In this document: positions 1 to 64,000 of the stretch, in pieces
How the letters are laid out: each line of letters starts with the position of its first letter
Numbering within the stretch: position 1 is the stretch's first letter
Origin: Aerococcus christensenii
Lineage (GTDB): Bacteria > Bacillota > Bacilli > Lactobacillales > Aerococcaceae
Assembly: GCF_001543105.1 (NCBI RefSeq)
Contig: NZ_CP014159.1
Coordinates: 1,178,001-1,242,000, forward strand
Direction of reading: 5' to 3'
DNA: 64,000 nt
Position numbers and translations under genes: made by a program
Notes under the pieces: generated by a model
Databases searched by the model: none
Told to the model about the DNA's origin: nothing
Seen by the model: the letters and a program-made list of their open reading frames with translations, nothing else

Positions 1-297
1 TTTCTCGTCCATAAGAATAGGACGTCTGAGAAGGCCTGGATTTTTTTGAATGAGATCAAAGAGTTGGTTTAAGGAGATGTCGTTGAAATCAATCGCTAAT
101 TCTTGGAAAGCTTTCGAACGTGTTGAAATAATTTCTTCCGTTCCATCTTCAGTCATTCGTAAGATATCCTTCACTTCATCTCGGGTAAGTGGTTCTTGGA
201 AAATATTACGTTCTTTGTAAGGAATGTGATGTTTTTCAAGCCAAGCACGTGCCTTTCGACAGGATGTGCAACTTGGCGAAGTGTATAATCTAACCAT
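1..297 (-). CDS. spx: Spx/ArsC-family transcriptional regulator, 3' end outside window
   Basis: The reverse strand is open from an ATG at 297 to the window edge, 99 codons. It begins [16 protein letters not shown], with the redox CxxC pair of Spx at about residues 10-13, followed by the Spx/ArsC fold ([12 protein letters not shown], then [11 protein letters not shown] at the edge). In the family, Spx binds the RNA polymerase alpha C-terminal domain and controls the thiol-stress response; it is degraded by ClpXP. The start follows AGGAGAG (minus strand, about 304-310). An SpxH-like adaptor gene lies 2.4 kb away, which fits the regulator/adaptor pairing. Only the last few tens of residues are missing. 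Confidence 0.9.
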
Positions 298-437
298 GTC
301 AATCTCTCCTTTACAGGTATGACTCGTGTTATTCCACTTTTCTTATTGTACCATAAAAAATCAAAAATGTCAGTTAAATTGTGAAAAGAGGCTTAAAAAT
401 CCCCAATAAATTCAACATATAGTTTGTGAAATAATAG

Positions 438-1517
<1,080 letters not shown>

Positions 1518-1572
1518 AAAAAGCTCTCTCTAAAAAACGGAGAGGATTTCTTACAAGAGACCAAAGCTAAAT

Positions 1573-1618
1573 AAAAGCTGCGAAGCTAGAATATTTCTAG
1601 TCTCGTAGCTTTTTTTTT
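1573..1618 (+). terminator. trpS intrinsic terminator
   Basis: A long imperfect stem (AAGCTGCGAAGCTAGAA against TTCTAGTCTCGTAGCTT) is followed by eight T residues. Confidence 0.85.
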
Positions 1619-1679
1619 AGGAAGAGGGAGGTTATTTCTTCGTTAAAGAGCGGATAAAGGAAATAAGGAGGTGATGATG

Positions 1680-2687
1680 ATGTACTATGCTCATACGCAA
1701 CACGGAGAATTAATGACAGCTTTTGAAGTGAAAGATCGCTTGAAAAGGGGACTATTGAAAGCAGACCAGCGGAAATTTTTCTGTCCTAAATGTCATCAGC
1801 CTGTCCGCTATCTCGACTACCCTCCCAAGCGACCGTATTTTAAGCATTATGTCCGTCAAAACTCAAACTTAGAGAATGAGTCGCTCTGGCACAAATACTA
1901 TAAAAAACAGCTCGCCCAGCGCTTGCAAGCGGTCGGTTACTCTGCTGAAATGGAGGTGCCAATGTCTCATAAGGAGAGACGGTCGGATGTCTGGGTGGAC
2001 TTTAGAGGAAAGAAGGTGACCTTAGAAGTTCAATCGAGTCTCCTTTCCTTGCAAGAAGTGGTAGAAAGGGAGGCGGATTATGCGGAGGAAGGAGGGCAAG
2101 TGATTTGGTTATTGAACCCGAGCCCTCAGAAGTATCAAGTTCAAGTCAATCATCTAGACCGCCTAGCGCCTTTTTTGTCTATAAGTCCGGTCTTTGGACT
2201 GTATGTTCCTTTTTTAGAGGGAGATAAGGTACGATTGGATCAGTTGACATCTTTTGGGAAGGTCTGCCAAAGAATTCGGTTGACGATAGAAGACTATCTT
2301 TTATTGAAATTATTTCCACCTGAGGATTTAATTTTTACACCTTCCACCCTTCCGCCTTCTTCTCGACTCAGTGAAGAAGCTTGCAGATCCCAAAAAAAGC
2401 GGGTGCTTCTTTCTCCCAACGCATACGAAAAGATTTTTTTAAGTCGGCTCTACCAATGGCACAAGAGCCTAGAAGACCTTCCCCTCTTTCTTTTTTCCTT
2501 TGCAGACAAATGTCTATGGGTGAAGGAAGACGCTTGGTTGGTGAGGGCTTACAGTTATCTGCTCGCTCAAGAGGAAGTGGAAGAAGGAATGCTGGAGGAA
2601 CTTTTGCATCAGCGTCCCTTTAAAGAAGACTGCCTTCCTTTGTATCGCAACTTTCTACAAGCGGGTTACCGAGAGAAGAAGGACTAA
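1680..2687 (+). CDS. coiA: competence protein CoiA family
   Basis: About 335 residues. The N-terminus has a CPKC zinc-ribbon-like pair (FFCPKCHQPV, near residue 35), followed by a nuclease-like core around residues 80-120 with SDVWVDF and LEVQSS, matching the PD-(D/E)XK pattern of CoiA. In the family the protein is needed for processing or recombination of DNA taken up during natural transformation. AAGGAGG (1665-1671) precedes a run of GTG ATG ATG ATG in one frame; the ATG at 1680 has the best spacing (8 bp), though 1677 is possible. The neighbours are also those of the Bacillus yjbF (coiA) region. Confidence 0.87.
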   Translation: MYYAHTQHGELMTAFEVKDRLKRGLLKADQRKFFCPKCHQPVRYLDYPPKRPYFKHYVRQNSNLENESLWHKYYKKQLAQRLQAVGYSAEMEVPMSHKERRSDVWVDFRGKKVTLEVQSSLLSLQEVVEREADYAEEGGQVIWLLNPSPQKYQVQVNHLDRLAPFLSISPVFGLYVPFLEGDKVRLDQLTSFGKVCQRIRLTIEDYLLLKLFPPEDLIFTPSTLPPSSRLSEEACRSQKKRVLLSPNAYEKIFLSRLYQWHKSLEDLPLFLFSFADKCLWVKEDAWLVRAYSYLLAQEEVEEGMLEELLHQRPFKEDCLPLYRNFLQAGYREKKD

Positions 2688-2701
2688 AGAATTTCTCCAC
2701 A

Positions 2702-2724
2702 CAAAAAGCCCCTCGAAAGGGGCT
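2702..2724 (-). terminator. terminator of the spxH/CYTH operon
   Basis: AGCCCC/GGGGCT stem with a four-base loop; the A-tract at 2703-2707 becomes the T-tract on the minus strand. It lies between the convergent coiA and spxH-like genes. Confidence 0.75.
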
Positions 2725-2741
2725 GGGTGAAGCTAGTGAGC

Positions 2742-3470
2742 TTAAGGATGACGTAAGAGAGAAGTGGACGTCAGTGAATGATGGGGGGGAATCTTCGAGA
2801 CCTCCTTGTTAGCACTTGTCTTTTGATTTGGACAATAAAGGTGCAAGGTATCACTTTGAGGCATCATCTGTTCAATGAGTTTTTCTAAGTCATTGGATGT
2901 GAAAGAGCCTTGAAGTTTGACCCCATAGCGATAATTCAAGTTGTCATAGACGACTAGGGAAGGATAGCTGGTGATGTTCATCTGTTTGACGAGATGAATA
3001 TCTTCTTGAAAGTCACTCTTTGCTTTTCCAGAGTGATAATCCTCCTCCCACATATCCACATCTAATCCACACAGGGTAGCACAATCTGCCATGGTTTCGT
3101 AAGAGAAGGGATGGTGGTCTTCATTAAAGACTTTCTGCATGGTCATTAAGAAGAGACGACCTCTTTTCTGCCCTTGGCATAGGGCTGCTTTATACCCCAG
3201 GCAGAGCTTATAAATCGATTGAAAAAGAGCATTGGCCTCCTTGAGGGAGTGGTTCGTCTGCCGATTAAGGGATTGATGAAAGAGAGGATAGTCTATAAAA
3301 GCGATCAAGCGGAAATAGACTTGCTGGGAACTCTCTTGAATAAATTGGAGGAGTTCCTTTTCAAGTTGCAAACATTGGGTGTCTAAGGGATTGATGAACA
3401 GAAACATTTCAAAAAGATGTTGTGGTTTTGCCTGAAAGGAGGGGGTATGACAAGAACAATGAGAAGTCAT
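2742..3470 (-). CDS. spxH: DsbA-like ClpXP adaptor, SpxH/YjbH family
   Basis: 242 residues. The His/Cys-rich start (MTSHCSCHTP) and the sequence HLFEMFLFINPLDTQCLQLE match the YjbH/SpxH branch of DsbA-fold proteins, where the thioredoxin CxxC is reduced to a single Cys in the PxxxxC position. In Bacillus and Staphylococcus this protein presents Spx to ClpXP. Its stop is close to a terminator, and its ATG overlaps the CYTH gene stop by 4 bp, so the two are translationally coupled. spx lies nearby. Divergence from Bacillus YjbH is considerable, so function is assigned from motif and synteny. Confidence 0.78.
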   Translation of the reverse strand: MTSHCSCHTPSFQAKPQHLFEMFLFINPLDTQCLQLEKELLQFIQESSQQVYFRLIAFIDYPLFHQSLNRQTNHSLKEANALFQSIYKLCLGYKAALCQGQKRGRLFLMTMQKVFNEDHHPFSYETMADCATLCGLDVDMWEEDYHSGKAKSDFQEDIHLVKQMNITSYPSLVVYDNLNYRYGVKLQGSFTSNDLEKLIEQMMPQSDTLHLYCPNQKTSANKEVSKIPPHHSLTSTSLLRHP

Positions 3471-4093
3471 TCTCTTCCTCCTTTCTTGAGACTCTGCGTT
3501 TTAAAAGAATAGAGAGCATCAGAGAGAAGCATCCGAGCCACTTTCTGCTTGGAAGGACGACGTGGAATATGATAGGTCGAAAGAAAGCGATGGAAGGCTT
3601 TTTCTGCTTCTTCTAAGGAATCAGGAGATTCCATCTCTAATTCAAAATCATTAAAATGGGGGAAATGACAAGCATCGAGGACGAGGGTCTTTCCCTGCCA
3701 TTCACCACTTAAACGCTTGGTATGAAATCGCCCAAGAATTTGAAGATCGGCCGGTTCGATACCTAATTCGACTAAGACCTCTTGGACATGAGGTCCGATT
3801 TCTAGCTGTCCAGTTTGCCAGATCGTTTGTCCAAGAGGGAGAGGGAGAGAATCGGTCACTTCTTTGGATTGGGCAGAATTGAATTTTTGTTTAAAGGTTA
3901 GATGGGCATAAGAAGGGGTAAGACGCAGACGTAAAGCCGCGTGCGCTTCTTTGAGTTGCCCAGATGCGGTATCAAAATAGAGATTATTCTGTTCATTAGC
4001 CGTTTGTTGATCTAATTTAAAGTGCGTGAGGAGTTTGTGATATTCCTCAGGGCTTAGTATATTTTTAAATTCAGTTTCTAAGACATAATTCAC
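3467..4093 (-). CDS. CYTH-domain protein (YjbK-like)
   Basis: 208 residues. The N-terminus LETEFKNIL carries the ExExK signature of CYTH (triphosphate tunnel metalloenzyme) proteins; later charged strands such as LRLRLTP and FELEME fit the eight-stranded tunnel. The family hydrolyses inorganic triphosphate or forms cAMP, but the substrate of YjbK-type members is unsettled. It is the first gene of a two-gene operon with the SpxH-like gene (4-bp overlap). In Bacillus yjbK lies near a small (p)ppGpp synthetase (yjbM), which is absent here. Confidence 0.85.
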   Translation of the reverse strand: MNYVLETEFKNILSPEEYHKLLTHFKLDQQTANEQNNLYFDTASGQLKEAHAALRLRLTPSYAHLTFKQKFNSAQSKEVTDSLPLPLGQTIWQTGQLEIGPHVQEVLVELGIEPADLQILGRFHTKRLSGEWQGKTLVLDACHFPHFNDFELEMESPDSLEEAEKAFHRFLSTYHIPRRPSKQKVARMLLSDALYSFKTQSLKKGGRE

Positions 4094-4115
4094 ATGCTCA
4101 CCTCATTTCAAAGGT

Positions 4116-4144
4116 ATTATAGCAATTTTTTCACAAATTTCCAA
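4116..4144 (-). promoter_or_regulatory. promoter of CYTH-spxH operon
   Basis: On the minus strand TTGGAA (4144-4139), 17 bp, and TATAAT (4121-4116), with TGC ahead of the -10 (extended -10). Confidence 0.7.
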
Positions 4145-4277
4145 TTATAAACCCTTTGTTCGAAAAATGACTCAAAATTTGTGAAAAAGAAAAATAAAAT
4201 GAGTTTCCATAAAACTTGTGATAAACTGAGTAAGAATGAGAAGAGAAGTAGAAGGAAGGCAAAGGAGGATTGAGAAG

Positions 4278-5081
4278 ATGCGGATTGCAGTGGTCAATAA
4301 CGAAAAAGGATCGTCAGTCACCATCAGAAATCGTTTTTTGACAGCGATAGAAGGGACAGAAGTCGTGTATGATGAGAAGAATCCGGATATGATAGTCTCT
4401 ATTGGAGGAGACGGCACCTTACTAGAAGCCTTTCATCGTTATGTCGATCGCTTGGACAAGGTACGCTTCATTGGTATTCATACTGGCCACTTAGGTTTTT
4501 ATACTGATTGGCAAGTGGAAGAATTGGAAGATTTTATCCCCTTTCTCTTGAGCGATTCTGGAGAAAGTATTTCCTATCCTCTATTAGAGGTGCGTTTAGC
4601 CCATGAAGATGGAAAAGTAGAGAAGATGATTGCTTTGAATGAAGCCACTATTCGTCGGATTGAAGGGACCATGACTGGCGAAGTCTTTATTAAGGAGGAC
4701 AAATTTGAACTCTTTAAGGGGGATGGTTTATGTATCTCAACGCCTACGGGATCCACTGGTTTGAATAAGTCTCTTGGGGGGGCTGTGGTGCATCCCCGAT
4801 TAGATACTTTACAAATGACGGAGATCGCATCGCTCAATAACCGCGTCTATCGCACCTTATCAAGTCCCTTACTTATTGCGGGAGACGAATGGTTCCACGT
4901 TCGGTTGGATGATGCTTATTTAGAAGGCGTGATGATGACTTTGGATCATCTCAATTTTTCATTGAAAGGCGTTCGAGATATTGAGTTCCGTTTGGCTAAG
5001 GAACGGGTTCATTTTGCGAGGTATCGGCATATGCATTTTTGGAATCGGGTTGAAACCGCCTTTATCGGGTGGAAAGAATAG
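4278..5081 (+). CDS. nadK: NAD kinase
   Basis: ATP-dependent phosphorylation of NAD to NADP. The 267-residue protein has the diagnostic GGDGT loop (near residue 42-46), LNEATIRR (the conserved NE motif) and a glycine-rich STPTGSTG segment. AAGGAGG at 4262-4268 with 9-bp spacing selects the ATG at 4278; the frame is open upstream to 4236 without a better ribosome site. The length matches short Firmicute NAD kinases (about 265). It is followed by the RluA-type gene with only 8 bp between them, as in Bacillus nadF-yjbO. Confidence 0.96.
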   Translation: MRIAVVNNEKGSSVTIRNRFLTAIEGTEVVYDEKNPDMIVSIGGDGTLLEAFHRYVDRLDKVRFIGIHTGHLGFYTDWQVEELEDFIPFLLSDSGESISYPLLEVRLAHEDGKVEKMIALNEATIRRIEGTMTGEVFIKEDKFELFKGDGLCISTPTGSTGLNKSLGGAVVHPRLDTLQMTEIASLNNRVYRTLSSPLLIAGDEWFHVRLDDAYLEGVMMTLDHLNFSLKGVRDIEFRLAKERVHFARYRHMHFWNRVETAFIGWKE

Positions 5082-5089
5082 GAGAGACT

Positions 5090-5977
5090 ATGTTATTTTT
5101 TTCTTGGGTGTGTGAGGAAGCCATGTCAGTGAGAACCTTCCTCAAAAGAAAGGGTGTGTCTAGAAAACAACTCGCAGACATCAAATACCGTCAGGGGTAT
5201 ATTCTGGTGAATAACAAGATTCGCCGGAGCCGACACCGCTTAGAAGTCGGAGACAAGGTGACGGTGGTCTACCCTCCAGAAGGCCTTCAAGACAGTATCC
5301 TTCCAGTTGCACATCCCTTAGAGATTCTCTATGAAGACCGAGACTACCTCATCATTAATAAACCCTCAGGCTACACTTCTATCCCCTCCTATGCCAAGGA
5401 GGAGCCTTGTATGGCCAACTTTGTCAAGGCCTATTACCAAGAGAAGGCCTACGACAACCAAGTCATCCATGTGGTGACTCGACTCGACCGTTATACCAGT
5501 GGAGCCATGCTTTTTGCCAAGCATAAGTACGCCCACTCTATGATGGATACTCTCATGCAGAAGGGAGGGCTCGATAAACGTTACTATGCCTACACTAAGG
5601 ACCTTCTCCCCCAAAAGCATGGCGTGATCGAAGCCCCTATTGGAAGAAAGGAGGACTCTATTCTCGAACGTTGCGTTAGACCAGACGGCCAATACGCCAA
5701 GACAGAGTACTGGTGGTTACAAGACCTTGGCAAGTGCCAGCAGTATGAAGTGAAGCTCTACACCGGACGGACCCATCAGATTCGAGTTCACTTCGCCTAC
5801 CTCGGCTCTCCCTTATGTGGCGATGATTTCTACAAGGGTAGCGTGGAGCCTGCTCTTCAAGGGCAAGCCCTCCACTGCCATCATCTCGTCTTCACCCAGC
5901 CGATCACTGGAGAGGTGGTCGATGTCGAAGCCCCTCTCTCTGAAGAACTCAGTCAGTGGCTTGATCTAAGGCAATAA
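5090..5977 (+). CDS. RluA-family 23S rRNA/tRNA pseudouridine synthase
   Basis: 295 residues. An N-terminal S4-like RNA-binding segment (SVRTFLKRKGVSRKQLADIK, then GYILVNN) is followed by the pseudouridine synthase domain with RLDRYTSG, which contains the catalytic Asp of the RluA family, and the TGRTHQIRVHFAYLG motif. The ATG at 5090 follows AGGAGAG (5080-5086). Co-transcribed with nadK. The target uridine cannot be told from sequence; the position corresponds to YjbO of Bacillus. Confidence 0.92.
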   Translation: MLFFSWVCEEAMSVRTFLKRKGVSRKQLADIKYRQGYILVNNKIRRSRHRLEVGDKVTVVYPPEGLQDSILPVAHPLEILYEDRDYLIINKPSGYTSIPSYAKEEPCMANFVKAYYQEKAYDNQVIHVVTRLDRYTSGAMLFAKHKYAHSMMDTLMQKGGLDKRYYAYTKDLLPQKHGVIEAPIGRKEDSILERCVRPDGQYAKTEYWWLQDLGKCQQYEVKLYTGRTHQIRVHFAYLGSPLCGDDFYKGSVEPALQGQALHCHHLVFTQPITGEVVDVEAPLSEELSQWLDLRQ

Positions 5978-6026
5978 GTTCTTAGCATTCATGCTGTGGA
6001 TGTCTACGTAAGGAAGGAATTCCCTC

Positions 6027-6055
6027 TTGACAAACAGAGGGGATCCCCCTAGAAT
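6027..6055 (+). promoter_or_regulatory. near-consensus promoter of the metA leader
   Basis: TTGACA (6027-6032), 17-bp spacer, TAGAAT (6050-6055). The spacer contains the palindrome GGGGATCCCC (6039-6048), a possible operator. Confidence 0.85.
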
Positions 6056-6061
6056 TTACTG

Positions 6062-6314
6062 GTGTAATAATCAATGGCGTGGGAAAGATAAGTATGCAAG
6101 AGAATTGGAATGAATCCTGATAGCAAAAGAGGATATTCAAATATTTATTGAAGATGGTCTACGAACGACTTGTCGTGAAGCTACTGAGCGATGAGTGGAC
6201 GGGTAAACGATACCTTCCCCCTGTATGAGGATGCAGAGGAGACAGGCAGCCCCTGTAAAGTTAACACAGTAGGACGTCCTTATAGTATCTGATAGGTACT
6301 GTAAGGCTTTTTTT
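6062..6314 (+). ncRNA. structured leader RNA or small RNA upstream of metA
   Basis: About 250 nt lie between a strong promoter and an intrinsic terminator just before the metA ribosome site. Visible hairpins include ACGAC-TT-GTCGT (about 6165-6180), GGTA-AACGA-TACC (about 6201-6214) and ACAGG-CAGCC-CCTGT (about 6240-6256). The position suggests transcription attenuation of metA, or a stand-alone RNA. I do not find the SAM-I core or the T-box AGGGTGGNACCGCG element. The class is unassigned. Confidence 0.5.
6278..6314 (+). terminator. leader terminator before metA
   Basis: CCTTA-AGTA pairs with TACT-TAAGG around a short loop, then CTTTTTTT. It sits between the leader promoter and metA, so it should block read-through unless antiterminated. 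Confidence 0.8.
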
Positions 6315-6338
6315 ATGGGAAAGAATGGAGGACATGTC

Positions 6339-7259
6339 ATGCCAATCAAAGTCAAGAAAAATTTACCCGCCTTAAAGAAATTAGCGGGAGAGAATATTTT
6401 TGTAATGGATGAACGCCGGGCGAAGATGCAAGACTTTCGTTCCTTGGAGATTTTAATTGTCAACCTTATGCCAACCAAGGAAGCAACAGAAGAACAGCTA
6501 TTACGTTTACTCAGTAATTCTCCCCTTCAAGTCAATGTGACCTTCTTGCATATGTCTTCCTATAACGCCAAGCATACCTCCTCGGACCACCTCGAAGAGT
6601 TCTATCGAACCTTTCAAGATGTGAGTGAGAAGTTCTTCGATGGCATGATTATCACAGGCGCTCCAGTAGAACAGCGCCCCTTTGAAACGGTGGACTACTG
6701 GCCAGAATTAGTAGCTATTATGGAATGGAGCGAAGATCATGTCTTCTCCACTCTTCATATTTGCTGGGGAGCTCAAGCAGCGATGTATTATCATTTTGGC
6801 TTGGATAAGGTGGACCTCCCTCAGAAACTCTTTGGAGTCTACCGCCAACACATTAATAAACCGGAAGTTAGCCTGATGAGAGGTTTAGATGACGTCTTCT
6901 ATATTCCCCACTCCCGCTATACAGAGATCCCTCGTGCAGCCATTGAAGCGACGAAAGACTTAGAAGTCTTGATTTCTTCTGAAGAAACAGGGGTCAGTGT
7001 GGCCCATACCAAAGACCAACGTTTTGTTTTCGTCTTTGGACATGTGGAGTATGATGCTGACACTCTCGCCAAAGAATATGAGCGGGATGTGAAAGAGGGC
7101 CTTCATCCACAGGTTCCAGTAAATTATTACCCGAAAGATGATCCCCGCCAGAAGCCTCTTCTTCGCTGGCGGTCCACTTCCAATATGCTCTTCACCAACT
7201 GGTTGAACTACTACGTCTATCAAGAAACACCATTTGTCATTGAACAGATCAGTCATTAG
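6339..7259 (+). CDS. metA: homoserine O-acyltransferase (MetA family)
   Basis: First committed step of methionine synthesis: acylation of homoserine, with acetyl- or succinyl-CoA. The 306-residue protein has [12 protein letters not shown], with the acyl-accepting Cys near residue 142, and FGHVEYD, giving the catalytic His and Glu. The usual MetA start [11 protein letters not shown] is at the ATG 6339, preceded by GGAGG (6327-6332); an in-frame ATG at 6315 lies in the terminator tail and is rejected. Acyl donor choice cannot be fixed by eye; many Firmicute MetA enzymes use acetyl-CoA. hom and thrB lie in the same window. Confidence 0.94.
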
Positions 7260-7704
7260 AGGTAGAGGGAAGAGCGGACAAGACACAGCGCATCCTTCGA
7301 TGAAGAATACCAGCATCTAGGAATTCCTCAGAGATAACTTCAAAGCCAAACTTTTTATAAAAACCGATGGCATGGGTTTGGGCATCGAGGACGAGTTCTT
7401 GGTAGCCGTTTTTTGTGGCGCTTTTGAGGATAGCCTTTATGAGCCGCTGTCCGATGCCTTGCTTTCGATAAGCTTTCAAGACAGCAAAACGTTGAAGTTT
7501 GAGCGTGGAAGAAGTAAGTGGGAAGGTGCGGGCCGTTCCACAGGGGAAGCCGCGGTCATAGATAACGAAGTAGGTACAGCCTTCTTCGCTTTCGATCTCT
7601 TGAGATAAGGGGACGCCTTGCTCCTTAATAAAAACTTCTTGACGAATGGTGAGACTGTCGCCATAGAGAGAAGAGGTCAGATCGGTTGAATAATTAATCC
7701 GCAT
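7249..7704 (-). CDS. GNAT-family N-acetyltransferase
   Basis: 151 residues with the acetyl-CoA-binding motif A near RKQGIGQRL, and flanking strands [13 protein letters not shown] and [18 protein letters not shown] (motif B), the typical small GNAT layout resembling ElaA/YjcF-type members. The substrate is unknown. The ATG at 7704 follows GAAAGG. Its 3' end overlaps the metA 3' end by 11 bp tail-to-tail, and no separate terminator is visible between the two. Confidence 0.88.
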
Positions 7705-7787
7705 AAAATTTTCCTTTCTAGGGGCGCTTGGCGCTCCTTTTTGTTTATAGACTTTTTCCTATTATAACGTTTTCTTTCCATATATAT

Positions 7788-7841
7788 GATTCTCTTTTTG
7801 AAAAAAATTCTATTATTTGATTCTCTTTTGAAAAAGAATCC
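7788..7841. promoter_or_regulatory. paired imperfect palindromes upstream of the V-ATPase operon
   Basis: Two similar dyads, GATTCTCTTTTTGAAAAAAA (from 7788) and GATTCTCTTTTGAAAAAGAA (from 7819), start 31 bp apart, about three helical turns. They lie between the divergent GNAT gene and the ATPase operon. The spacing suggests a cooperative operator; a degenerate terminator is the alternative. Confidence 0.4.
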
Positions 7842-8014
7842 TTTGAAGAAAGAGAGGAAAGCTTCGCTTTAGGCTTTCTTTTCTTAGGCTTTTATGGTAA
7901 GGTAAAAGATATAAATAATCATTGGGCGCTTGTTGCTCCTAAAAAGGTGAAGAGTTGTGGGAAGTTTGGTCACATGGGATGAAACTTTCCATTTTTTTTA
8001 TCAGGGGATAGGCG

Positions 8015-8038
8015 TATAATGATACAAAGTGAGGAGGT
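8015..8038 (+). promoter_or_regulatory. V-ATPase operon -10 box and ribosome site
   Basis: TATAAT at 8015-8020 and GAGGAGGT at 8031-8038 precede the first ntp gene. No good -35 is visible (a T-run at 7992-7999), so an activator may be needed, or the start lies elsewhere. Confidence 0.5.
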
Positions 8039-8044
8039 GTTTCG

Positions 8045-8357
8045 ATGGTGAATGAGACTTTAGCAGAAGTTCTGCAAAGTGATCAAGAAGTGGAAGCCAT
8101 TCGTCAAGAGACGAAGGAAACGATTCAAACTTTAAAGCAAAAAAATCAAGCAGCTTTAACCCAAGCTGAACAATCCGCCAAGGAAGACTTTAAGGCTTTT
8201 GAAGAATCCCTGGCTAACCAACAAGCGCAAGCATTTGAACACTATAAAAAAGAAGCTCAATTAGCCCATCAGGCTCAATTAGATGAATTACGACAAAAGT
8301 TTAATCAACACAAACAAACAATGATTGACCAAACAGTAAAGGAGTTGCGTAAAGTAT

Positions 8358-8371
<14 letters not shown>
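8045..8371 (+). CDS. ntpF: V-type ATPase peripheral-stalk subunit (NtpF/H-type)
   Basis: 108 residues, almost entirely a charged, Gln- and Ala-rich coiled coil without hydrophobic segments, as expected for the small stalk subunit that pairs with NtpE. It is first in the operon, the same place as ntpF in Enterococcus hirae. Such proteins diverge quickly, so the name rests on position and coiled-coil nature. Its end overlaps ntpI by 14 bp. Confidence 0.75.
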
Positions 8372-10809
<2,438 letters not shown>

Positions 10810-10830
10810 TACCTTGAGAGGAGGACGGAT

Positions 10831-11412
10831 ATGGCAACGATAAAACAATTAAAAGAAGAAGTGTTTGAGCAAGTCCGTTCAGAAGGCACTCAAGCCATTC
10901 AAACCGCTAAAGAAGAGTTGGGCCAAGCCCTTACTTCTAAGCAAGAAAGCCTCAAAGAAGCCTACGCCAAGCAAAAGCAAGTCGCCAAAGAACGCTCAGA
11001 GGCTGAGTTAGAACGCAAGAAACAAAGTTATACGAACCAACTCAATCAAGAGCTTTTAAGAGCCAAACAAGATCTCTTCCAAGAAGTCTTCCAAGAAGCT
11101 ATTCAGTCCATGACTCAGTTTTCGAGTGAAGAATTTGAAGAATTAGTCGACCAATCTCTCCAAGCCATAGAGGCCGGAGAGGGGACCTGTGTGGGAATTG
11201 GGGAAGAGAGCCAATCCCAGTGGAGTGCTGAATCAAAGGCTCGCCTCCAATCCAAGTACCCACAGGTTGAATTTCAATCGACCTTCTTGAAGAATCACGG
11301 TGGGTTTGTCTTACAAGAAGCCACCATGGATTATGACTTCACTTATGATCAGATCCTACTCGAAAAAGAAGCTCAACTCACCAGCCAATTCAACCAACAA
11401 CTATCAGAATAG
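10831..11412 (+). CDS. ntpE: V-type ATPase subunit E
   Basis: 193 residues: a long N-terminal coiled coil (to about residue 105, rich in Lys, Glu, Gln) followed by a compact C-terminal domain with GFVLQEATMDYDFTYDQIL, the conserved end of NtpE/subunit E proteins. It forms the peripheral stalk with the small NtpF-type subunit and anchors the A3B3 head. GAGAGGAGG precedes the ATG by 8 bp. The intervals to both neighbours are short, consistent with one transcript. Confidence 0.9.
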   Translation: MATIKQLKEEVFEQVRSEGTQAIQTAKEELGQALTSKQESLKEAYAKQKQVAKERSEAELERKKQSYTNQLNQELLRAKQDLFQEVFQEAIQSMTQFSSEEFEELVDQSLQAIEAGEGTCVGIGEESQSQWSAESKARLQSKYPQVEFQSTFLKNHGGFVLQEATMDYDFTYDQILLEKEAQLTSQFNQQLSE

Positions 11413-11427
11413 AAGGGAGTGGAAAGT

Positions 11428-12444
11428 GTGACAGCAGATACTTATGCAAGTTTAAATGTCACCGTGCGCATTCAAGAACAAGCACTTTTAGGAAAAAAAG
11501 ATTACGAAGCGCTCATCCAAAGCCCTTCCTATGAGGGAGCCTTAGCCCTTCTCGAATCCACACCTTACTCGTTGAATAAGGAAACAGGAAACGTGGAAGA
11601 AGGATTGATCAAGAGACTTCAGGAAGCTTACCAAGAAGCCTACAAGTTCACTCCTCATGCAGGAGTGATTGACCTTTGGGGCCTGCGGTATACTTACCAC
11701 AATCTCAAGGTCCTCTTCAAAGAAGACTATGCTCAGCGTGACTTGTCGTCCATGTACTTGCTTTTATCTAAGGAAGAAATTTCTTCTTTGAAACAGGCAG
11801 TGACGACAGGACATGCGGATTCCTTAGACCCGATCATTCTTCAAGCCGTTCGTTCTGTCAGAAGGTATATCAATGAGACCGGCTATATCAACGACATCTC
11901 ACTCTTGTTAGATGAAGCCTATCTGAATCATATCGCTAGCTTGGCCCCCAGCCTAGAGAACGATGACCTTCAGGAGCTTGTTAATCGTTTCATCGATTTG
12001 GAGAACTTGGCCTTGATTCTTCGGGCGATTCCCCAAGGCAAGGGACTCGGCTTTCTCAAAGCTACGCTCAACGCCCATGGCACAATTCAAGTTCCAGACT
12101 TAGTGGCCGCTCTCGAAGCCAAAGACTTCGACGGACTCTTTGCTCTGTTCCAAGCCAAGGATTACAGCGAAGACTTTGCCAGTCTCTTAGAGGGGATTAA
12201 GAATGCCTACCTCCAACACAAGGAGGCCTTTGATCTCTTAGATTTTGATCGCCAAAAGAATCTCTTAATTAGTCAGGTGCTCAGAAAGGCATCCTTACAA
12301 GCCTTCGGACCACTGCCGGTGGTTGCTTATCTCTACTTCTTAGAGAATGAGGTTACAAACTTACGCCTGATCTTAACGGCGAAGGCGAGTCATCTAGACA
12401 CCAGCAAAATCAAAGAAAGGATGCGACCAATCTATGCAGAGTAA
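11428..12444 (+). CDS. ntpC: V-type ATPase subunit C (d-type)
   Basis: 338 residues, all-helical soluble protein of the V-ATPase C/AC39 family, with conserved segments such as LEDLALIL-like IDLENLALILRAI and a C-terminal YFLENEVTNLRLIL that is typical of the family end. It bridges the central shaft and the NtpK ring. A GTG at 11419 is in frame, but the GTG at 11428 sits 8 bp after AAGGGAG and is preferred. It overlaps ntpG by 11 bp. Confidence 0.9.
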   Translation: MTADTYASLNVTVRIQEQALLGKKDYEALIQSPSYEGALALLESTPYSLNKETGNVEEGLIKRLQEAYQEAYKFTPHAGVIDLWGLRYTYHNLKVLFKEDYAQRDLSSMYLLLSKEEISSLKQAVTTGHADSLDPIILQAVRSVRRYINETGYINDISLLLDEAYLNHIASLAPSLENDDLQELVNRFIDLENLALILRAIPQGKGLGFLKATLNAHGTIQVPDLVAALEAKDFDGLFALFQAKDYSEDFASLLEGIKNAYLQHKEAFDLLDFDRQKNLLISQVLRKASLQAFGPLPVVAYLYFLENEVTNLRLILTAKASHLDTSKIKERMRPIYAE

Positions 12445-12745
12445 AATCGGAGTTGTCGGTGAAAAACAAGTGGTCCAAGCCTTTCAGATGATCGGTTTCG
12501 ACGCCTTCCCTGCAGAAGACGCCCAAACCGCTCGTTCGATTATTCGCCACTTGGCCGAAGAAGGCTATGGCATTATTTATTTGACTGAAACGCTCGCCAA
12601 AGAGCTAGAAGAAACCATTGCTTTTTATGATACCCAGGTGACCCCCGCCATCATCCTTATTCCTACCCACAATGGGAGCTTAGGAATAGGGAAGCGCCGG
12701 ATCCACCAAAACGTCGAAAAAGCAGTCGGACAAAATATCCTATAA
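12434..12745 (+). CDS. ntpG: V-type ATPase subunit F (NtpG)
   Basis: 103 residues with the Rossmann-like fold of subunit F: IGVVGEKQVVQAFQMIGFDAF at the start, GYGIIYLTETLA in the middle and VTPAIILIPTHNGSLGIG, near the usual TPAI(I/V)xIP motif. It binds the central shaft subunit D and modulates rotation. Its ATG lies inside the ntpC end, implying coupled translation. Confidence 0.92.
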   Translation: MQSKIGVVGEKQVVQAFQMIGFDAFPAEDAQTARSIIRHLAEEGYGIIYLTETLAKELEETIAFYDTQVTPAIILIPTHNGSLGIGKRRIHQNVEKAVGQNIL

Positions 12746-12763
12746 GCAAAAGGAGGAAACTCA

Positions 12764-14548
12764 TTGAAATCAGGTAAAATTATAGAGGTTTCTGGTCCTT
12801 TAGTAAAAGCAAGCGGCATGGAAGATGCTGCCGTTCAAGAAGTCTGTTATGTAGGAAACCTACACCTTATGGGTGAAATTATTGAAATGCATAAAGACAC
12901 CGCTTTTATTCAAGTTTATGAAGAAACTTCTGGGTTACAACCCGGTGAAGCGGTGGAACTCACAGGAGAACCGTTATCTGTTGAACTCGGACCAGGCTTA
13001 TTAAGCAAAATGTTTGACGGGATTCAACGTCCCTTAGATGACTTTATGCAAAGAACACAGTCCAATTTCCTAGAAAGAGGGGTTCAAGTGAACGCCCTTG
13101 ACCACAAGAAAGTTTGGGCTTTTGAAGCCAAGAAAAAGGTGGGCGATGCTGTCGTGAGTGGCGACATTGTCGGGACCGTTCAAGAAGGACCTGTGATTGA
13201 ACACAAGATCATGGTTCCTTACGGCGTAAAAGGGACGCTTGAAACCATTACGAGTGGTGACTACACCCTCGAGGATGACGTCTACACCCTCCGTCTCCAA
13301 GACGGTACGCTTAAGAGCTTCGGCCTCGCTCAACACTGGCCAGTTCGTCGGGGACGTCCCGTTCAACGCAAGATGCTCCCTCATGATGTCATGACGACCG
13401 GCCAACGGGTCATCGACACCTTCTTCCCAATCACCAAGGGAGGTGCGGCCGCTATTCCAGGACCTTTCGGGGCAGGGAAGACCGTCCTTCAACACCAAAT
13501 CGCCAAATATGCGGACGCAGACGTGGTCGTTTATGTCGGCTGTGGTGAACGTGGAAACGAAATGACCGAAGTTATTAACGAATTTCCAAAATTGATCGAC
13601 CCTAAGACGGGAGAGTCTATTATGCAACGGACCGTCTTGATCGCTAACACCTCTAACATGCCAGTGGCTGCGCGTGAAGCCTCCATCTACACCGGCATTA
13701 CCATCGCTGAATACTTCCGTGATATGGGGTATTCCGTTGCGATCATGGCGGACTCCACCTCACGTTGGGCGGAAGCCTTACGGGAAATGTCTGGCCGACT
13801 CGAAGAAATGCCAGGGGATGAAGGGTATCCTGCTTACCTCGGTAGCCGCCTCGCTGAATACTACGAACGGGCTGGCATGGTCGAAACTCTCGGTAATCCT
13901 GGACGAATCGGAGCAGTCACAGCGGTCGGAGCAGTTTCTCCTCCAGGGGGCGATACCTCTGAACCCGTGACCCAAAATACCATGCGGGTGGTCAAGGTGT
14001 ACTGGGGACTCGATGCTTCCCTCTCCCAACAACGCCACTTCCCAGCAGTTAACTGGTTGGATTCCTACTCCCTCTATCTCGATCAAGTGACGGCGAATAT
14101 CAGCCAGAAGATGGGCAAGGACTGGACAGGAATGGTTACCCAAGCCATGGCTATGCTCCAACAAGAGCAAAGCCTCCAAGAGATCGTTCGTTTGGTGGGG
14201 TTGGATGCCTTATCTCAAGAGGATCGCTTGACCCTTGTGATCACTCGGATGCTCAGAGAGGACTACCTCCAACAGAACTCCTACGATCCGGTCGATACCA
14301 AGACCTCCGCAGACAAACAATACAAGATGCTCAGAAACATTCTCTCCTTCAATACCCAAGCGCGTCGTACCCTCGGACTCGGTGCCTATTATGACGAGAT
14401 CCTCCAGGGAACCAGCGACCTTCGCGAACGCATTGCGCGGATGAAGTATGTTCCAGAAGAAGAGATTAGCCAATTAGATGAACTCGAAGCAGCCATTCAA
14501 CCTTGTCTAGAGGCTGTCATGCAAAAAGGAGGAATGGACGAGTGTTAA
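12764..14548 (+). CDS. ntpA: V-type ATPase catalytic subunit A
   Basis: 594 residues. The Walker A loop GPFGAGKT lies near residue 236, with the catalytic GCGERGNEM segment and [19 protein letters not shown] further on, all hallmarks of the V/A-type catalytic A chain. A non-homologous region at about residues 110-190 distinguishes it from F-type beta. A TTG start at 12764 with AAAGGAGG (12749-12755) 8 bp ahead gives the family start [12 protein letters not shown]. The stop overlaps the ntpB GTG start. Confidence 0.97.
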
Positions 14549-15930
14549 AAGAATACAAGTCAATCGCAGACGTTTCAGGTCCTTTGATGATTATTGATGA
14601 TGTCAAGGGCGTGGGTTACAGCGAACTCGTTGAGATCAAACTTCAAAACGGGGAGACCCGAATCGGAGAAGTCCTCGAAGTCCAAGAAGACAAAGCCGTT
14701 GTTCAAATCTATGGGGGCGGTTCTGGGATCAACCTCAGAGATACCCGCGTTCGCTTCCAAGGACATCCCCTCGAATTTGGAGTGTCCCTCGATATTATCG
14801 GGCGTACCTTTGACGGGTTGGGACATGTGATCGACGGAGGCCCAGCCCCTATCCCTGACCAATCCCGAGATATCAACGGGATGGCGATTAATCCGATGGC
14901 TCGGGAATACCCCGATGAATTCATCCAAACAGGGATCTCTACCATCGACCATATGAACTCCCTCGTTCGTGGTCAAAAATTGCCGATCTTCTCAGGCGCC
15001 GGCCTTCCCCACAAGGAACTCGCAGCCCAGATCGCTCGGCAAGCCACCGTGCTTAACGACCACGAAAAATTCGCCGTTGTCTTTGCCGCCATGGGAGTTA
15101 CCTATGAAGATGCCCAATACTTCATTAACAGCTTCAAGGAAACCGGAGCCATCGACCGGTCAGTGATGTTCATTAACTTGGCCGACGATCCTTCCATTGA
15201 ACGGTTAGCCACTCCAAAAGTAGCCCTCACCGCCGCAGAATATCTCGCTTATGAGAAGGACATGCACGTTCTCGTTATCCTCACCGATATGACCAACTAC
15301 TGTGAAGCCTTGCGGGAAGTGTCCGCCGCACGTCGGGAAGTCCCAGGACGTCGGGGGTATCCAGGTTACCTCTATACCAACCTCTCCACCCTCTATGAAC
15401 GGGCAGGGCGGATCAAGGGCTGCAAGGGGTCTGTGACCCAATTGCCGATCTTGACCATGCCGGAAGATGATATTACCCATCCGATCCCAGACTTGACTGG
15501 ATATATCACAGAAGGGCAGATCATCCTCGACCGAGACCTCGACCACCGCGGTATTCAACCGCCGATCGACGTTCTCCCTTCGCTCTCACGTTTGAAAGAT
15601 GACGGAACAGGGGAAGGCAAGACCCGAGAAGACCACGCCGATACCATGAACCAACTCTTTGCGGCATATGCCAAAGGGAAGGAAGCCAGAGAACTCGCTG
15701 TTGTCCTTGGGGAATCCGCTCTCTCAGACGCTGACAAGTGCTACCTCAAGTTCGCCGATGCCTTCGAGAAAGAATACGTCAACCAAGGTTTCGACACCAA
15801 CCGAACTATCTTCGAGACCCTCGATCTCGCCTGGAAGCTCCTCACCCTCTTACCAAAATCTGAACTCACTCGGATTAACGACAAGTATATCGATAAATAC
15901 TATCCTAAAACGGATGAGACAGAAGATTAA
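14542..15930 (+). CDS. ntpB: V-type ATPase regulatory subunit B
   Basis: 462 residues. The non-catalytic B chain has [20 protein letters not shown] in place of a full Walker A, and [18 protein letters not shown], characteristic of subunit B. A GTG at 14542 with AAAGGAGGA 8 bp ahead matches the family start (MLKEYKSI). The frame is open upstream inside ntpA, but that would add nearly 40 bp of overlap with no ribosome site. It pairs with NtpA in the hexameric head. Confidence 0.97.
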
Positions 15931-15962
15931 GGGCAAGCAGCAGAGAAAGGGGAGTGAATGAC

Positions 15963-16595
15963 ATGGCCAATGCCTTAAATGTCAAGCCGACGCGGATGGA
16001 ACTGCAGAAGTTGAAGAGTCATCTCGCCATTGCACGCCGTGGCCATAAACTCTTGAAGGACAAGCAAGACGAATTGATGCGGCAGTTTATTGAGAAGATC
16101 AAACAGAACAATAAGCTCCGCCAAGAAGTCGAAGCTTCCCTCGAAGAAGCCTTGAAAAATTTTGTGTTGGCATCTTCTGTGATGAAGGGCGCTTATCTAG
16201 ATGAACTCCTAGCGATTCCGAGCCAATCGGTGAAAGTAGATATTCATAAGGAAAACATTATGAGTGTCGAAGTGCCGAAGATGACCTTTCAAGCAGCGGA
16301 GGATGCGGAGGAGTCCCACCTCGCCTTAAGCTACCTGAACACTTCGAGTGAATGGGATGAGGCCGTTCAGACCTTGAACCAGATCATGAAGCCGCTCCTA
16401 GAGCTGAGTGAACTGGAGAAGACCTGTCAGTTGATGGCAGATGACATAGAGAGCACACGTAGACGGGTGAATGCCCTAGAATATCGCGTGATTCCAGATA
16501 CACAAGAGACCATCGCTTTTATCGAGAGCAAGCTAGAAGAGAGTGAACGCTCGACAAAGACGCGGATGATTAAGATTAAAGATATGAATCATTAA
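15963..16595 (+). CDS. ntpD: V-type ATPase subunit D (central shaft)
   Basis: 211 residues, a long helical hairpin. The N-terminus VKPTRMELQKLKSHLAIARRGHKLLKDK and the C-terminal RRRVNALEYRVIPDTQETI are conserved landmarks of V-ATPase subunit D, the rotating shaft. AAAGGGGAG (15947-15955) precedes ATG 15963; a GTG at 15954 is in frame but overlaps the ribosome site. It is the last gene before the operon terminator. Confidence 0.95.
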   Translation: MANALNVKPTRMELQKLKSHLAIARRGHKLLKDKQDELMRQFIEKIKQNNKLRQEVEASLEEALKNFVLASSVMKGAYLDELLAIPSQSVKVDIHKENIMSVEVPKMTFQAAEDAEESHLALSYLNTSSEWDEAVQTLNQIMKPLLELSELEKTCQLMADDIESTRRRVNALEYRVIPDTQETIAFIESKLEESERSTKTRMIKIKDMNH

Positions 16596-16597
16596 AG

Positions 16598-16631
16598 AAA
16601 AAGCCCCCCTCTATCCTGAGGGGGCTTTTTT
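16598..16631 (+). terminator. V-ATPase operon terminator
   Basis: AAAAGCCCCC and GGGGGCTTTT stem with a short loop, followed by a T-run; 3 bp after the ntpD stop. Confidence 0.92.
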
Positions 16632-16727
16632 GTGTGGAGAAGGGGTCTTCGGATGAGAAGCGCATAGAGTATGTCGGGAGTGCTAAGGACGGTTATTGGA
16701 AAGTTTACAACTAAAAAATGTGCTCCT

Positions 16728-16802
16728 TCATCCTTCATCGTTTAAATCTGACCATAGTTCCTCTAAAGTATTAAAGCTCTTCATTCTGCTCGTTCTATTC
16801 AT
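16728..16802 (-). pseudogene. 24-codon ORF in the toxin position after the antitoxin
   Basis: An ATG at 16802 overlaps the RelB-like antitoxin stop by 8 bp, as RelE-family toxin genes often do, but the frame closes after 24 codons (MNRTSRMKSFNTLEELWSDL and four more residues). It does not resemble a full toxin. It may be a remnant or chance; no function is assigned. Confidence 0.25.
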
Positions 16803-16989
16803 CGGGGTCGTCCCATTGCCCTGTGATTTGGACTTTAAAGGGTAAACCTTGACGCATGACAATTTGTCGGAAATAGATATTTATAGCTTTTGAAAAGTCC
16901 AAGCCCAAAGAATTGAGAATTTCTTGTGTATCTTCCTTTAATTGTTTGTCGATTTTAATGGTAACTGTGGTCTTTGTGTTTTGTGTCAT
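16795..16989 (-). CDS. RelB/DinJ-family antitoxin, without visible toxin
   Basis: 64 residues. TKTTVTIKIDKQLKEDTQEI followed by LGLDFSKAINIYFRQIVMRQGLPF is the ribbon-helix-helix layout of RelB/DinJ antitoxins. The ATG at 16989 is chosen because it starts the family N-terminus (MTQNTK); the frame extends upstream to 17040. In the family it represses its own operon and neutralises a RelE/YafQ-type RNase, but no toxin frame follows. A 24-codon ORF overlaps its stop instead. It is probably an orphan or a decayed module. Confidence 0.8.
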   Translation of the reverse strand: MTQNTKTTVTIKIDKQLKEDTQEILNSLGLDFSKAINIYFRQIVMRQGLPFKVQITGQWDDPDE

Positions 16990-17133
16990 AATATCGCCTT
17001 CTTTCACTTTCAATTTTAGATGTTGTTTATGTTTTGTCAAGAAAAAGAGGGGAGCAGAGCTTGTAGGCTATAAAAATCTTCAGCGAATAGGCTATGCAAA
17101 AGAGAAAAGGATGGTCTACTAAAGCTGTGGAAC

Positions 17134-17295
17134 ATGAGGATGTTCTCAATGAAAAACACAATTCCCCTAGAAGGTGCACCTTCTAGGAGGATCTTTATCG
17201 CTATTTGTTGGGAGATAGCGTGTGTGGTTACAGGACTATTTGGGAAGGTGGAAGCTTCGGTTGGAGGGGCTAAAGATATTGGAGGACAAGAGTAG
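17134..17295 (+). CDS. candidate small membrane-like protein, unknown
   Basis: A 53-codon frame with a hydrophobic middle (RIFIAICWEIACVVTGLFG) and a Gly-rich end (SVGGAKDIGG). It stops 9 bp before a hairpin that could terminate both strands. No convincing ribosome site precedes the ATGs at 17134, 17140 or 17149, and a minus-strand frame overlaps it. It contains the perfect 22-bp palindrome at 17166-17187. I do not recognise it; it may be non-coding. Confidence 0.2.
   Translation: MRMFSMKNTIPLEGAPSRRIFIAICWEIACVVTGLFGKVEASVGGAKDIGGQE
17166..17187. repeat. perfect 22-bp palindrome
   Basis: The 11-bp arm CCTAGAAGGTG is followed immediately by its exact reverse complement CACCTTCTAGG, with no loop. 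This looks like a dimer-binding site rather than an RNA hairpin. Confidence 0.6.
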
Positions 17296-17303
17296 GGGAC
17301 TAC

Positions 17304-17336
17304 AAAAAAAGGACTGTTCACGAGGAACAGTCCTTT
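17304..17336 (-). terminator. terminator of the LPXTG gene
   Basis: AAGGACTGTTC and GAACAGTCCTT stem. The plus-strand A7 tract gives a T7 tail on the minus strand, downstream of the surface-protein stop. Confidence 0.85.
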
Positions 17337-17396
17337 TGCGTAGGATCAACAAACCAAAATTGCCAAAAGTAATATTAAACTATGTGTTGGCTAAAA

Positions 17397-19160
17397 TTAT
17401 TTACGACGACGGAAAGCAAATACAGAACCTGTAGAAGCAAGTGCTAAGCCCATAAGAGCTACAGAACCTGCGATAGCACCTGTCTTAGGTAATGCTTTCT
17501 TCTTAGCAGCTTTCTTGTCAGCAGCTTTCTTGTCAGCAGCCTTCTTGTCAGCAGCCTTCTTGTCAGCAGCTTTCTTGTCAGCAGCTTTCTTGTCTTCTGC
17601 TTTCTTGTCTTCTGCTTTCTTGTCTTCTGCTTTCTTGTCTTCTGCTTTTTTGCCTTCTACTTTAGCAGCTGGAACAACTTTCTTGCCGTCCATGGTTAAT
17701 TTGTAGAAGTAACGACCCATACGTTTGTTGAAGTTAACTTCGTAACCTGTGTTGATTTCGTGGTCAACTTTAAGAGCAGCTTCAGCAGCTTTCACAGCGT
17801 TTGCTTTGCTTGCGAAACCTTGGGTGTTGTCTTCGAAATGACCTTTTTCTTTGCCTTCTTCAATGGTTAATGCATAGAAGTAACGAACATCGGTTACTTT
17901 CCCTTTATCGTCTTTGTATTCATGACGAGCGATCTTGTAACCTTTGTTGATGCCATCATTTTTAAGAAGGGCATCTTCAGCAGCTTGTTCTGCGTCCACA
18001 ACAAAGTGGAAGCCTGTTTCGTTGTTTTCTTCTGCAGCAGGTTTTTCGCCTTCAGGTTTTTCGCCTTCAGGTTTTTCGCCTTCAGGTTTTTCACCTTCAG
18101 GTTTTTTATCATCAGGTTTTTCACCTTCAGGTTTTTTATCATCAGGTTTTTCACCTTCAGGTTTTTTATCATCAGGTTTTTCACCTTCAGGTTTTTTATC
18201 ATCAGGTTTTTCAGATTCTTGAGCACCTGCAAGTTGAAGAGCTTCAGTTAAAACAGCTTGGTTATCTTCACCGGTAAGAGTTGTTTTAGCATCTACCTTT
18301 TGTGCTTTAATAGTAGCATTGAGTAAGAGAAGGGCAGTCTCATAATCTGCTTTAGCAGTTTCAAGAGCTTGTTTAGCTGTGTCAACAGCTTGAACATCTT
18401 CTTGACCGTAAGCTTCAAGATTTGCTAATGCTTTTTCAGCTTTTTCAACTGCATCTTTAGCATCTTTTAAGCCAGCAGTTTCTTGATGATCTTCTGGTTT
18501 TTTGAGCTCGAGCTTCCCTTCAGCCTCTGTGATAGCTTGAATTTCTTTTTCAGCAGCCTCTTTTTTATCTTCAGCAGCCTTGTGTTTAGAAAGCACATCA
18601 GCATATTTTACATCAAGAACAGTTTTTTGATCATCATCTTTAGCTGTAGCATACGCTGTTGTATAAGCTTTGTATTCTTCACTTGCTTCAATGGCTTTGA
18701 CTTCTTTTTCAGCAGCCTTTTGTTTAGCTTCTTGTGTAGTTTTTTCAGCTGCTAAATTTTCTTTTTGTTTATTGTAGGTAGCTAATTTTGCGTCGTACTC
18801 AGCTTTTGCTTTATCTTCTTTGGCTTGAAGTTGATCACGTTTAACCTTTAAGGCTGCAATGTCAGCTTTCTTAGCAGCAATTTTGTCATCTTTTTCTGAG
18901 TCTGCTTGAACGGCTTTTTCAGCCTCTTTAACTGCAGCTTCCTTAGTCGCAATAGTTGTCTTTGCCTTCTTAACATTTTCCACTCTAGATTGTAAAGCTT
19001 CAGCGATCGCTGCACTTTCAGCTCTTGTTTTAGGTGCTGTAGCTGCAGTATTTGTTCCTTCAGCAGCAGAAGCAACGGTTGCTTCGCTAGCGAAGAATAC
19101 ACCAGCAGCTGCGGTAGTAGCGGTTGCTGCTAATAACAATTTCTTCAAATTTTTTGTCAT
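17397..19160 (-). CDS. LPXTG-anchored coiled-coil surface protein with KPE/KAED repeats
   Basis: 587 residues. In order: signal peptide ([20 protein letters not shown], cleavage likely near ATVASA); a Lys/Glu/Ala coiled coil (about 35-300); a Pro-rich wall-spanning tract of [10 protein letters not shown] units changing to EKPEG units; two related ~50-residue modules with GYKIARHE...YFYALT and GYEVNFN...YFYKLT; KKAED then KKAAD repeats; LPKTG, a hydrophobic helix and FRRRK for sortase. ATG 19160 follows AAAGGAG. Coiled-coil LPXTG proteins often bind host or surface ligands, but the ligand here is unknown. The DNA repeats make it prone to copy-number change. Confidence 0.9.
17515..17645. repeat. 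15-bp tandem repeats encoding [10 protein letters not shown]
   Basis: About nine head-to-tail copies of a 15-bp unit (minus-strand coding for Lys-Lys-Ala-Ala/Glu-Asp) lie just before the sortase signal. Two sub-types are grouped in blocks, which suggests recent duplication by slippage. Confidence 0.9.
18035..18215. repeat. 15- and 30-bp tandem repeats encoding the Pro-rich wall-spanning tract
   Basis: Four near-identical 30-bp units ([10 protein letters not shown]) follow several 15-bp units (EKPEG). Copies are nearly identical at the DNA level, consistent with slippage expansion. Confidence 0.9.
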
Positions 19161-19286
19161 ATGACATTCTCCTTTCGATATATCGAATAAAATATTGAGC
19201 AGTGAGCAGGAAGAACTTGAAAAGGAAGTACATGATCTTAAGATCCCTCTCAAAAATATGTCTTCACTATCCACTACTTTGAGTTT

Positions 19287-19315
19287 ATTATATCATTGAA
19301 AAGAGTAAAAGACAA
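19287..19315 (-). promoter_or_regulatory. promoter of the LPXTG gene
   Basis: On the minus strand TTGTCT (19315-19310), 17 bp, TATAAT (19292-19287). This gives a leader of about 120 nt before the ATG. Confidence 0.7.
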
Positions 19316-19454
19316 AAGGAAGCGATTTCTATTTTGTAACCAAATTGTTACAAAAGAAGATAGTTCTTAAGGACCTTGTTATATCAAGATCTTTGAGGAA
19401 AGTTTGCCTTTCAAGGAGAAAAATCGAAAAATTTTTCGAAAAAAATTGAGAGAG

Positions 19455-19490
19455 GAGGTTGACAAAAGGAGTCGTCAGATCGTTCTTATT
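19455..19490 (+). promoter_or_regulatory. bipartite promoter-like element, copy A (sigma gene)
   Basis: GAGGTTGACA (19455-19464), 16 bp, CGTTCTTAT (19481-19489). The same two blocks with the same spacing occur at 20221-20255 before the downstream operon, which suggests a common sigma specificity and autoregulation. Confidence 0.6.
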
Positions 19491-19496
19491 AATAAA

Positions 19497-19539
19497 AGGG
19501 GGTTCCCCCTTATACCCTATCATATATACCCTATCATAT
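19497..19539 (+). repeat. leader hairpin plus two tandem 14-bp repeats
   Basis: AGGGGGTTCCCCCT (19497-19510) can fold into a small hairpin. It is followed by two exact head-to-tail copies of ATACCCTATCATAT (19512-19525, 19526-19539), immediately before the AAAGGAGG ribosome site of the sigma-factor gene. Confidence 0.75.
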
Positions 19540-19555
19540 AAAGGAGGCGTTTGAA

Positions 19556-20203
19556 ATGGAACGGAAATTTCAGGGTGAAGATGTGAAGTGGAAAGAAGAA
19601 TGGTTAGATGGAGAAGGTAATCATGAAGAATGGAGAGATTTGACAGGAGAGGAGCGCGAGATTTTTATTCTGAAGAAGTTTGAGGGTATTCCTCGCAAGG
19701 TCTTGGCACGCTACAGTCATAAGATCAGTCGGGCGGATTATGATGATTACTTGCAGGAGCTGCGGTTGAAGCTGTGGTTCTTGGTGAAGAAGTTCGATGG
19801 CGACTGCCTGGGTGAGGATAAGCCGCGCTTCATTGCCTATGCTACGCAGGGTTTACAGTGGAAGATGATCGAGTTATTGCGCAAGCAATCTCGGGAACAG
19901 AAGCGGTGTATTTGTGTGGACTGGCAGGAAGATATGGATAGCTGGGCCTTGGAGAACTTGCCTTGGCGAGATCCAGGGATGTCTTCTGAGGAGAGGGAGC
20001 GCATAGAGCGGGAATACTTGATGCTGGCATCGGAGGTTCTGTCGACGAGTGATTGGGAGATTTTCCAGGCCCTCTTTCAGAAGCGAGCCTTGGTGACGGA
20101 ATTAGCGAGAGAGCGGGGGATTACTCGGCAAGCTATGTATAAGCGGGTGAAGCGGATCTACCAGTCTTTGAAGGAGGTCTTGAAGTTTTTATTCGAGGAT
20201 TAG
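19556..20203 (+). CDS. sigma-70-family alternative sigma factor
   Basis: 215 residues. DYDDYLQELRLKLWFLVKKF and RFIAYATQGLQWKMIELLRK fit region 2 (core binding and -10 recognition); TELARERGITRQAMYKRVKRI near the C-terminus is a region 4 helix-turn-helix. There is no region 1 or 3, as in small SigH/ComX/phage-type sigma factors. AAAGGAGG precedes the ATG by 8 bp. No anti-sigma gene is evident. It is followed by three small genes behind a copy of its own upstream element. It could be a ComX-like competence sigma factor, but I see no competence genes adjacent. Confidence 0.75.
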   Translation: MERKFQGEDVKWKEEWLDGEGNHEEWRDLTGEEREIFILKKFEGIPRKVLARYSHKISRADYDDYLQELRLKLWFLVKKFDGDCLGEDKPRFIAYATQGLQWKMIELLRKQSREQKRCICVDWQEDMDSWALENLPWRDPGMSSEERERIEREYLMLASEVLSTSDWEIFQALFQKRALVTELARERGITRQAMYKRVKRIYQSLKEVLKFLFED

Positions 20204-20220
20204 GAAGAATTTTTGGATAA

Positions 20221-20258
20221 GAGGTTGACAAGGGAGAGGCTAAGAGCGTTTTTATAAG
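20221..20258 (+). promoter_or_regulatory. bipartite promoter-like element, copy B (DUF operon)
   Basis: GAGGTTGACA (20221-20230), 16 bp, CGTTTTTAT (20247-20255). This is the partner of copy A before the sigma gene. A conventional TATAAG at 20253-20258 would have a 22-bp spacer, too long for the housekeeping sigma. Confidence 0.6.
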
Positions 20259-20314
20259 TGTAAGCGGCTTACAAAAGAAGAATAGTAAAGGACAGTAAGA
20301 AAGGAGCTTGACTG

Positions 20315-20512
20315 ATGAAGGCTTTTAGTAAGGGACAGTTGAATATTGAGACGACGGTGACAGGGACGGATAAGCGTGTGGTGTATGTGATGAAGGACTT
20401 GGTAGAGGACGTGACGGATGAGAAGGTATTGAAGGTACGTGACGCAGTAGCGGGTCTTTTGGTGGATCCGATTGATGGGATGAGCGCAACGATGGTTTAT
20501 CAATTTTCTTAG
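20315..20512 (+). CDS. DUF1659-like small protein
   Basis: 65 residues: a beta-rich N-terminal half (GQLNIETTVTGTDKRVVYVM) followed by VTDEKVLKVRDAVAGLL. The layout of strands, then a short acidic linker and one helix, resembles DUF1659, whose members commonly sit beside DUF2922 genes in Firmicutes. Function is unknown in the family. GAAAGGAG precedes the ATG. It is the first gene of a three-gene operon with the DUF2922 and membrane proteins, behind the shared bipartite element. Confidence 0.6.
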   Translation: MKAFSKGQLNIETTVTGTDKRVVYVMKDLVEDVTDEKVLKVRDAVAGLLVDPIDGMSATMVYQFS

Positions 20513-20524
20513 GAGGGGTAGAGA

Positions 20525-20770
20525 ATGAGTCAAGTAGAGACAACTTTAGAGCTATTATTTAAGACGAGTGATCACAAGCGGAAGACTGTGCGCTTTAAGC
20601 GGCCTAAGGAGAACTTGACAGAGGCAGAGGTGAAGCCGGCCTTGTCAGCCATCCAGTCAGTGAAGATCTTCAAGGGGTTGGAAGGCGTAGATCCTTATGC
20701 GGAAGTCCTCGGCGCCCAATATGTGAAGCGTGAAGTGGTCGGTATCTATTCCAAAGCAACTGCCGAATAG
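20525..20770 (+). CDS. DUF2922 family small protein
   Basis: 81 residues. TTLELLFKTSDHKRKTVRF, then PKENLTEAEVKPALSAIQ and VLGAQYVKREV, follow the DUF2922 pattern (strand pair, DLTxEEVxxAM-like helix, final GAxxVxRE strand). Function is unknown. AGGAGGGG precedes the ATG, 12 bp after the upstream gene. No signal peptide or membrane segment is seen. Confidence 0.75.
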   Translation: MSQVETTLELLFKTSDHKRKTVRFKRPKENLTEAEVKPALSAIQSVKIFKGLEGVDPYAEVLGAQYVKREVVGIYSKATAE

Positions 20771-20805
20771 GAAAGACCTGGGCGGTAGAAGAAGGGAGGT
20801 ATAGG

Positions 20806-21069
20806 ATGTTGACAGTGGCGAGTTATGGATCGGCAATTCTGGTGGTTGTGACTTTGGTGGTGAAGCTCTTCCACTTGGTGAATGCCATCCAGATCTTGAT
20901 CTTGAAGCTGTATTGCTTGGAAGATTGGGTGAAGGAAGCGGAAGAGCAGAACAGCCTTTGGCGGCAGTCCCTTCGCATGATGGAGGAGCGACTGGTGAGG
21001 TTAGAGCGTCAGGTGGATCCCACTCTAGGGGGAAGTCCTTTCCTCTCTTCGGGGCGGGAAAGGGCTTGA
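20806..21069 (+). CDS. small single-pass membrane protein of the sigma/DUF cassette
   Basis: 87 residues: an N-terminal hydrophobic helix (about residues 8-35) followed by an amphipathic, probably coiled-coil stretch (WVKEAEEQNSLWRQSLRMME) and a basic tail. The position corresponds to the YvrJ-type membrane protein found in similar DUF1659-DUF2922 clusters, although it is longer, and I cannot confirm family membership. GAAGGGAGG precedes the ATG. Confidence 0.6.
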   Translation: MLTVASYGSAILVVVTLVVKLFHLVNAIQILILKLYCLEDWVKEAEEQNSLWRQSLRMMEERLVRLERQVDPTLGGSPFLSSGRERA

Positions 21070-21122
21070 GTAGACGGCATGTGTTGAAGTAGTAACGAGC
21101 AGACATTCTCCAGTTTGAGAGG

Positions 21123-21155
21123 TAGACGAGCTTACCTTGAGCTCGTCTATTTCTT
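21123..21155 (+). terminator. terminator of the sigma/DUF cassette
   Basis: TAGACGAGCT and AGCTCGTCTA stem with a 7-base loop, then a short T-rich tail. Confidence 0.75.
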
Positions 21156-21261
21156 GAGAAATTGAGACGGTTACTTGTGAGGGACCTGCTGTGAGAGTCC
21201 TTGATGCTTGCGAGCTGAATGAGAGACTGGCGAGGTACCTATTCTATAGAAGAAAGACAAT

Positions 21262-21312
21262 AAAAAATCCTTCCTAAGGAGAGCTAGAAGCTCTGTTTAG
21301 GAAGGATTTTTT
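21262..21312 (-). terminator. bidirectional terminator at the mevalonate operon end
   Basis: AAAAAATCCTTCCTAA pairs with TTTAGGAAGGATTTTTT; A- and T-tracts flank the stem, so it can act on both strands. It lies 30 bp beyond the fni stop. Confidence 0.88.
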
Positions 21313-21342
21313 GCGTGAGGTTCCTTTGGTAGGAACATATTT

Positions 21343-22395
21343 TTAAGTGTTTTGACAGCGCTGGGCTAAGGGGCGAACATCAATGCTGCGGACTTGGCAC
21401 CAGTCGCGTGTTTCACCTAAGACGACGAGGGAGCGGTGTCTGAGAGCGGGCAAGTTCGGCGCATTAAGCATGGCTAAGATGAGCTGCATCTCTTCTTGGA
21501 AGGTGTGAACCCAGGCGATGATGTCGTCGACCTCTTGGTGGAGAACTCGGTGGAGGAATTCGCCGCTCATGCCGACTGCTTGGGCGCCGAGGGAGAGGGC
21601 GAGGCAGGCTTGAAGTGGGGTATGAATCCCACCAGAAGCGATAAAGTCGGCCTGATGGAGGAAGGGTTGGGCTTCAAGAAGGGAGATGGGGGTTGTTTGT
21701 CCCCAGTCTTCGAGGTAGGCGAGTTCTTGTTCAGTCCGCCGCGCGTTTTCTATCTGAAGGAAGTTAGTGCCGCCTCTGCCACTGAGGTCGATGGTTTGTG
21801 CGCCACAATCGAGGAGGGATTGGATGGCTTCACGGGAGAGGCCGAAGCCGACTTCCTTGACGAGGACGGGGACGGGGGAAGTGGCGAGAATCTCCTGAAG
21901 GTTGTCTTGGAGAGGGCGAAAGTCGCGGTCCCCTTCTGGCATGGCGATCTCTTGAGGCACATTGAGATGGACCGCCAGAGCGTCGGCTTGAAGGAGGTCG
22001 ATCACTTGGCGGGCATCCTTTGCGGTGTGGTTGGCCCCGATGTTAGCGATGAGGAAGTTTTGAGGAGCGGTTTTCCGGAGAATAGTGAAGCTGTCCTGAC
22101 AGGAGGGATCCTTGAGGGCAGAGGAAAGGGAGCCACTCTCGAGGGCAAGGCCGGTTTCTCTGGCTACGAGGGCGAGTTTTTGGTTGAGAGATTTTGTCCA
22201 GTTACTGCCTCCTGTCATCGCATTGATGAAGAAGGGAAGGGCGAAGTTCTGGTGAAAGAGCGTCGTTTGGAGGTCCACATGATCGACCTGAACGGTGCTG
22301 AGGGACTGGTGGACGAAGCGAAGGTCGTCGAAAGGACTGGAAGATGGCGTATAGAACTGATCAGCGAGGTGGACGTGGTCATTTTTTCTGTTCAT
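21343..22395 (-). CDS. fni: type 2 isopentenyl-diphosphate delta-isomerase (FMN/NADPH)
   Basis: Interconverts IPP and DMAPP. 350 residues starting MNRKNDHVHLADQFY, with the family FMN-binding segments LPFFINAMTGGS, IANIGANH, VPVLVKEVGFGLSREAI, DLSGRGGTNF and ASGGIHTPLQACLALSLGAQAVGM. The ATG at 22395 follows GAAAGGAAG. It ends the mevalonate operon, 56 bp after the phosphomevalonate kinase stop. It is unrelated to the type 1 enzyme. Confidence 0.96.
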   Translation of the reverse strand: MNRKNDHVHLADQFYTPSSSPFDDLRFVHQSLSTVQVDHVDLQTTLFHQNFALPFFINAMTGGSNWTKSLNQKLALVARETGLALESGSLSSALKDPSCQDSFTILRKTAPQNFLIANIGANHTAKDARQVIDLLQADALAVHLNVPQEIAMPEGDRDFRPLQDNLQEILATSPVPVLVKEVGFGLSREAIQSLLDCGAQTIDLSGRGGTNFLQIENARRTEQELAYLEDWGQTTPISLLEAQPFLHQADFIASGGIHTPLQACLALSLGAQAVGMSGEFLHRVLHQEVDDIIAWVHTFQEEMQLILAMLNAPNLPALRHRSLVVLGETRDWCQVRSIDVRPLAQRCQNT

Positions 22396-22451
22396 AGGGA
22401 AAACTTCCTTTCTATGCGGAGGGATAGAGGACTCAGACTTTGCTTAGACTT

Positions 22452-23558
22452 CTAGGACATAACGAGGGAAAAGGGCAGCGGTGAGAGGCCGGCGGTTTGC
22501 CAGCGGGTGCGGACTTCTTGAGCGATGGAAGGATTGGGGCAGAGAGCGATGGCACAGTCTCCCCCACCGGCTCCGGAAATTTTGGAGGCGGCTTGGCAGT
22601 ACTGGGCGAGGGTGACCGCTTGCTTGAGGGCTGGCGTCTGATAAGGAACGGGTCGGTTGTGATGGTAGCGGAGAAGGCTAGTTCCGTTGGCGATGAGAGC
22701 GGCTTGTGCTTTGTCCCAGTTGGACTGGTTGAGGGCCGTCTGGAGGGCGTTCACCTGAGATTGGGAAGCTTGGAGGAAGTCTTCTGTCGTGAGGACTTGT
22801 CTCTGTTCAAAATGGTCGGTGTTGTTGAGATGACCAGCGTTGTTAATTTGGAGAAGGTCATCAGTGGAGGAAGGGCTTTTGGTCCAAGCAATGGCCATCT
22901 CCCAGTCTGTAGGCCAAGGAAGAGGCTGAATGTCTAGTCCCGGCCAGTAGGAAGGATTGAGTAAGTCTTCTAGCTGGTAAGAAGTGGTGAGGGCTTGGTT
23001 GAGAAGCGTCGGATCGAAGTTCTGGTAGGCGATAAGCGTGCGGAAGCTGGTGCAAGCGATATCCCCGAAGGACCCCGAAAGGCCGATCCGCTTTTGGCTG
23101 ATGACGGCGAGCTGGTAGATCAAGCGAGGGGTGTAAGGCACATGGTAGGCTTGGAGGAGGGCTTCGATACAGGCAACGCTGACTGCGGCAGAAGACCCGA
23201 GTCCGTATTTGGCGCCGGAGGGACTGTCGAGGTCAGACTGGATCGTTAGGACATAAGGGCGTGGTAGCAGAGCAGGTCCATGAGTGAGGAGGTAGCGGTA
23301 GCTTGTCTCCAAGCAGCTAGCAATCAGGACAAAGGGATCAGGAAGGCCCTGTACCCTTCCCGTTTCATCTACTGTCCAGTTGAGCGGGAGGGGGCTTTGG
23401 TTAGTGACCAAGTGTCCGATTCCGTCCGTTGAAGGGGTGAGGGAGAGATGGAGGTAGGCACTGATTGCAGCGATCACGGCGCTGTGGTAGGGATGCGTGA
23501 CGGCGTATTCGCCAGCTAGATAGAGTTTGCCGGGCACTTGAAGGGTGATCTTAGGCAT
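22452..23558 (-). CDS. mvaK2: phosphomevalonate kinase
   Basis: GHMP-family kinase converting phosphomevalonate to mevalonate diphosphate. 368 residues from ATG 23558 (MPKITLQVPGKLYLAGEYAV). The ATP loop is KYGLGSSAAVSVACIEAL near residues 105-122, and the C-terminal SGAGGGDCAIAL is the third GHMP motif. The frame runs 36 codons further upstream inside mvaD, but the start chosen matches the family and overlaps the mvaD stop by 8 bp, so coupled translation is likely. Confidence 0.95.
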   Translation of the reverse strand: MPKITLQVPGKLYLAGEYAVTHPYHSAVIAAISAYLHLSLTPSTDGIGHLVTNQSPLPLNWTVDETGRVQGLPDPFVLIASCLETSYRYLLTHGPALLPRPYVLTIQSDLDSPSGAKYGLGSSAAVSVACIEALLQAYHVPYTPRLIYQLAVISQKRIGLSGSFGDIACTSFRTLIAYQNFDPTLLNQALTTSYQLEDLLNPSYWPGLDIQPLPWPTDWEMAIAWTKSPSSTDDLLQINNAGHLNNTDHFEQRQVLTTEDFLQASQSQVNALQTALNQSNWDKAQAALIANGTSLLRYHHNRPVPYQTPALKQAVTLAQYCQAASKISGAGGGDCAIALCPNPSIAQEVRTRWQTAGLSPLPFSLVMS

Positions 23559-24549
23559 GGAGGGCCTCCAAGTGATCGAGAAGTTGGATCCCTTGACCAG
23601 GTTTGGAAGCGATGAGTTGGTCAGAAGGAAAGTGGGCTTGAAGTTTGGCCATGATCCGGTCTGCATCGGAATAATGACAGAGGACTTTCACATTGGGACC
23701 TGCGTCCATGGTGACATAGGCGGGGATACCACTTTGCCGGATCTGGTGGACAGCTTGGATAGCGACGAGGGTCTCGGGTTCAAAATAGGAAAACGGAGGA
23801 TTGGCAGAGAGGGTCGTGGCGTGCATCATCATGGCGTGGTGTTCTGCGATTTCGCCGATTTTTTGAAGGTCGTGGGCCTTAATGGCGGGTTTGATGGCGG
23901 CGAGTTTCTCTTTGGAAAGAGTTGGCCAAAGGGAGTAGAAGGGAGAGGTGGCCATTGCGTGTGCCATGCCTTCTCTGGAGGAGATGACCTTTTGTTTTTT
24001 GTTGAGGGCGATAATAATCATACCAATGTCCCACTGGGCGTCGTCAAAGGGAAGGGCGATGGAATCTTTATCACCGGTCCCTTTTTGCCATTCGACAAAA
24101 CCGCCGAAGATGGACCGAGTGGCAGATCCAGACCCTAAGCGAGCAAAGCGGGAGAGGGTAGTTAGATCGAGTCCTAGAGCGAGGGCTTGGTTGCAAGCAC
24201 CTGCCAAAGCGGCAAAGGCACTTGCAGAGCTGGCTAGTCCGGCTGCTGTGGGAACGTGGTTGTAGGAAGTCACTTGTGCCTTGAGACTAGTTCCCGCGTA
24301 GGCACGAAAGTGGTCCAAAAACTGGCTAATTCTTTGCGTTTCTGCTTCTTCTTGCAGGGTATCGTTTAGGATCAAACGATCGCTGGTGAAATCACTGGAG
24401 AAGTGAACTTCAGTATCGGTGTAGAAGCGATCGAGGGTAAGGGATAGGTTACTATTCATGGGTAAGATCAGGTCTTGATCTCTTTTTCCCCAGTATTTGA
24501 TGAGGGCAATATTAGTATGGGCACGACAAATGCCTTGTAGTGGTGCCAT
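23551..24549 (-). CDS. mvaD: diphosphomevalonate decarboxylase
   Basis: ATP-dependent decarboxylation giving isopentenyl diphosphate. 332 residues with RAHTNIALIKYWGKRDQ at the N-terminus (a signature of the enzyme), AAGLASSASAFAALAGACN as the GHMP phosphate loop and TMDAGPNVKVLC near the C-terminus. GGAGG lies 7 bp before the ATG. Second gene of the operon, 15 bp after mvk. Confidence 0.97.
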   Translation of the reverse strand: MAPLQGICRAHTNIALIKYWGKRDQDLILPMNSNLSLTLDRFYTDTEVHFSSDFTSDRLILNDTLQEEAETQRISQFLDHFRAYAGTSLKAQVTSYNHVPTAAGLASSASAFAALAGACNQALALGLDLTTLSRFARLGSGSATRSIFGGFVEWQKGTGDKDSIALPFDDAQWDIGMIIIALNKKQKVISSREGMAHAMATSPFYSLWPTLSKEKLAAIKPAIKAHDLQKIGEIAEHHAMMMHATTLSANPPFSYFEPETLVAIQAVHQIRQSGIPAYVTMDAGPNVKVLCHYSDADRIMAKLQAHFPSDQLIASKPGQGIQLLDHLEALHA

Positions 24550-24564
24550 GAGAGGCCTCCTTTG

Positions 24565-25521
24565 TTAGTATTGACTGCTGAGGGGCATCAGCCAGGTGTC
24601 TGATGCGTAAGGACTGTGAGTGAGAGCTTCTTGGAGGGCGAGGGCTTGGTCGTGAGTTTCGACAAGACCATAGTAACAGCCTCCACCACCGCCACCGGTC
24701 AGTTTGGCGGCCACTGCTCCGTGTTTGAGCATCTCTTGAATGCCGAAGTCTAACTCTGGACTTGAAACTTGTAGACTCTGTAAATAAGTTTGAGCGGATT
24801 GGATAATGGAAGCGAGGGTCTCTAAGGACGATTGAGAAGCAGTGAGAGCTTCCGCAAAGCGAGGGGTGAGCTCTCCAAGTCCGTCGATGGCTTGATGAAC
24901 AGCAGCTTTTCGAGCGGGATAAGGACTGTCGTAAGCTGTCTTGACCCGTTCAACGGTTGACTTGGTATTTCCTGCGATCCCACTATCTGCGACGACTAAC
25001 CAGTAAGGGGTGTGGAAGTCGAAGACGGTTGGGTGTTGACCTTTTTGGAAGAGGAGGGGCTGGTTGAGGGCAGTGACTCGAGCATCCAGTCCACTCGGAT
25101 GGCCGTGAGAGATAGTCTCTGCATAGTCCGCATAGTCTAAGAGGTCTTCTGTCGTAAGTGGACGGTCTAAGTATTGGTAGAAAGCTCGAATAAAGGCCAC
25201 CGAAAGCGCAGCCGAAGAACCCAAGCCGCGTTCGATAGGGAGGCTTGAGCTAACTCGAATGGTGAAATGAGTCCTTTCTAAGTGAAAGTCATGACGCAAA
25301 ATATTGAATAAGCCGATGAGGGCATCCAAGCGATTGGGTGCTTCTTCTGTAGGCCCTTCGTAAATATCCGAGAAAAGATAAGAATGATTGCCTGCAGGTT
25401 CCAATTGGACGGAAATCGTCGCTGCGCGGAAGGGAAGAGCGATAGAGGGCTTCTGATAGACCACACTATGCTCTCCTATTAAGATGAGTTTGCCATGGGA
25501 TTGACCTGTGATTGTTTTCAT
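24565..25521 (-). CDS. mvk: mevalonate kinase
   Basis: First kinase of the lower mevalonate pathway. 318 residues with HGKLILIGEHSVVY (GHMP motif 1), PIERGLGSSAALSVAFIRA (motif 2, near residues 95-115) and KLTGGGGGGCYYGL (motif 3). First gene of the minus-strand operon mvk-mvaD-mvaK2-fni, the usual order in Lactobacillales; HMG-CoA synthase and reductase are not in this window. Confidence 0.96.
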   Translation of the reverse strand: MKTITGQSHGKLILIGEHSVVYQKPSIALPFRAATISVQLEPAGNHSYLFSDIYEGPTEEAPNRLDALIGLFNILRHDFHLERTHFTIRVSSSLPIERGLGSSAALSVAFIRAFYQYLDRPLTTEDLLDYADYAETISHGHPSGLDARVTALNQPLLFQKGQHPTVFDFHTPYWLVVADSGIAGNTKSTVERVKTAYDSPYPARKAAVHQAIDGLGELTPRFAEALTASQSSLETLASIIQSAQTYLQSLQVSSPELDFGIQEMLKHGAVAAKLTGGGGGGCYYGLVETHDQALALQEALTHSPYASDTWLMPLSSQY

Positions 25522-25547
25522 AATGTTCCCCCGTTCATAACATTATA

Positions 25548-25577
25548 ATCATACAATAAAAGATCGTCGAATAACAA
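25548..25577 (-). promoter_or_regulatory. mevalonate operon promoter
   Basis: On the minus strand TTGTTA (25577-25572), 18 bp, TATGAT (25553-25548). An overlapping TATAAT lies 5 bp closer to the gene but with poor -35 spacing. Confidence 0.5.
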
Positions 25578-25781
25578 CTTTGTAGGGAATTTTTTTAGGA
25601 TTCCTTAGATTTTAAGAGAGAAGTTATTTTGCTGAAAAAGGACGAGAGAGGAAGTGCGAATAAAGCCCTATATTTAATGAAGGAAAAATTTATTTTAGGG
25701 AAAGTATGGAGGACTTGTCCTAGTCAAAACGAACAATTCTTTTCTGAAAAAGTTTTAAGATCCGTGAAAAGGGCTTATTTT

Positions 25782-25821
25782 CGAAAACGTTTCTAGTAAT
25801 TAAAGCCTATTTTTGATAAAA
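25782..25821 (+). promoter_or_regulatory. guaA upstream region: cre-like site and -10 box
   Basis: CGAAAACGTTTCTA (25782-25795) resembles the CcpA cre consensus TGWAANCGNTNWCA with end mismatches. TAAAAT (25816-25821) is a candidate -10 about 35 bp before the start. Both are weak. Confidence 0.35.
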
Positions 25822-25851
25822 TGAAGGCGATATGGAAAGGAAAGTGAGCCA

Positions 25852-27411
25852 GTGAACCTTATGAATACATTACATGATGTTGAAAAAATTATCGTTCTTG
25901 ACTACGGAAGCCAGTACAATCAATTGATTACGCGGCGCATTCGTGAGATGGGCGTCTATTCTGAATTGCAATCCCACCGTCAAACGGCTGAAGAGATTGT
26001 CAAACAAGGCAACGTGAAGGGAATCATCCTCTCTGGCGGGCCGAACTCTGTTTATGAGGAGGGGTCCTTTGATATTGATCCCGCTATCTTCGACTTGGAC
26101 ATTCCTGTTTTGGGAATCTGCTACGGGATGCAATTGATTACCAAGAAATTTGGGGGAATTGTGGAAGCTTCTGATAAGCGGGAATACGGGCAACAAGTGA
26201 TGACGATTTCCAAGACAGATTCCTGTATCTTCAAGGGCCTTGCCTGTGAAGAGACCGTCTTGATGAGTCATGGGGACCGGATTAGTCAGATCCCTGAAGG
26301 TTTTGAAATTTCTGCTTTTGCGCCGAATAGTCCAGTCGCTGCCTTCGAAGACAGTCAACGTCGGATTTATGGTTTCCAATACCATCCAGAAGTTCGTTCT
26401 TCCTTGCACGGTAACCTTATGTTACGGAACTTTATCTATGAAGTTTGTGGTTGCCAAGGCAATTGGAGCATGGCGGACTTTATTGAAATGCAAATTCAAA
26501 ATATCCGTCAAAAAGTTGGCAAGAAGAAGGTCTTACTGGGGCTATCTGGTGGGGTTGACTCTTCAGTGACAGGGGTTCTTCTCCAAAAAGCGATCGGGGA
26601 TCAATTAGTCTGCATCTTCGTTGACCATGGTCTCTTGCGGAAGGGTGAAGCCAAGCAAGTGATGGATACCTTAGGTGGTAAGTTCGGCTTGAACATTATC
26701 GCTGTAGATGCTTCTGAACGTTTCTTGACTAAGTTAGCAGGGGTAAGTGAACCTGAAAAGAAACGGAAGATTATCGGGAATGAGTTTATCGAAGTCTTCA
26801 ATGACGAAGCCACCAAGTTGAATGGGGTAGACTTCCTCGCTCAAGGAACTCTCTATACCGACGTGATCGAATCTGGGACAGAAACCGCTGAAACTATCAA
26901 GTCTCACCATAATGTTGGGGGACTTCCAGAGGAAATGCACTTTGAATTGATTGAACCTTTGAATACTTTATTCAAGGATGAAGTTCGGGCAGTAGGAACG
27001 CAATTAGGGATGCCAGATGAGATCGTTTGGCGGCAACCTTTCCCAGGGCCAGGCTTGGCTATTCGGGTGATCGGTGCGGTGACTGCTGAGAAGTTAGAAA
27101 TCGTTCGTGAATCGGATGCTATCCTCCGTGAAGAGATCGCTAAGGCAGGATTAGATCGGGAGATCTGGCAATACTTCACCGTCCTCCCTGGCTTTAAGTC
27201 TGTGGGCGTGATGGGAGACAAGCGGACCTATGACTACACCATCGCTATTCGGGCGATTACTAGTGTGGATGGCATGACCGCTGACTGGGCACGAATTCCT
27301 TATGATGTGCTCGATACGATTAGTCGTCGAATCGTCAATGAAGTCGGCGGCATTAACCGCGTCGTGGTGGACTGCACCTCTAAGCCGCCTGCAACAGTAG
27401 AATGGGAATAA
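25852..27411 (+). CDS. guaA: GMP synthase (glutamine-hydrolysing)
   Basis: Converts XMP to GMP using glutamine. 519 residues: class I glutamine amidotransferase domain ([11 protein letters not shown] with the nucleophilic Cys near residue 88, and GFQYHPEV), then the ATP-pyrophosphatase domain with GLSGGVDSS (near residue 230), and the C-terminal dimerisation domain ending [16 protein letters not shown] [15 protein letters not shown] 25852 has AAAGGA 10 bp ahead; ATG 25861 is an alternative. The 3' end is used as an attachment site by integrated elements, and the coding end is restored intact. Confidence 0.97.
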
Positions 27412-27418
27412 TAGCAAA
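27401..27418. repeat. attL core at the guaA 3' end (copy 1)
   Basis: TGGGAATAATAGCAAA spans the last guaA codons and stop. The same 16 bp recur exactly at 35979-35994 and with two mismatches at 33318-33333. The guaA 3' end is a known target of tyrosine-recombinase elements. Confidence 0.8.
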
Positions 27419-27495
27419 AAAACAAAAAACCTTGTAAAATCAATGGTTACAGAAGATTAAAAACTGTAACTGGGATTAAAATGGGAACATTTGTT

Positions 27496-27580
27496 AAAAA
27501 GAATAAATTGAATAATAGTTCCAAGTGGTTTACATTTGGGCAAAAAAAATCAGACCGTAGTTTCAAACTGCGGTCTTTTT
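27496..27580. repeat. element left-end repeat, copy 1
   Basis: About 80 bp, starting AAAAAGAATAAATTGAATAA and ending in the hairpin AGACCGTAGTTT/AAACTGCGGTCT (27552-27576), is repeated at 33409-33490 with few differences. It marks the left end of tandem elements after each attachment core. Confidence 0.85.
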
Positions 27581-27594
27581 GTGTATATATTATT

Positions 27595-27805
27595 TATGAG
27601 GATTATTTTATTTAGACATCTTCAATGGCTACTTTCAAATGCAACAAATAATATAAATCAGATTGCAAAAGCACCTAATACAACTGGTGTTATTTACAAG
27701 AAAGATATTGATTATATGAGAGAAAAAATAGAAAAATTGTCAAAAGAAATATGGGATATACATTCTCTACTGCTTAACAGATCAAAAGAAAGTTCTGGTG
27801 ATTAG
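27595..27805 (+). pseudogene. mobC: truncated MobC-like mobilisation accessory protein
   Basis: The C-terminal part NNINQIAKAPNTTGVIYKKD, then a helical end, matches MobC relaxosome proteins (the NLNQIAxxxN motif). The N-terminal ribbon-helix-helix region is missing: only about 20 unrelated codons precede it. Its stop overlaps the start of the relaxase frame, as in intact mobC-mobA pairs. It is a remnant of the element's transfer module. Confidence 0.7.
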
Positions 27806-27806
27806 T

Positions 27807-29128
27807 ATGGCAATTACAAAAATACATCCAATAAAATCAACTCTAAATTTGGCAATAGATTATACAACTAAAAGTGAAAAAATTGATTAAAAAATTTTGG
27901 TATCTCCATTTAATTGTCATCCATCTACTGCCCACATTTAATTTCTGAAAACTAGAGAAGACAATGATACTAAATTTACAGTTCTGGCTATACACTTGAT
28001 TCAATCTTTTCTACCAGGAGAGGCTAATCATATAAAAGCTCACGAAATTGGAATGGAATTATGTAAGAAAATTTTAAAAGGAGATTATGAATTTGTTTTT
28101 GCAACTCATATAGATAGAGGACATATCCATAACCATATTATTTTCAATAATGTTAATTACATGACAGGTAAATGCTACCAATTTAACAAAAAAACTTACC
28201 ATAAAATCAGGTATCAAAGTGATGAATTATGTAAAGAAAATAAGCTTTCAGTCATTGATGAATATTATGAAGCTTACAAAAGAAAATACAAAACTGCTGG
28301 TAAATCTTGGTACGAATATGACCAAAACAAGAAAGGAAATTCTTGGAAGTCTAAACTGCAATTTGATATAGATAGAATGATTAATAAGTCTAAATCGTGG
28401 GAAGAGTTTTTGGAAAATATGAAAACTCTTGATTATGAAATTAAGTTTGGTAAACACATTGCTTTTCGTCATAAAGATAAGCAAAGATTTACAAGATTGA
28501 ATACTATCGGAGAAGATTATGCTGAGGAAAGAATCAAAGAAAGAATAGATTTAGCAATTAAAAATAAAGCTAATCCTATTAAAAAACGTGTAGGAAACGT
28601 CATTGATATATCTACTAATGAAAAAGCTCAATCCTCTAAAGACTATGAAGTTTGGGCAAGAAAACACAATATCAAACAATGGCTGATTCAATAATTAAAT
28701 TAAGAGAATAAGGAATTAATTCAATTACACAACTCGATGACCTGATCAAAAAATCAGCTGATGATAGACAAGATTTGTTAGATAAAATAAAGAAAATTGA
28801 AACTGAAATGAAGAGTTTATCCCAGGATATGGAAAATATAAATAAGTATCGTGAAATATATAAATACCACAAGAAAAATCCTAATGATAAGCAATTTGCA
28901 GAAGAGTATTATAGTGAGCTTTCTGTTTATAAAATAGCCGCTAAAGAAATTTTAGAAAACTATAAAAAACTACCAAACACCAAAGAAATATTAACGAGAC
29001 TCGATGAATTGCAAGAAAAAAAGAACACCCTTATGCAAGAGTATTCTTTGGATAAAGAGCAATTTTCTGACCTTGTTCAGTATATGAAAAACTATGAAAA
29101 TTATTATGGGATAGAAGTGGAGAGATAA
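27807..29128 (+). pseudogene. mobA: MobA/relaxase pseudogene with several stops
   Basis: The frame starts MAITKIHPIKSTLNLAIDYT and is closed by TAA at 27888 and again at 27939. It then stays open (27942-28694) with RGHIHNHIIFN, the metal-binding 3H motif of MobA/VirD2-type relaxases, then shifts frame near 28675, meets another TAA where a Tyr is expected, and continues as a coiled coil (about 28700-29128). Intact homologues nick oriT. The damage makes this nonfunctional. Confidence 0.85.
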
Positions 29129-29164
29129 AAAGCTATAAGCGTTGCTTACATTTATTAAAAATAC

Positions 29165-29230
29165 TTGACAAAATAAGTTTACAAGAGTAAACCTATTTTA
29201 AGTATTAAGTCTATATTTGTAAACGATAAG
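29165..29230 (+). promoter_or_regulatory. copYB promoter region with cop-box operator
   Basis: TTGACA (29165-29170) is followed by TTTACAAGAGTAAA (29179-29192), one mismatch from the CopY operator TTTACANNTGTAAA. A half-site TTTGTAAA lies at about 29216-29223, just ahead of GGAGGG. CopY would block the promoter until copper displaces it. Confidence 0.65.
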
Positions 29231-29242
29231 GAGGGAAAGACA

Positions 29243-29698
29243 ATGGGTGTAATAGTATATAATACTCATATCACAGATGCTGAGTGGGAAGTCATGCGTG
29301 TGGTTTGGGCAAATGATCGAGTAACTAGTAAAAAAGTCATTTCCGTATTGCAAGAAAAATTGGATTGGACACAATCCACTATCAAAACGATCTTAGGTCG
29401 ATTAGTTGAAAAAGGCGTACTAAATACAGAGCAAGAAGGTAGAAAGTTTATTTACACTGCCAATATTGAAGAGAAAGAAGCCGTAAGGGATTATGCAGAA
29501 GATATTTTTAACCGTATTTGCAATAAGAAAGTCGGAAATGTAATAGGAAGCATCATTGAAGATCATGCTTTAAGCTTCGATGATATAGATCGACTAGAAA
29601 AAATATTAGAGATGAAAAAATCTTTCGCAGTAGAAGAAGTGGATTGCAATTGTCCAGAAGGACAATGCGAATGTCATTTACATCATCATGAAGAATAA
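29243..29698 (+). CDS. copY: CopY/TcrY-family copper-responsive repressor
   Basis: 151 residues. A BlaI/MecI-type winged helix (residues 5-75, ITDAEWEVMRVVW and WTQSTIKTILGRLVEKG) is followed by a C-terminal metal centre CNCPEGQCEC, matching the CxCxxxxCxC motif through which Zn or Cu(I) sets DNA affinity. The start follows AAGGAGGG. It directly precedes copB, and a cop-box-like dyad lies upstream, so negative autoregulation of both genes is expected. Unlike its decayed neighbours it is intact. Confidence 0.95.
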   Translation: MGVIVYNTHITDAEWEVMRVVWANDRVTSKKVISVLQEKLDWTQSTIKTILGRLVEKGVLNTEQEGRKFIYTANIEEKEAVRDYAEDIFNRICNKKVGNVIGSIIEDHALSFDDIDRLEKILEMKKSFAVEEVDCNCPEGQCECHLHHHEE

Positions 29699-29711
29699 GG
29701 AGGAATTTAAA

Positions 29712-31835
29712 ATGAATAATGACAACAGATATTCGTCCCATAATCACCATAATTATGACGACATGGATAAGTTAAAACACGAGCATGGAATCACAGATGA
29801 ACATGGAGACCATAAGAATCAACATCAAGAACATCATGCTGGGCATGACCACAGCGGGCACAGTGGGCATGATCACAGCGGGCACAGTGGGCATGACCAC
29901 CATCATGGAAACTTTAAGGAACTTTTCTTAAAATCATTGCCACTAGGAATAATTATTATGCTCTTATCCCCTATGGCTGGGTTTGACCTACCATTCCAGT
30001 TTACTTTTCCATATTCTGATATTGTAGTAGCTATTTTATCTACTATATTAATTATTTATGGTGGACGTCCATTCTATCAAGGGGCAGTTGACGAATTTAA
30101 ACAAAAAGACCCTGGAATGATGGCTCTCGTATCTTTAGGTTTAAGTGTTTCATATTTATATAGTATTTATACTGTAATAGCAAGCTACGTAACAGGTGAA
30201 CAAATTATGGATTTTTTCTTTGAATTTGCTTCATTACTATTAATCATGTTATTAGGTCACTGGATTGAGATGAAAGCTATTGGAGAAGCAGGAGATGCAC
30301 AAGAAGAACTGGCTAAGCTAGTACCAAAAGATGCTCATGTAGTATTAGATGACGATTCAATAGAAACACGACCAGTTGCTGACTTAAAGGTAGGTGATTT
30401 AATTCGAGTTCAAGCTGGAGAAAATGTGCCAGCAGATGGAACTATCGAGCGTGGCGAATCACGTGTAAATGAAGCTCTTTTGACTGGAGAATCAAAAGCA
30501 GTTAAAAAAGGTCCTGGCGATGAAGTAATCGGAGGCTCAACAAATGGAGAAGGGGTTCTTTATATTAAAGTGAATGAGACAGGTGATCAATCCTTCATCT
30601 CTCAAGTTCAGAATTTAATCAGCCAAGCTCAAAGTCAGCCTTCCAGAGCAGAAAATATTGCTCAAAAGGTTGCAGGATGGCTCTTCTATATTGCTGTTAT
30701 TGTCGCGCTAATTGCTTTTGTAGTGTGGATGGTTATAGAAGATGTGCCAACGGCAGTTATATTTACTATTACTACATTAGTTATTGCTTGTCCGCACGCA
30801 TTGGGTCTGGCTATTCCATTGGTAACCGCCCGTAGCACAAGCTTAGGAGCTAGCCGTGGCTTACTAGTAAAAGACCGCCAAGCCTTAGAAATAGCTCAAG
30901 ATGCAGATGTGATGATTTTAGATAAAACGGGTACTTTAACAACTGGTGAGTTTAAAGTATTAGACGTTAAACTTTTTAATAACAAATATAAGAAAGAGGA
31001 AATCATTGCCTTACTGGCAGGTATTGAAGGAGGATCTAGCCACCCGATTGCTCAATCAATTATTAGTTTCGCTAAGCAGCAAGGTATAAGTCCAGTATCT
31101 TTTGATTCAATTGATGTGATTTCCGGTGCTGGCGTAGAAGGCAAAGCCAAGGGCCATAGTTACCAATTAATCAGCCAAAAAGCATACGGACGTAATCTGG
31201 ATATGGATATTCCAAAAGGAGCAACTCTCAGTGTCTTAGTAGAAAACGATGATGCTATTGGTGCTGTAGCTTTAGGGGATGAATTAAAACCAACGAGCAA
31301 AGAGTTAATTAAAGTTCTTAAAAAGAACAATATTCAACCAATTATGGCAACAGGTGATAATGAAAAAGCAACTCAAGGCGCGGCAGAAGATTTAGAGATT
31401 GAATATAGATCAAATCAATCTCCACAAGACAAATATGAGTTAGTAAAAACACTTAAAGAAGAAGGAAAAAAAGTTATCATGGTAGGTGACGGTGTCAATG
31501 ATGCTCCTTCTCTTGCCTTGGCAGATGTTGGAATAGCGGTCGGTGCAGGAACTCAAGTGGCGTTGGATTCAGCTGATGTCATCTTGACTCAATCTGATCC
31601 AGGAGATATTGAATCATTTATTGAATTAGCACACAAAACAACTCGTAAAATGAAACAAAATCTCTTTTGGGGAGCTGGTTATAACTTTATAGCTATCCCT
31701 CTAGCTGCAGGAATTTTGGCTCCTATTGGTATCACATTAAACCCTGCATTAGGAGCAATTCTAATGTCTGTGTCAACGGTCATCGTCGCCATTAATGCTA
31801 TTTTATTAAGTTTAGATCCAAAAAATAACGGTTAA
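29712..31835 (+). CDS. copB: copper-exporting P1B-type ATPase (CopB/TcrB)
   Basis: 707 residues. A His-rich N-terminus (clusters of HDHSGHSGHD, residues 35-65) replaces the CxxC heavy-metal domain. The membrane part carries CPH (TLVIACPHALGLAIP, near residue 359), the P1B-3 signature, followed by DKTGTLTTGE (phosphorylated Asp, near 404), the HP motif SSHPIAQSI and MVGDGVNDAPSLA. It exports copper ions from the cytoplasm. ATG 29712 follows AAGGAGG; an earlier in-frame ATG overlaps copY. Closest in layout to enterococcal CopB/TcrB. Confidence 0.95.
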   Translation: MNNDNRYSSHNHHNYDDMDKLKHEHGITDEHGDHKNQHQEHHAGHDHSGHSGHDHSGHSGHDHHHGNFKELFLKSLPLGIIIMLLSPMAGFDLPFQFTFPYSDIVVAILSTILIIYGGRPFYQGAVDEFKQKDPGMMALVSLGLSVSYLYSIYTVIASYVTGEQIMDFFFEFASLLLIMLLGHWIEMKAIGEAGDAQEELAKLVPKDAHVVLDDDSIETRPVADLKVGDLIRVQAGENVPADGTIERGESRVNEALLTGESKAVKKGPGDEVIGGSTNGEGVLYIKVNETGDQSFISQVQNLISQAQSQPSRAENIAQKVAGWLFYIAVIVALIAFVVWMVIEDVPTAVIFTITTLVIACPHALGLAIPLVTARSTSLGASRGLLVKDRQALEIAQDADVMILDKTGTLTTGEFKVLDVKLFNNKYKKEEIIALLAGIEGGSSHPIAQSIISFAKQQGISPVSFDSIDVISGAGVEGKAKGHSYQLISQKAYGRNLDMDIPKGATLSVLVENDDAIGAVALGDELKPTSKELIKVLKKNNIQPIMATGDNEKATQGAAEDLEIEYRSNQSPQDKYELVKTLKEEGKKVIMVGDGVNDAPSLALADVGIAVGAGTQVALDSADVILTQSDPGDIESFIELAHKTTRKMKQNLFWGAGYNFIAIPLAAGILAPIGITLNPALGAILMSVSTVIVAINAILLSLDPKNNG

Positions 31836-31919
31836 CAGATCGAATGATTGAAACTCCTTAAAGTATCAAGATACAATAGTTTTACAGGAGAAAAAGAGAT
31901 GTAAGTACTGGCTCTTTGT

Positions 31920-31966
31920 AAAATCGTGTTGGTAGAAGTAGACATTTTTCTACCAACACGATTTTT
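31920..31966 (+). terminator. copYB operon terminator
   Basis: AAATCGTGTTGGTAGAA pairs with TTCTACCAACACGATTT, followed by T residues; A- and T-tracts flank both sides. Confidence 0.9.
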
Positions 31967-32032
31967 AATTTATTATAGAACTGATTTCTTTTAAAATCCT
32001 AAAAGCACCTATTTCAACACTTTTATAACTTG

Positions 32033-32485
32033 TTATTCTATTTTCTTGACAATAATACCACCGTCTCCACATGTGTCGTATCCTGAAATAGCTTTAAAAT
32101 ATTTTTCTGTATCACTACTTAAATTTGTAATTTTAGAGCTTTTTTTGTTTGATAAAAGTATTAAATTTTCTAAGCCTAATTTATTTAAAACAAAACTGCT
32201 ATGAGTTGAAATAATTATTTGACTAGATTCCTTATTACTATTTTCTTGTAGAATATCAATTAAATTATTCATGTTAGAATATGAAAAATGGTTTTCTGGC
32301 TCTTCAATTAAAATTATTTTATCTTTATTTGTATTAATATTATTTAAAGCACGCTCAGTTTTTAATAAGCATTGTAGCCCTCTACCAGCATTGGAATATG
32401 TAATACTATCAAATTCCGTTATCATACTTGATCCCCATTGACTTATATTCAATAATATCTCCAATATTACATTGAAAATACTCAC
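32033..32485 (-). pseudogene. fragment of an OLD-family ATPase
   Basis: The 150-codon frame contains NAGRGLQCLLKTERALNN, a Walker B (IILIEEPENHF) and the D-/H-loop IIISTHSSFVLNKL of OLD/RecF-like ABC ATPases. The Walker A region is missing, and the end is too short for the Toprim nuclease domain. The upstream 35 codons read through the C-terminal part of an XRE regulator in another frame, a recombination joint. Probably a remnant of an OLD-type defence or overcoming-lysogenisation gene. Confidence 0.7.
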
Positions 32486-32660
32486 AAATCTTTCCTAATG
32501 TTTCTAGACTTACATTTTCGTCTCTTCCCATTTTTGCTATTGTCTTGGGTGTTGTTGCGATTGCACATTGTAAGTCTGTTTTTTTTCATATTTTTATCTA
32601 TTAATAACTTCCATAATTTGTTATATGAAAATCCTATATCATTCTCCAATTCTATATTTT
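32460..32660 (-). pseudogene. frameshifted XRE-family (YozG-like) regulator
   Basis: In one minus-strand frame GFSYNKLWKLLIDKNMKK is followed, after a frameshift in an A8 tract near 32580, by TDLQCAIATTPKTIAKMGRD and LETLGKICEYFQCNIGDII, together a complete small Cro/CI-type helix-turn-helix protein. It runs into the OLD fragment at about 32440. Disrupted, so no function is expected. Confidence 0.6.
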
Positions 32661-32748
32661 ACCTTTCTAAATGTATAGATTAACTATCTAATTAGAGCAT
32701 ATAATACAGATTCCTTTCAATTATATGATTTACTGCGTTAAACTTAGC

Positions 32749-32784
32749 AAAAAAAATATCGGCAGTCTTCGGACTGCCGATATT
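32749..32784 (-). terminator. terminator after the OB-fold-like gene
   Basis: ATATCGGCAGTC and GACTGCCGATAT around TTCG; the plus-strand A-tract supplies a minus-strand T-tail. It abuts the stop of the minus-strand gene. Confidence 0.8.
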
Positions 32785-33089
32785 TATCTCTCTGCACCTT
32801 TGCTATGGTCTTTCTTATTTGACTTAAGTTTGTCCTCTGTCTTAAAGCTATTTATTTGCCCTAATATGGACTTTTTATCCTTGTCTTGACTCCTTACTTG
32901 TTCTTTTGCTTTTAATAGCTTAGAAGACAGAATACGAACATTTTTATGTTCCCTTTCATTGTTGCCAATATTAGTTTTTACTTTTCCGAAGATTTTAACA
33001 AAATCTCCTTGTTTAAGGTTCTCTAAATCTTTTGTCTTATCTCCATAGAATGGATAATTACCAAGTAATATATTTAGATTTAAACCCAC
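32784..33089 (-). CDS. OB-fold-like fragment of a mobile-element protein
   Basis: Up to 101 codons. NLKQGDFVKIFGKVKTNIGN, then NVRILSSKLLKAKEQ, reads like the barrel strands of a single-strand-binding or replication OB fold, followed by a Lys-rich tail. No good ribosome site precedes ATG 33089, and the frame is open a little further upstream, so it may be a 5'-truncated remnant. The function is not certain. Confidence 0.4.
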   Translation of the reverse strand: MGLNLNILLGNYPFYGDKTKDLENLKQGDFVKIFGKVKTNIGNNEREHKNVRILSSKLLKAKEQVRSQDKDKKSILGQINSFKTEDKLKSNKKDHSKGAER

Positions 33090-33183
33090 AAAGCAAAAAG
33101 TAAAAATGAAGTAAATTCGAAGTAAGATTAATTTGAAAACTGGATAAACAAGATTAACAGATATTATATTAAAACAATATTTA

Positions 33184-33334
33184 TCCGGTACTGGGACTGG
33201 GACGGGACTAAAAATCTGAAAACGTCCTACAATTAAGTGGATTTAGTGATACTCTAAAAAATAGAATCTAGTATTTTGAATGGTTTGGGATATGTCGGAC
33301 GTTTGGAAAAGAAGAATGGGAATAGTCGCAAAAT
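33184..33334. repeat. element right-end repeat with middle att core (copy 1)
   Basis: About 150 bp starting TCCGGTACTGGGACTGGGAC and ending in TGGGAATAGTCGCAAA (33318-33333), matching 35846-35994 at most positions. It is the right end of element 1 fused to the left side of element 2. Confidence 0.85.
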
Positions 33335-33408
33335 TTTCTAAAATAGCTTAATTACAAGCTATAAAGAGAATGAAAAATAACTACTGGTACTCAAATGGTA
33401 CTGGAAGT

Positions 33409-33490
33409 AAAAAAGAATAAATTGAATAATAGTTCCAAGTGGTTTACATGAGGACAAAAAATTAGACCGTAGTTTTAAACTGCGGTCTTT
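33409..33490. repeat. element left-end repeat, copy 2
   Basis: Matches 27496-27580. Its hairpin (33464-33490), read on the minus strand, has a T-rich tail and sits 5 bp after the stop of the small acidic gene, so it doubles as that gene's terminator. Confidence 0.85.
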
Positions 33491-33494
33491 ATTT

Positions 33495-33782
33495 TTATCC
33501 AAGATGAACATTCTTTTTAAATTTTATATTTTTCCCATTACAGAAATCCTCAAATTTACTTGAGTTGAAATTCTCACCAAACTCATCAATTAAGTGATCT
33601 TTTATATTATCTTTTTTTGATATGCCAAGAGAATCAAGTAACAATACAAAATTATTTTTGTCTAGATAATACATGAGTTCATAATCGTCTCCGACAAAAA
33701 ATTCTACATCATAATCCTCGTACCCAATCTCGGCTGACCCATCATCATTAAGTGTAAATAATAATCCGCTAGTGTTTAACAT
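33495..33782 (-). CDS. small acidic protein, unknown
   Basis: 95 residues, strongly acidic in the first half (NDDGSAEIGYEDYDVEFFVGDD) with a basic C-terminal tail (IKFKKN). No signal peptide or membrane segment. It is transcribed away from the DUF262/DUF1524 gene and shares a 235-bp intergenic region with it, in an element that carries nothing else. It could be an antirestriction-like DNA mimic, a regulator or an immunity partner; none of this is shown. AGGTAAT is a poor ribosome site. Confidence 0.65.
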   Translation of the reverse strand: MLNTSGLLFTLNDDGSAEIGYEDYDVEFFVGDDYELMYYLDKNNFVLLLDSLGISKKDNIKDHLIDEFGENFNSSKFEDFCNGKNIKFKKNVHLG

Positions 33783-34017
33783 AATTACCTCACTTTCTGC
33801 AAGCTTCTCAATATAGTCATTATAGCAAATTATTATCTATAGTTATTTAAATTATTTTTCCTAAGCCAAATTTTCACTAATTTAAAAGATTTAATGATAT
33901 CATATAATATAAATAAATGAAAAACTGTTTTAAAATATATTTAGGTTAAGAAGTATAATTTTTGCAAGTAAAAAAACATTTTGTTTTATAAAATGAAATG
34001 TAATTTATGGAGGTTAT

Positions 34018-35796
34018 ATGTCAACATCAATAGAAATAAATAAGAAAAGTGTAAAAGAATTTTTAGATGCTGGAAAAAAACACAAGTTTATAATACCTGA
34101 GTATCAGAGACCTTATGCATGGGAGGAAGAAGAGGTTCAAACCTTATTTGATGATCTAGTTGAATATACTCAAGAAAGAATTGATTCCCCATATTTTCTT
34201 GGAACAATTGTGTCTTATACGAATGATGATAAGGAACAAGAAATAATTGACGGGCAACAAAGAATTACAACTCTATGTTTACTACTAAGAGCTATATATA
34301 CAAAAATCGAAAAAATGGATCATACTAAGGAGAGAAAAAATTTCATCAGCCAGATTGAGCCAGCCTTATGGGAAACTGATGAATTAAGTGGTGAAGCAAA
34401 CAAAAGTAATACGTTATTGGAATCTAGAGTTTTTGAATCAGAGCATAACGAAATATTAAATAATATACTAAGAACTGGAGTTGCAGATAAAAATGCTAGG
34501 GATAACTACTCGAAAAATTATTTATTATGTCAAAATCTTATAGATCAGTATGCTAAAAATGAACCTTTAACTTTCTATCACTTGATAAATAATATTTTAA
34601 ATAAAGCGATTGTTCTTCCTATCAAAGCCGATAGTCAAGATACTGCTCTTACAATCTTTTCAACACTTAATGATAGAGGATTACCTTTATCGGATGCAGA
34701 CATTTTTAAGGCAAAAATCTACAATAACATTAAAGAGCCTGAAGCTAGAAATACTTTCATTCAAAAGTGGCAAGAAGTTAGCACTGGTGCAGAATATGCT
34801 GACGAAAATATTCAAAAATTATTTTATTATTATATGTTTTATCTGCGAGCAAAAGAAAACGATAGAAAGACAACAACCCCAGGACTCAGAAAATATTATT
34901 CAAGTAATAATTTCTTAAGGCTATATGATTCAGAATTAATGGATAATTTGAGTGTGATATTAAATTTTTGGTCAGTAGTTAATAATAAAGAAGAAATAGA
35001 GGGTGAAAATTGGTCTAGAAATTTTGAGATTTTAAAAGAATTAGATATTCTTACATCTTATCCGAATGAATTCTGGAAATATCCCGTAATTACTTATTAC
35101 CTACACTATAAAGATTCAGATAACTTTGAAGATAAATTCCTTTTATTCTTAAGAAAATTATTCGTTAACTTATGTAGTAGATATATTGTCACTCCAACAA
35201 TTAATGCAGTTAAGCAGAATATTTTGAATTTAAATTCAGAAATTATTAGTAGCGATGAACCTAAATTTGAATTTAAAGCGGTTGATCAAAATATTATAAG
35301 AGAAGAATTGAAGAATCCTCATAGAAATGTGGTTAGGATGTTATTAAAGTTATTGTCCTATGATAATGACTTACAAGATGAACTTTTGCCAGTAAAATGG
35401 GAAATTGAGCACATTCTTCCTAGAAAATGGCAGGACTCTTATTTCCCAAGTTCCTCAGAAGACGAGGTAAATGAGATAATTGAACATCTTGGAAATAAAA
35501 TACCTTTTGAAAAAAGACTAAATATTGTGGCTAGTAATGGATATTTTGAAAAGAAAAAAGATCTGTACAAACAATCAAAGATAGCTATGGTTCAAGAATT
35601 TTCACAACTTCATTCAAATGACTGGAAGCTAGAGCAAATAAGGGAAAGAGATATCAGAGTTTCTGATAGAATTGTGGAAATATTTGATTCGTGGACTGTG
35701 GATATAAATAATGTAAATGAATCAAAACTAACAGAAGAGGATATGAGGGCTATTGAACGAATAAAGTCTAGAGGTTTAGAAGACTATCTAAAATAA
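34018..35796 (+). CDS. DUF262/DUF1524 protein, GmrSD-like type IV restriction candidate
   Basis: 592 residues. The N-terminal DUF262 domain has IPEYQRPYAWEEEEVQTLFDDL (about 25-46) and IIDGQQRITTL (about 76-86), a ParB/Srx-like nucleotide-binding motif. The C-terminal DUF1524 domain has WEIEHILPRKW (about 461-471), an HNH-like His-Me site. In GmrSD these domains cut glucosylated hydroxymethylcytosine DNA in an NTP-dependent way; single-chain forms are common defence genes. GGAGG lies 8 bp before the ATG. It is intact, AT-rich and inside a tandem att element, consistent with transferred defence cargo. Confidence 0.85.
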   Translation: MSTSIEINKKSVKEFLDAGKKHKFIIPEYQRPYAWEEEEVQTLFDDLVEYTQERIDSPYFLGTIVSYTNDDKEQEIIDGQQRITTLCLLLRAIYTKIEKMDHTKERKNFISQIEPALWETDELSGEANKSNTLLESRVFESEHNEILNNILRTGVADKNARDNYSKNYLLCQNLIDQYAKNEPLTFYHLINNILNKAIVLPIKADSQDTALTIFSTLNDRGLPLSDADIFKAKIYNNIKEPEARNTFIQKWQEVSTGAEYADENIQKLFYYYMFYLRAKENDRKTTTPGLRKYYSSNNFLRLYDSELMDNLSVILNFWSVVNNKEEIEGENWSRNFEILKELDILTSYPNEFWKYPVITYYLHYKDSDNFEDKFLLFLRKLFVNLCSRYIVTPTINAVKQNILNLNSEIISSDEPKFEFKAVDQNIIREELKNPHRNVVRMLLKLLSYDNDLQDELLPVKWEIEHILPRKWQDSYFPSSSEDEVNEIIEHLGNKIPFEKRLNIVASNGYFEKKKDLYKQSKIAMVQEFSQLHSNDWKLEQIRERDIRVSDRIVEIFDSWTVDINNVNESKLTEEDMRAIERIKSRGLEDYLK

Positions 35797-35845
35797 TTTG
35801 TATAACCCTTGATAATAGAGAAACTGAAAGAGTTAAAAATTTTTC

Positions 35846-35994
35846 TCCGGTACTGGGACTGGGACGGGACTAAAAATTTGAAAACGTCCTATAATTAGGT
35901 GGATTTGGTGGTACTCTAAAAAATAGAATCTAGTATTTTGAATGGTTTGGGATATGTCGGACGTTTGGAAAAGAAGAGTGGGAATAATAGCAAA
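35846..35994. repeat. element right-end repeat with att core (copy 2)
   Basis: Second copy of the ~150-bp right end, closing element 2. It ends with TGGGAATAATAGCAAA (35979-35994), identical to the guaA-end core. Confidence 0.85.
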
Positions 35995-36034
35995 TGAAGC
36001 TGTAAACGCTGGTATATCAACACTTATAACGAAC

Positions 36035-36229
36035 TCATTTTCCCGTTGATCTTAATTTGGGCTTATTTAATAAAGCTGCAATTTCTGCTTGCCGATTGGG
36101 GTAAAGGTGGCTATAAATATTTAAAGTTGTTTCAATCGATTTATGGCCTAGCCTTTCTTTAATACTTAGAGGATCAATTCCTAAATGAATGAGATAACTT
36201 GTATGAGAATGTCTAAGATCATGAACTCG
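36035..36229 (-). pseudogene. int: C-terminal remnant of a tyrosine-recombinase integrase
   Basis: The minus strand reads RVHDLRHSHTSYLIHLGIDP, then LGHKSIETTLNIYSHLYPNR, ending at TGA (36037-36035). HDLRHSH, LGHKS and the Tyr near NIYSH are the catalytic box II of tyrosine recombinases. The N-terminal two-thirds are replaced by the IS30 fragment. It lies 40 bp beyond the third att core, the usual place for int, and so probably belonged to another element integrated at guaA. Confidence 0.85.
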
Positions 36230-36975
36230 AAATCAAGAGAATTAAAAAGATGTGGTAATGAGTATGATGCTATCTATGCCCAAAAAGATAAGATTGAAAA
36301 ATCATCATCTAAAGGCAGGAAAACAAAAGCTGATGGTAAACTCACCAAATCCATATCTGAAAAACTTCATAAGAAGTGGTCTCCCGAGCAAATAGCAAAC
36401 ACTATATGTAAAGATGTTGTCTGTTTTAAAACAATATATAATTGGATTTACTTAGGAATGATAGAGTTTGATGTTTCAAAGCTAAGAAGAAAAGGGAAAT
36501 CAATAGAAAAAAACCAAAAGAAGTCAAAAAAAGGAATACTTTTGGTCATTGGGAATTAGATACAGTTGTGTCATCTAGAGGTAAAAGAAAAACTAGATTT
36601 TATATAGTCTTACCTATGGCAGATCGAAGCAAAAATTCGATGTTAGGAGCCGTTGATAAACTAATTCAATCTTTACCATTAGAAGCTTTAAAGACGTTCA
36701 CATCTGATAGAGGCAAAGAATTTTCTTGTTATGAAGACGCTGAAAAAAGCGGTATAAATTTGTACTTTGCTGATGCGTATTCAGCATGGCAAAGAGGAAG
36801 CAATGAAAATTCTAATGGTTTATTGAGAGAGTATTATCCTAAGAAGACAGACTTATCTAAAATATCGGTTAATGAGCTAATAAAAAACTTAATGGAGCTT
36901 AATACTAGACCTAGAGAATGTCTAGGGTATCAAACTCCATTTGAAATGTTTATGCACGAACTGAGTTTGGTTTAA
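36226..36975 (+). mobile_element. truncated, frameshifted IS30-family transposase
   Basis: The first frame carries SRELKRCGNEYDAIYAQKDK and WSPEQIANTI...TIYNWI, the end of the IS30 helix-turn-helix region. A -1 shift at an A7 run (about 36523-36529) joins it to FGHWELDTVVSSRGKRKT, FTSDRGKEF and NENSNGLLREYYPKKTDLS, the DDE catalytic core, ending at 36975. The N-terminus is missing where it breaks into the integrase. No clear terminal inverted repeats were found. Inactive unless the A-run is a programmed frameshift site, which the missing N-terminus makes moot. Confidence 0.85.
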
Positions 36976-37087
36976 GTGTCGCAATATTATTTGTAATTCA
37001 TCTGTAAAAAAATGTGTAGCTAGCAAGTAATCGTGATAAAATGAAGTTAGTAGGGCAATATTCCTTTTTTCTGTGTGGAGGCAATAC

Positions 37088-37183
37088 ATGAAGGAGAGAT
37101 TGTCCTTTTTAATGTGTTTATTATTAGTCAAAATTTTAATGAAGTACACAATATTGACGTATAGAGTTACGTGTAAGCAATAA
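37088..37183 (+). CDS. candidate 31-residue hydrophobic peptide
   Basis: ATG 37088 has TGGAGG 7 bp ahead. The peptide MKERLSFLMCLLLVKILMKY plus 11 residues is basic with a hydrophobic centre, like a small membrane or leader peptide. It lies between the IS30 remnant and the sensor-kinase gene. A role as a signal peptide for the two-component system is only conceivable. Confidence 0.25.
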   Translation: MKERLSFLMCLLLVKILMKYTILTYRVTCKQ

Positions 37184-37265
37184 AAAATGAAGAAGTAGTT
37201 ATTTTATTATTTTGATCGGATTAAACTTCTTAGTATTAGGTATGGATTCAATCGAGGAGTTATGG

Positions 37266-38762
37266 ATGAATAAATTAAAAAAACTATGGGAAAAGCAGAG
37301 GCTATTAATTAAATTAATAATAATGAGCTTAACTTTAGTTGTGTTAACTTTACTTATTATGTATGGAACTATGATTAGTATGACTAAAAATCGTGTTATT
37401 CATGATTATGGAGAGCAAATTTTAAATATAGGACATGAGGTAGCTGCTGATCCAAGAGTTATTGAAGCAGTAGAATCTGGTCACACTTCAAGTGAAATTC
37501 AAAATTATGCTAGTAAAGAAGAAGCGAGGTTTCAACTTGATTATTTAGTTATTATTCTAAAAAATAGTACTAGGCTTACTCATCCGAATAAAGAATTAAT
37601 AGGAGGACATTTTCAGGGAGAAAATGATCAGAATCGAGCGCTTGATCAAGGAGAATCTTATTATCATACAGGAAATGGCCCTTTAGGACGTTCATTACGT
37701 GGGTTTGTTCCTATCTATAATAAGCAAAATGAAGTAATTGGTGCCATTTCTTTAGGCATTATGTCTCCTAATTTAAAACGATTTATTGATCGAACGAATC
37801 ACTCATTAGTGGTATCTTTAGTTTTTTCACTTTTGATCGGCTCTTTTTTGTCTTTCTTACTGGCTGTTTCTTTAAAAAAACAAATGCTAGGAATGGAGCC
37901 CCAAGAAATTGCTAAGGTCCTAGAAGAACGAAATGCGATGTTTCGAAAAACGCGTGATCCTATTATCTTAGTAGATACAAAAGGATATATTGAATACATG
38001 AATGAAACGGCTCAAGCCGTGTGGCCATTCGCAAATGGAAAATGTATTGATGAGATTTTGAAAAAGATCAATATTCATCAAGTCGATCAGTTACAACTTG
38101 TAGAATCACGAGTAGTTTATCGTTCTTATGTGGCGTCATTAACCGCTGTTAAAAACGGGAAACAACTTAGAGGGTATTTGATTATTTTAAGAGATACAAG
38201 TGAATTAAAAACGTTAGTTCAACAATTAGATAATTCTGAATATTTCGCTAAACAACTTGCTGAACAAAATCACGAATTTATGAACAAACTCCATGTGATA
38301 TATGGCTTAGCTGATTTTGAACGAATCGAAGAATTGAAGCGTTATCTTGAACAATTAAGTCAAACAGAATTTTGTTTAAATCAAATTATGCCATTGTTGA
38401 TCAATAATTCCGTTTTAGCTGGACACTTGTTGATACATCAGGCTAATCGCTTACTTTATGAAGAAATTTCTGTGGAAACGGAAGTCCCTGAGCCAACGAA
38501 TTATCAAGAAACGAGTTCTTGGTTAGAAGAGATGCATTTCTTTGAAGATTGGTATCAAGAGAAACGATCTAAAACTTCACGTGCATCTTTGTCATTAGAT
38601 TATCAAGAAGGTGAATTAATTACAGATATTTGGTTGGATGGGTTAGATGAATTACAAATTGAATCAGCTGAATCTTCTTTTGTTAATCGCAGGTATTGGC
38701 AAGAAGATCAAGTAATTGAGCCAACTGTACATTTACGGTTAAATATTAAGTATGGAGGATAA
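37266..38762 (+). CDS. CitA/DcuS/MaeK-type sensor kinase with degenerate ATPase domain
   Basis: 498 residues: transmembrane helix (about 12-35), extracytoplasmic sensor domain, second helix (about 180-202), a PAS domain (about 225-320) and a phosphoacceptor box LAEQNHEFMNKLHVIYGLAD (about 335-354), as in organic-acid sensors. The expected N box (NLIxNAxDA) is replaced by SSWLEEMHFFEDW, and the G boxes are not recognisable after SLDYQEGELI, so ATP binding looks impaired. ATG 37266 follows GAGGAG. It overlaps nothing but lies directly before the regulator gene. Confidence 0.85.
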   Translation: MNKLKKLWEKQRLLIKLIIMSLTLVVLTLLIMYGTMISMTKNRVIHDYGEQILNIGHEVAADPRVIEAVESGHTSSEIQNYASKEEARFQLDYLVIILKNSTRLTHPNKELIGGHFQGENDQNRALDQGESYYHTGNGPLGRSLRGFVPIYNKQNEVIGAISLGIMSPNLKRFIDRTNHSLVVSLVFSLLIGSFLSFLLAVSLKKQMLGMEPQEIAKVLEERNAMFRKTRDPIILVDTKGYIEYMNETAQAVWPFANGKCIDEILKKINIHQVDQLQLVESRVVYRSYVASLTAVKNGKQLRGYLIILRDTSELKTLVQQLDNSEYFAKQLAEQNHEFMNKLHVIYGLADFERIEELKRYLEQLSQTEFCLNQIMPLLINNSVLAGHLLIHQANRLLYEEISVETEVPEPTNYQETSSWLEEMHFFEDWYQEKRSKTSRASLSLDYQEGELITDIWLDGLDELQIESAESSFVNRRYWQEDQVIEPTVHLRLNIKYGG

Positions 38763-38763
38763 A

Positions 38764-39480
38764 ATGACTTATCGTGTGTTATTAGTTGAAGATGACAAAA
38801 TGGTTCAAGCGATTAATCGAGATTATGTCAATCGTTCTGGCAAATTTCATGTTGAAAAGATTGTTTCCAGCTATGAAGCTGCAGAACGCATTTTGCATAA
38901 GGAGTCGTTTGATTTAGTGTTAATAGATGATGATTTAGGAGCAGGGAAGAGGCAAGGGAGAGATCTGTTTGATAAGATTCAGCAATTGCAACCTGGATGT
39001 CAAATGATTATGTTAACTGCTCAAGATTCAGTGGAAGTGATCAAAGAGGGATTACGGTGTGGTGTTCATGATTATATTCTTAAGCCATTTAGTTATGAGC
39101 GTTTGTATTCAAGTTTGGAGTCTTTGGATAGGAAATTATTACTTCTTTTTCGAGATCAGAAGCTAAACCAGCAAGATCTTGACCTAATTTATCTGTCTAA
39201 TTCTCGTTTCCATTCTTCTAGTGAAGATAGCGATTGGAAAAAAATATTGATTGAAGGACCACTTGAGAAAGGAATAACTTCTGCGACATTAGAAAAAGTT
39301 TTAGAAGCAATTAATCAATTTTCAGGAACTTTTACCATCATAGAGTTAGTGAATAAAATACATATTTCACATGTGACGGTAAGAAAATATATTCATTTTC
39401 TTATACAGAAAAAATATTTAAAAACTTATCAAGAATATGGTCATGCGGGGCGACCAGTAATTTATTATTCAAAAAGATGA
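38764..39480 (+). CDS. CitB/DcuR/MaeR-type response regulator
   Basis: 238 residues. Receiver domain with LLVEDD, acceptor Asp in DLVLIDDDLG, the Thr of MIMLTAQ and Lys of DYILKPF. The C-terminal FTIIELVNKIHISHVTVRKYIHFLIQ is a helix-turn-helix typical of the CitB branch. ATG 38764 follows GGAGG (38755-38759); an ATG at 38752 is in frame but lacks a ribosome site. It pairs with the upstream sensor, and its likely target is the permease-dehydrogenase operon behind repeats at 39816-39846. Confidence 0.9.
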   Translation: MTYRVLLVEDDKMVQAINRDYVNRSGKFHVEKIVSSYEAAERILHKESFDLVLIDDDLGAGKRQGRDLFDKIQQLQPGCQMIMLTAQDSVEVIKEGLRCGVHDYILKPFSYERLYSSLESLDRKLLLLFRDQKLNQQDLDLIYLSNSRFHSSSEDSDWKKILIEGPLEKGITSATLEKVLEAINQFSGTFTIIELVNKIHISHVTVRKYIHFLIQKKYLKTYQEYGHAGRPVIYYSKR

Positions 39481-39716
39481 ATGGTTAACAGATATATGAG
39501 TTAATAGCTCATCCATTAAGCATATTCTTAGGGGAAAGGAAGCATTGTTTTGTGTATATAAGATTATTGTCGTTTTTTTACGGATATGAGGGAGAATAAT
39601 CCTCACATTTAGAAGAGGAGCTTTTGTTAATTAGATAAAGAATGAAATTTGATTTACGATGAATTGTTCAATAAAAGACAATATATTGACTTTTTATGGG
39701 CTTAAATTGATTTTTA

Positions 39717-39754
39717 GTGTTGTGATAAATTTTATATTTAACAACACTTTTTTT
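39717..39754 (+). terminator. terminator between regulator and permease genes
   Basis: GTGTTGT pairs with ACAACAC around an AT-rich loop, followed by T7. It lies about 240 bp downstream of the response regulator. Confidence 0.7.
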
Positions 39755-39815
39755 ATTTTCAGTAGAAATTGTAGGGCTTTTCAATAAAAATTGACATATG
39801 TTTAATTGATATAAA

Positions 39816-39846
39816 TTATTTAAAAAAGTTTATTTAAGTTAAATAA
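39816..39846. promoter_or_regulatory. direct/inverted TTATTTAA repeats upstream of the permease
   Basis: TTATTTAA at 39816-39823 and 39830-39837 (14 bp apart), and the inverse TTAAATAA at 39839-39846. As I recall, MaeR of Lactobacillus casei binds similar TTATTWAA direct repeats. This is a good candidate operator for the adjacent response regulator. Confidence 0.5.
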
Positions 39847-39928
39847 AGTAGAACGATACTTTGTTAACATGTACACTATGTTTAGTTATTGATCCGGATA
39901 AATAATGAATGACAAGGAGAGGTTTTAT

Positions 39929-40996
39929 ATGTCAATTGGTAAAATATTAATATCAACTTTTACTAATATGAATTTTATTAGTGCGATTGCATCAACAATT
40001 GGTATTATTCTTATTGGTTATATTTGTCGGCGAAAGGGTATTTTTAATGAATATGCATCTAAAGTGCTATCTAAAACAGTATTGAAATTAGCTATTCCAT
40101 GTTTAGCTTTTAATGCATTTATGAAAGATTTAAATACTGCTCAATTGAATCAAAGTATGAGTGTTCTTGTTTGGGGCTTCCTTGTGTATATTTTATTTAT
40201 CTTGTTCACTCGAGTGAGCTATAGAAAATTTCAAGGTGATAGGCAATTAGTTTTAAGAATGCTTACTATTTTTGGGTCAACTACTTTTTTTGGTATTCCT
40301 ATTGTTTCTGCTGTGTATGGATCAGATGGGATAATTTATGCTAATATCTTTAATATTGGCTATCGTGTTTTTCTTTATTCTTATTGCTATATTATGATGA
40401 GTGGTTTGAAATTTAAGAAAGAAAACTTAAAACAAATTTTCTTGAATCCGACAATTTTATTTACAATTGCAGGGTTGTTAATTTGGATATTCCAAAGCTA
40501 CTTACCAACGATAACGGTTGAAGTTGTGAATAAAACAGGGAAAGCAATTGTTCGTCAAGCTCCAATTTTGAGAACGGATCTTGTTTTACCTCCACTCTAC
40601 AAAATAATGGGTTACTTAGGAGGACTGTCTTCACCGTTAGCTTGGCTATCAATTGGAGCAACGCTTGGTGCAGCTAAAATTGATGAAGCTGTTACAGACC
40701 GCCATGTGTGGTATTATTCATTTAATAAAATGTTACTAGTTCCAGTAATTAGTTTGGTGATTGCGATAATTTTATCAAGTATCGGTGTGATGCCAATGGA
40801 TTATGCTGCGATTGGAACAACAGTAGTAATGATGGCAACCCCGCCAGCAGCGGTGGCTGTTTCTTATGCGATAGGTTTTGATAAAGAAAATAAATTGGCT
40901 TCTAATTGTTCATTTATAGGAACATTGGTTTCTACTATTGCGATTCCATTATGGTTAGTAGTCATTCAAGTGTTACAAACAGTTGGTATAATTTAA
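39929..40996 (+). CDS. AEC-family permease, probable malate/organic-acid transporter
   Basis: 355 residues with about ten hydrophobic helices in two halves. Family features include IGYICRRKGIFNEYASKVLS, LKLAIPCLAFNAF and, in the second half, TTVVMMATPPAAVAVSYAIGF, as in AEC (auxin efflux carrier/MleP) proteins. AAGGAG lies 10 bp before ATG 39929. The next gene is a 2-hydroxyacid dehydrogenase 17 bp away, and a malate/citrate-type two-component system is upstream, so uptake or exchange of a hydroxyacid such as malate or lactate is inferred. Confidence 0.88.
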   Translation: MSIGKILISTFTNMNFISAIASTIGIILIGYICRRKGIFNEYASKVLSKTVLKLAIPCLAFNAFMKDLNTAQLNQSMSVLVWGFLVYILFILFTRVSYRKFQGDRQLVLRMLTIFGSTTFFGIPIVSAVYGSDGIIYANIFNIGYRVFLYSYCYIMMSGLKFKKENLKQIFLNPTILFTIAGLLIWIFQSYLPTITVEVVNKTGKAIVRQAPILRTDLVLPPLYKIMGYLGGLSSPLAWLSIGATLGAAKIDEAVTDRHVWYYSFNKMLLVPVISLVIAIILSSIGVMPMDYAAIGTTVVMMATPPAAVAVSYAIGFDKENKLASNCSFIGTLVSTIAIPLWLVVIQVLQTVGII

Positions 40997-41013
40997 TAAA
41001 GGAGTGAATGAAA

Positions 41014-42021
41014 ATGACATTAAAAATTGCATGTTATGGTGTCCGTTCTAATGAGAAAGATATATTTGAGTCAAAAAATAAATATGGATATGAGTTGACT
41101 TTAATTAAGGAGTTATTAACTGAAAAGAATATTGAAACAGCTAAGGGTCATGATGCTGTTTTACTTCGTGGCAATTGTGTCGCTAATCGAAGAAATCTTG
41201 AAAAGTTGAAAGAATGGGGAATTAATCTTATTTTTACACGAACAGTAGGGGTTGACCACATTGACTTAAAAGCAATTAAAGAGTTGAATCAAGTGGTGGC
41301 ACGTGTACCTGGCTACTCCCCTAATGCGATTGCTGAATTAGCTGTAACGATGGCGATGAATTTGTTGCGTAATGTCCCTTATACTACTGAACGTACAGCA
41401 CATCATTATGATTTCCGTGTACTTCCCCGGATGTTTAGTAGAGAAATTCGCAATTGCACAGTGGGTATTATAGGGTGTGGGAGAATTGGTGTGACGGAAG
41501 CGCGATTATATCAAGGATTAGGCGCACGTGTGATTGGCTATGATATTTATCAATCGGATAATGCCAAATCAGTTGTTGAATTCAAAGATACGCTTGATGA
41601 GCTTTTGGCTGAAGCAGATGTTGTTAGTTTACATGTTGCTTATATTAAAGGGGAAAATGATCGCATGATTAATGCTGATTTCATTTCTAAAATGAAAAAA
41701 GATGCCATATTGATTAATACCGCACGAGGTGAAATTCAAGATAATCAAGCAATTATTGATGCACTGAAAGCAGATAAATTATATGGGTTTGGAACAGATG
41801 TTTTACCTAATGAAAGACCAATCTTTTTCAAAACATTTGATCAATTGGATGCTATTCCAGATCAAACAGTTCGTGAATTAATTGCACTTTATCCTCGCGT
41901 TTTGATTACGCCACATGTGGGATCAAATACAGATGAAGCGGTTAAAAACATGGTTGAAACGTCAATGGATAATTTCCATGAATATTTACAAACGGGTGCA
42001 GTGACTAATCGGGTACAGTAA
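41014..42021 (+). CDS. D-isomer-specific 2-hydroxyacid dehydrogenase
   Basis: 335 residues. The NAD-binding GxGxxG (GIIGCGRIG, near residue 150) is followed by the family landmarks NTARGEIQDN (catalytic Arg), the Glu near LPNERP and TPHVGSNTDEA (catalytic His). VGVDHIDLKA and VPGYSPNAIAELA are typical of D-lactate and VanH-type enzymes. D-lactate, or another D-2-hydroxyacid, is the expected substrate. ATG 41014 is 9 bp after AAAGGAG; ATG 41008 is too close. Likely co-transcribed with the AEC permease. Confidence 0.9.
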   Translation: MTLKIACYGVRSNEKDIFESKNKYGYELTLIKELLTEKNIETAKGHDAVLLRGNCVANRRNLEKLKEWGINLIFTRTVGVDHIDLKAIKELNQVVARVPGYSPNAIAELAVTMAMNLLRNVPYTTERTAHHYDFRVLPRMFSREIRNCTVGIIGCGRIGVTEARLYQGLGARVIGYDIYQSDNAKSVVEFKDTLDELLAEADVVSLHVAYIKGENDRMINADFISKMKKDAILINTARGEIQDNQAIIDALKADKLYGFGTDVLPNERPIFFKTFDQLDAIPDQTVRELIALYPRVLITPHVGSNTDEAVKNMVETSMDNFHEYLQTGAVTNRVQ

Positions 42022-42130
42022 GAATAGAGACTTACTAAAATAAAACGAAATCTATGCATATATCGAAAAGTGATAGTAAGACAAGAGCGTAGTGGTTTTT
42101 ATTTAAGACGCTTAAGCGGATATCTTGTTG

Positions 42131-42169
42131 AAGTGTTGGTGAATGTAAAAAAACACCAACACTTTTTTA
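42131..42169 (+). terminator. terminator of the permease-dehydrogenase operon
   Basis: AGTGTTGGTG and CACCAACACT stem, then T6. The rest of 42022-42381 shows no further gene. Confidence 0.88.
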
Positions 42170-42381
42170 TTCGAAAAGGTTCATAAAAAGGGAGAACAAG
42201 TTAAAATTGATAATGGTTATGCAATAGATAACTGATGTGAAGATAGTAAACAGTAATCGAAATGAAAATAAAAACGTATCGTAGAAAGAAGATATAATAA
42301 TTGAAAAAGGGAATGCTACATTATAAAATATGAGCAGATTGCTTTTATATAGAATCAAGAAAGATAGATAAAATAAAGATA

Positions 42382-42888
42382 TTATTTTAACCCAAATACA
42401 GTAGGAAGAGCATACGCTAATCCTAACATAATGAAACAAGCGGATATGACACCAAAAGCAATAGGCAATAGAGCCTTTTTAGGAGGAAGACCCAAAAAAG
42501 CAGCAATCATTGCGCCAGTCCAAGCCCCTGTTCCTGGAAGAGGGATAGCAACGAACAAAAAGAGTCCAAGGCGTACGGAATGTGGATATTTTTTTAAGAG
42601 GGCAGTGCCTTGAGCACGGCCTTTTTTGATCATTTTTTTTGCAAGAAACTGGAAAGGACCTTTCAAAGCACAATGGTCGAGTACTCTCTCCACGAGTAGA
42701 ATAATGAATGGAATAGGGATCATATTCGCTATAACAGTCAGTACGGCAGCTTGTTGCCAAGGAACGCCAAGTAGGCTAGCGGCAATGAGCCCCCCTCTTA
42801 ATTCTAATAGCGGAAATAAAGATAAGATAAATATGATGAGTGGAGCAGTGAAGTAATGTTGAAAAAAAGTAACAATAAGCTGAATCAT
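42382..42888 (-). CDS. COG2426-type small multidrug-export-like membrane protein
   Basis: 168 residues with four to five hydrophobic helices. The landmarks SLFPLLELRGGLIAASLLG and FVAIPLPGTGAWTGAMIAAF are the two conserved glycine/proline-rich re-entrant segments of the COG2426 (putative small multidrug export) family, distantly related to DedA/SNARE-associated proteins. Transport function is unproven. AAGGAG precedes the ATG at 42888. Confidence 0.85.
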   Translation of the reverse strand: MIQLIVTFFQHYFTAPLIIFILSLFPLLELRGGLIAASLLGVPWQQAAVLTVIANMIPIPFIILLVERVLDHCALKGPFQFLAKKMIKKGRAQGTALLKKYPHSVRLGLFLFVAIPLPGTGAWTGAMIAAFLGLPPKKALLPIAFGVISACFIMLGLAYALPTVFGLK

Positions 42889-43093
42889 AGGGTTCTCCTT
42901 AAGACATATAAAAAAAATATAACAATCGTCCTTTTATTGTCTAGTATTGACGAATAAAAGTAAAGTGTAAGACAAATAGGTTGAGAAGAGAAACGCATGG
43001 ATAGAATTTTAAAAATTAAGTCTATTTCTTAATGAATAGGTTAGTGTGATTGAGGTTATTAGGTCCAAGAGAAAGAAAAGTATAATTGATTGA

Positions 43094-43636
43094 TTATTTG
43101 AGCGTAGGATTGTAGTGTGCGCGTTCACCACCGATAAATTTGGGGCGCATGCGCGCAGCGTTAACAAAAGCCTTCCCTAACCAATGATGGACGAGCCTAA
43201 TGGGGACAGCGACTGATTTAAGATGCATGCCAATCAGTGTGTTGCCAATATCTAATCCAGCATCTGCTTGAATGGTTTCGATGGCAACAGGATCAGCTAA
43301 TCGTCGATAAGCACCTGTTGCAAAGGCACCACCAGCTTTAGGAAAAGGGACAACATTGACTGGTTCTGATAATGGATGTATTTGATGGGAAACAATTAAA
43401 GCCGGTTAAGGTGTTCACAACATTGTGCTGCTACATTAATTTTGAATTGGAGAAAAGTTCGATAAAAAGTATCAAAAACAACTTGCCCCAGTTCTTCAGA
43501 AGAATGAGTGCCAATGCAATCTTCCATTATTTCACTGGTAGAGCAGCCCAATAACGACAAGTTGGTCCGCTTGTAAGTGGGCTTTTTCAATGAGTTCTTG
43601 GGCGATAAGTTGAGCTTGCTTTGAAATATTTTTCAT
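43094..43636 (-). pseudogene. UPF0340/YwlG-family (TIGR01440) pseudogene
   Basis: From ATG 43636 the frame reads MKNISKQAQLIAQELIEKAH and ends VVIG, where an extra G (about 43550) shifts it. STSEIMEDCIGTHSSEELGQ through QCCEHLNR continues in a second frame, and loss of a G (about 43403) moves it to a third, which ends with RPKFIGGERAHYNPTLK at 43094. All three parts together make a full UPF0340 protein. Two compensating single-base changes suggest recent inactivation or sequencing errors in G runs. Confidence 0.8.
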
Positions 43637-43812
43637 AAAAACATGACCTACTTTCTATAAAATGTTTCTTGAGAAGATGTTGGTTTCATTATAGAAAAAA
43701 GTAAATGAATCAGCAAGCAAAGGTTAGATAATAGAAAGTGAGAAAAGCTGCAGTATAGAGTCTTTACACAGATGTTGCAGACATACTATGATTGAACAAT
43801 GTTATTTGACAG

Positions 43813-44000
43813 GGATTGAAAAGGTTTCAGTCTATGAAAAGATATCAAAAACAAATGAGAAAGTAGCGTGAAAAAAGTTGAAACGGGTGAAGCAAGCGGG
43901 GTTTTTAATCGAAAAAGTGGAAGACATCGCCCTTGTGGAAAGTGATAGCCTTGAAACCACTGATCGTGGGGAGCGCGGATTTGGAAGTATGGGGAGATGA
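43813..44000 (+). pseudogene. dut: dUTPase remnant with internal deletion
   Basis: IEKVSVYEK (about 43816) resembles the N-terminus of Gram-positive dUTPases. After a few codons it gives way, in a shifted frame, to QAGFLIEKVEDIALVESDSL, then DRGERGFGSMG, the C-terminal motif V (RGxxGFGSTG). The central catalytic motifs are absent, so the gene is dead. Confidence 0.65.
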
Positions 44001-44089
44001 GAAAACGTGATAGCGTATGAAGATTATCTAAAGAATATAAGTTATAATATACGTAAGTTATGTGCTGAAAAGAAGGTTACTTTGTCATT

Positions 44090-44515
44090 ATGGTATCTGC
44101 TCTTGTATTGGGAAGCCAAAATGGTTTTGTCATTGGAGCGATTACAGCTTTAGTGTCGAATATCTTTTTAGGGCAAGGTCCTTGGTCCCCTTGGCAGATG
44201 TATGCTTGGGGGATGGTCGGTCTGTCTGTAGGAGCCATGCGGCATACGCTCTTTATGAAGAATAAATAGCTACGCATGTTGTATGGTTTAGCTATCGGCT
44301 ATTTCTTTGGATGGTTTATGAACTTATGGGCGATTTTAGGAAGTAATTTGTCCCTGACTTGGTCGAATATTTTCGCGTATGGGGTTTCTTCCTTCTTCTT
44401 TGATTTGGCCCATGGACTGTCGAATGTGTTCTTCTTGGGGATTTTTGCCTCGTCATGGATACAAACCATTCGTCGTTTCAAAGAAAAGTACGGCTTATTT
44501 CCAGAGATCTCGTAA
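44090..44515 (+). pseudogene. ECF transporter S-component pseudogene
   Basis: One frame contains NGFVIGAITALVSNIFLGQG and PWSPWQMYAWGMVGLSVG, the signature of ECF-type vitamin S components (cobalamin/CbrT-like subgroup), interrupted by TAG at 44267, and then FGWFMNLWAIL and FAYGVSSFFFDLAHGLSN with two more membrane helices. The N-terminal helices are missing. The vitamin cannot be told, and the gene is probably inactive. Confidence 0.75.
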
Positions 44516-44559
44516 AAGGAGTTATTGAAACAAGTCTACTTTACAAGATGTAGAAACAT

Positions 44560-44597
44560 AAAAGGCGTATCTTCCGCTTGGGAGATACGCCTTTTTG
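44560..44597 (-). terminator. clpE terminator (bidirectional)
   Basis: AAAGGCGTATCT and AGATACGCCTTT stem with A- and T-tracts on either side, 37 bp beyond the clpE stop. Confidence 0.88.
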
Positions 44598-44633
44598 AGC
44601 GGGAAAGAGTTGTTTTAATAGCTGAGGAGTGGC

Positions 44634-46871
44634 TTAGTCTTCTTGACCAGAAGGGAGAGTCTCTTCTTCTAAGGGTCCTTCTTGTTTTGCGGGGAGAAGG
44701 GCGGCTTCATTGGAGACTTGGTCGATGACAATATCTTCTTGATCGTTCAAGGCAAAGTGGACGTGATGAAGATCAGGATTTTGTAAGAAGGCATCGGCCA
44801 CTTGGTTTTCGATCTGGTCTTGAAGGACGCGACGGAGAGGACGGGCCCCGAGCTTGGCATCGTAGCCAAGAGTAACGAGCCGGTCTTTGACTTCGTCGGT
44901 GACTGTTACGCGAATCGCTTGAGGGAGAAGCATGGTGTTCATCGCTTCTAACATCAAGTCGACAATTTGAATGAGTTCTTTTTTGGTTAGGGCTTGGAAT
45001 TCCACGATAGCGTCGAAACGATTGAGGAATTCAGCCTTGAAGAAGTCCTTGAGGTGACGCAGGACGGAAGTTTGCTTGCCTTGCTTGCTGGCGGCAAAGC
45101 CAACGCTCGCTTCCACGCCGGCTGTTCCGGCATTCGAAGTCATGATAATCAAGGTGTCTTTGAAGGAAACGGTGCGTCCTTGAGCGTCGGTCAATCGCCC
45201 ATCTTCCATTACTTGAAGGAAGAGATTCAGGACGTCGGGGTGGGCTTTTTCGATTTCATCTAATAGGATGAGGGAGTAAGGTTGCCGCCGAACTTGCTCA
45301 CTTAACTGTCCAGCTTCTTCATAGCCGACATATCCAGGAGGGGCGCCGATGAGTTTGGCCACGCTGTGTTTCTCCATGTATTCTGACATGTCGAAGCGGA
45401 TCATGGCGTCTTGGCTGCCGAAGAGGATACGGGCGAGTTGCCGGGCGAGTTCGGTTTTCCCGACTCCTGTTGGCCCGACGAAGAGGAAAGATCCGATCGG
45501 ACGGTTGGCTTGGTTAAAGCCCACACGGTTTCTCCGGATAGCAGCACTAATGGCGCTGACTGCTTCTTTTTGGCCGATCACGTGAGCATTGAGCTGGTCT
45601 TCGAGATGGATGAGTTGGTCTTGCTCCTGGGCTTGAAGTTGTCCAACAGGAATACCTGTTTTGGCTTCGACGAGTTTTTGAATATCTTCAACCGTTACGG
45701 TAGGTGTCGTTTCGGAGACGGCTTGGTTATTATCGCGCATCTCCTTGTAGTGCTTGAGTTGGTCCCGATAGTAGGCGGCTTTTTCGTAGTCTTCTGCTTC
45801 GGTGGCCATGGTTTTAAGCCGATCGAGTTCTTCGATTTGTCGATTGAGAGTCTCACTATCGAGGAAAGGAATGGTGAGGTTCTTCTTAGAACCAGCTTCA
45901 TCGAGAAGGTCGATGGCCTTGTCAGGCAGTTGACGGTCTTGAATGTAGCGGTTGGAGAGGGTCACCGTTGCCTTGAGAGCTTCTGGTGAGAACTTCACCT
46001 GGTGGAAGCTTTCGTATTGAGGGGCGATCCCTTGGATGATGGCGAAGGACTCTTCAATACTTGGTTCTTTGACTGTAATCGGTTGAAGACGACGGGCGAG
46101 GGCGCTGTCCTTCTCAATCTTTCGGTATTCGTTAAGTGTGGTGGCCCCTACTAATTGGAGTTCTCCACGAGCGAGGGCAGGTTTGAGAATATTGCCGGCG
46201 TCCATAGAGGAATTCTCTGCACTTCCTGCACCGACGATTTCATGAATTTCATCAATGAAGAGAATGATCTGAGGATTTTGGGTAAGTTCTTGGATCAATT
46301 GGTGCATTTTTTCTTCGAATTGGCCACGAACGCCAGTCCCTTGTACGAGAGAAACGACGTCTAACTGGATCACTTCTTTGTGTTGAAGTTTGACTGGGAC
46401 TTCTTTTTGGATAATTTTTTGAGCGAGGCCTTCCACTACGGCAGTTTTTCCGACTCCGGCTTCTCCGATGAGAACGGGATTATTTTTGGTGCGTCGATTG
46501 AGAATCTCAATCAAACGTTGGATTTCTTTATCTCGTCCAATGATAGGGTCATACTTGCCGTTCCTGGCGAGTTCTGTCATATTGGTTCCGAATTGTGCTA
46601 AGAGCCCTTGAGATTGGGACTGTCCCTGTTCGGAAAAATGAGGAGACTCTTGGGAAGAGTGGACTTGTTCTTCTTGGACATGGCGGAAGAGATCGCCGAG
46701 TTGGTCCCAGTAAGAAGGTCTATTGCCTTCTGGTGTACTTGTTATAGCGGATGGACCATGGATCATTTCTGCATAACATTTTTGACAGAGGTTAATGGCT
46801 TGTCGTTGACCGTTAATATTGGCGTACATGTGGATCGCCGCTTGCCTTTTTTTACAACGTTGGCATAGCAT
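44634..46871 (-). CDS. clpE: ATP-dependent protease ATPase subunit ClpE
   Basis: 745 residues. An N-terminal zinc finger [10 protein letters not shown]...LCQKCY distinguishes ClpE from ClpC. Then AAA+ domain 1 with Walker [10 protein letters not shown] (near residue 140), a UVR motif ([18 protein letters not shown], near 370) and domain 2 with GPTGVGKTE (near 470). It unfolds damaged proteins for ClpP. AAAGGAG lies before ATG 46871. A CtsR operator in the promoter spacer indicates heat and protein-stress control. Confidence 0.96.
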
Positions 46872-46933
46872 AAGTAATCACGCTCCTTTTTTTAAGCATA
46901 GGAATCTTGGATGAGATCCTATTTGACACCTCT

Positions 46934-46962
46934 AGTATACATTGACCTTATTTGACTTTCAA
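46934..46962 (-). promoter_or_regulatory. clpE promoter with CtsR operator in the spacer
   Basis: Minus strand: TTGAAA (46962-46957), 17 bp, TATACT (46939-46934). The heptad repeat AGTCAAATAAGGTCAAT (46957-46941) fits the CtsR consensus RGTCAAANANRGTCAAA and fills the space between -35 and -10. Confidence 0.85.
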
Positions 46963-47082
46963 GTCATTTGTTAGGAAAGTTTGGGTCTCTTGTGAAAATT
47001 TTGCTTGTGACAAAATCACTAAGATAGGTTGATAAAATGGGGTTTTTGAAGAATTAAAATGGATAATATTTGCTTTAAAGAG

Positions 47083-47130
47083 TTGTCAGGTCAAGGAATT
47101 AATGGTAAATTATTCTTGTAACGGTTTCCT
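47083..47130 (+). promoter_or_regulatory. ptsHI promoter with weak cre-like site
   Basis: TTGTCA (47083-47088), 17 bp, TAAATT (47106-47111). TTGTAACGGTTTCCTT just downstream (about 47115-47130) resembles a CcpA cre with mismatches. Confidence 0.5.
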
Positions 47131-47201
47131 TGATAACTTAATCGCATGAATCCGTCGCGCTTAGCATTTTATACATTTTATATATAAAGGAGAAGAAGAA
47201 T

Positions 47202-47468
47202 ATGAAATCTTTAGAATTTAACGTTATTGCAGAAACGGGTATCCACGCGCGTCCAGCAACTTTGTTGGTTCAAACCGCAAGCAAATTTAAATCAAATATT
47301 AACTTAGAATATAAAGGTAAATCTGTAAACCTTAAATCTATTATGGGAGTTATGTCCTTAGGGGTTGGCCAAGGGGCTGATGTTGTCATTTCTGCAGAAG
47401 GTGAAGACGAAGAAGAAGCAATGGCAGCTATTCAAGAAACCATGAAAAATGAAGGGTTGTCAGAATAA
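47202..47468 (+). CDS. ptsH: phosphocarrier protein HPr
   Basis: 88 residues. [14 protein letters not shown] holds the phosphorylated His15, and [13 protein letters not shown] holds the regulatory Ser46 phosphorylated by HPr kinase in Firmicutes, through which CcpA is controlled. HPr passes phosphate from enzyme I to sugar-specific EII proteins. AAAGGAG lies before the ATG. ptsI starts 1 bp after its stop. Confidence 0.98.
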
Positions 47469-47469
47469 T

Positions 47470-49194
47470 ATGAATAAAATTACAGGTATTGCTGCTAGTG
47501 ATGGGTATGCCATTGCTAGAGCTTTCCTCCTTGAACAACCGGATCTTACTTTTGAAGAAACCAAGTCTGATCAACCAGAAGTAGAAGTCGATCGGTTAAA
47601 CAAGGCTTTAGAGGAAAGTCGTGAAGAAATCACTAAAATTCGTGAGATCGCTAAAGGACGTTTATCTGCTGAAGAAGCAGAGGTCTTCAATGCGCATCTT
47701 CAAATGCTAGATGATCCTGAAATGATCAGCGCTTATCAACAGAAGATTAATGATGAAGGCTTAAACGCTCAAGCTGCTGTTCGTCAAACCGCTGACTTCT
47801 TCATTACGATTTTCAAATCTATGGAAGACAATCCTTATATGCAAGAGCGGGCAGCTGACGTCAAAGATGTGACGGATCGTCTCATTGCTCACTTAATAGG
47901 TGCAAAAGTGCCTAACCTCAGCTTAATCGATGAAGACTCTGTGGTGGTCGCTTATGACTTAACACCTTCTGACACTGCTCAATTGAACCACTTTGTAAAA
48001 GGTTTTGTCACCAATATCGGTGGGCGGACTTCGCACTCTGCTATTATGGCACGGAGTTTAGAAGTAGCTGCTGTTGTTGGAACCTCTGAAGCTGTTGAAA
48101 AAGTGGAGGATGGTCAAACGATTATCGTTGATGGGTTTGAAGGAGAAGTGATCATTGATCCTGATCAAGCAACTATTGAAGCTTATCAACAAAAGGCAGA
48201 AGCCTTTGAAAAACAAAAAGCAGAATGGGAAAAACTCAAAGAAGCGAAAACCCTCACCAAAGATGGAAAGCATTTTGATATTGCTGCTAATATCGGGTCT
48301 CCTAAAGATTTAGAAGGGGTACATGCGAATGGGGCAGAAGCTGTCGGCTTATATCGGACAGAGTTCCTCTACATGGATAGCGATCACTTCCCAACTGAAG
48401 AGGAACAATTCGAAGCTTATAAGGAAGTTTTGGAATCTTTAGATGGCAAGAATGTTGTGATTCGGACCATGGACATCGGTGGGGACAAGAAGCTCCCTTA
48501 TCTTCCATTAGAAGAGGAAATGAATCCCTTCTTGGGTTATCGGGCGATTCGGATTTGTTTGCATCAAACCGACATGTTCCGTACTCAATTACGGGCCTTA
48601 TTAAGAGCTTCTGTTTATGGCTCCTTAAGCATTATGTTCCCAATGATTGCCACTTTGGAAGAATTCCGTCAAGCCAAAGCCATCTACTTGGAAGAACGCG
48701 AAGCCTTAATTAAGGATGGCGTGGCTGTTTCTGATGATATTCAAGTAGGGATGATGATTGAAATCCCTGCAGCGGCTGTTTTAGCGGATCAATTCGCTAA
48801 GGAAGTGGATTTCTTCAGTATTGGAACCAACGACTTGATCCAATACAGTATGGCTGCTGACCGGATGAATAATACGGTTTCCTATCTCTACCAACCTTAC
48901 AACCCAGCTGTGCTTCGTTTGATCAAATTCGTGATTGAATCTAGCCACAAGTATGGGAAATGGACTGGTATGTGTGGGGAAGTCGCAGGGGATCAAACGG
49001 CTATTCCATTACTTGTCGGAATGGGCTTAGATGAATTCTCGATGAGTGCTACCTCCATCTTGAAATCACGGGCTTTAATGGCTAAATTAGACAGCAAAGA
49101 ATGTCAAGGATTAGTCAAACAAGCTGTGGAAGAAAAGACCACTTCCCAAGAAGTTCAAGAATTAGTTGAAAATTATGTGAATGGATTAGACTAA
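47470..49194 (+). CDS. ptsI: PTS enzyme I (PEP-protein phosphotransferase)
   Basis: 574 residues. [16 protein letters not shown] carries the active His (near residue 190), then YRTEFLYM, the PEP-binding [11 protein letters not shown] and [10 protein letters not shown], and [16 protein letters not shown]. It takes phosphate from PEP and loads HPr. ATG 47470 gives the family start [14 protein letters not shown]; the frame extends upstream into ptsH. The ribosome site is weak, so translation is probably coupled to ptsH. Confidence 0.98.
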
Positions 49195-49217
49195 TCCTTC
49201 ATTTTGAAAGAAAAGAC

Positions 49218-49252
49218 CACCTCTAAGTGAAATTGCTTAGAGGTGTTTTTTT
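49218..49252 (+). terminator. ptsHI terminator
   Basis: CACCTCTAAG and CTTAGAGGTG stem with an 8-base loop and T7 tail. Confidence 0.92.
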
Positions 49253-49277
49253 GTCTCCTCGATTAGCTGATGAGATA

Positions 49278-49306
49278 TTGTTAACCTGTTCTTTTATTAG
49301 TATAAT
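49278..49306 (+). promoter_or_regulatory. promoter of the frameshifted membrane-protein gene
   Basis: TTGTTA (49278-49283), 17 bp, TATAAT (49301-49306), about 80 bp before the ATG. Confidence 0.75.
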
Positions 49307-49382
49307 AGTCAAAAAACGATAACAAAAATTTGCCCTTGCTTAGGGAGAGAAGTGGCATTTCATAGAAAGAGAAGAGAAAGGT

Positions 49383-49930
49383 ATGGAAAATTATGTGAAT
49401 GCCATCAAAAGACATCCTTGGCTGATTATATTGGGGTATAGTTTATTGATGTCAGTCATTTTGTATGTTGCAGAAGAAGAATTGGTGTATCAAGGCCTGG
49501 AGGAATTTAGATTGCCTAGAAATTCTTTCGGAATGGTTCAAACAATGACCTATGAATGGGCCATAATATTTAGCTTTATAGTTGTTAACATGGGGGGGTG
49601 TTTTGTGGCTGGGTTATCGCTAAGGTGATGAATTTGGAAATTCCTTTTAAGGGAAGCTTGCGAGCTGCTTTGATGGCTTATATCACGCGTTTTATTTATG
49701 ATGTTTTAACTCTTTTACTCTTATATTTTGGAATGAATGGTTTAAGTGGACATTCTCCCGTACATACACTCATTAATTACTATAATCCGGTGAATCTCGT
49801 GTATTACTTTTTAATTGGGGATTTCTTGAAGACAGTCTTTAATAAAAAGTCGACATATGGAATCGTAGGGTTCGTATTAGTTTTTCAATCTTTATTGGGC
49901 CTATTTGTGGGGGCTTGGATGGGAGCATGA
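49383..49930 (+). pseudogene. Yip1-like membrane protein, frameshifted at a G7 tract
   Basis: The first frame starts MENYVNAIKRHPWLIILGYS and enters a helix FSFIVVNMGG, where a run of seven G (about 49591-49597) ends it after a few codons at 49628. The -/+1 frame continues the same helix (FCGWVIAKVMNLEIPFKGSL) and three more hydrophobic helices to 49930. Joined, it is a four- or five-helix protein of about 180 residues resembling Yip1/DUF1189-type proteins. Either a broken gene, a sequencing error or a phase-variable one. Confidence 0.65.
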
Positions 49931-50105
49931 AGAAAACACAGGTGCTTCAGCTTGAAACTATGGTTTGGAGTGAGAAGGAGAAAAGGATGAAAGCCCCCTC
50001 TTTCTAAAGCCTTCTTATGGTGAAAGAAGAAGACCTATGCTACAATAGAGAGGCTAAAAAAGATCACTTTCTAGTCAATAAAAAGCGAAGAGACAGGAGC
50101 GTATC

Positions 50106-51305
50106 ATGAAGGTTGGATTATTTACAGATACTTATTTCCCTCAGACGAGTGGGGTAGCGACTTCTATTCAGACACTGAAGAGAGAATTGGAAAAGCAGGG
50201 TCACCAAGTTTATATCTTTACGACCACAGATCCGGAGTCCGTAGAGGAAGAAGGCGTTTATCGGTTTGAATCCATTCCCTTTATCTTCTTTAAAGAACGG
50301 CGGGTAGCGGTGACTACCTTGTGGCCGGTATATCGCTTGGCCAAGAAGCTGGATTTAGATATTATTCATACCCAGACGGAGTTCTCAATGGGGATTATGG
50401 GGGTCATGGCGGCTCGAAAGTTGCAGATCCCTGTGGTTCATACCTACCACACCTGGTATGAGAATTATATTCATTATATTTTGAATGGACACTTAGTAAG
50501 TAAGGCAGCTGTTCGCGCTTATACGCGCTTCTTCTGTTCCTTGGTTCAGCAGGTGATTTCACCGAGTGAGATGATTAAGGAGGTCTTGACCAGCTATCGG
50601 ATTACTCAACCGATCACGGTCATTCCAACAGGCGTCGCTCTTCCTGAACCTTTAGAAGAGAGTCGAATCCAAAACCTGAGGGAACGGTTAGGTTTAGGAG
50701 ACGATCACTTGATGTTATTGAGTGTGAACCGAATCGCTCAAGAAAAAAACCTCGATACGCTGATTCAGTGGATGCCTGAAGTCCTTCATTCGGTCCCTAA
50801 GGCCCGCTTAGTCTTAGTTGGGGATGGCCCTGAAAAGGAAAGTCTTGAAAAACTGACCCATTCTTTAGGCTTAGATGAGGAGGTTCAATTTACGGGAATG
50901 ATTCCTCATGAGGAAGTTCAGGCTTACTATCAAGCAGCGGATCTTTACTGTAATTTATCGGTAACCGAAACGCAGGGGATTACCTTTATTGAAGCTTTGG
51001 CCAATGGTTTGCCCCTTATTGCTATGAAGAATGATTACTTACTGAGTCTTGAGAAAAGAGCCCCTTTTGGGAGACTATTGGAGCACGCTTCTGACTTTCC
51101 AGAGGCGGTGGCAGATTATGCGGACCATAGGGAGGACTTCTGCGGAAATGTGGAAGTTTTGAAACGAGAGATTTCTCAGGAAACCTTCGGCCAGCGGATC
51201 TTAGATTTGTATCAAAGACTGATCAAAGAAGAGAAGAATCAGCAAGATTCGGACGACTCTTCTTTCTTAAAGAAAATTTCGGAAAATATATGGCCATTTT
51301 CGTAA
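50106..51305 (+). CDS. GT4 glycosyltransferase, probable glycolipid synthase
   Basis: 399 residues. The N-terminal GLFTDTYFPQTSGVATSIQT and HTYHTWYENYIHYI are typical of diacylglycerol glucosyl/galactosyltransferases of the LafA/CpoA type, and the C-terminal domain holds LVGDGPEKE, VTETQGITFIEALANG (E-x7-E region). It probably adds a hexose to diacylglycerol or a glycolipid anchor of lipoteichoic acid at the membrane. In relatives a partner transferase gene follows; here the next gene is ykuJ. Promoter TACAAT at about 50040. Confidence 0.88.
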   Translation: MKVGLFTDTYFPQTSGVATSIQTLKRELEKQGHQVYIFTTTDPESVEEEGVYRFESIPFIFFKERRVAVTTLWPVYRLAKKLDLDIIHTQTEFSMGIMGVMAARKLQIPVVHTYHTWYENYIHYILNGHLVSKAAVRAYTRFFCSLVQQVISPSEMIKEVLTSYRITQPITVIPTGVALPEPLEESRIQNLRERLGLGDDHLMLLSVNRIAQEKNLDTLIQWMPEVLHSVPKARLVLVGDGPEKESLEKLTHSLGLDEEVQFTGMIPHEEVQAYYQAADLYCNLSVTETQGITFIEALANGLPLIAMKNDYLLSLEKRAPFGRLLEHASDFPEAVADYADHREDFCGNVEVLKREISQETFGQRILDLYQRLIKEEKNQQDSDDSSFLKKISENIWPFS

Positions 51306-51372
51306 CTTCTCTCTTTTCATTTTCGGTGAGTTTGTTACAATTAAACATAAAGGAATTGAAAGGGGATTGAGA

Positions 51373-51600
51373 ATGAAACCTTCACAATTAAAAGCAATTA
51401 TTTCTCGCTTAGAAGCGATGACCGCTGAAGGATCAGAAATTGATGTTCGGCGCTTTGAAAAAGAGGGACAAGAACGGTGCTTGGTGCGTTATGATCGCGA
51501 AGCAGATAGTTTTGAATTAACAGAACCAGGCGCGGATCAAGTGTTCTCATTTGATGATATTGATCTTGCCGCTATGGAAATTTTTGATTTGATTGATTAG
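51373..51600 (+). CDS. YkuJ-family protein
   Basis: 75 residues: MKPSQLKAIISRLEAM, then RRFEKEGQERCLVRYD and VFSFDDIDLAAMEIFDLI, the YkuJ/DUF1797 pattern (helix, strand pair, helix). A small soluble protein of unknown function, widespread in Bacilli. AAAGGGG precedes ATG 51373; a TTG two codons earlier is in frame. Confidence 0.85.
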   Translation: MKPSQLKAIISRLEAMTAEGSEIDVRRFEKEGQERCLVRYDREADSFELTEPGADQVFSFDDIDLAAMEIFDLID

Positions 51601-51640
51601 ATACAAAGTTAAGGACTTTTTTGGATAAGTCCTTTAAAGA

Positions 51641-51670
51641 ATGTTCTATCGTTGGGATAGAGCATTTTTT
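51641..51670 (+). terminator. ykuJ terminator
   Basis: ATGTTCTATC and GGATAGAGCAT stem followed by T6. A second weaker hairpin (AAGGACT/AGTCCTT, 51610-51634) precedes it. Confidence 0.75.
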
Positions 51671-51751
51671 GCTAGGGGAGAAAGGAATATCTAGCTTTCA
51701 AATTCTCTAAAAGGTAGTGTATAATGTAAGCCTAGAGAAAGTAGGGAAATT

Positions 51752-53251
51752 ATGAGCGAGACATTAGAACATATAGCAGCAGTCTTATCACAAAGAGGTC
51801 TCTTGAAAGATCAGACTTTACCAGGTCATCAAGAAGTGACCGGGCTGACCTTCAACTCCAGAGATGTACAAGAAGGCCAGATCTTCTTCTGTAAGGGGAA
51901 GGCCTTTAAGGAGGCTTATCTCAGAGAGGCTTTAGAGAGAGGCGCTTGTGCCTATATCAGTGAGCAGACTTACTCTGTAGAAGCACCAGCCCTTATTGTG
52001 AAGGATATTCGCTTAGCCATGTCCGTAGTGGCTGATTTTTTCTATAAGAAACCTTATCAAGCCTTTCATCTGACTGGAATAACAGGCACCAAAGGGAAAA
52101 CCACGACAACAGGCTATTTGCAGTCGATTTTCCAAGAAGTAGAGGGCAATCGTTCTGCTTATTTATCCTCTTCTCACTTTGATGATGGCCTAGAAGCAGG
52201 CGCCTCTCACATGACCACGCCAGAAGCCTTGGAACTCTTCCGTCGGCTTGATCACGCTAGAGAGAGTGGGTGTCAGTATTTCACCATGGAGGTGTCGAGT
52301 CAGGCTTTGAAGTATGGCCGAGTGGCTGAAGTGGAATTTGAAGTAGGAGCCTTTTTGAATATTTCACCGGACCACATTAGTCCTGTGGAACATCCGAATT
52401 TTGAAGATTATTTCCAGAGTAAATTAAAACTCTTCCAACACTCTAAGGTAGCTGTTTTGAATAAGGATAGCGATCATTTTGACCGGATTTTACAAGCGGC
52501 CCAATCGTCAGAGACGGTGGAGAAGATCCTGACGGTTTCTATGAAAGATGAGAGTGCTGATTACTATGCCTGTGAGGTTGAGTCTAAGCCAGAAGGGGAA
52601 CACTTTACCTTGAAGACCGCAGATTTTACAGGACGAGTTGTTATGGCCATGCCGGGAATTTTTAATATTGAGAATGCTTTGGTGGCGATTGCGATTGCCC
52701 GGTATTATGGTGTGTCTTATGCAGACATTTTGAAGGGCTTGGCCCGTTGCAAGGCTCAGGGAAGAATGGAGATCTATCATTCCAAGCGTTACCCTATTCA
52801 AGTGGTAGTAGATTTTGCTCACAATAAGTTAAGCTTTGAGAAACTTTTCCAAGCTGCACGTGAAATGTATCCAAAGGCCAAGGTGACGATTGTGTTTGGC
52901 GCCCCTGGCAATAAGGCAGAGTCTCGACGCAAGGACCTCGGACAAGTGGCTGGAAAATGGGCAGATCATATTATTGTCACCATGGATGATCCAGGAACTG
53001 AAGATCCTCAGAAGATTTCAGAAGAAATTTTGGTAGCTATTCATGAACAGAAGGCGACCGCTCAAGTGGTGATTGATCGTCCAAAGGCGATTGCCTTAGC
53101 CTTTGATCAAGCGGTAGAAAGTCAAGAAGAGACGGTTATTCTTCTAGCTGGCAAGGGGGATGAAGACACGATGAAGCTTGATGGCAAGGACTGTCCTTAT
53201 GCCACGGATACCTACTATGCCTTAAAAAAATTAGAAGAGCTCGATCGTTAG
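51752..53251 (+). CDS. murE: UDP-MurNAc-tripeptide synthetase (MurE family, probably L-Lys adding)
   Basis: 499 residues. Mur ligase with TGTKGKTTTTGYL (ATP loop, near residue 114), MTTPEALELFRRL, EVSSQALKYGRV and the C-terminal VDFAHNKLSFEKL. The amino-acid-recognition motif, DNPR in diaminopimelate enzymes, is DDPG here (MDDPGTEDP, near 413), so L-lysine is the likely third residue, as in Aerococcaceae. It acts in the cytoplasm in peptidoglycan precursor synthesis. A TATAAT at 51720-51725 precedes it. Confidence 0.9.
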   Translation: MSETLEHIAAVLSQRGLLKDQTLPGHQEVTGLTFNSRDVQEGQIFFCKGKAFKEAYLREALERGACAYISEQTYSVEAPALIVKDIRLAMSVVADFFYKKPYQAFHLTGITGTKGKTTTTGYLQSIFQEVEGNRSAYLSSSHFDDGLEAGASHMTTPEALELFRRLDHARESGCQYFTMEVSSQALKYGRVAEVEFEVGAFLNISPDHISPVEHPNFEDYFQSKLKLFQHSKVAVLNKDSDHFDRILQAAQSSETVEKILTVSMKDESADYYACEVESKPEGEHFTLKTADFTGRVVMAMPGIFNIENALVAIAIARYYGVSYADILKGLARCKAQGRMEIYHSKRYPIQVVVDFAHNKLSFEKLFQAAREMYPKAKVTIVFGAPGNKAESRRKDLGQVAGKWADHIIVTMDDPGTEDPQKISEEILVAIHEQKATAQVVIDRPKAIALAFDQAVESQEETVILLAGKGDEDTMKLDGKDCPYATDTYYALKKLEELDR

Positions 53252-53309
53252 CCTTCAATAGAAGAATGATCTGAGTGAAGAGAGCCTTAAACGGCGAAAG
53301 GAGGAAGTC

Positions 53310-54590
53310 ATGAAGATTAAGCATATTGGCCTTTTAGGGTTAGGAACCGTTGGATCGGGAGTGGCCCGGATCATTCGTGATCACCAAGAAAAAATTCAAA
53401 ATCAGTTTGGCTTTTCTGTTCAAGTGGACAAAGTGTTGGTCAGAGACCCTAAGAAGATTCCCGAAGAGTTTCGGGGAAGTTTTACAGTGGTGAGTGATTA
53501 TCGAGAGATTATGGAAGATCCAGCGATTGATCTCGTGGTTGAAGTTATGGGAGGCATTGATTTTGCAAAAGAATGTCTAGAAGCTGCCTTCTTTAACCAC
53601 AAGCCGGTAGTGACTGCCAATAAGGATTTGATCGCTGCTTACGGTAAGGACTTAACGAGGCAAGCAGAGGAAGCAGGAGTTAGCCTCCGCTATGAAGCCT
53701 CTGTAGCTGGAGGTATCCCGATTTTAAGAGCTTTAAGAGAGAGCTTGGCGGGAGACAAATTAGAGAGTGTTACCGGTATATTGAACGGAACGACCAACTT
53801 TATCTTGACGAAGATGACCCAAGAGGGGGCAGACTATGCAGAAGTTCTCAAGGAAGCTCAAGCTTTAGGGTTTGCAGAAGCGGATCCAACGTCAGATGTC
53901 GACGGACTGGATGCTTTGAGAAAGGTCGTTATTCTCTGTAAGATTGCTTTTGGAGCGGATGTCCCTATGGCAAAAATTCCAGTTCAAGGGATTCGTGAAG
54001 TGACCCCACAAGATATTCAACTTGCCAAAGACTGGGGGCTGGTGATGAAACTCTTAGGTCGGATCCAAACGTCGGAACAGGGAGAAATTTTTGCGGAAGT
54101 CGCTCCTTTCTTAGTGGCTAAAGGTCATCCGCTTTCCCAGGTAGATCATGAAATGAATTCCATTTACACCCAAGGGAAGGCTTCAGGCACTTTGATGTTT
54201 TATGGGGCAGGGGCTGGTGAACTCCCAACGGCGTCTGCGGTTTTGGGAGATCTCTTAACGATTTGCCAAGAATTGGAACAAGGCGTTCGACCAGTCGCTT
54301 TTGCCCGGTATGAGCAGGAATTGGCATGGATGTCAGAAGATGAAGTTCAAGCTCGTCACTTCTTCCATTTGGCGATGGCGAAGGATAGTCAATCTCTCAC
54401 TCCCCTTTTAGATCAGTTAGGGATTCACTTAGAGAAGAGCCTTGTAGTCCCTCATGATTCCAAAGAGGGCTGGACGGACTTTGTAGGGATAACAGAGCTT
54501 ATCTCGTACGCTCAACGACAAGAGTTTATGGCAAAGGTAGAAGCGTGTGACCAGCTTGTCTTGCGGTCTGTCTATGGACTGATGGATTAG
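53310..54590 (+). CDS. hom: homoserine dehydrogenase
   Basis: 426 residues. GLLGLGTVGSGVARI is the NAD(P) Rossmann loop, followed by PVVTANKDLIAAYG, YEASVAGGIPILRAL and GILNGTTNFILTKM, then ADPTSDVDGLDALRKV, all conserved in homoserine dehydrogenases; the C-terminal tail is an ACT-like domain. Reduces aspartate semialdehyde to homoserine, feeding both metA and thrB. AAAGGAGG lies 8 bp before the ATG. 39 bp separate it from thrB. Confidence 0.97.
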   Translation: MKIKHIGLLGLGTVGSGVARIIRDHQEKIQNQFGFSVQVDKVLVRDPKKIPEEFRGSFTVVSDYREIMEDPAIDLVVEVMGGIDFAKECLEAAFFNHKPVVTANKDLIAAYGKDLTRQAEEAGVSLRYEASVAGGIPILRALRESLAGDKLESVTGILNGTTNFILTKMTQEGADYAEVLKEAQALGFAEADPTSDVDGLDALRKVVILCKIAFGADVPMAKIPVQGIREVTPQDIQLAKDWGLVMKLLGRIQTSEQGEIFAEVAPFLVAKGHPLSQVDHEMNSIYTQGKASGTLMFYGAGAGELPTASAVLGDLLTICQELEQGVRPVAFARYEQELAWMSEDEVQARHFFHLAMAKDSQSLTPLLDQLGIHLEKSLVVPHDSKEGWTDFVGITELISYAQRQEFMAKVEACDQLVLRSVYGLMD

Positions 54591-54629
54591 AGGGAACATG
54601 TGAAAAAGGTGAAAGAAAGGAAGGATCAG

Positions 54630-55508
54630 ATGAAACGATTACGCGTTCCAGCGACTTCTGCGAATTTAGGCCCAGGATTTGATTCCTTAGGCTTGGCAGT
54701 GAACCTTTATCTCAACCTGGAGATCGTAGGGGAGAGTGAAGAATGGATTATTCACCATGATTTGGGAGAAGATCTTCCCAAGGATAAGAATAATCTGGTG
54801 ATTCAAACCATTAACCAACTTGCGCCTGAACTCTCTCCTTTAGAGATGCGAATGACCAGTGACATCCCCATGACGCGAGGATTAGGATCGAGTTCAACAG
54901 CGATTGTGGCTGGTATTGAAGTGGCCAATCATTGGGCTAACAAGGGATGGACCTTGGAAGAGAAGATTAATCAGGCCAATCGTTTGGAAGGGCATCCTGA
55001 TAATGTGGCCCCTTGTTTAGCAGGGGGACTGGTGATTGGAGTAGCTCTTCAGGAAGATGAGGTCTTATGGACGAAGACCAGTTTCCCGGATGCGCACTTC
55101 CTTGCTTTGGTTCCTAACTACCACCTTTCTACCCGGCAGGCACGCTCCGTCCTCCCCAAAGAGTTTTTTTTTAAGGAGGCGGTTCAAGCGAGCGGACTGG
55201 CTAATGTCCTGGTTGCTAAACTAATGCGTGGCGACTTAGAAGCAGCAGGGCGCTTGTTGGAGCGGGATCGGTGGCATGAGCCGTTTAGGCAGAGACTTGT
55301 CCCAGAATTGGAAGCAGCAAGAAAGCTTTTAGCAGACCAAGATGGGGTCTATGGCACCTATCTGAGCGGTGCAGGGCCAACGGTGATGACACTTGTCCAT
55401 GCCCAAAAAAGCCAGCAAGTAGCCCATCTTCTCAGGAAAAACTTCCCAGAAGCAGTTGTTTATGATCTTACGCTTGATGAGCAAGGCTCTTGCTGGATAG
55501 AAGACTAA
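54630..55508 (+). CDS. thrB: homoserine kinase
   Basis: 292 residues. GHMP kinase: VPATSANLGPGFDSLGLAV at the N-terminus and PMTRGLGSSSTAIVAGIEVA as the phosphate loop, then HPDNVAPCLAGG and YLSGAGPTVM. Phosphorylates homoserine on the threonine branch. ATG 54630 follows AAGGAAGG; the frame is open 30 bp upstream. Operon with hom; threonine synthase is not adjacent in this window. Confidence 0.97.
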   Translation: MKRLRVPATSANLGPGFDSLGLAVNLYLNLEIVGESEEWIIHHDLGEDLPKDKNNLVIQTINQLAPELSPLEMRMTSDIPMTRGLGSSSTAIVAGIEVANHWANKGWTLEEKINQANRLEGHPDNVAPCLAGGLVIGVALQEDEVLWTKTSFPDAHFLALVPNYHLSTRQARSVLPKEFFFKEAVQASGLANVLVAKLMRGDLEAAGRLLERDRWHEPFRQRLVPELEAARKLLADQDGVYGTYLSGAGPTVMTLVHAQKSQQVAHLLRKNFPEAVVYDLTLDEQGSCWIED

Positions 55509-55531
55509 AACATGGAGAGATCTCTTGAAGA

Positions 55532-55560
55532 AATCGGCGTTTAGAGACGTCGATTTTTTA
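55532..55560 (+). terminator. hom-thrB terminator
   Basis: AAATCG-CG and CG-CGATTT stem around TTTAGAGA, then T6. Confidence 0.75.
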
Positions 55561-55613
55561 GCTAAAAGCTACACTCTAGCCTAGTCATCAAGGGATGTCT
55601 TTCCAAAGAATTA

Positions 55614-55622
55614 TGCTATAAT
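55614..55622 (+). promoter_or_regulatory. extended -10 promoter of the yqeG cluster
   Basis: TGCTATAAT is an extended -10; no good -35 is seen. It drives the yqeG-yqeH-yhbY-nadD-yqeK-rsfS run of closely spaced genes. Confidence 0.65.
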
Positions 55623-55654
55623 ATAAGAGAAAAATGGCACCAAAGGAGGCGCTT

Positions 55655-56185
55655 ATGTTTTTAGAGAATTTTTTACCGACTTGGCTATTGGAGAGTATTT
55701 ATGTCCTGACGCCTGATCGATTAAAAGACTTACAGGTCAAAGGAATTATCACTGACTTGGACAATACAATCCTAGCTTGGAATCAACCCGATGTGACCAA
55801 GGAATTGGAAGAATGGGTGAACACCATGCAAGCCAATGGTATTCAGGTGATGATTCTCTCGAATAATAACAAAAAACGGGTCCGTCGTGTGGCTGATCCT
55901 CTGGGCATTCTTTACTATCATTCTGCAAGGAAGCCTTTTAGAAAGGGATTGCGCTATTTATTAGGAGAGTCTGGTTTGAATGAAGCAGAAGTGATCTATA
56001 TTGGCGACCAGCTGTTGACCGATATTTGGGTGTCGAATCGTCAGGGGATTCGAAGTGTTTTAGTACGTCCAATTCTAGATACGGATATTATTTGGACCAA
56101 GCTTAATCGAAAAATGGAAAATTGGATTTTTAGCCGATTACAAAACAAATATACCGAATTGAAATGGAGAGATCATATTGACTAA
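55655..56185 (+). CDS. yqeG: YqeG-family HAD phosphatase
   Basis: 176 residues. GIITDLDNTILAW is HAD motif I, MILSNNNKKRV motif II, KPFRKGLRY motif III region and YIGDQLLTDIWVSNRQG motif IV. A IIIA-type HAD phosphatase, whose substrate is unsettled (related to phosphatidylglycerophosphate phosphatases). ATG 55655 follows AAAGGAGG. Overlaps yqeH by 8 bp. Confidence 0.93.
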   Translation: MFLENFLPTWLLESIYVLTPDRLKDLQVKGIITDLDNTILAWNQPDVTKELEEWVNTMQANGIQVMILSNNNKKRVRRVADPLGILYYHSARKPFRKGLRYLLGESGLNEAEVIYIGDQLLTDIWVSNRQGIRSVLVRPILDTDIIWTKLNRKMENWIFSRLQNKYTELKWRDHID

Positions 56186-57299
56186 TCAAGAAAGTTACAT
56201 CGACTTGCGGTGTATAGGATGTGGAGCGTTTTTGCAGACCGATCATCCTAAAGAACGAGGTTATACGCCAAATAGTGCCTATCAAAAGGGACTAGAAACT
56301 GGCGACTTGTACTGTCAGCGGTGTTTTAAACTCCGGCACTATAATACGCTCGATAAGGTTCAAATGACAGCTCAAGAGTTCTTAATGAGTTTGAATCAAC
56401 TGGCCGAGAAGGACGTTTTAATTGTGAATGTAGTGGATGTGTTTGACCTAGCGGGGTCTCTGTTGCCCGGTTTGCAACGTTTTGCAGGAAACAATCCGAT
56501 TGTATTCGTCGCTAACAAAGTTGACCTCCTTCCTTCTTCGGTGAAGGAGAATAAGTTGATTGCCTGGATGAAGCGCTACCTCAAAAGCCAAGGCATCAAA
56601 GTTGCCGGAATTTTCCTAACGAGTGCGAAGAAATATCGGCAGATGGATGAGTTGTTGGATTTTATCAATGCTCACCGAAAGGGAAGAGATGTCTATGTCA
56701 TTGGGGTCACCAACGTCGGAAAGTCGACCTTGATCAATAGCCTCCTAAAGAGTCGAGGCCTTGAGGGAGATGTGATTACGACAAGTTACTTCCCAGGGAC
56801 GACCTTGGATGTGATTGAGATTCCTTTGGACGACCATTCTAAACTTTTGGATACCCCAGGGGTCATTCAAGAGGGACAGATGACGTCTCTTTTAGAAGCT
56901 AAGGCTTTAGCTCAAGTCCTTCCTAAAAAAATGGTGAAACCGAGAACCTACCAGTTGAATCCTGGACAGACGCTCTTCTTGGGGGGGTTGGCTCGGTTTG
57001 ACTTTGAAGGAATGAAGAGAAGTGGAGTCACCGTCTATCTTTCTAATGCGTTAGACATTCACCGTCGGAAGACAGAAGGAGCCGACGCCTTTTATCAGAA
57101 GCACTTGGGATCTTTGTTAACTCCACCTATGGGAAGACAGGCGGATTGGCCGGAGATCAGGCGGCATGCCTTTACTTTGAAAGAAGCACAAGATCTAGCG
57201 ATTGCTGGTCTGGGGTGGATACATTGCCCAGCAGATAGTCGCGTAGCAGTTTATGTACCTAAAGGAATTGACGTGATTCTTCGTCAGCCTCTGATTTAA
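56178..57299 (+). CDS. yqeH: ribosome-biogenesis GTPase YqeH
   Basis: 373 residues. A zinc-binding CIGCGAF...CQRCFKLRHYN at the start, then a circularly permuted GTPase domain: NKVD (G4), then G1 GVTNVGKSTLIN (near residue 175) and G3 LLDTPGV. In Bacillus YqeH is needed for 30S assembly. It starts with TTG (GGAGAG 7 bp ahead) and overlaps the yqeG stop, suggesting coupled translation. Confidence 0.95.
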   Translation: MTNQESYIDLRCIGCGAFLQTDHPKERGYTPNSAYQKGLETGDLYCQRCFKLRHYNTLDKVQMTAQEFLMSLNQLAEKDVLIVNVVDVFDLAGSLLPGLQRFAGNNPIVFVANKVDLLPSSVKENKLIAWMKRYLKSQGIKVAGIFLTSAKKYRQMDELLDFINAHRKGRDVYVIGVTNVGKSTLINSLLKSRGLEGDVITTSYFPGTTLDVIEIPLDDHSKLLDTPGVIQEGQMTSLLEAKALAQVLPKKMVKPRTYQLNPGQTLFLGGLARFDFEGMKRSGVTVYLSNALDIHRRKTEGADAFYQKHLGSLLTPPMGRQADWPEIRRHAFTLKEAQDLAIAGLGWIHCPADSRVAVYVPKGIDVILRQPLI

Positions 57300-57317
57300 G
57301 AAGAGAGGGGAATAAGT

Positions 57318-57629
57318 ATGAATAACAAGCAGAAAAAAGCCATTAAACAGGTGGGGCAGTTCTTAAAACCTATTTTTCAAATTGGAAAAAATGATTTAAC
57401 CGATGAAATGATTGAACAATTTGACTATGCCCTTGAAAAGAGAGAAATTATAAAAATTAGTATTCTACAAAATTCTGCAGTGACTGCAGAAGAAGCATTA
57501 GGGGAACTTGAAGAAGCTTTGCATTTAGAGTTTGCTTATAGTATTGGACATACTTTGGTTCTCTATCGGGCTTCTCAACAAATGAAGAAACGCGATCTTT
57601 CTTTAAGAGTAGCAGCCTTAGAGGGTTAG
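57318..57629 (+). CDS. yhbY: YhbY/YqeI-family RNA-binding protein
   Basis: 103 residues in the CRS1-YhbY fold: QKKAIKQVGQFLKPIFQIGK, LTDEMIEQFDYALEKREIIKI and GHTLVLYR. It has the GK near FQIGKNDL in place of the usual GKxG. Binds pre-ribosomal RNA in assembly of the large subunit. GAGAGGGG precedes the ATG. Confidence 0.92.
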   Translation: MNNKQKKAIKQVGQFLKPIFQIGKNDLTDEMIEQFDYALEKREIIKISILQNSAVTAEEALGELEEALHLEFAYSIGHTLVLYRASQQMKKRDLSLRVAALEG

Positions 57630-57642
57630 GGGACGCTTGATT

Positions 57643-58284
57643 GTGGCAAAACAAGAGGTAGATTTAGCGTTAGACATTCAAACAGAAAGAGCCGTCTTTC
57701 TTCCTCAAAAAAGAATTGGGTTGATGGGAGGCACTTTTAATCCTGTTCATGTGGGACATTTGCTAATGGCTGAGCAGGTCTATGACAAGTTAGGATTAGA
57801 TCGTATCGATTTTATGCCTAGTCATTTTCCCCCGCATGTGGATCCTAAAAAGACTCTGCCAGCTGAAGACCGTTTAGAGATGCTGAAGTTGGCTTTAGGG
57901 GATAACCCACATTTTGGCTTGGAAACTATTGAGTTAGAACGCCTAGGCAAGTCTTATTCAGTCGAAACGTTGGAAATCTTAACCACCCTCCACCCAGAAA
58001 ATGAATATTACTTTATTATTGGGGGAGATATGGTAGATTACTTGCCTAAGTGGTATCGGATTGAAGATTTGGTGAAGATGGTTCACTTTGTAGGAGTGAA
58101 GCGACCGGGGTATGTGGGGCAAACGTCCTCTTTCCCTATTATCTATGTTGATAGTCCCTCCTGCGACGTGTCTTCTACCGCGATTCGGCAAGCGGTAGCG
58201 AGTGGACACAGTATCCGCTATCTTGTTCCAGAAGCGGTGCGACACTATATCAAAGAAAAGGGGCTTTATTATGAGCAAGGATGA
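57643..58284 (+). CDS. nadD: nicotinate-nucleotide adenylyltransferase
   Basis: 213 residues. GLMGGTFNPVHVGHLLMAEQ contains the HxGH motif of nucleotidyltransferases, and PSCDVSSTAIRQAVASG the C-terminal ISST-like motif. Makes NaAD from nicotinate mononucleotide in NAD synthesis. The start is probably GTG 57643 (AGGGGA 10 bp ahead); a TTG at 57637 is also in frame. It overlaps yqeK by 14 bp. Confidence 0.94.
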   Translation: MAKQEVDLALDIQTERAVFLPQKRIGLMGGTFNPVHVGHLLMAEQVYDKLGLDRIDFMPSHFPPHVDPKKTLPAEDRLEMLKLALGDNPHFGLETIELERLGKSYSVETLEILTTLHPENEYYFIIGGDMVDYLPKWYRIEDLVKMVHFVGVKRPGYVGQTSSFPIIYVDSPSCDVSSTAIRQAVASGHSIRYLVPEAVRHYIKEKGLYYEQG

Positions 58285-58885
58285 AATTAATTATTCAAAA
58301 TCTTATGTTGCCGTTGATCGGGAGAAGATTGTTCATTCCCTCCAATCTGAACTTTCTCCTCACCGCTTTCAACATTGTTTGCGGGTCGAAGAGACTGCTA
58401 GACGTTTGGCTGAGAAGTATGGACAGGATAAGGAAAAGGCAGGCTTGGCAGGCCTTCTCCACGATTATGCTAAAGAAGCTTCCAAGGAGACCCTCCTCTC
58501 TTATCAGGAACATCCGGACTATGATCCTGATTGGTTGAATTATGGCAATGCGATCTGGCATGGACCGTTAGCCGCTATGCGTGCGGTAGATCAATTTGGA
58601 TTGAAAGATGAAGAGATTTACCAGGCAATTTTTCACCATACAGTAGGGAGTTTGAAGTGGACGCCGACTGCAAAGATCGTTTACCTGGCAGACTATATCG
58701 AACCTGGGCGCGATTTTCCCGGGGTAGAGGAAGCTAGACAAGCCACTGAACGTTCTTTAGACGAGGGCGTGACTTATAAACTTACTCATTCTTTAACTTA
58801 CCTCGTGAATAATCACTTGCGTATTTATCCGCGTACCTTAGAGGTTTATAATCAGTGGTTTGGAGACCAGGAGAAGAAAATTTAA
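58271..58885 (+). CDS. yqeK: HD-domain hydrolase YqeK (symmetrical Ap4A hydrolase type)
   Basis: 204 residues. HCLRVEETARRLAEKYG gives the first metal His and LLHDYAKEA the HD pair; WHGPLAAMRAV and FHHTVGS give later metal ligands. Family members split Ap4A symmetrically. AAAGGGG selects ATG 58271. The neighbours nadD and rsfS are the conserved Firmicute set. Confidence 0.94.
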   Translation: MSKDEINYSKSYVAVDREKIVHSLQSELSPHRFQHCLRVEETARRLAEKYGQDKEKAGLAGLLHDYAKEASKETLLSYQEHPDYDPDWLNYGNAIWHGPLAAMRAVDQFGLKDEEIYQAIFHHTVGSLKWTPTAKIVYLADYIEPGRDFPGVEEARQATERSLDEGVTYKLTHSLTYLVNNHLRIYPRTLEVYNQWFGDQEKKI

Positions 58886-58919
58886 ATTAGTTGAGATGAT
58901 AAAAGAAAGGAAGTATGGA

Positions 58920-59291
58920 ATGAATCAACAAAACAGTCAGGAGTTAATGAAGTGTATCGTTCGAGCAGCCGATGACCGCTTGGGACAGGATATCTTAGCA
59001 TTGGATGTCCAAAACTTAACGCCTCTTGCGGATTATTTTGTTTTAGTGACCGCCAAAAATGATCGGCAATTGCAAGCAATTGTGGAGAGTATTGAAGAAG
59101 CCATGGAAGAAGCAGGCTATACCATCAAGAGTAAGGAAGGGCAGGCAGGGACGCGGTGGTACTTGCTAGACTGTACAGATGTGGTCGTCCATGTCTTTAC
59201 CAAGGACGAACGTGAACACTATCATCTTGAGAAATTATGGAGTGATGCACCGATCGTGAACCTTGAAGGAATTTTATCGGATGAAGCCTAA
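58920..59291 (+). CDS. rsfS: ribosomal silencing factor RsfS
   Basis: 123 residues. DILALDVQNLTPLADYFVLV, GTRWYLLDCTDVVVHVF and REHYHLEKLWSDA are the conserved blocks of RsfS (YbeB/DUF143). It binds uL14 and blocks subunit joining in poor conditions. GAAAGGAAG lies before ATG 58920; the frame is open further upstream. It overlaps the methyltransferase gene by 11 bp. Confidence 0.96.
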   Translation: MNQQNSQELMKCIVRAADDRLGQDILALDVQNLTPLADYFVLVTAKNDRQLQAIVESIEEAMEEAGYTIKSKEGQAGTRWYLLDCTDVVVHVFTKDEREHYHLEKLWSDAPIVNLEGILSDEA

Positions 59292-60045
59292 ATATAAGAA
59301 CTATCAAGTTTTTAGCCAAGTTTATCAACAGATTTTTGATGAAAGCTTGTATGACCAATGGGCAGATTATGTTCAAAGAAAGATCAAGGGGGCCTTTCCT
59401 TCTGGGACAAGCCCTCTTCGTTTGTTAGATCTCGCTTGTGGAGATGGGAGATTAGCTGTTCGCTTGGCTCAAGCGGGCTATCAAGTGAGTGGAATCGACT
59501 TATCAGAAGAAATGGTGGCCTTGGCAGAAGAATTATCGGTAGAAGAGGACTGTTATATTCTCTTCCAGCTTGGAGATATGCGGAATTTTGAAATCTCAGA
59601 AAAGGTTGCGGTGGTTACGCTGTTCTGTGATAGCTTGTGTTATCTCAAGGATGTCGACGAGATCAAGGCAACCTTTTCTCAAGTTTATCAAGCTTTGGAG
59701 GAGAAGGGCCTTTTCCTTTTTGATATTCATAGTGCCTATCAGATGAATCAAGTCTATCCGACCTTTCATTGGGTGGAAGAGTGGGAAGACGCTGTCTTTA
59801 CCTGGCGGAGTGAACAAGTCCGTGGAGAAAATACCATTGATCACTGCTTGAACATCTTTGTGCAAGAAGGGGAGGACTATCACCGCTATCAGGAGTGCCA
59901 TCAGGAACAAATTTTTGCACCTGATGTGTATAAAGACTTGCTAGAAGAGGTAGGCTTTCACACGATTGAAGTGTCAGCAGATTTTAAGGAAGATCCAGCT
60001 TCTTTGACAAGTCGGCGACTTTTCTTTAAGGCAGAGAAGGGGTAA
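59281..60045 (+). CDS. class I SAM-dependent methyltransferase (YqeM-like)
   Basis: 254 residues. LLDLACGDGRLAVRLAQAGY is the SAM motif I, GIDLSEEMVALAEE the acidic end of motif II, and VVTLFCDSLCYL a later motif. Same place as yqeM after rsfS in Bacillus. The substrate is unknown. ATG 59281 overlaps rsfS; a TTG at 59263 is an alternative. Confidence 0.88.
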   Translation: MKPKYKNYQVFSQVYQQIFDESLYDQWADYVQRKIKGAFPSGTSPLRLLDLACGDGRLAVRLAQAGYQVSGIDLSEEMVALAEELSVEEDCYILFQLGDMRNFEISEKVAVVTLFCDSLCYLKDVDEIKATFSQVYQALEEKGLFLFDIHSAYQMNQVYPTFHWVEEWEDAVFTWRSEQVRGENTIDHCLNIFVQEGEDYHRYQECHQEQIFAPDVYKDLLEEVGFHTIEVSADFKEDPASLTSRRLFFKAEKG

Positions 60046-60047
60046 TT

Positions 60048-61256
60048 ATGCAAGAAGTGTGTGGAATTATTGTCGAGTGGAATCCTTTCCACAATGGGCA
60101 TCGAGCTATCCTTCAATCCATTCGCTCCCACCATCCCCAAGCGGTGGTTATTGCCTTGATGAGTGGCAACTATGTCCAAAGAGGCGAAGTGGCCATCTTA
60201 AGCAAGTGGGAACGAGCCAAGATGGGGGTGAAATATGGGGCAGATCTTGTGTTTGAATTGCCTTTTTGGCAGGCCGTTCAACCGGCAGATGGGTTTAGCC
60301 GAGGGGGAGTAGAAGCCCTCGCTGCTCTCGGAGTGCAGACTTTGGTTTTTGGGAGCGAAGTGGCAGATTTTAAACCCTATCAAGTCCTGGCAGACTGGCT
60401 AGCTAACCACCAGAAGCAGGTGGAAGGGGCTTGGCAAGAGAGAAAGGGCCCGAGAGGAGATTTTGCAAGAGATCGCCTGCAGTTTTTGTATGACCTTTGT
60501 CAGAAAGAGGAAGAGTTAAAGGAGTTGACCATTGATTTTCAGAATCGGTCCAATACCCTGCTTGCTTTTCGTTATGCCAAGGCCAACGCTGACTTGCACT
60601 CGTCCATGCGACTGGAAGCTTTTAAACGAGAGAAGCATTATGACTTCCTGTCAGAAGGGGTGGAATTGCTATCGAGCAGTCAGATTCGCCATTCCCTCTC
60701 TCAACACTTTCCAGCTTCTTCGCTAGGAGAGAGCCTTCCTCGAGAGATGGCAGAAGCTTTGGACCAGACCCCACGACTTGGCTTCTTAGCGAGCTGTTAT
60801 CCTTACTTGCGTTACACACTTTTGACCCATACCCGCCCTCAATTGGCTAGGTATTACCAAGTATATGAAGGGATAGAGGGAGTTCTTCAAGAGGCGGCGA
60901 AAACTTGTGACACTTATGAAGATTTCTTAGAGAAGGTAGTTAACAAACGGTGGACGCGTTACCGGGTTCAACGGGCCTTAGTGATGGTGCTTTTGCAAGT
61001 GGAGGAAGAAGAGATGGTCTGCTTCCAGAACTTGCGGCAACCTTTAGTCCTCTTAGGGGCTACCAAGCGGGGAAGAAGCTATCTAAAAGACTTGAAAAAG
61101 CAGTCGCATTCACGGTATTCTATACTTAGTCGGATAGGGCAAGCAGAAGAAAAGCAGTGGCCTCTAGCTGTTCGGGCGGATCAGTTTTATCAGCAATTTG
61201 TGATGAAGAGTGATCAAAGCCAAGTCTTTGGGCGAACGCCTTATCTCCGGGATTAA
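60048..61256 (+). CDS. tmcAL: tRNA(Met) cytidine acetate ligase TmcAL (YlbM)
   Basis: 402 residues. IIVEWNPFHNGHRAIL holds the nucleotidyltransferase HxGH, MSGNYVQRGEVAILSKWERA and LPFWQAVQPADGFSRGG are strongly conserved in TmcAL, and SSQIRHSL is near the middle. Acetylates C34 of elongator tRNA-Met using acetate and ATP. It begins 2 bp after the methyltransferase stop, ribosome site GAAGGGG. Confidence 0.93.
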   Translation: MQEVCGIIVEWNPFHNGHRAILQSIRSHHPQAVVIALMSGNYVQRGEVAILSKWERAKMGVKYGADLVFELPFWQAVQPADGFSRGGVEALAALGVQTLVFGSEVADFKPYQVLADWLANHQKQVEGAWQERKGPRGDFARDRLQFLYDLCQKEEELKELTIDFQNRSNTLLAFRYAKANADLHSSMRLEAFKREKHYDFLSEGVELLSSSQIRHSLSQHFPASSLGESLPREMAEALDQTPRLGFLASCYPYLRYTLLTHTRPQLARYYQVYEGIEGVLQEAAKTCDTYEDFLEKVVNKRWTRYRVQRALVMVLLQVEEEEMVCFQNLRQPLVLLGATKRGRSYLKDLKKQSHSRYSILSRIGQAEEKQWPLAVRADQFYQQFVMKSDQSQVFGRTPYLRD

Positions 61257-61305
61257 GCATAGGAAGGAAGCAATAGAAGAAATTAAGAATGTCAAGGAAA
61301 TTTAA

Positions 61306-61334
61306 TTGACAAACCTAAAAAATATCGGTATAAT
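61306..61334 (+). promoter_or_regulatory. consensus promoter of yceD-rpmF
   Basis: TTGACA (61306-61311), 17 bp, TATAAT (61329-61334), both perfect, 29 bp before the yceD ATG. Confidence 0.95.
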
Positions 61335-61362
61335 TTTTCTTGTTGCTTAATGGTGGTCAATA

Positions 61363-61914
61363 ATGAAATGGTCAATCCAAGAATTAAGTTTTTTGGCAAG
61401 AGACCCTCTTTTCCTTCAAGAAACGTTGGATCTTGAGGAAGCTCTTCAAGCCAGATGCCAAGAAGTTCTCGCTGCATCTGCAGTGGAAGTGACGGGTATG
61501 GTTCTCTATGAAGAAGAGACGGTCTTGGTTCAATTACAAATCGCATTAACGATTACGCTACCGTCTTCACGTTCCTTACAACCTGTAGAAGTAGCCATGC
61601 AGTTTCCAATGAAAGAACGCTATCTTCCTTTAGGAGTGACGCAAACTTTTGGCGATGATGATCAAACGATTGTGCTGGACTTAGAAGGAGACACAGTGGA
61701 CTTAGACCAGGCGATAGTGGATAATATCCTCACGCGGATTCCACTCAAGCGCTTGACACCTGATGAATTGAAAGCAACGCAATTATTGTCGGGTGAAGAT
61801 TGGAATTTAATGACAGAAGCGACCTTTGCAACCAATAAAGCCCATCAGCAGACAGGGGATCCCCGTCTTGCAAAGTTGCAAGAATTGTTCAAGGATCAGA
61901 CTTCTGAGAATTAA
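61363..61914 (+). CDS. yceD: YceD/DUF177-family 23S rRNA accumulation protein
   Basis: 183 residues. It has LEEALQARCQEV, VLVQLQIALTITLPSSRSL and an acidic VDLDQAIVDNILTRIPLKRL segment, near the family LxLxxExxL pattern. In other bacteria DUF177 proteins sit before rpmF and assist 23S rRNA maturation. The usual zinc Cys pairs of plant/proteobacterial members are not evident. The ribosome site is weak (TGGTGG). Confidence 0.88.
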   Translation: MKWSIQELSFLARDPLFLQETLDLEEALQARCQEVLAASAVEVTGMVLYEEETVLVQLQIALTITLPSSRSLQPVEVAMQFPMKERYLPLGVTQTFGDDDQTIVLDLEGDTVDLDQAIVDNILTRIPLKRLTPDELKATQLLSGEDWNLMTEATFATNKAHQQTGDPRLAKLQELFKDQTSEN

Positions 61915-61943
61915 GTTGAAACGAAATAGGAGGTGTAATGAAG

Positions 61944-62135
61944 ATGGCAGTACCAAAACGTAAAACATCCAAACAAAGAAAAAATAAACGTCGTACTCAT
62001 TACAAGTTGGAAGTTCCAGGTATGGTAGCTTGTCCAAACTGTGGTGAATACCGTAAATCTCACCATATTTGCCCAAGCTGCGGCTTCTATAATGGTGAAG
62101 ACGTTATGAACGCAACAGAAACAGAAGAAGCTTAA
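61944..62135 (+). CDS. rpmF: ribosomal protein bL32
   Basis: 63 residues. [20 protein letters not shown] is the bL32 start, and [18 protein letters not shown] is a complete four-Cys zinc site, so this is the Zn-dependent paralogue. AGGAGGTG precedes ATG 61944; a codon earlier (ATGAAG) is in frame. Co-transcribed with yceD. Confidence 0.97.
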
Positions 62136-62143
62136 TGAAAGCA

Positions 62144-62170
62144 AGCTGAAGGTGTCCTTCAGCTTTTTTT
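62144..62170 (+). terminator. rpmF terminator
   Basis: AGCTGAAGG and CCTTCAGCT stem with a 3-base loop, then T7. Confidence 0.92.
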
Positions 62171-62289
62171 ACGCCCTTATTCTAGGAGACTAGGAAGAGG
62201 CGTTTTTTAATTTTGAGGATCCCGTCTTTCTCTTCTTATATAGTAAGAAATGGTTATGATTAGGAAAACTCCCTTTTTAAACGGTAAAA

Positions 62290-62385
62290 ATTGTGCTAGT
62301 ATGGAGATTGGTTGAAGCAAGAGAAAAAAGGCGACATCCTTGATCTTGTAAGAAACTTGGCCCTTTTGTTGCTTTTTTTAAGTGG
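62290..62385 (+). promoter_or_regulatory. promoter and leader hairpin (attenuator-like) before the capD-type gene
   Basis: TGTGCTAGTAT (about 62291-62301) looks like an extended -10. About 15 nt later AGCAAGAGAAAAAAGG can pair with CCCTTTTGTTGCT ending in T7 (to 62381), a terminator-like long hairpin placed 100 bp before the gene. The remaining stretch to 62481 holds only the GAAGGAG ribosome site. Confidence 0.45.
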
Positions 62386-62481
62386 TAGAGAGGGAACAAT
62401 CAGCTTCTTTCAGTCTAATCTTTCGCATGAAGCTTTTGATGGGGAGAAGCTAACTATAAAATTAGATATGAAGGAGTTATT

Positions 62482-64000
62482 ATGAGAAAATTTCGGTTAA
62501 CGAGAAAGCGCAAGCAAGCCATTATCATTGCCAATGATGCGTTGAGCGTAATGGTGAGTGCGGCTTTATCGATATTTTTAATTATTTATTATGTACATTC
62601 AAATGCGGTGGAATATTTGTCCATGGCTCTCGTTTATTTCTTCGTGTATGCCTTATTGGCCCATCTTCAACATGCCTTTTTGGCCATTATTCGTTACTTC
62701 AATATACGGGATGCGAGACGGTTGATAGTTACCAATGTCGTTGCAGCGCTTGCGGCTTATGTTTTTGGTAATTTGTTGTTTGAACAGATCAGTAACCGCT
62801 ACGTTTTCCTTTTGATGGTTTTCTCAGCAGTCTTCATGGTCATCAATCGGTTAGTTTGGAAGACTTATATCGATTGGAAAAATCACACCAACCAACAAAG
62901 TGTAGATGAAGATGCTCCTCGTTTGTTATTGGTTGGGGCAGGGGAAGCAGCCAACTTATTTATTAATAATTTTTCCAAGCATCCTGAACGTTTTACCATT
63001 ATTGGACTTGTGGATGATGATCCCAATAAGCAAGGAACCTATCTACGGAATGTTCCTATCTTAGGATGTATTGAAGATATTCCTATGATTATCGAAGAAA
63101 AAGATATTCAAGTGATTACCATTGCAGCGCCTTCCCTTCCTTCTGAAAAGGTGGAAGAAGTTGTGGAATACGGAAACAAAAAGAAGATAACTGTCAACCA
63201 AATGCCAGAAGCAGAACGGGTGCTTTCTGGGGAATTCAAGATGGCCATGAAAGACATCGAAATCTCAGACCTCTTGGGACGTTCTGAAATTCACTTGGAT
63301 GACGAACCTGCTATTCGTGCTATTCGTGGAAAGACGATTATGGTGACAGGTGGTGGCGGTTCGATTGGTTCTGAAATCTGTCGTCAGCTTTTGAAGTTTG
63401 GACCTGCTAAGTTACTTTTTGTCGGACATGGGGAAAATTCCATTTACCTCTTGGACCAAGAGTTATCCAATATGAACTTGAAACATATTCAAGCTATTCC
63501 AATTATTGCAGATATTCAAGATCGGGAGCATATGTTAGATCTTATGAATATCTATCATCCAGATATTGTCTATCATGCGGCAGCTCATAAGCATGTGCCG
63601 ATGATGGAATATAATCCAACGGAAGCTGTTCGAAATAATGTCTTTGGGACTTACAATGTCGCTTGGGCTGCGGATAAGGCTGGCGTGGAAAGATTTGTTA
63701 TGATTTCCACGGATAAGGCGAACAATCCACCTAACATTATGGGAGCTACCAAACGGATCTGTGAAATGATTGTGACAGGATTTAATGAGCGGTCTCAAAC
63801 GACCTTTTCAGCCGTTCGATTCGGAAACGTGTTGGGAAGTCGGGGATCTGTTATTCCACTCTTTAAGAAACAGATTGCAGCTGGAGGTCCTGTGACGGTG
63901 ACCCATCCAGAGATGCGGCGGTACTTTATGACAATTCCAGAAGCTTCTCGTTTGGTGATTCAAGCTTCTGCCCTCGCTAAGGGTGGGGAACTCTTTATCC
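62482..64000 (+). CDS. CapD/EpsC-type nucleotide-sugar 4,6-dehydratase, 3' end outside window
   Basis: At least 506 residues, open to the window edge. Four transmembrane helices (about 15-125), a CoA-like Rossmann segment LLLVGAGEAANLF (about 153), then the SDR domain with MVTGGGGSIGSEICRQL (NAD loop, about 290), YHAAAHKHVPMME and STDKANNPPNIMGATKR (catalytic region, about 415). This layout is that of membrane-bound UDP-GlcNAc 4,6-dehydratases of the CapD/WbpM type that start capsule or exopolysaccharide clusters. GAAGGAG lies before ATG 62482. Confidence 0.94.
   Translation, partial: MRKFRLTRKRKQAIIIANDALSVMVSAALSIFLIIYYVHSNAVEYLSMALVYFFVYALLAHLQHAFLAIIRYFNIRDARRLIVTNVVAALAAYVFGNLLFEQISNRYVFLLMVFSAVFMVINRLVWKTYIDWKNHTNQQSVDEDAPRLLLVGAGEAANLFINNFSKHPERFTIIGLVDDDPNKQGTYLRNVPILGCIEDIPMIIEEKDIQVITIAAPSLPSEKVEEVVEYGNKKKITVNQMPEAERVLSGEFKMAMKDIEISDLLGRSEIHLDDEPAIRAIRGKTIMVTGGGGSIGSEICRQLLKFGPAKLLFVGHGENSIYLLDQELSNMNLKHIQAIPIIADIQDREHMLDLMNIYHPDIVYHAAAHKHVPMMEYNPTEAVRNNVFGTYNVAWAADKAGVERFVMISTDKANNPPNIMGATKRICEMIVTGFNERSQTTFSAVRFGNVLGSRGSVIPLFKKQIAAGGPVTVTHPEMRRYFMTIPEASRLVIQASALAKGGELFI

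Follow-up and report, generated by a model that had tools for sequence, protein, structure and literature searches.

An ECF-like sigma factor encoded in the window analysed here (the whole 64,000-nucleotide stretch of the Aerococcus christensenii genome) is reasonably likely, judging from comparisons of related loci, to act as a single-target switch for an envelope-opening module built around the DUF1659 and DUF2922 proteins. New in this respect are a lysis-type cassette at the same locus in relatives, a covarying hairpin stem behind the cassette promoter, and a hairpin loop that is usually self-complementary. The features of the locus are given below, with positions counted from the first letter of the window.

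19386..19393, no strand assigned: palindrome AAGATCTT ahead of the sigma gene, a possible operator or leader structure
19455..19489, + strand: sigma-gene promoter element, with TTGACA at 19459-19464 and CGTTCTTAT at 19481-19489 (score 13.3 with a matrix from other genomes)
19496..19511, + strand: inverted repeat AAGGGGGTTCCCCCTT directly after the sigma promoter, unlike the cassette hairpin in sequence
19556..20203, + strand: sigma-70 family factor of ECF-like size, 215 aa (TIGR02937, 46.4 bits, cut-off 42.9)
20221..20255, + strand: cassette promoter element, with TTGACA at 20225-20230 and CGTTTTTAT at 20247-20255
20259..20273, + strand: promoter-proximal hairpin TGTAAG-CGG-CTTACA, its stem conserved with covariation in relatives
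20315..20512, + strand: DUF1659 protein, 65 aa (22.7 bits, cut-off 24.1; assigned by position and alignment)
20525..20770, + strand: DUF2922 protein, 81 aa (63.2 bits, cut-off 25.5)
20806..21069, + strand: 87-aa protein with one N-terminal hydrophobic stretch (hydropathy), then a charged, coiled-coil-like part
21261..21312, no strand assigned: long inverted repeat containing runs of A and of T, a likely terminator (by eye)

The gene calls of the original prediction were borne out, with the sigma factor and the DUF2922 protein above their family cut-offs and the DUF1659 protein slightly under its own. The single TIGR02937 match covers residues 50-208 of the sigma factor and places regions 2 and 4 in one protein; the sigma proteins of four relatives score 45-56 bits with the same model. 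The DUF2922 protein has a predicted strand-strand-helix-strand fold (model pLDDT 86), and DUF1659 and DUF2922 are probably distant paralogues. The 87-aa protein has no family match in Pfam, NCBIfam or PHROGs, holin families included, and an HMM built up from its sequence recovers 31 of the 66 loci studied in the organism's own family (own included) and 0 of 40 loci outside that family. It occupies the slot held by YvrJ or a holin protein in other Bacilli. The sigma leaders of several relatives contain other palindromes (CAAGATCTTG, CAAGGCCTTG, CTGAGGCCTCAG), often ~35-50 nt before the called start. The repeat at 21261..21312 sits between the cassette operon and the opposing next gene; a consensus terminator scan listed nothing right after the third gene and did not list this repeat.

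The original prediction held that the sigma gene and the three-gene operon are each preceded by a common element, GAGGTTGACA-N16-CGTTYTTAT, and proposed a genome-wide search for it. Two exact copies are present in the window (19455-19489 and 20221-20255), with no third copy at up to three mismatches, and in dinucleotide-shuffled versions of the window the matches averaged 0.03, with two reached in 0 of 100 rounds. Across the whole genome (1,634,920 bases), the search at up to three mismatches returned the same two sites only, which settles this part of the prediction in its favor. Since no extra site appears at three mismatches, at which the reversed control pattern gives 2+2 matches in the whole genome, the exact pair, 766 bp apart before two adjacent genes, is not attributable to chance. 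When both -35/-10 blocks were scored with a matrix from 37 distinct sites, none of them from the own genome, the scan ranked the cassette copy first (14.5) and the sigma copy second (13.3) on both strands of the window, the next value being 9.0.

To cover homologous cassettes, 66 loci around DUF2922 were collected from 76 genomes of the family, with some g19 genomes that gave near-identical matches omitted, and a two-block motif was learned from 65 of these loci, excluding the window's own. The family motif consists of GGTAACAC, a gap most often of 17 nt, and TTnTTATAgGTGTA, with CG commonly ending the spacer. At some of the 65 loci a convincing site is missing. Applied to the window, the resulting matrix scored the own cassette promoter at 17.4, followed by the same site shifted (10.8) and by 8.8. 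Because the family matrices rank its own elements on top, the window motif can be regarded as the local form of a family-wide promoter. The cassette promoter takes the form of GGTAACAC or GTTGACA, a spacer of ~15 bp, CGTTnTTATA and then the hairpin. We take it to be of the ECF type (AAC-type -35 and CGT-type -10, ~16 bp apart), and its consensus, GGGTAACAC and CGTTTTTATA separated mostly by 15 bp, agrees with these two half-site types.

The distribution of the element was further followed with a covariance model, R1, built from 25 sequences including the own site and containing six base pairs; the own cassette site, being a training row, scores E = 7.2e-5. Over the 76 family genomes (E 0.1), R1 gave 53 matches in 47 genomes, 48 of which lie directly before DUF1659/DUF2922 (25 of the 48 being training rows), while the other five comprise one before a truncated DUF1659 copy (G002) and four weak matches (E 0.035-0.099). 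At this threshold 29 of the 76 genomes are missed, some of them with a cassette. In the own order (198 genomes, E 0.01), 61 genomes from 19 of 54 genera were positive, 52 of them outside the training family. Forty of these 52 out-of-family sites were read, in four families (f2 9, f4 3, f46 9, f48 19), and DUF2922 was found behind 39 and DUF1659 behind 38; the site without DUF2922, in G334, is the weakest one read (E 0.0084). Among the remaining out-of-family positives, G152 and G188 also contain the cassette. Conservation before homologous cassettes, on which the original prediction could have failed, is thus seen across the family and at 39 of 40 sites beyond it. There is nearly always one site per genome order-wide, with extra matches in a few genomes (G323 two, G377 four), so that the element appears to mark close to one operon per genome, in line with the tiny regulon that had been proposed.

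These data also bear on whether the common element could be a plain housekeeping promoter, its two copies resembling each other by coincidence. TTGACA is indeed the consensus -35 of sigma-70 promoters, but no TATAAT-like hexamer follows at 16-19 bp, the -35 becomes GGTAACAC in relatives while CGTTnTTATA is kept, and there is about one site per genome; we consider this explanation extremely improbable.

Within the family, the sigma gene and the cassette occur together. Using a sigma profile of 30 rows, in which orthologues reach at least 107 bits and other sigma factors ~50 or less (fragments in G016 being the exception), both the sigma orthologue and DUF2922 were found in 66 of the 76 family genomes (own included), DUF2922 only in two (G009 and G040, of 68 with DUF2922), neither in eight, and the sigma factor only in none (Fisher p = 2e-9, with genomes treated as independent though they are kin). 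In about a dozen family genomes the sigma gene lies apart from the cassette and both are retained. Outside the family, the sigma gene is found within ~1.4 kb upstream at 15 of the 40 sites, and untagged upstream genes of fitting size are, by eye, other enzymes. A sigma gene adjoining a target is in itself weak evidence of direct control. In the wider class, DUF2922 occurs in 121 of 200 sampled genomes and a sigma match at E 1e-18 in 12 (own included), and many Bacilli carry DUF1659-DUF2922-YvrJ with no sigma orthologue found; since the sigma factor is rare there but DUF2922 common, other Bacilli presumably drive the cassette differently. A dedicated sigma/promoter pair is well supported by the comparison of genomes, and the ECF-like sigma factor of the locus would be the reader of both promoters in the window.

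The proposal of an autoregulated switch fares differently in the own genome and beyond it. The sigma copy of the element scores 13.3 here, whereas the best value upstream of 46 other sigma genes is 6.7 (99% of control pieces stay below 7.6), and 14 unlinked sigma loci reach at most 5.4 just upstream. Altogether, the element precedes the sigma gene at 0 of 60 other loci, one of the loci scanned (G007) being partly masked, and since some sigma starts had been called too far upstream, the limits were widened for all 61, which left the top values unchanged. The auto-promoter is therefore an addition in the own genome or species and not the rule, and the proposed autoregulation is plausible for this genome but not supported as a general feature.

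The characterization of the operon as three small proteins with no known function proved incomplete, considering that the same locus in relatives holds holin and wall-hydrolase genes. For the per-locus tallies, ten reference proteins were compared by phmmer and matches lying within set distances were counted. Among the 66 family loci, a hydrolase is present at 49, a holin at 30, either at 51 and neither at 15, the own locus being among the 15; at two of the 49 hydrolase loci (L108 and L110) the hydrolase precedes the cassette promoter instead of following it, with the sigma gene on its other side. Ten downstream proteins tested singly comprised hydrolases of the Amidase_2+LysM, Glucosaminidase+CHAP, CHAP+CW_7, Glucosaminidase+Amidase_2, Amidase_2+SH3_5, Amidase_5 and Amidase_2+CW_7 types and holins of the Dp-1, Hol44 and 4_1 families. 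In a batch of 64 proteins picked from 97, with unlikely operon members excluded, CHAP (23), CW_7 (22), Amidase_2 (19), Dp-1 holin (15), Glucosaminidase (13) and LysM (13) were the most frequent families, and Amidase_5 (2), holin 4_1 (2), Hol44 (1) and a HAD hydrolase (one) were rarer. Within the own genus, six genomes with the sigma gene and the cassette at separate places have an amidase-like gene behind the sigma gene (Amidase_3 in 4/4 tested). In G034 the genes behind sigma encode a membrane protein, a Dp-1 holin and a CHAP lysin.

Beyond the family, a hydrolase lies behind 11 of the 40 sites read (GH25 7, Amidase_2 3, phage lysozyme 1), distributed as 5/9 in f2, 3/3 in f4, 3/9 in f46 and 0/19 in f48; in many f48 genomes a yidD-like gene comes next (1/1 tested). 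Single proteins behind DUF2922 in other Bacilli were identified as YvrJ (2), a BhlA holin, a 4_1 holin and an M15/VanY peptidase, and one small protein in that position gave no meaningful match. The combination of sigma factor, holin and hydrolase in one locus is thus found in relatives and not in the window, where no holin or hydrolase gene lies downstream of the cassette. Two CHAP proteins are encoded in the own genome, both away from the locus; the own-genome search for a Dp-1 holin is a weak negative, its control also giving no match, as is that for an Amidase_3 protein, run without a positive control. Lysis genes are not obligatory, since the own and 14 other family loci and all 19 f48 sites do without them.

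The phage-type holins and endolysins of relatives might suggest a prophage remnant. Against this origin, which we regard as highly improbable, the neighboring genes in the window look housekeeping-like (labels by eye), a tblastn search of the own DUF2922 and sigma proteins against 50,697 phage records (E 1e-3) gave no match, and order-wide there is nearly always one site per genome.

On the basis of these observations, the following mechanism can be envisaged. A signal would turn on the sigma gene, and the sigma factor would direct RNA polymerase to the ECF-like promoter before one operon per genome. In the own genome it would also read its own promoter, and such positive feedback would make the switch self-amplifying and possibly bistable. 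The operon would deliver the DUF1659-DUF2922 core, to which most family relatives add a small membrane protein, a phage-type holin and/or a wall hydrolase. Its most likely output is controlled envelope opening: the wall hydrolase would be released in a holin-dependent manner, and part of the population would then lyse or undergo non-lytic release. DUF1659 and DUF2922 would act either as cargo or in timing the membrane step. The holin and hydrolase genes have probably been lost from the own locus. DUF1659 and DUF2922 stay constant even at loci that lack lysis genes, which suggests that the two proteins have a separate role.

An alternative is a core of sigma factor, DUF1659 and DUF2922 with a non-lytic function, for example in envelope stress or signaling, to which holin and hydrolase genes were added later as passengers using a tightly closed promoter. 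This reading gains from the family loci that lack a lysis gene (the own and 14 others) and from the many Bacilli with DUF1659-DUF2922-YvrJ in which the sigma orthologue was not found, and the 0/19 count in f48 makes it stronger and the lysis reading correspondingly weaker. It accounts less readily for the many unrelated, interchangeable types of hydrolase and holin at the same locus across genera, for a hydrolase that stays with the sigma gene when the locus splits, and for the YvrJ, BhlA holin or 4_1 holin found in the third slot at single tested loci of other Bacilli. We hold it to be doubtful, though to be taken seriously, and retain the sigma-controlled envelope-opening module as the preferred reading.

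The hairpin at 20259..20273 probably lies at the 5' end of the cassette mRNA. Such a conserved hairpin follows the cassette copy of the promoter, and the sigma copy is without it. At 47 of 49 distinct family sites the -10 is directly followed by an inverted repeat of 4 bp or more, compared with 40% in shuffles. In an alignment of 48 model matches (47 distinct), which leans to the stem because it was fitted to it, 94% of cells pair, against 15-51% in slid controls; changes on both sides are seen in 23 cells versus 8.1 +/- 2.2 in shuffles, and an AU -> GC change occurs in 17 sequences. The slid controls and the AU -> GC change lend strong support to a paired stem. The loops have a further property: self-complementary stretches of 6 nt or longer are present in 35 of the 45 distinct loops that reach 6 nt, compared with 10% of shuffled loops (maximum 26.7% in 2000 rounds). 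These stretches comprise 15 different strings with ~12 distinct cores (e.g., GTCATGAC, GTGATCAC, GCGCGC, TCCGGA and GTCGAC), and of the 32 distinct loops that have such a palindrome, 26 hold it away from the middle of the stem and 16 have a 5' flank of 2 nt. The own loop (CGG) is without a self-complementary stretch, and two Rfam matches, both far under the cut-off, fall elsewhere than at the hairpin.

A repeat directly after the -10 could instead be a DNA operator for a repressor and not an RNA hairpin. The outer TGTA...TACA arms are well conserved, the repeat overlaps the expected transcription start, and some sites are perfect DNA palindromes, all of which an operator would explain; an arm spacing of 3 to 16 nt and the off-centre inner palindrome are awkward for one DNA-bound dimer, and the stem pairs covary. 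An operator is in our judgment possible, if somewhat less than probable. Self-complementarity that is conserved while the sequence changes suggests pairing between two molecules (kissing loops) rather than the operator of one protein, and would make the hairpin, if functional, a rare case of mRNA pairing. A more speculative extension, which we rate as unlikely, can be drawn from this: an order-wide single-target sigma factor would control a lysis-type operon whose mRNA starts with a self-complementary-loop hairpin, two transcripts could kiss, and dimerisation would make expression follow the square of the transcript level, a built-in threshold that holds a dangerous operon closed as long as the sigma factor is not fully switched on. 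DUF1659 and DUF2922, as holin cargo or timers, would then provide the first known case of proteins relying on a switch of this kind.

With regard to significance, DUF1659 and DUF2922 are widespread without an assigned role, and the present comparison places them in a context that can be tested, with one promoter, a sigma factor dedicated to it and, in many cases, holin or hydrolase partners. In the literature searched, the names DUF1659, DUF2922 and YvrJ family protein turned up in 2 papers, neither of which, judged by title and the start of the abstract, deals with their function, and among the matches listed for sigma factor, holin, endolysin and lysis there was none on a sigma-DUF1659/DUF2922 module. 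If the envelope-opening module is real, many bacteria of the own order hold it in switchable form, which bears on DNA release, protein release and population heterogeneity.

Several known systems share parts of this arrangement. In type 10 secretion, chromosomal holin and endolysin genes are described as serving release, and the cases listed are Gram-negative apart from the clostridial work. Release through holin and endolysin would be the theme common to these systems and the present module, but other regulators operate there, and cargo is only proposed here. In Bacillus subtilis, SigO-RsoA is a special sigma system, and yvrJ is among its targets (PMC8103513). YvrJ likewise fills the third slot of the DUF1659-DUF2922 cassettes of other Bacilli (2 loci, Pfam); SigO-RsoA, however, is split over two proteins and also drives oxdC, whereas the locus here would use one protein and, by its element, one operon.

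The closest parallels are clostridial. Systems of the TcdR-TcdE type combine a group V sigma factor with a bistable promoter (PMC10467148), autoregulation by the sigma factor (PMC11237016) and holin and endolysin genes nearby (PMC9527704). The present cassette differs in containing no toxin and in having an auto-promoter seen in the own genome only. Group V factors form a sequence clade apart from the ECF factors and have interchangeable promoters; for the sigma factor of the locus and those of four relatives, only the general TIGR02937 model passes its cut-off, and no group V (TcdR/UviA-like) model is among the matches. In the clostridial UviA-UviB-Bcn5 loci, a sigma factor always has a BhlA-family holin and an amidase as its neighbors (PMC9527704). 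The loci described here differ from them by the lack of any bacteriocin seen, a DUF1659/DUF2922 core, a conserved hairpin promoter and a distribution over several families of one order. The likeness lies in the grouping of a sigma factor, a holin and a wall hydrolase, which the relatives' loci share with UviA-UviB-Bcn5.

Perfect palindromes lie in the leaders of the sigma genes of several genera (loci L093-L158 and L281-L294), and their forms vary: CAAGATCTTG, CAAGGCCTTG, CTGAGGCCTCAG, GCAAGCTTGC and ACCTGCAGGT. The leader of the window's own sigma gene carries one as well. It is listed here with two other features near this gene:

19386-19393, palindrome in the sigma gene leader
17397-19274, minus strand, gene for a surface-type protein, adjoining the sigma gene
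16795-17040, minus strand, ORF for a RelB-family antitoxin (30.7 bits, cut-off 22.4)

These leader palindromes are possibly operators, or once more self-complementary RNAs, as considered for the hairpin loops of the cassette. The adjoining surface-type protein contains repeats (one of 10 residues, plus KKAAD) and two DUF5633 stretches, and has an LPKTG-type terminus.

DUF2922 also occurs in unusual settings. A second type is found without DUF1659 in L156 (genome G046) and L157 (G040), L156 having been compared with Pfam; at both loci it is accompanied by a promoter-like element (E about 0.03), with the genes for ribosomal proteins S12 and S7 downstream. Three genomes of the class (G181, G192 and G214) hold three or four DUF2922 copies, and a run of masked bases lies inside L232, a locus of G192. 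In f48, another family of the same order, inspection by eye placed a yidD-like gene after DUF2922 (e.g., L319, the only locus in which YidD identity was confirmed) and often glycosylase-like genes 5' of the cassette.

Three matches (E 0.004) of R1, the covariance model of the cassette promoter and hairpin, lie on contig C1 of genome G377, at 752770, 825893 and 899016. Successive ones are exactly 73,123 bases apart; the sequence there is either repeated over a long stretch or wrongly assembled.

In many cassettes of other Bacilli lacking a neighboring sigma gene (L189-L248), a different recurring pattern was seen by eye 5' of DUF1659, roughly TGTCCTTTT followed by TATATAG and GTGAAAGGAGGTGA, which is perhaps the target of another sigma factor.
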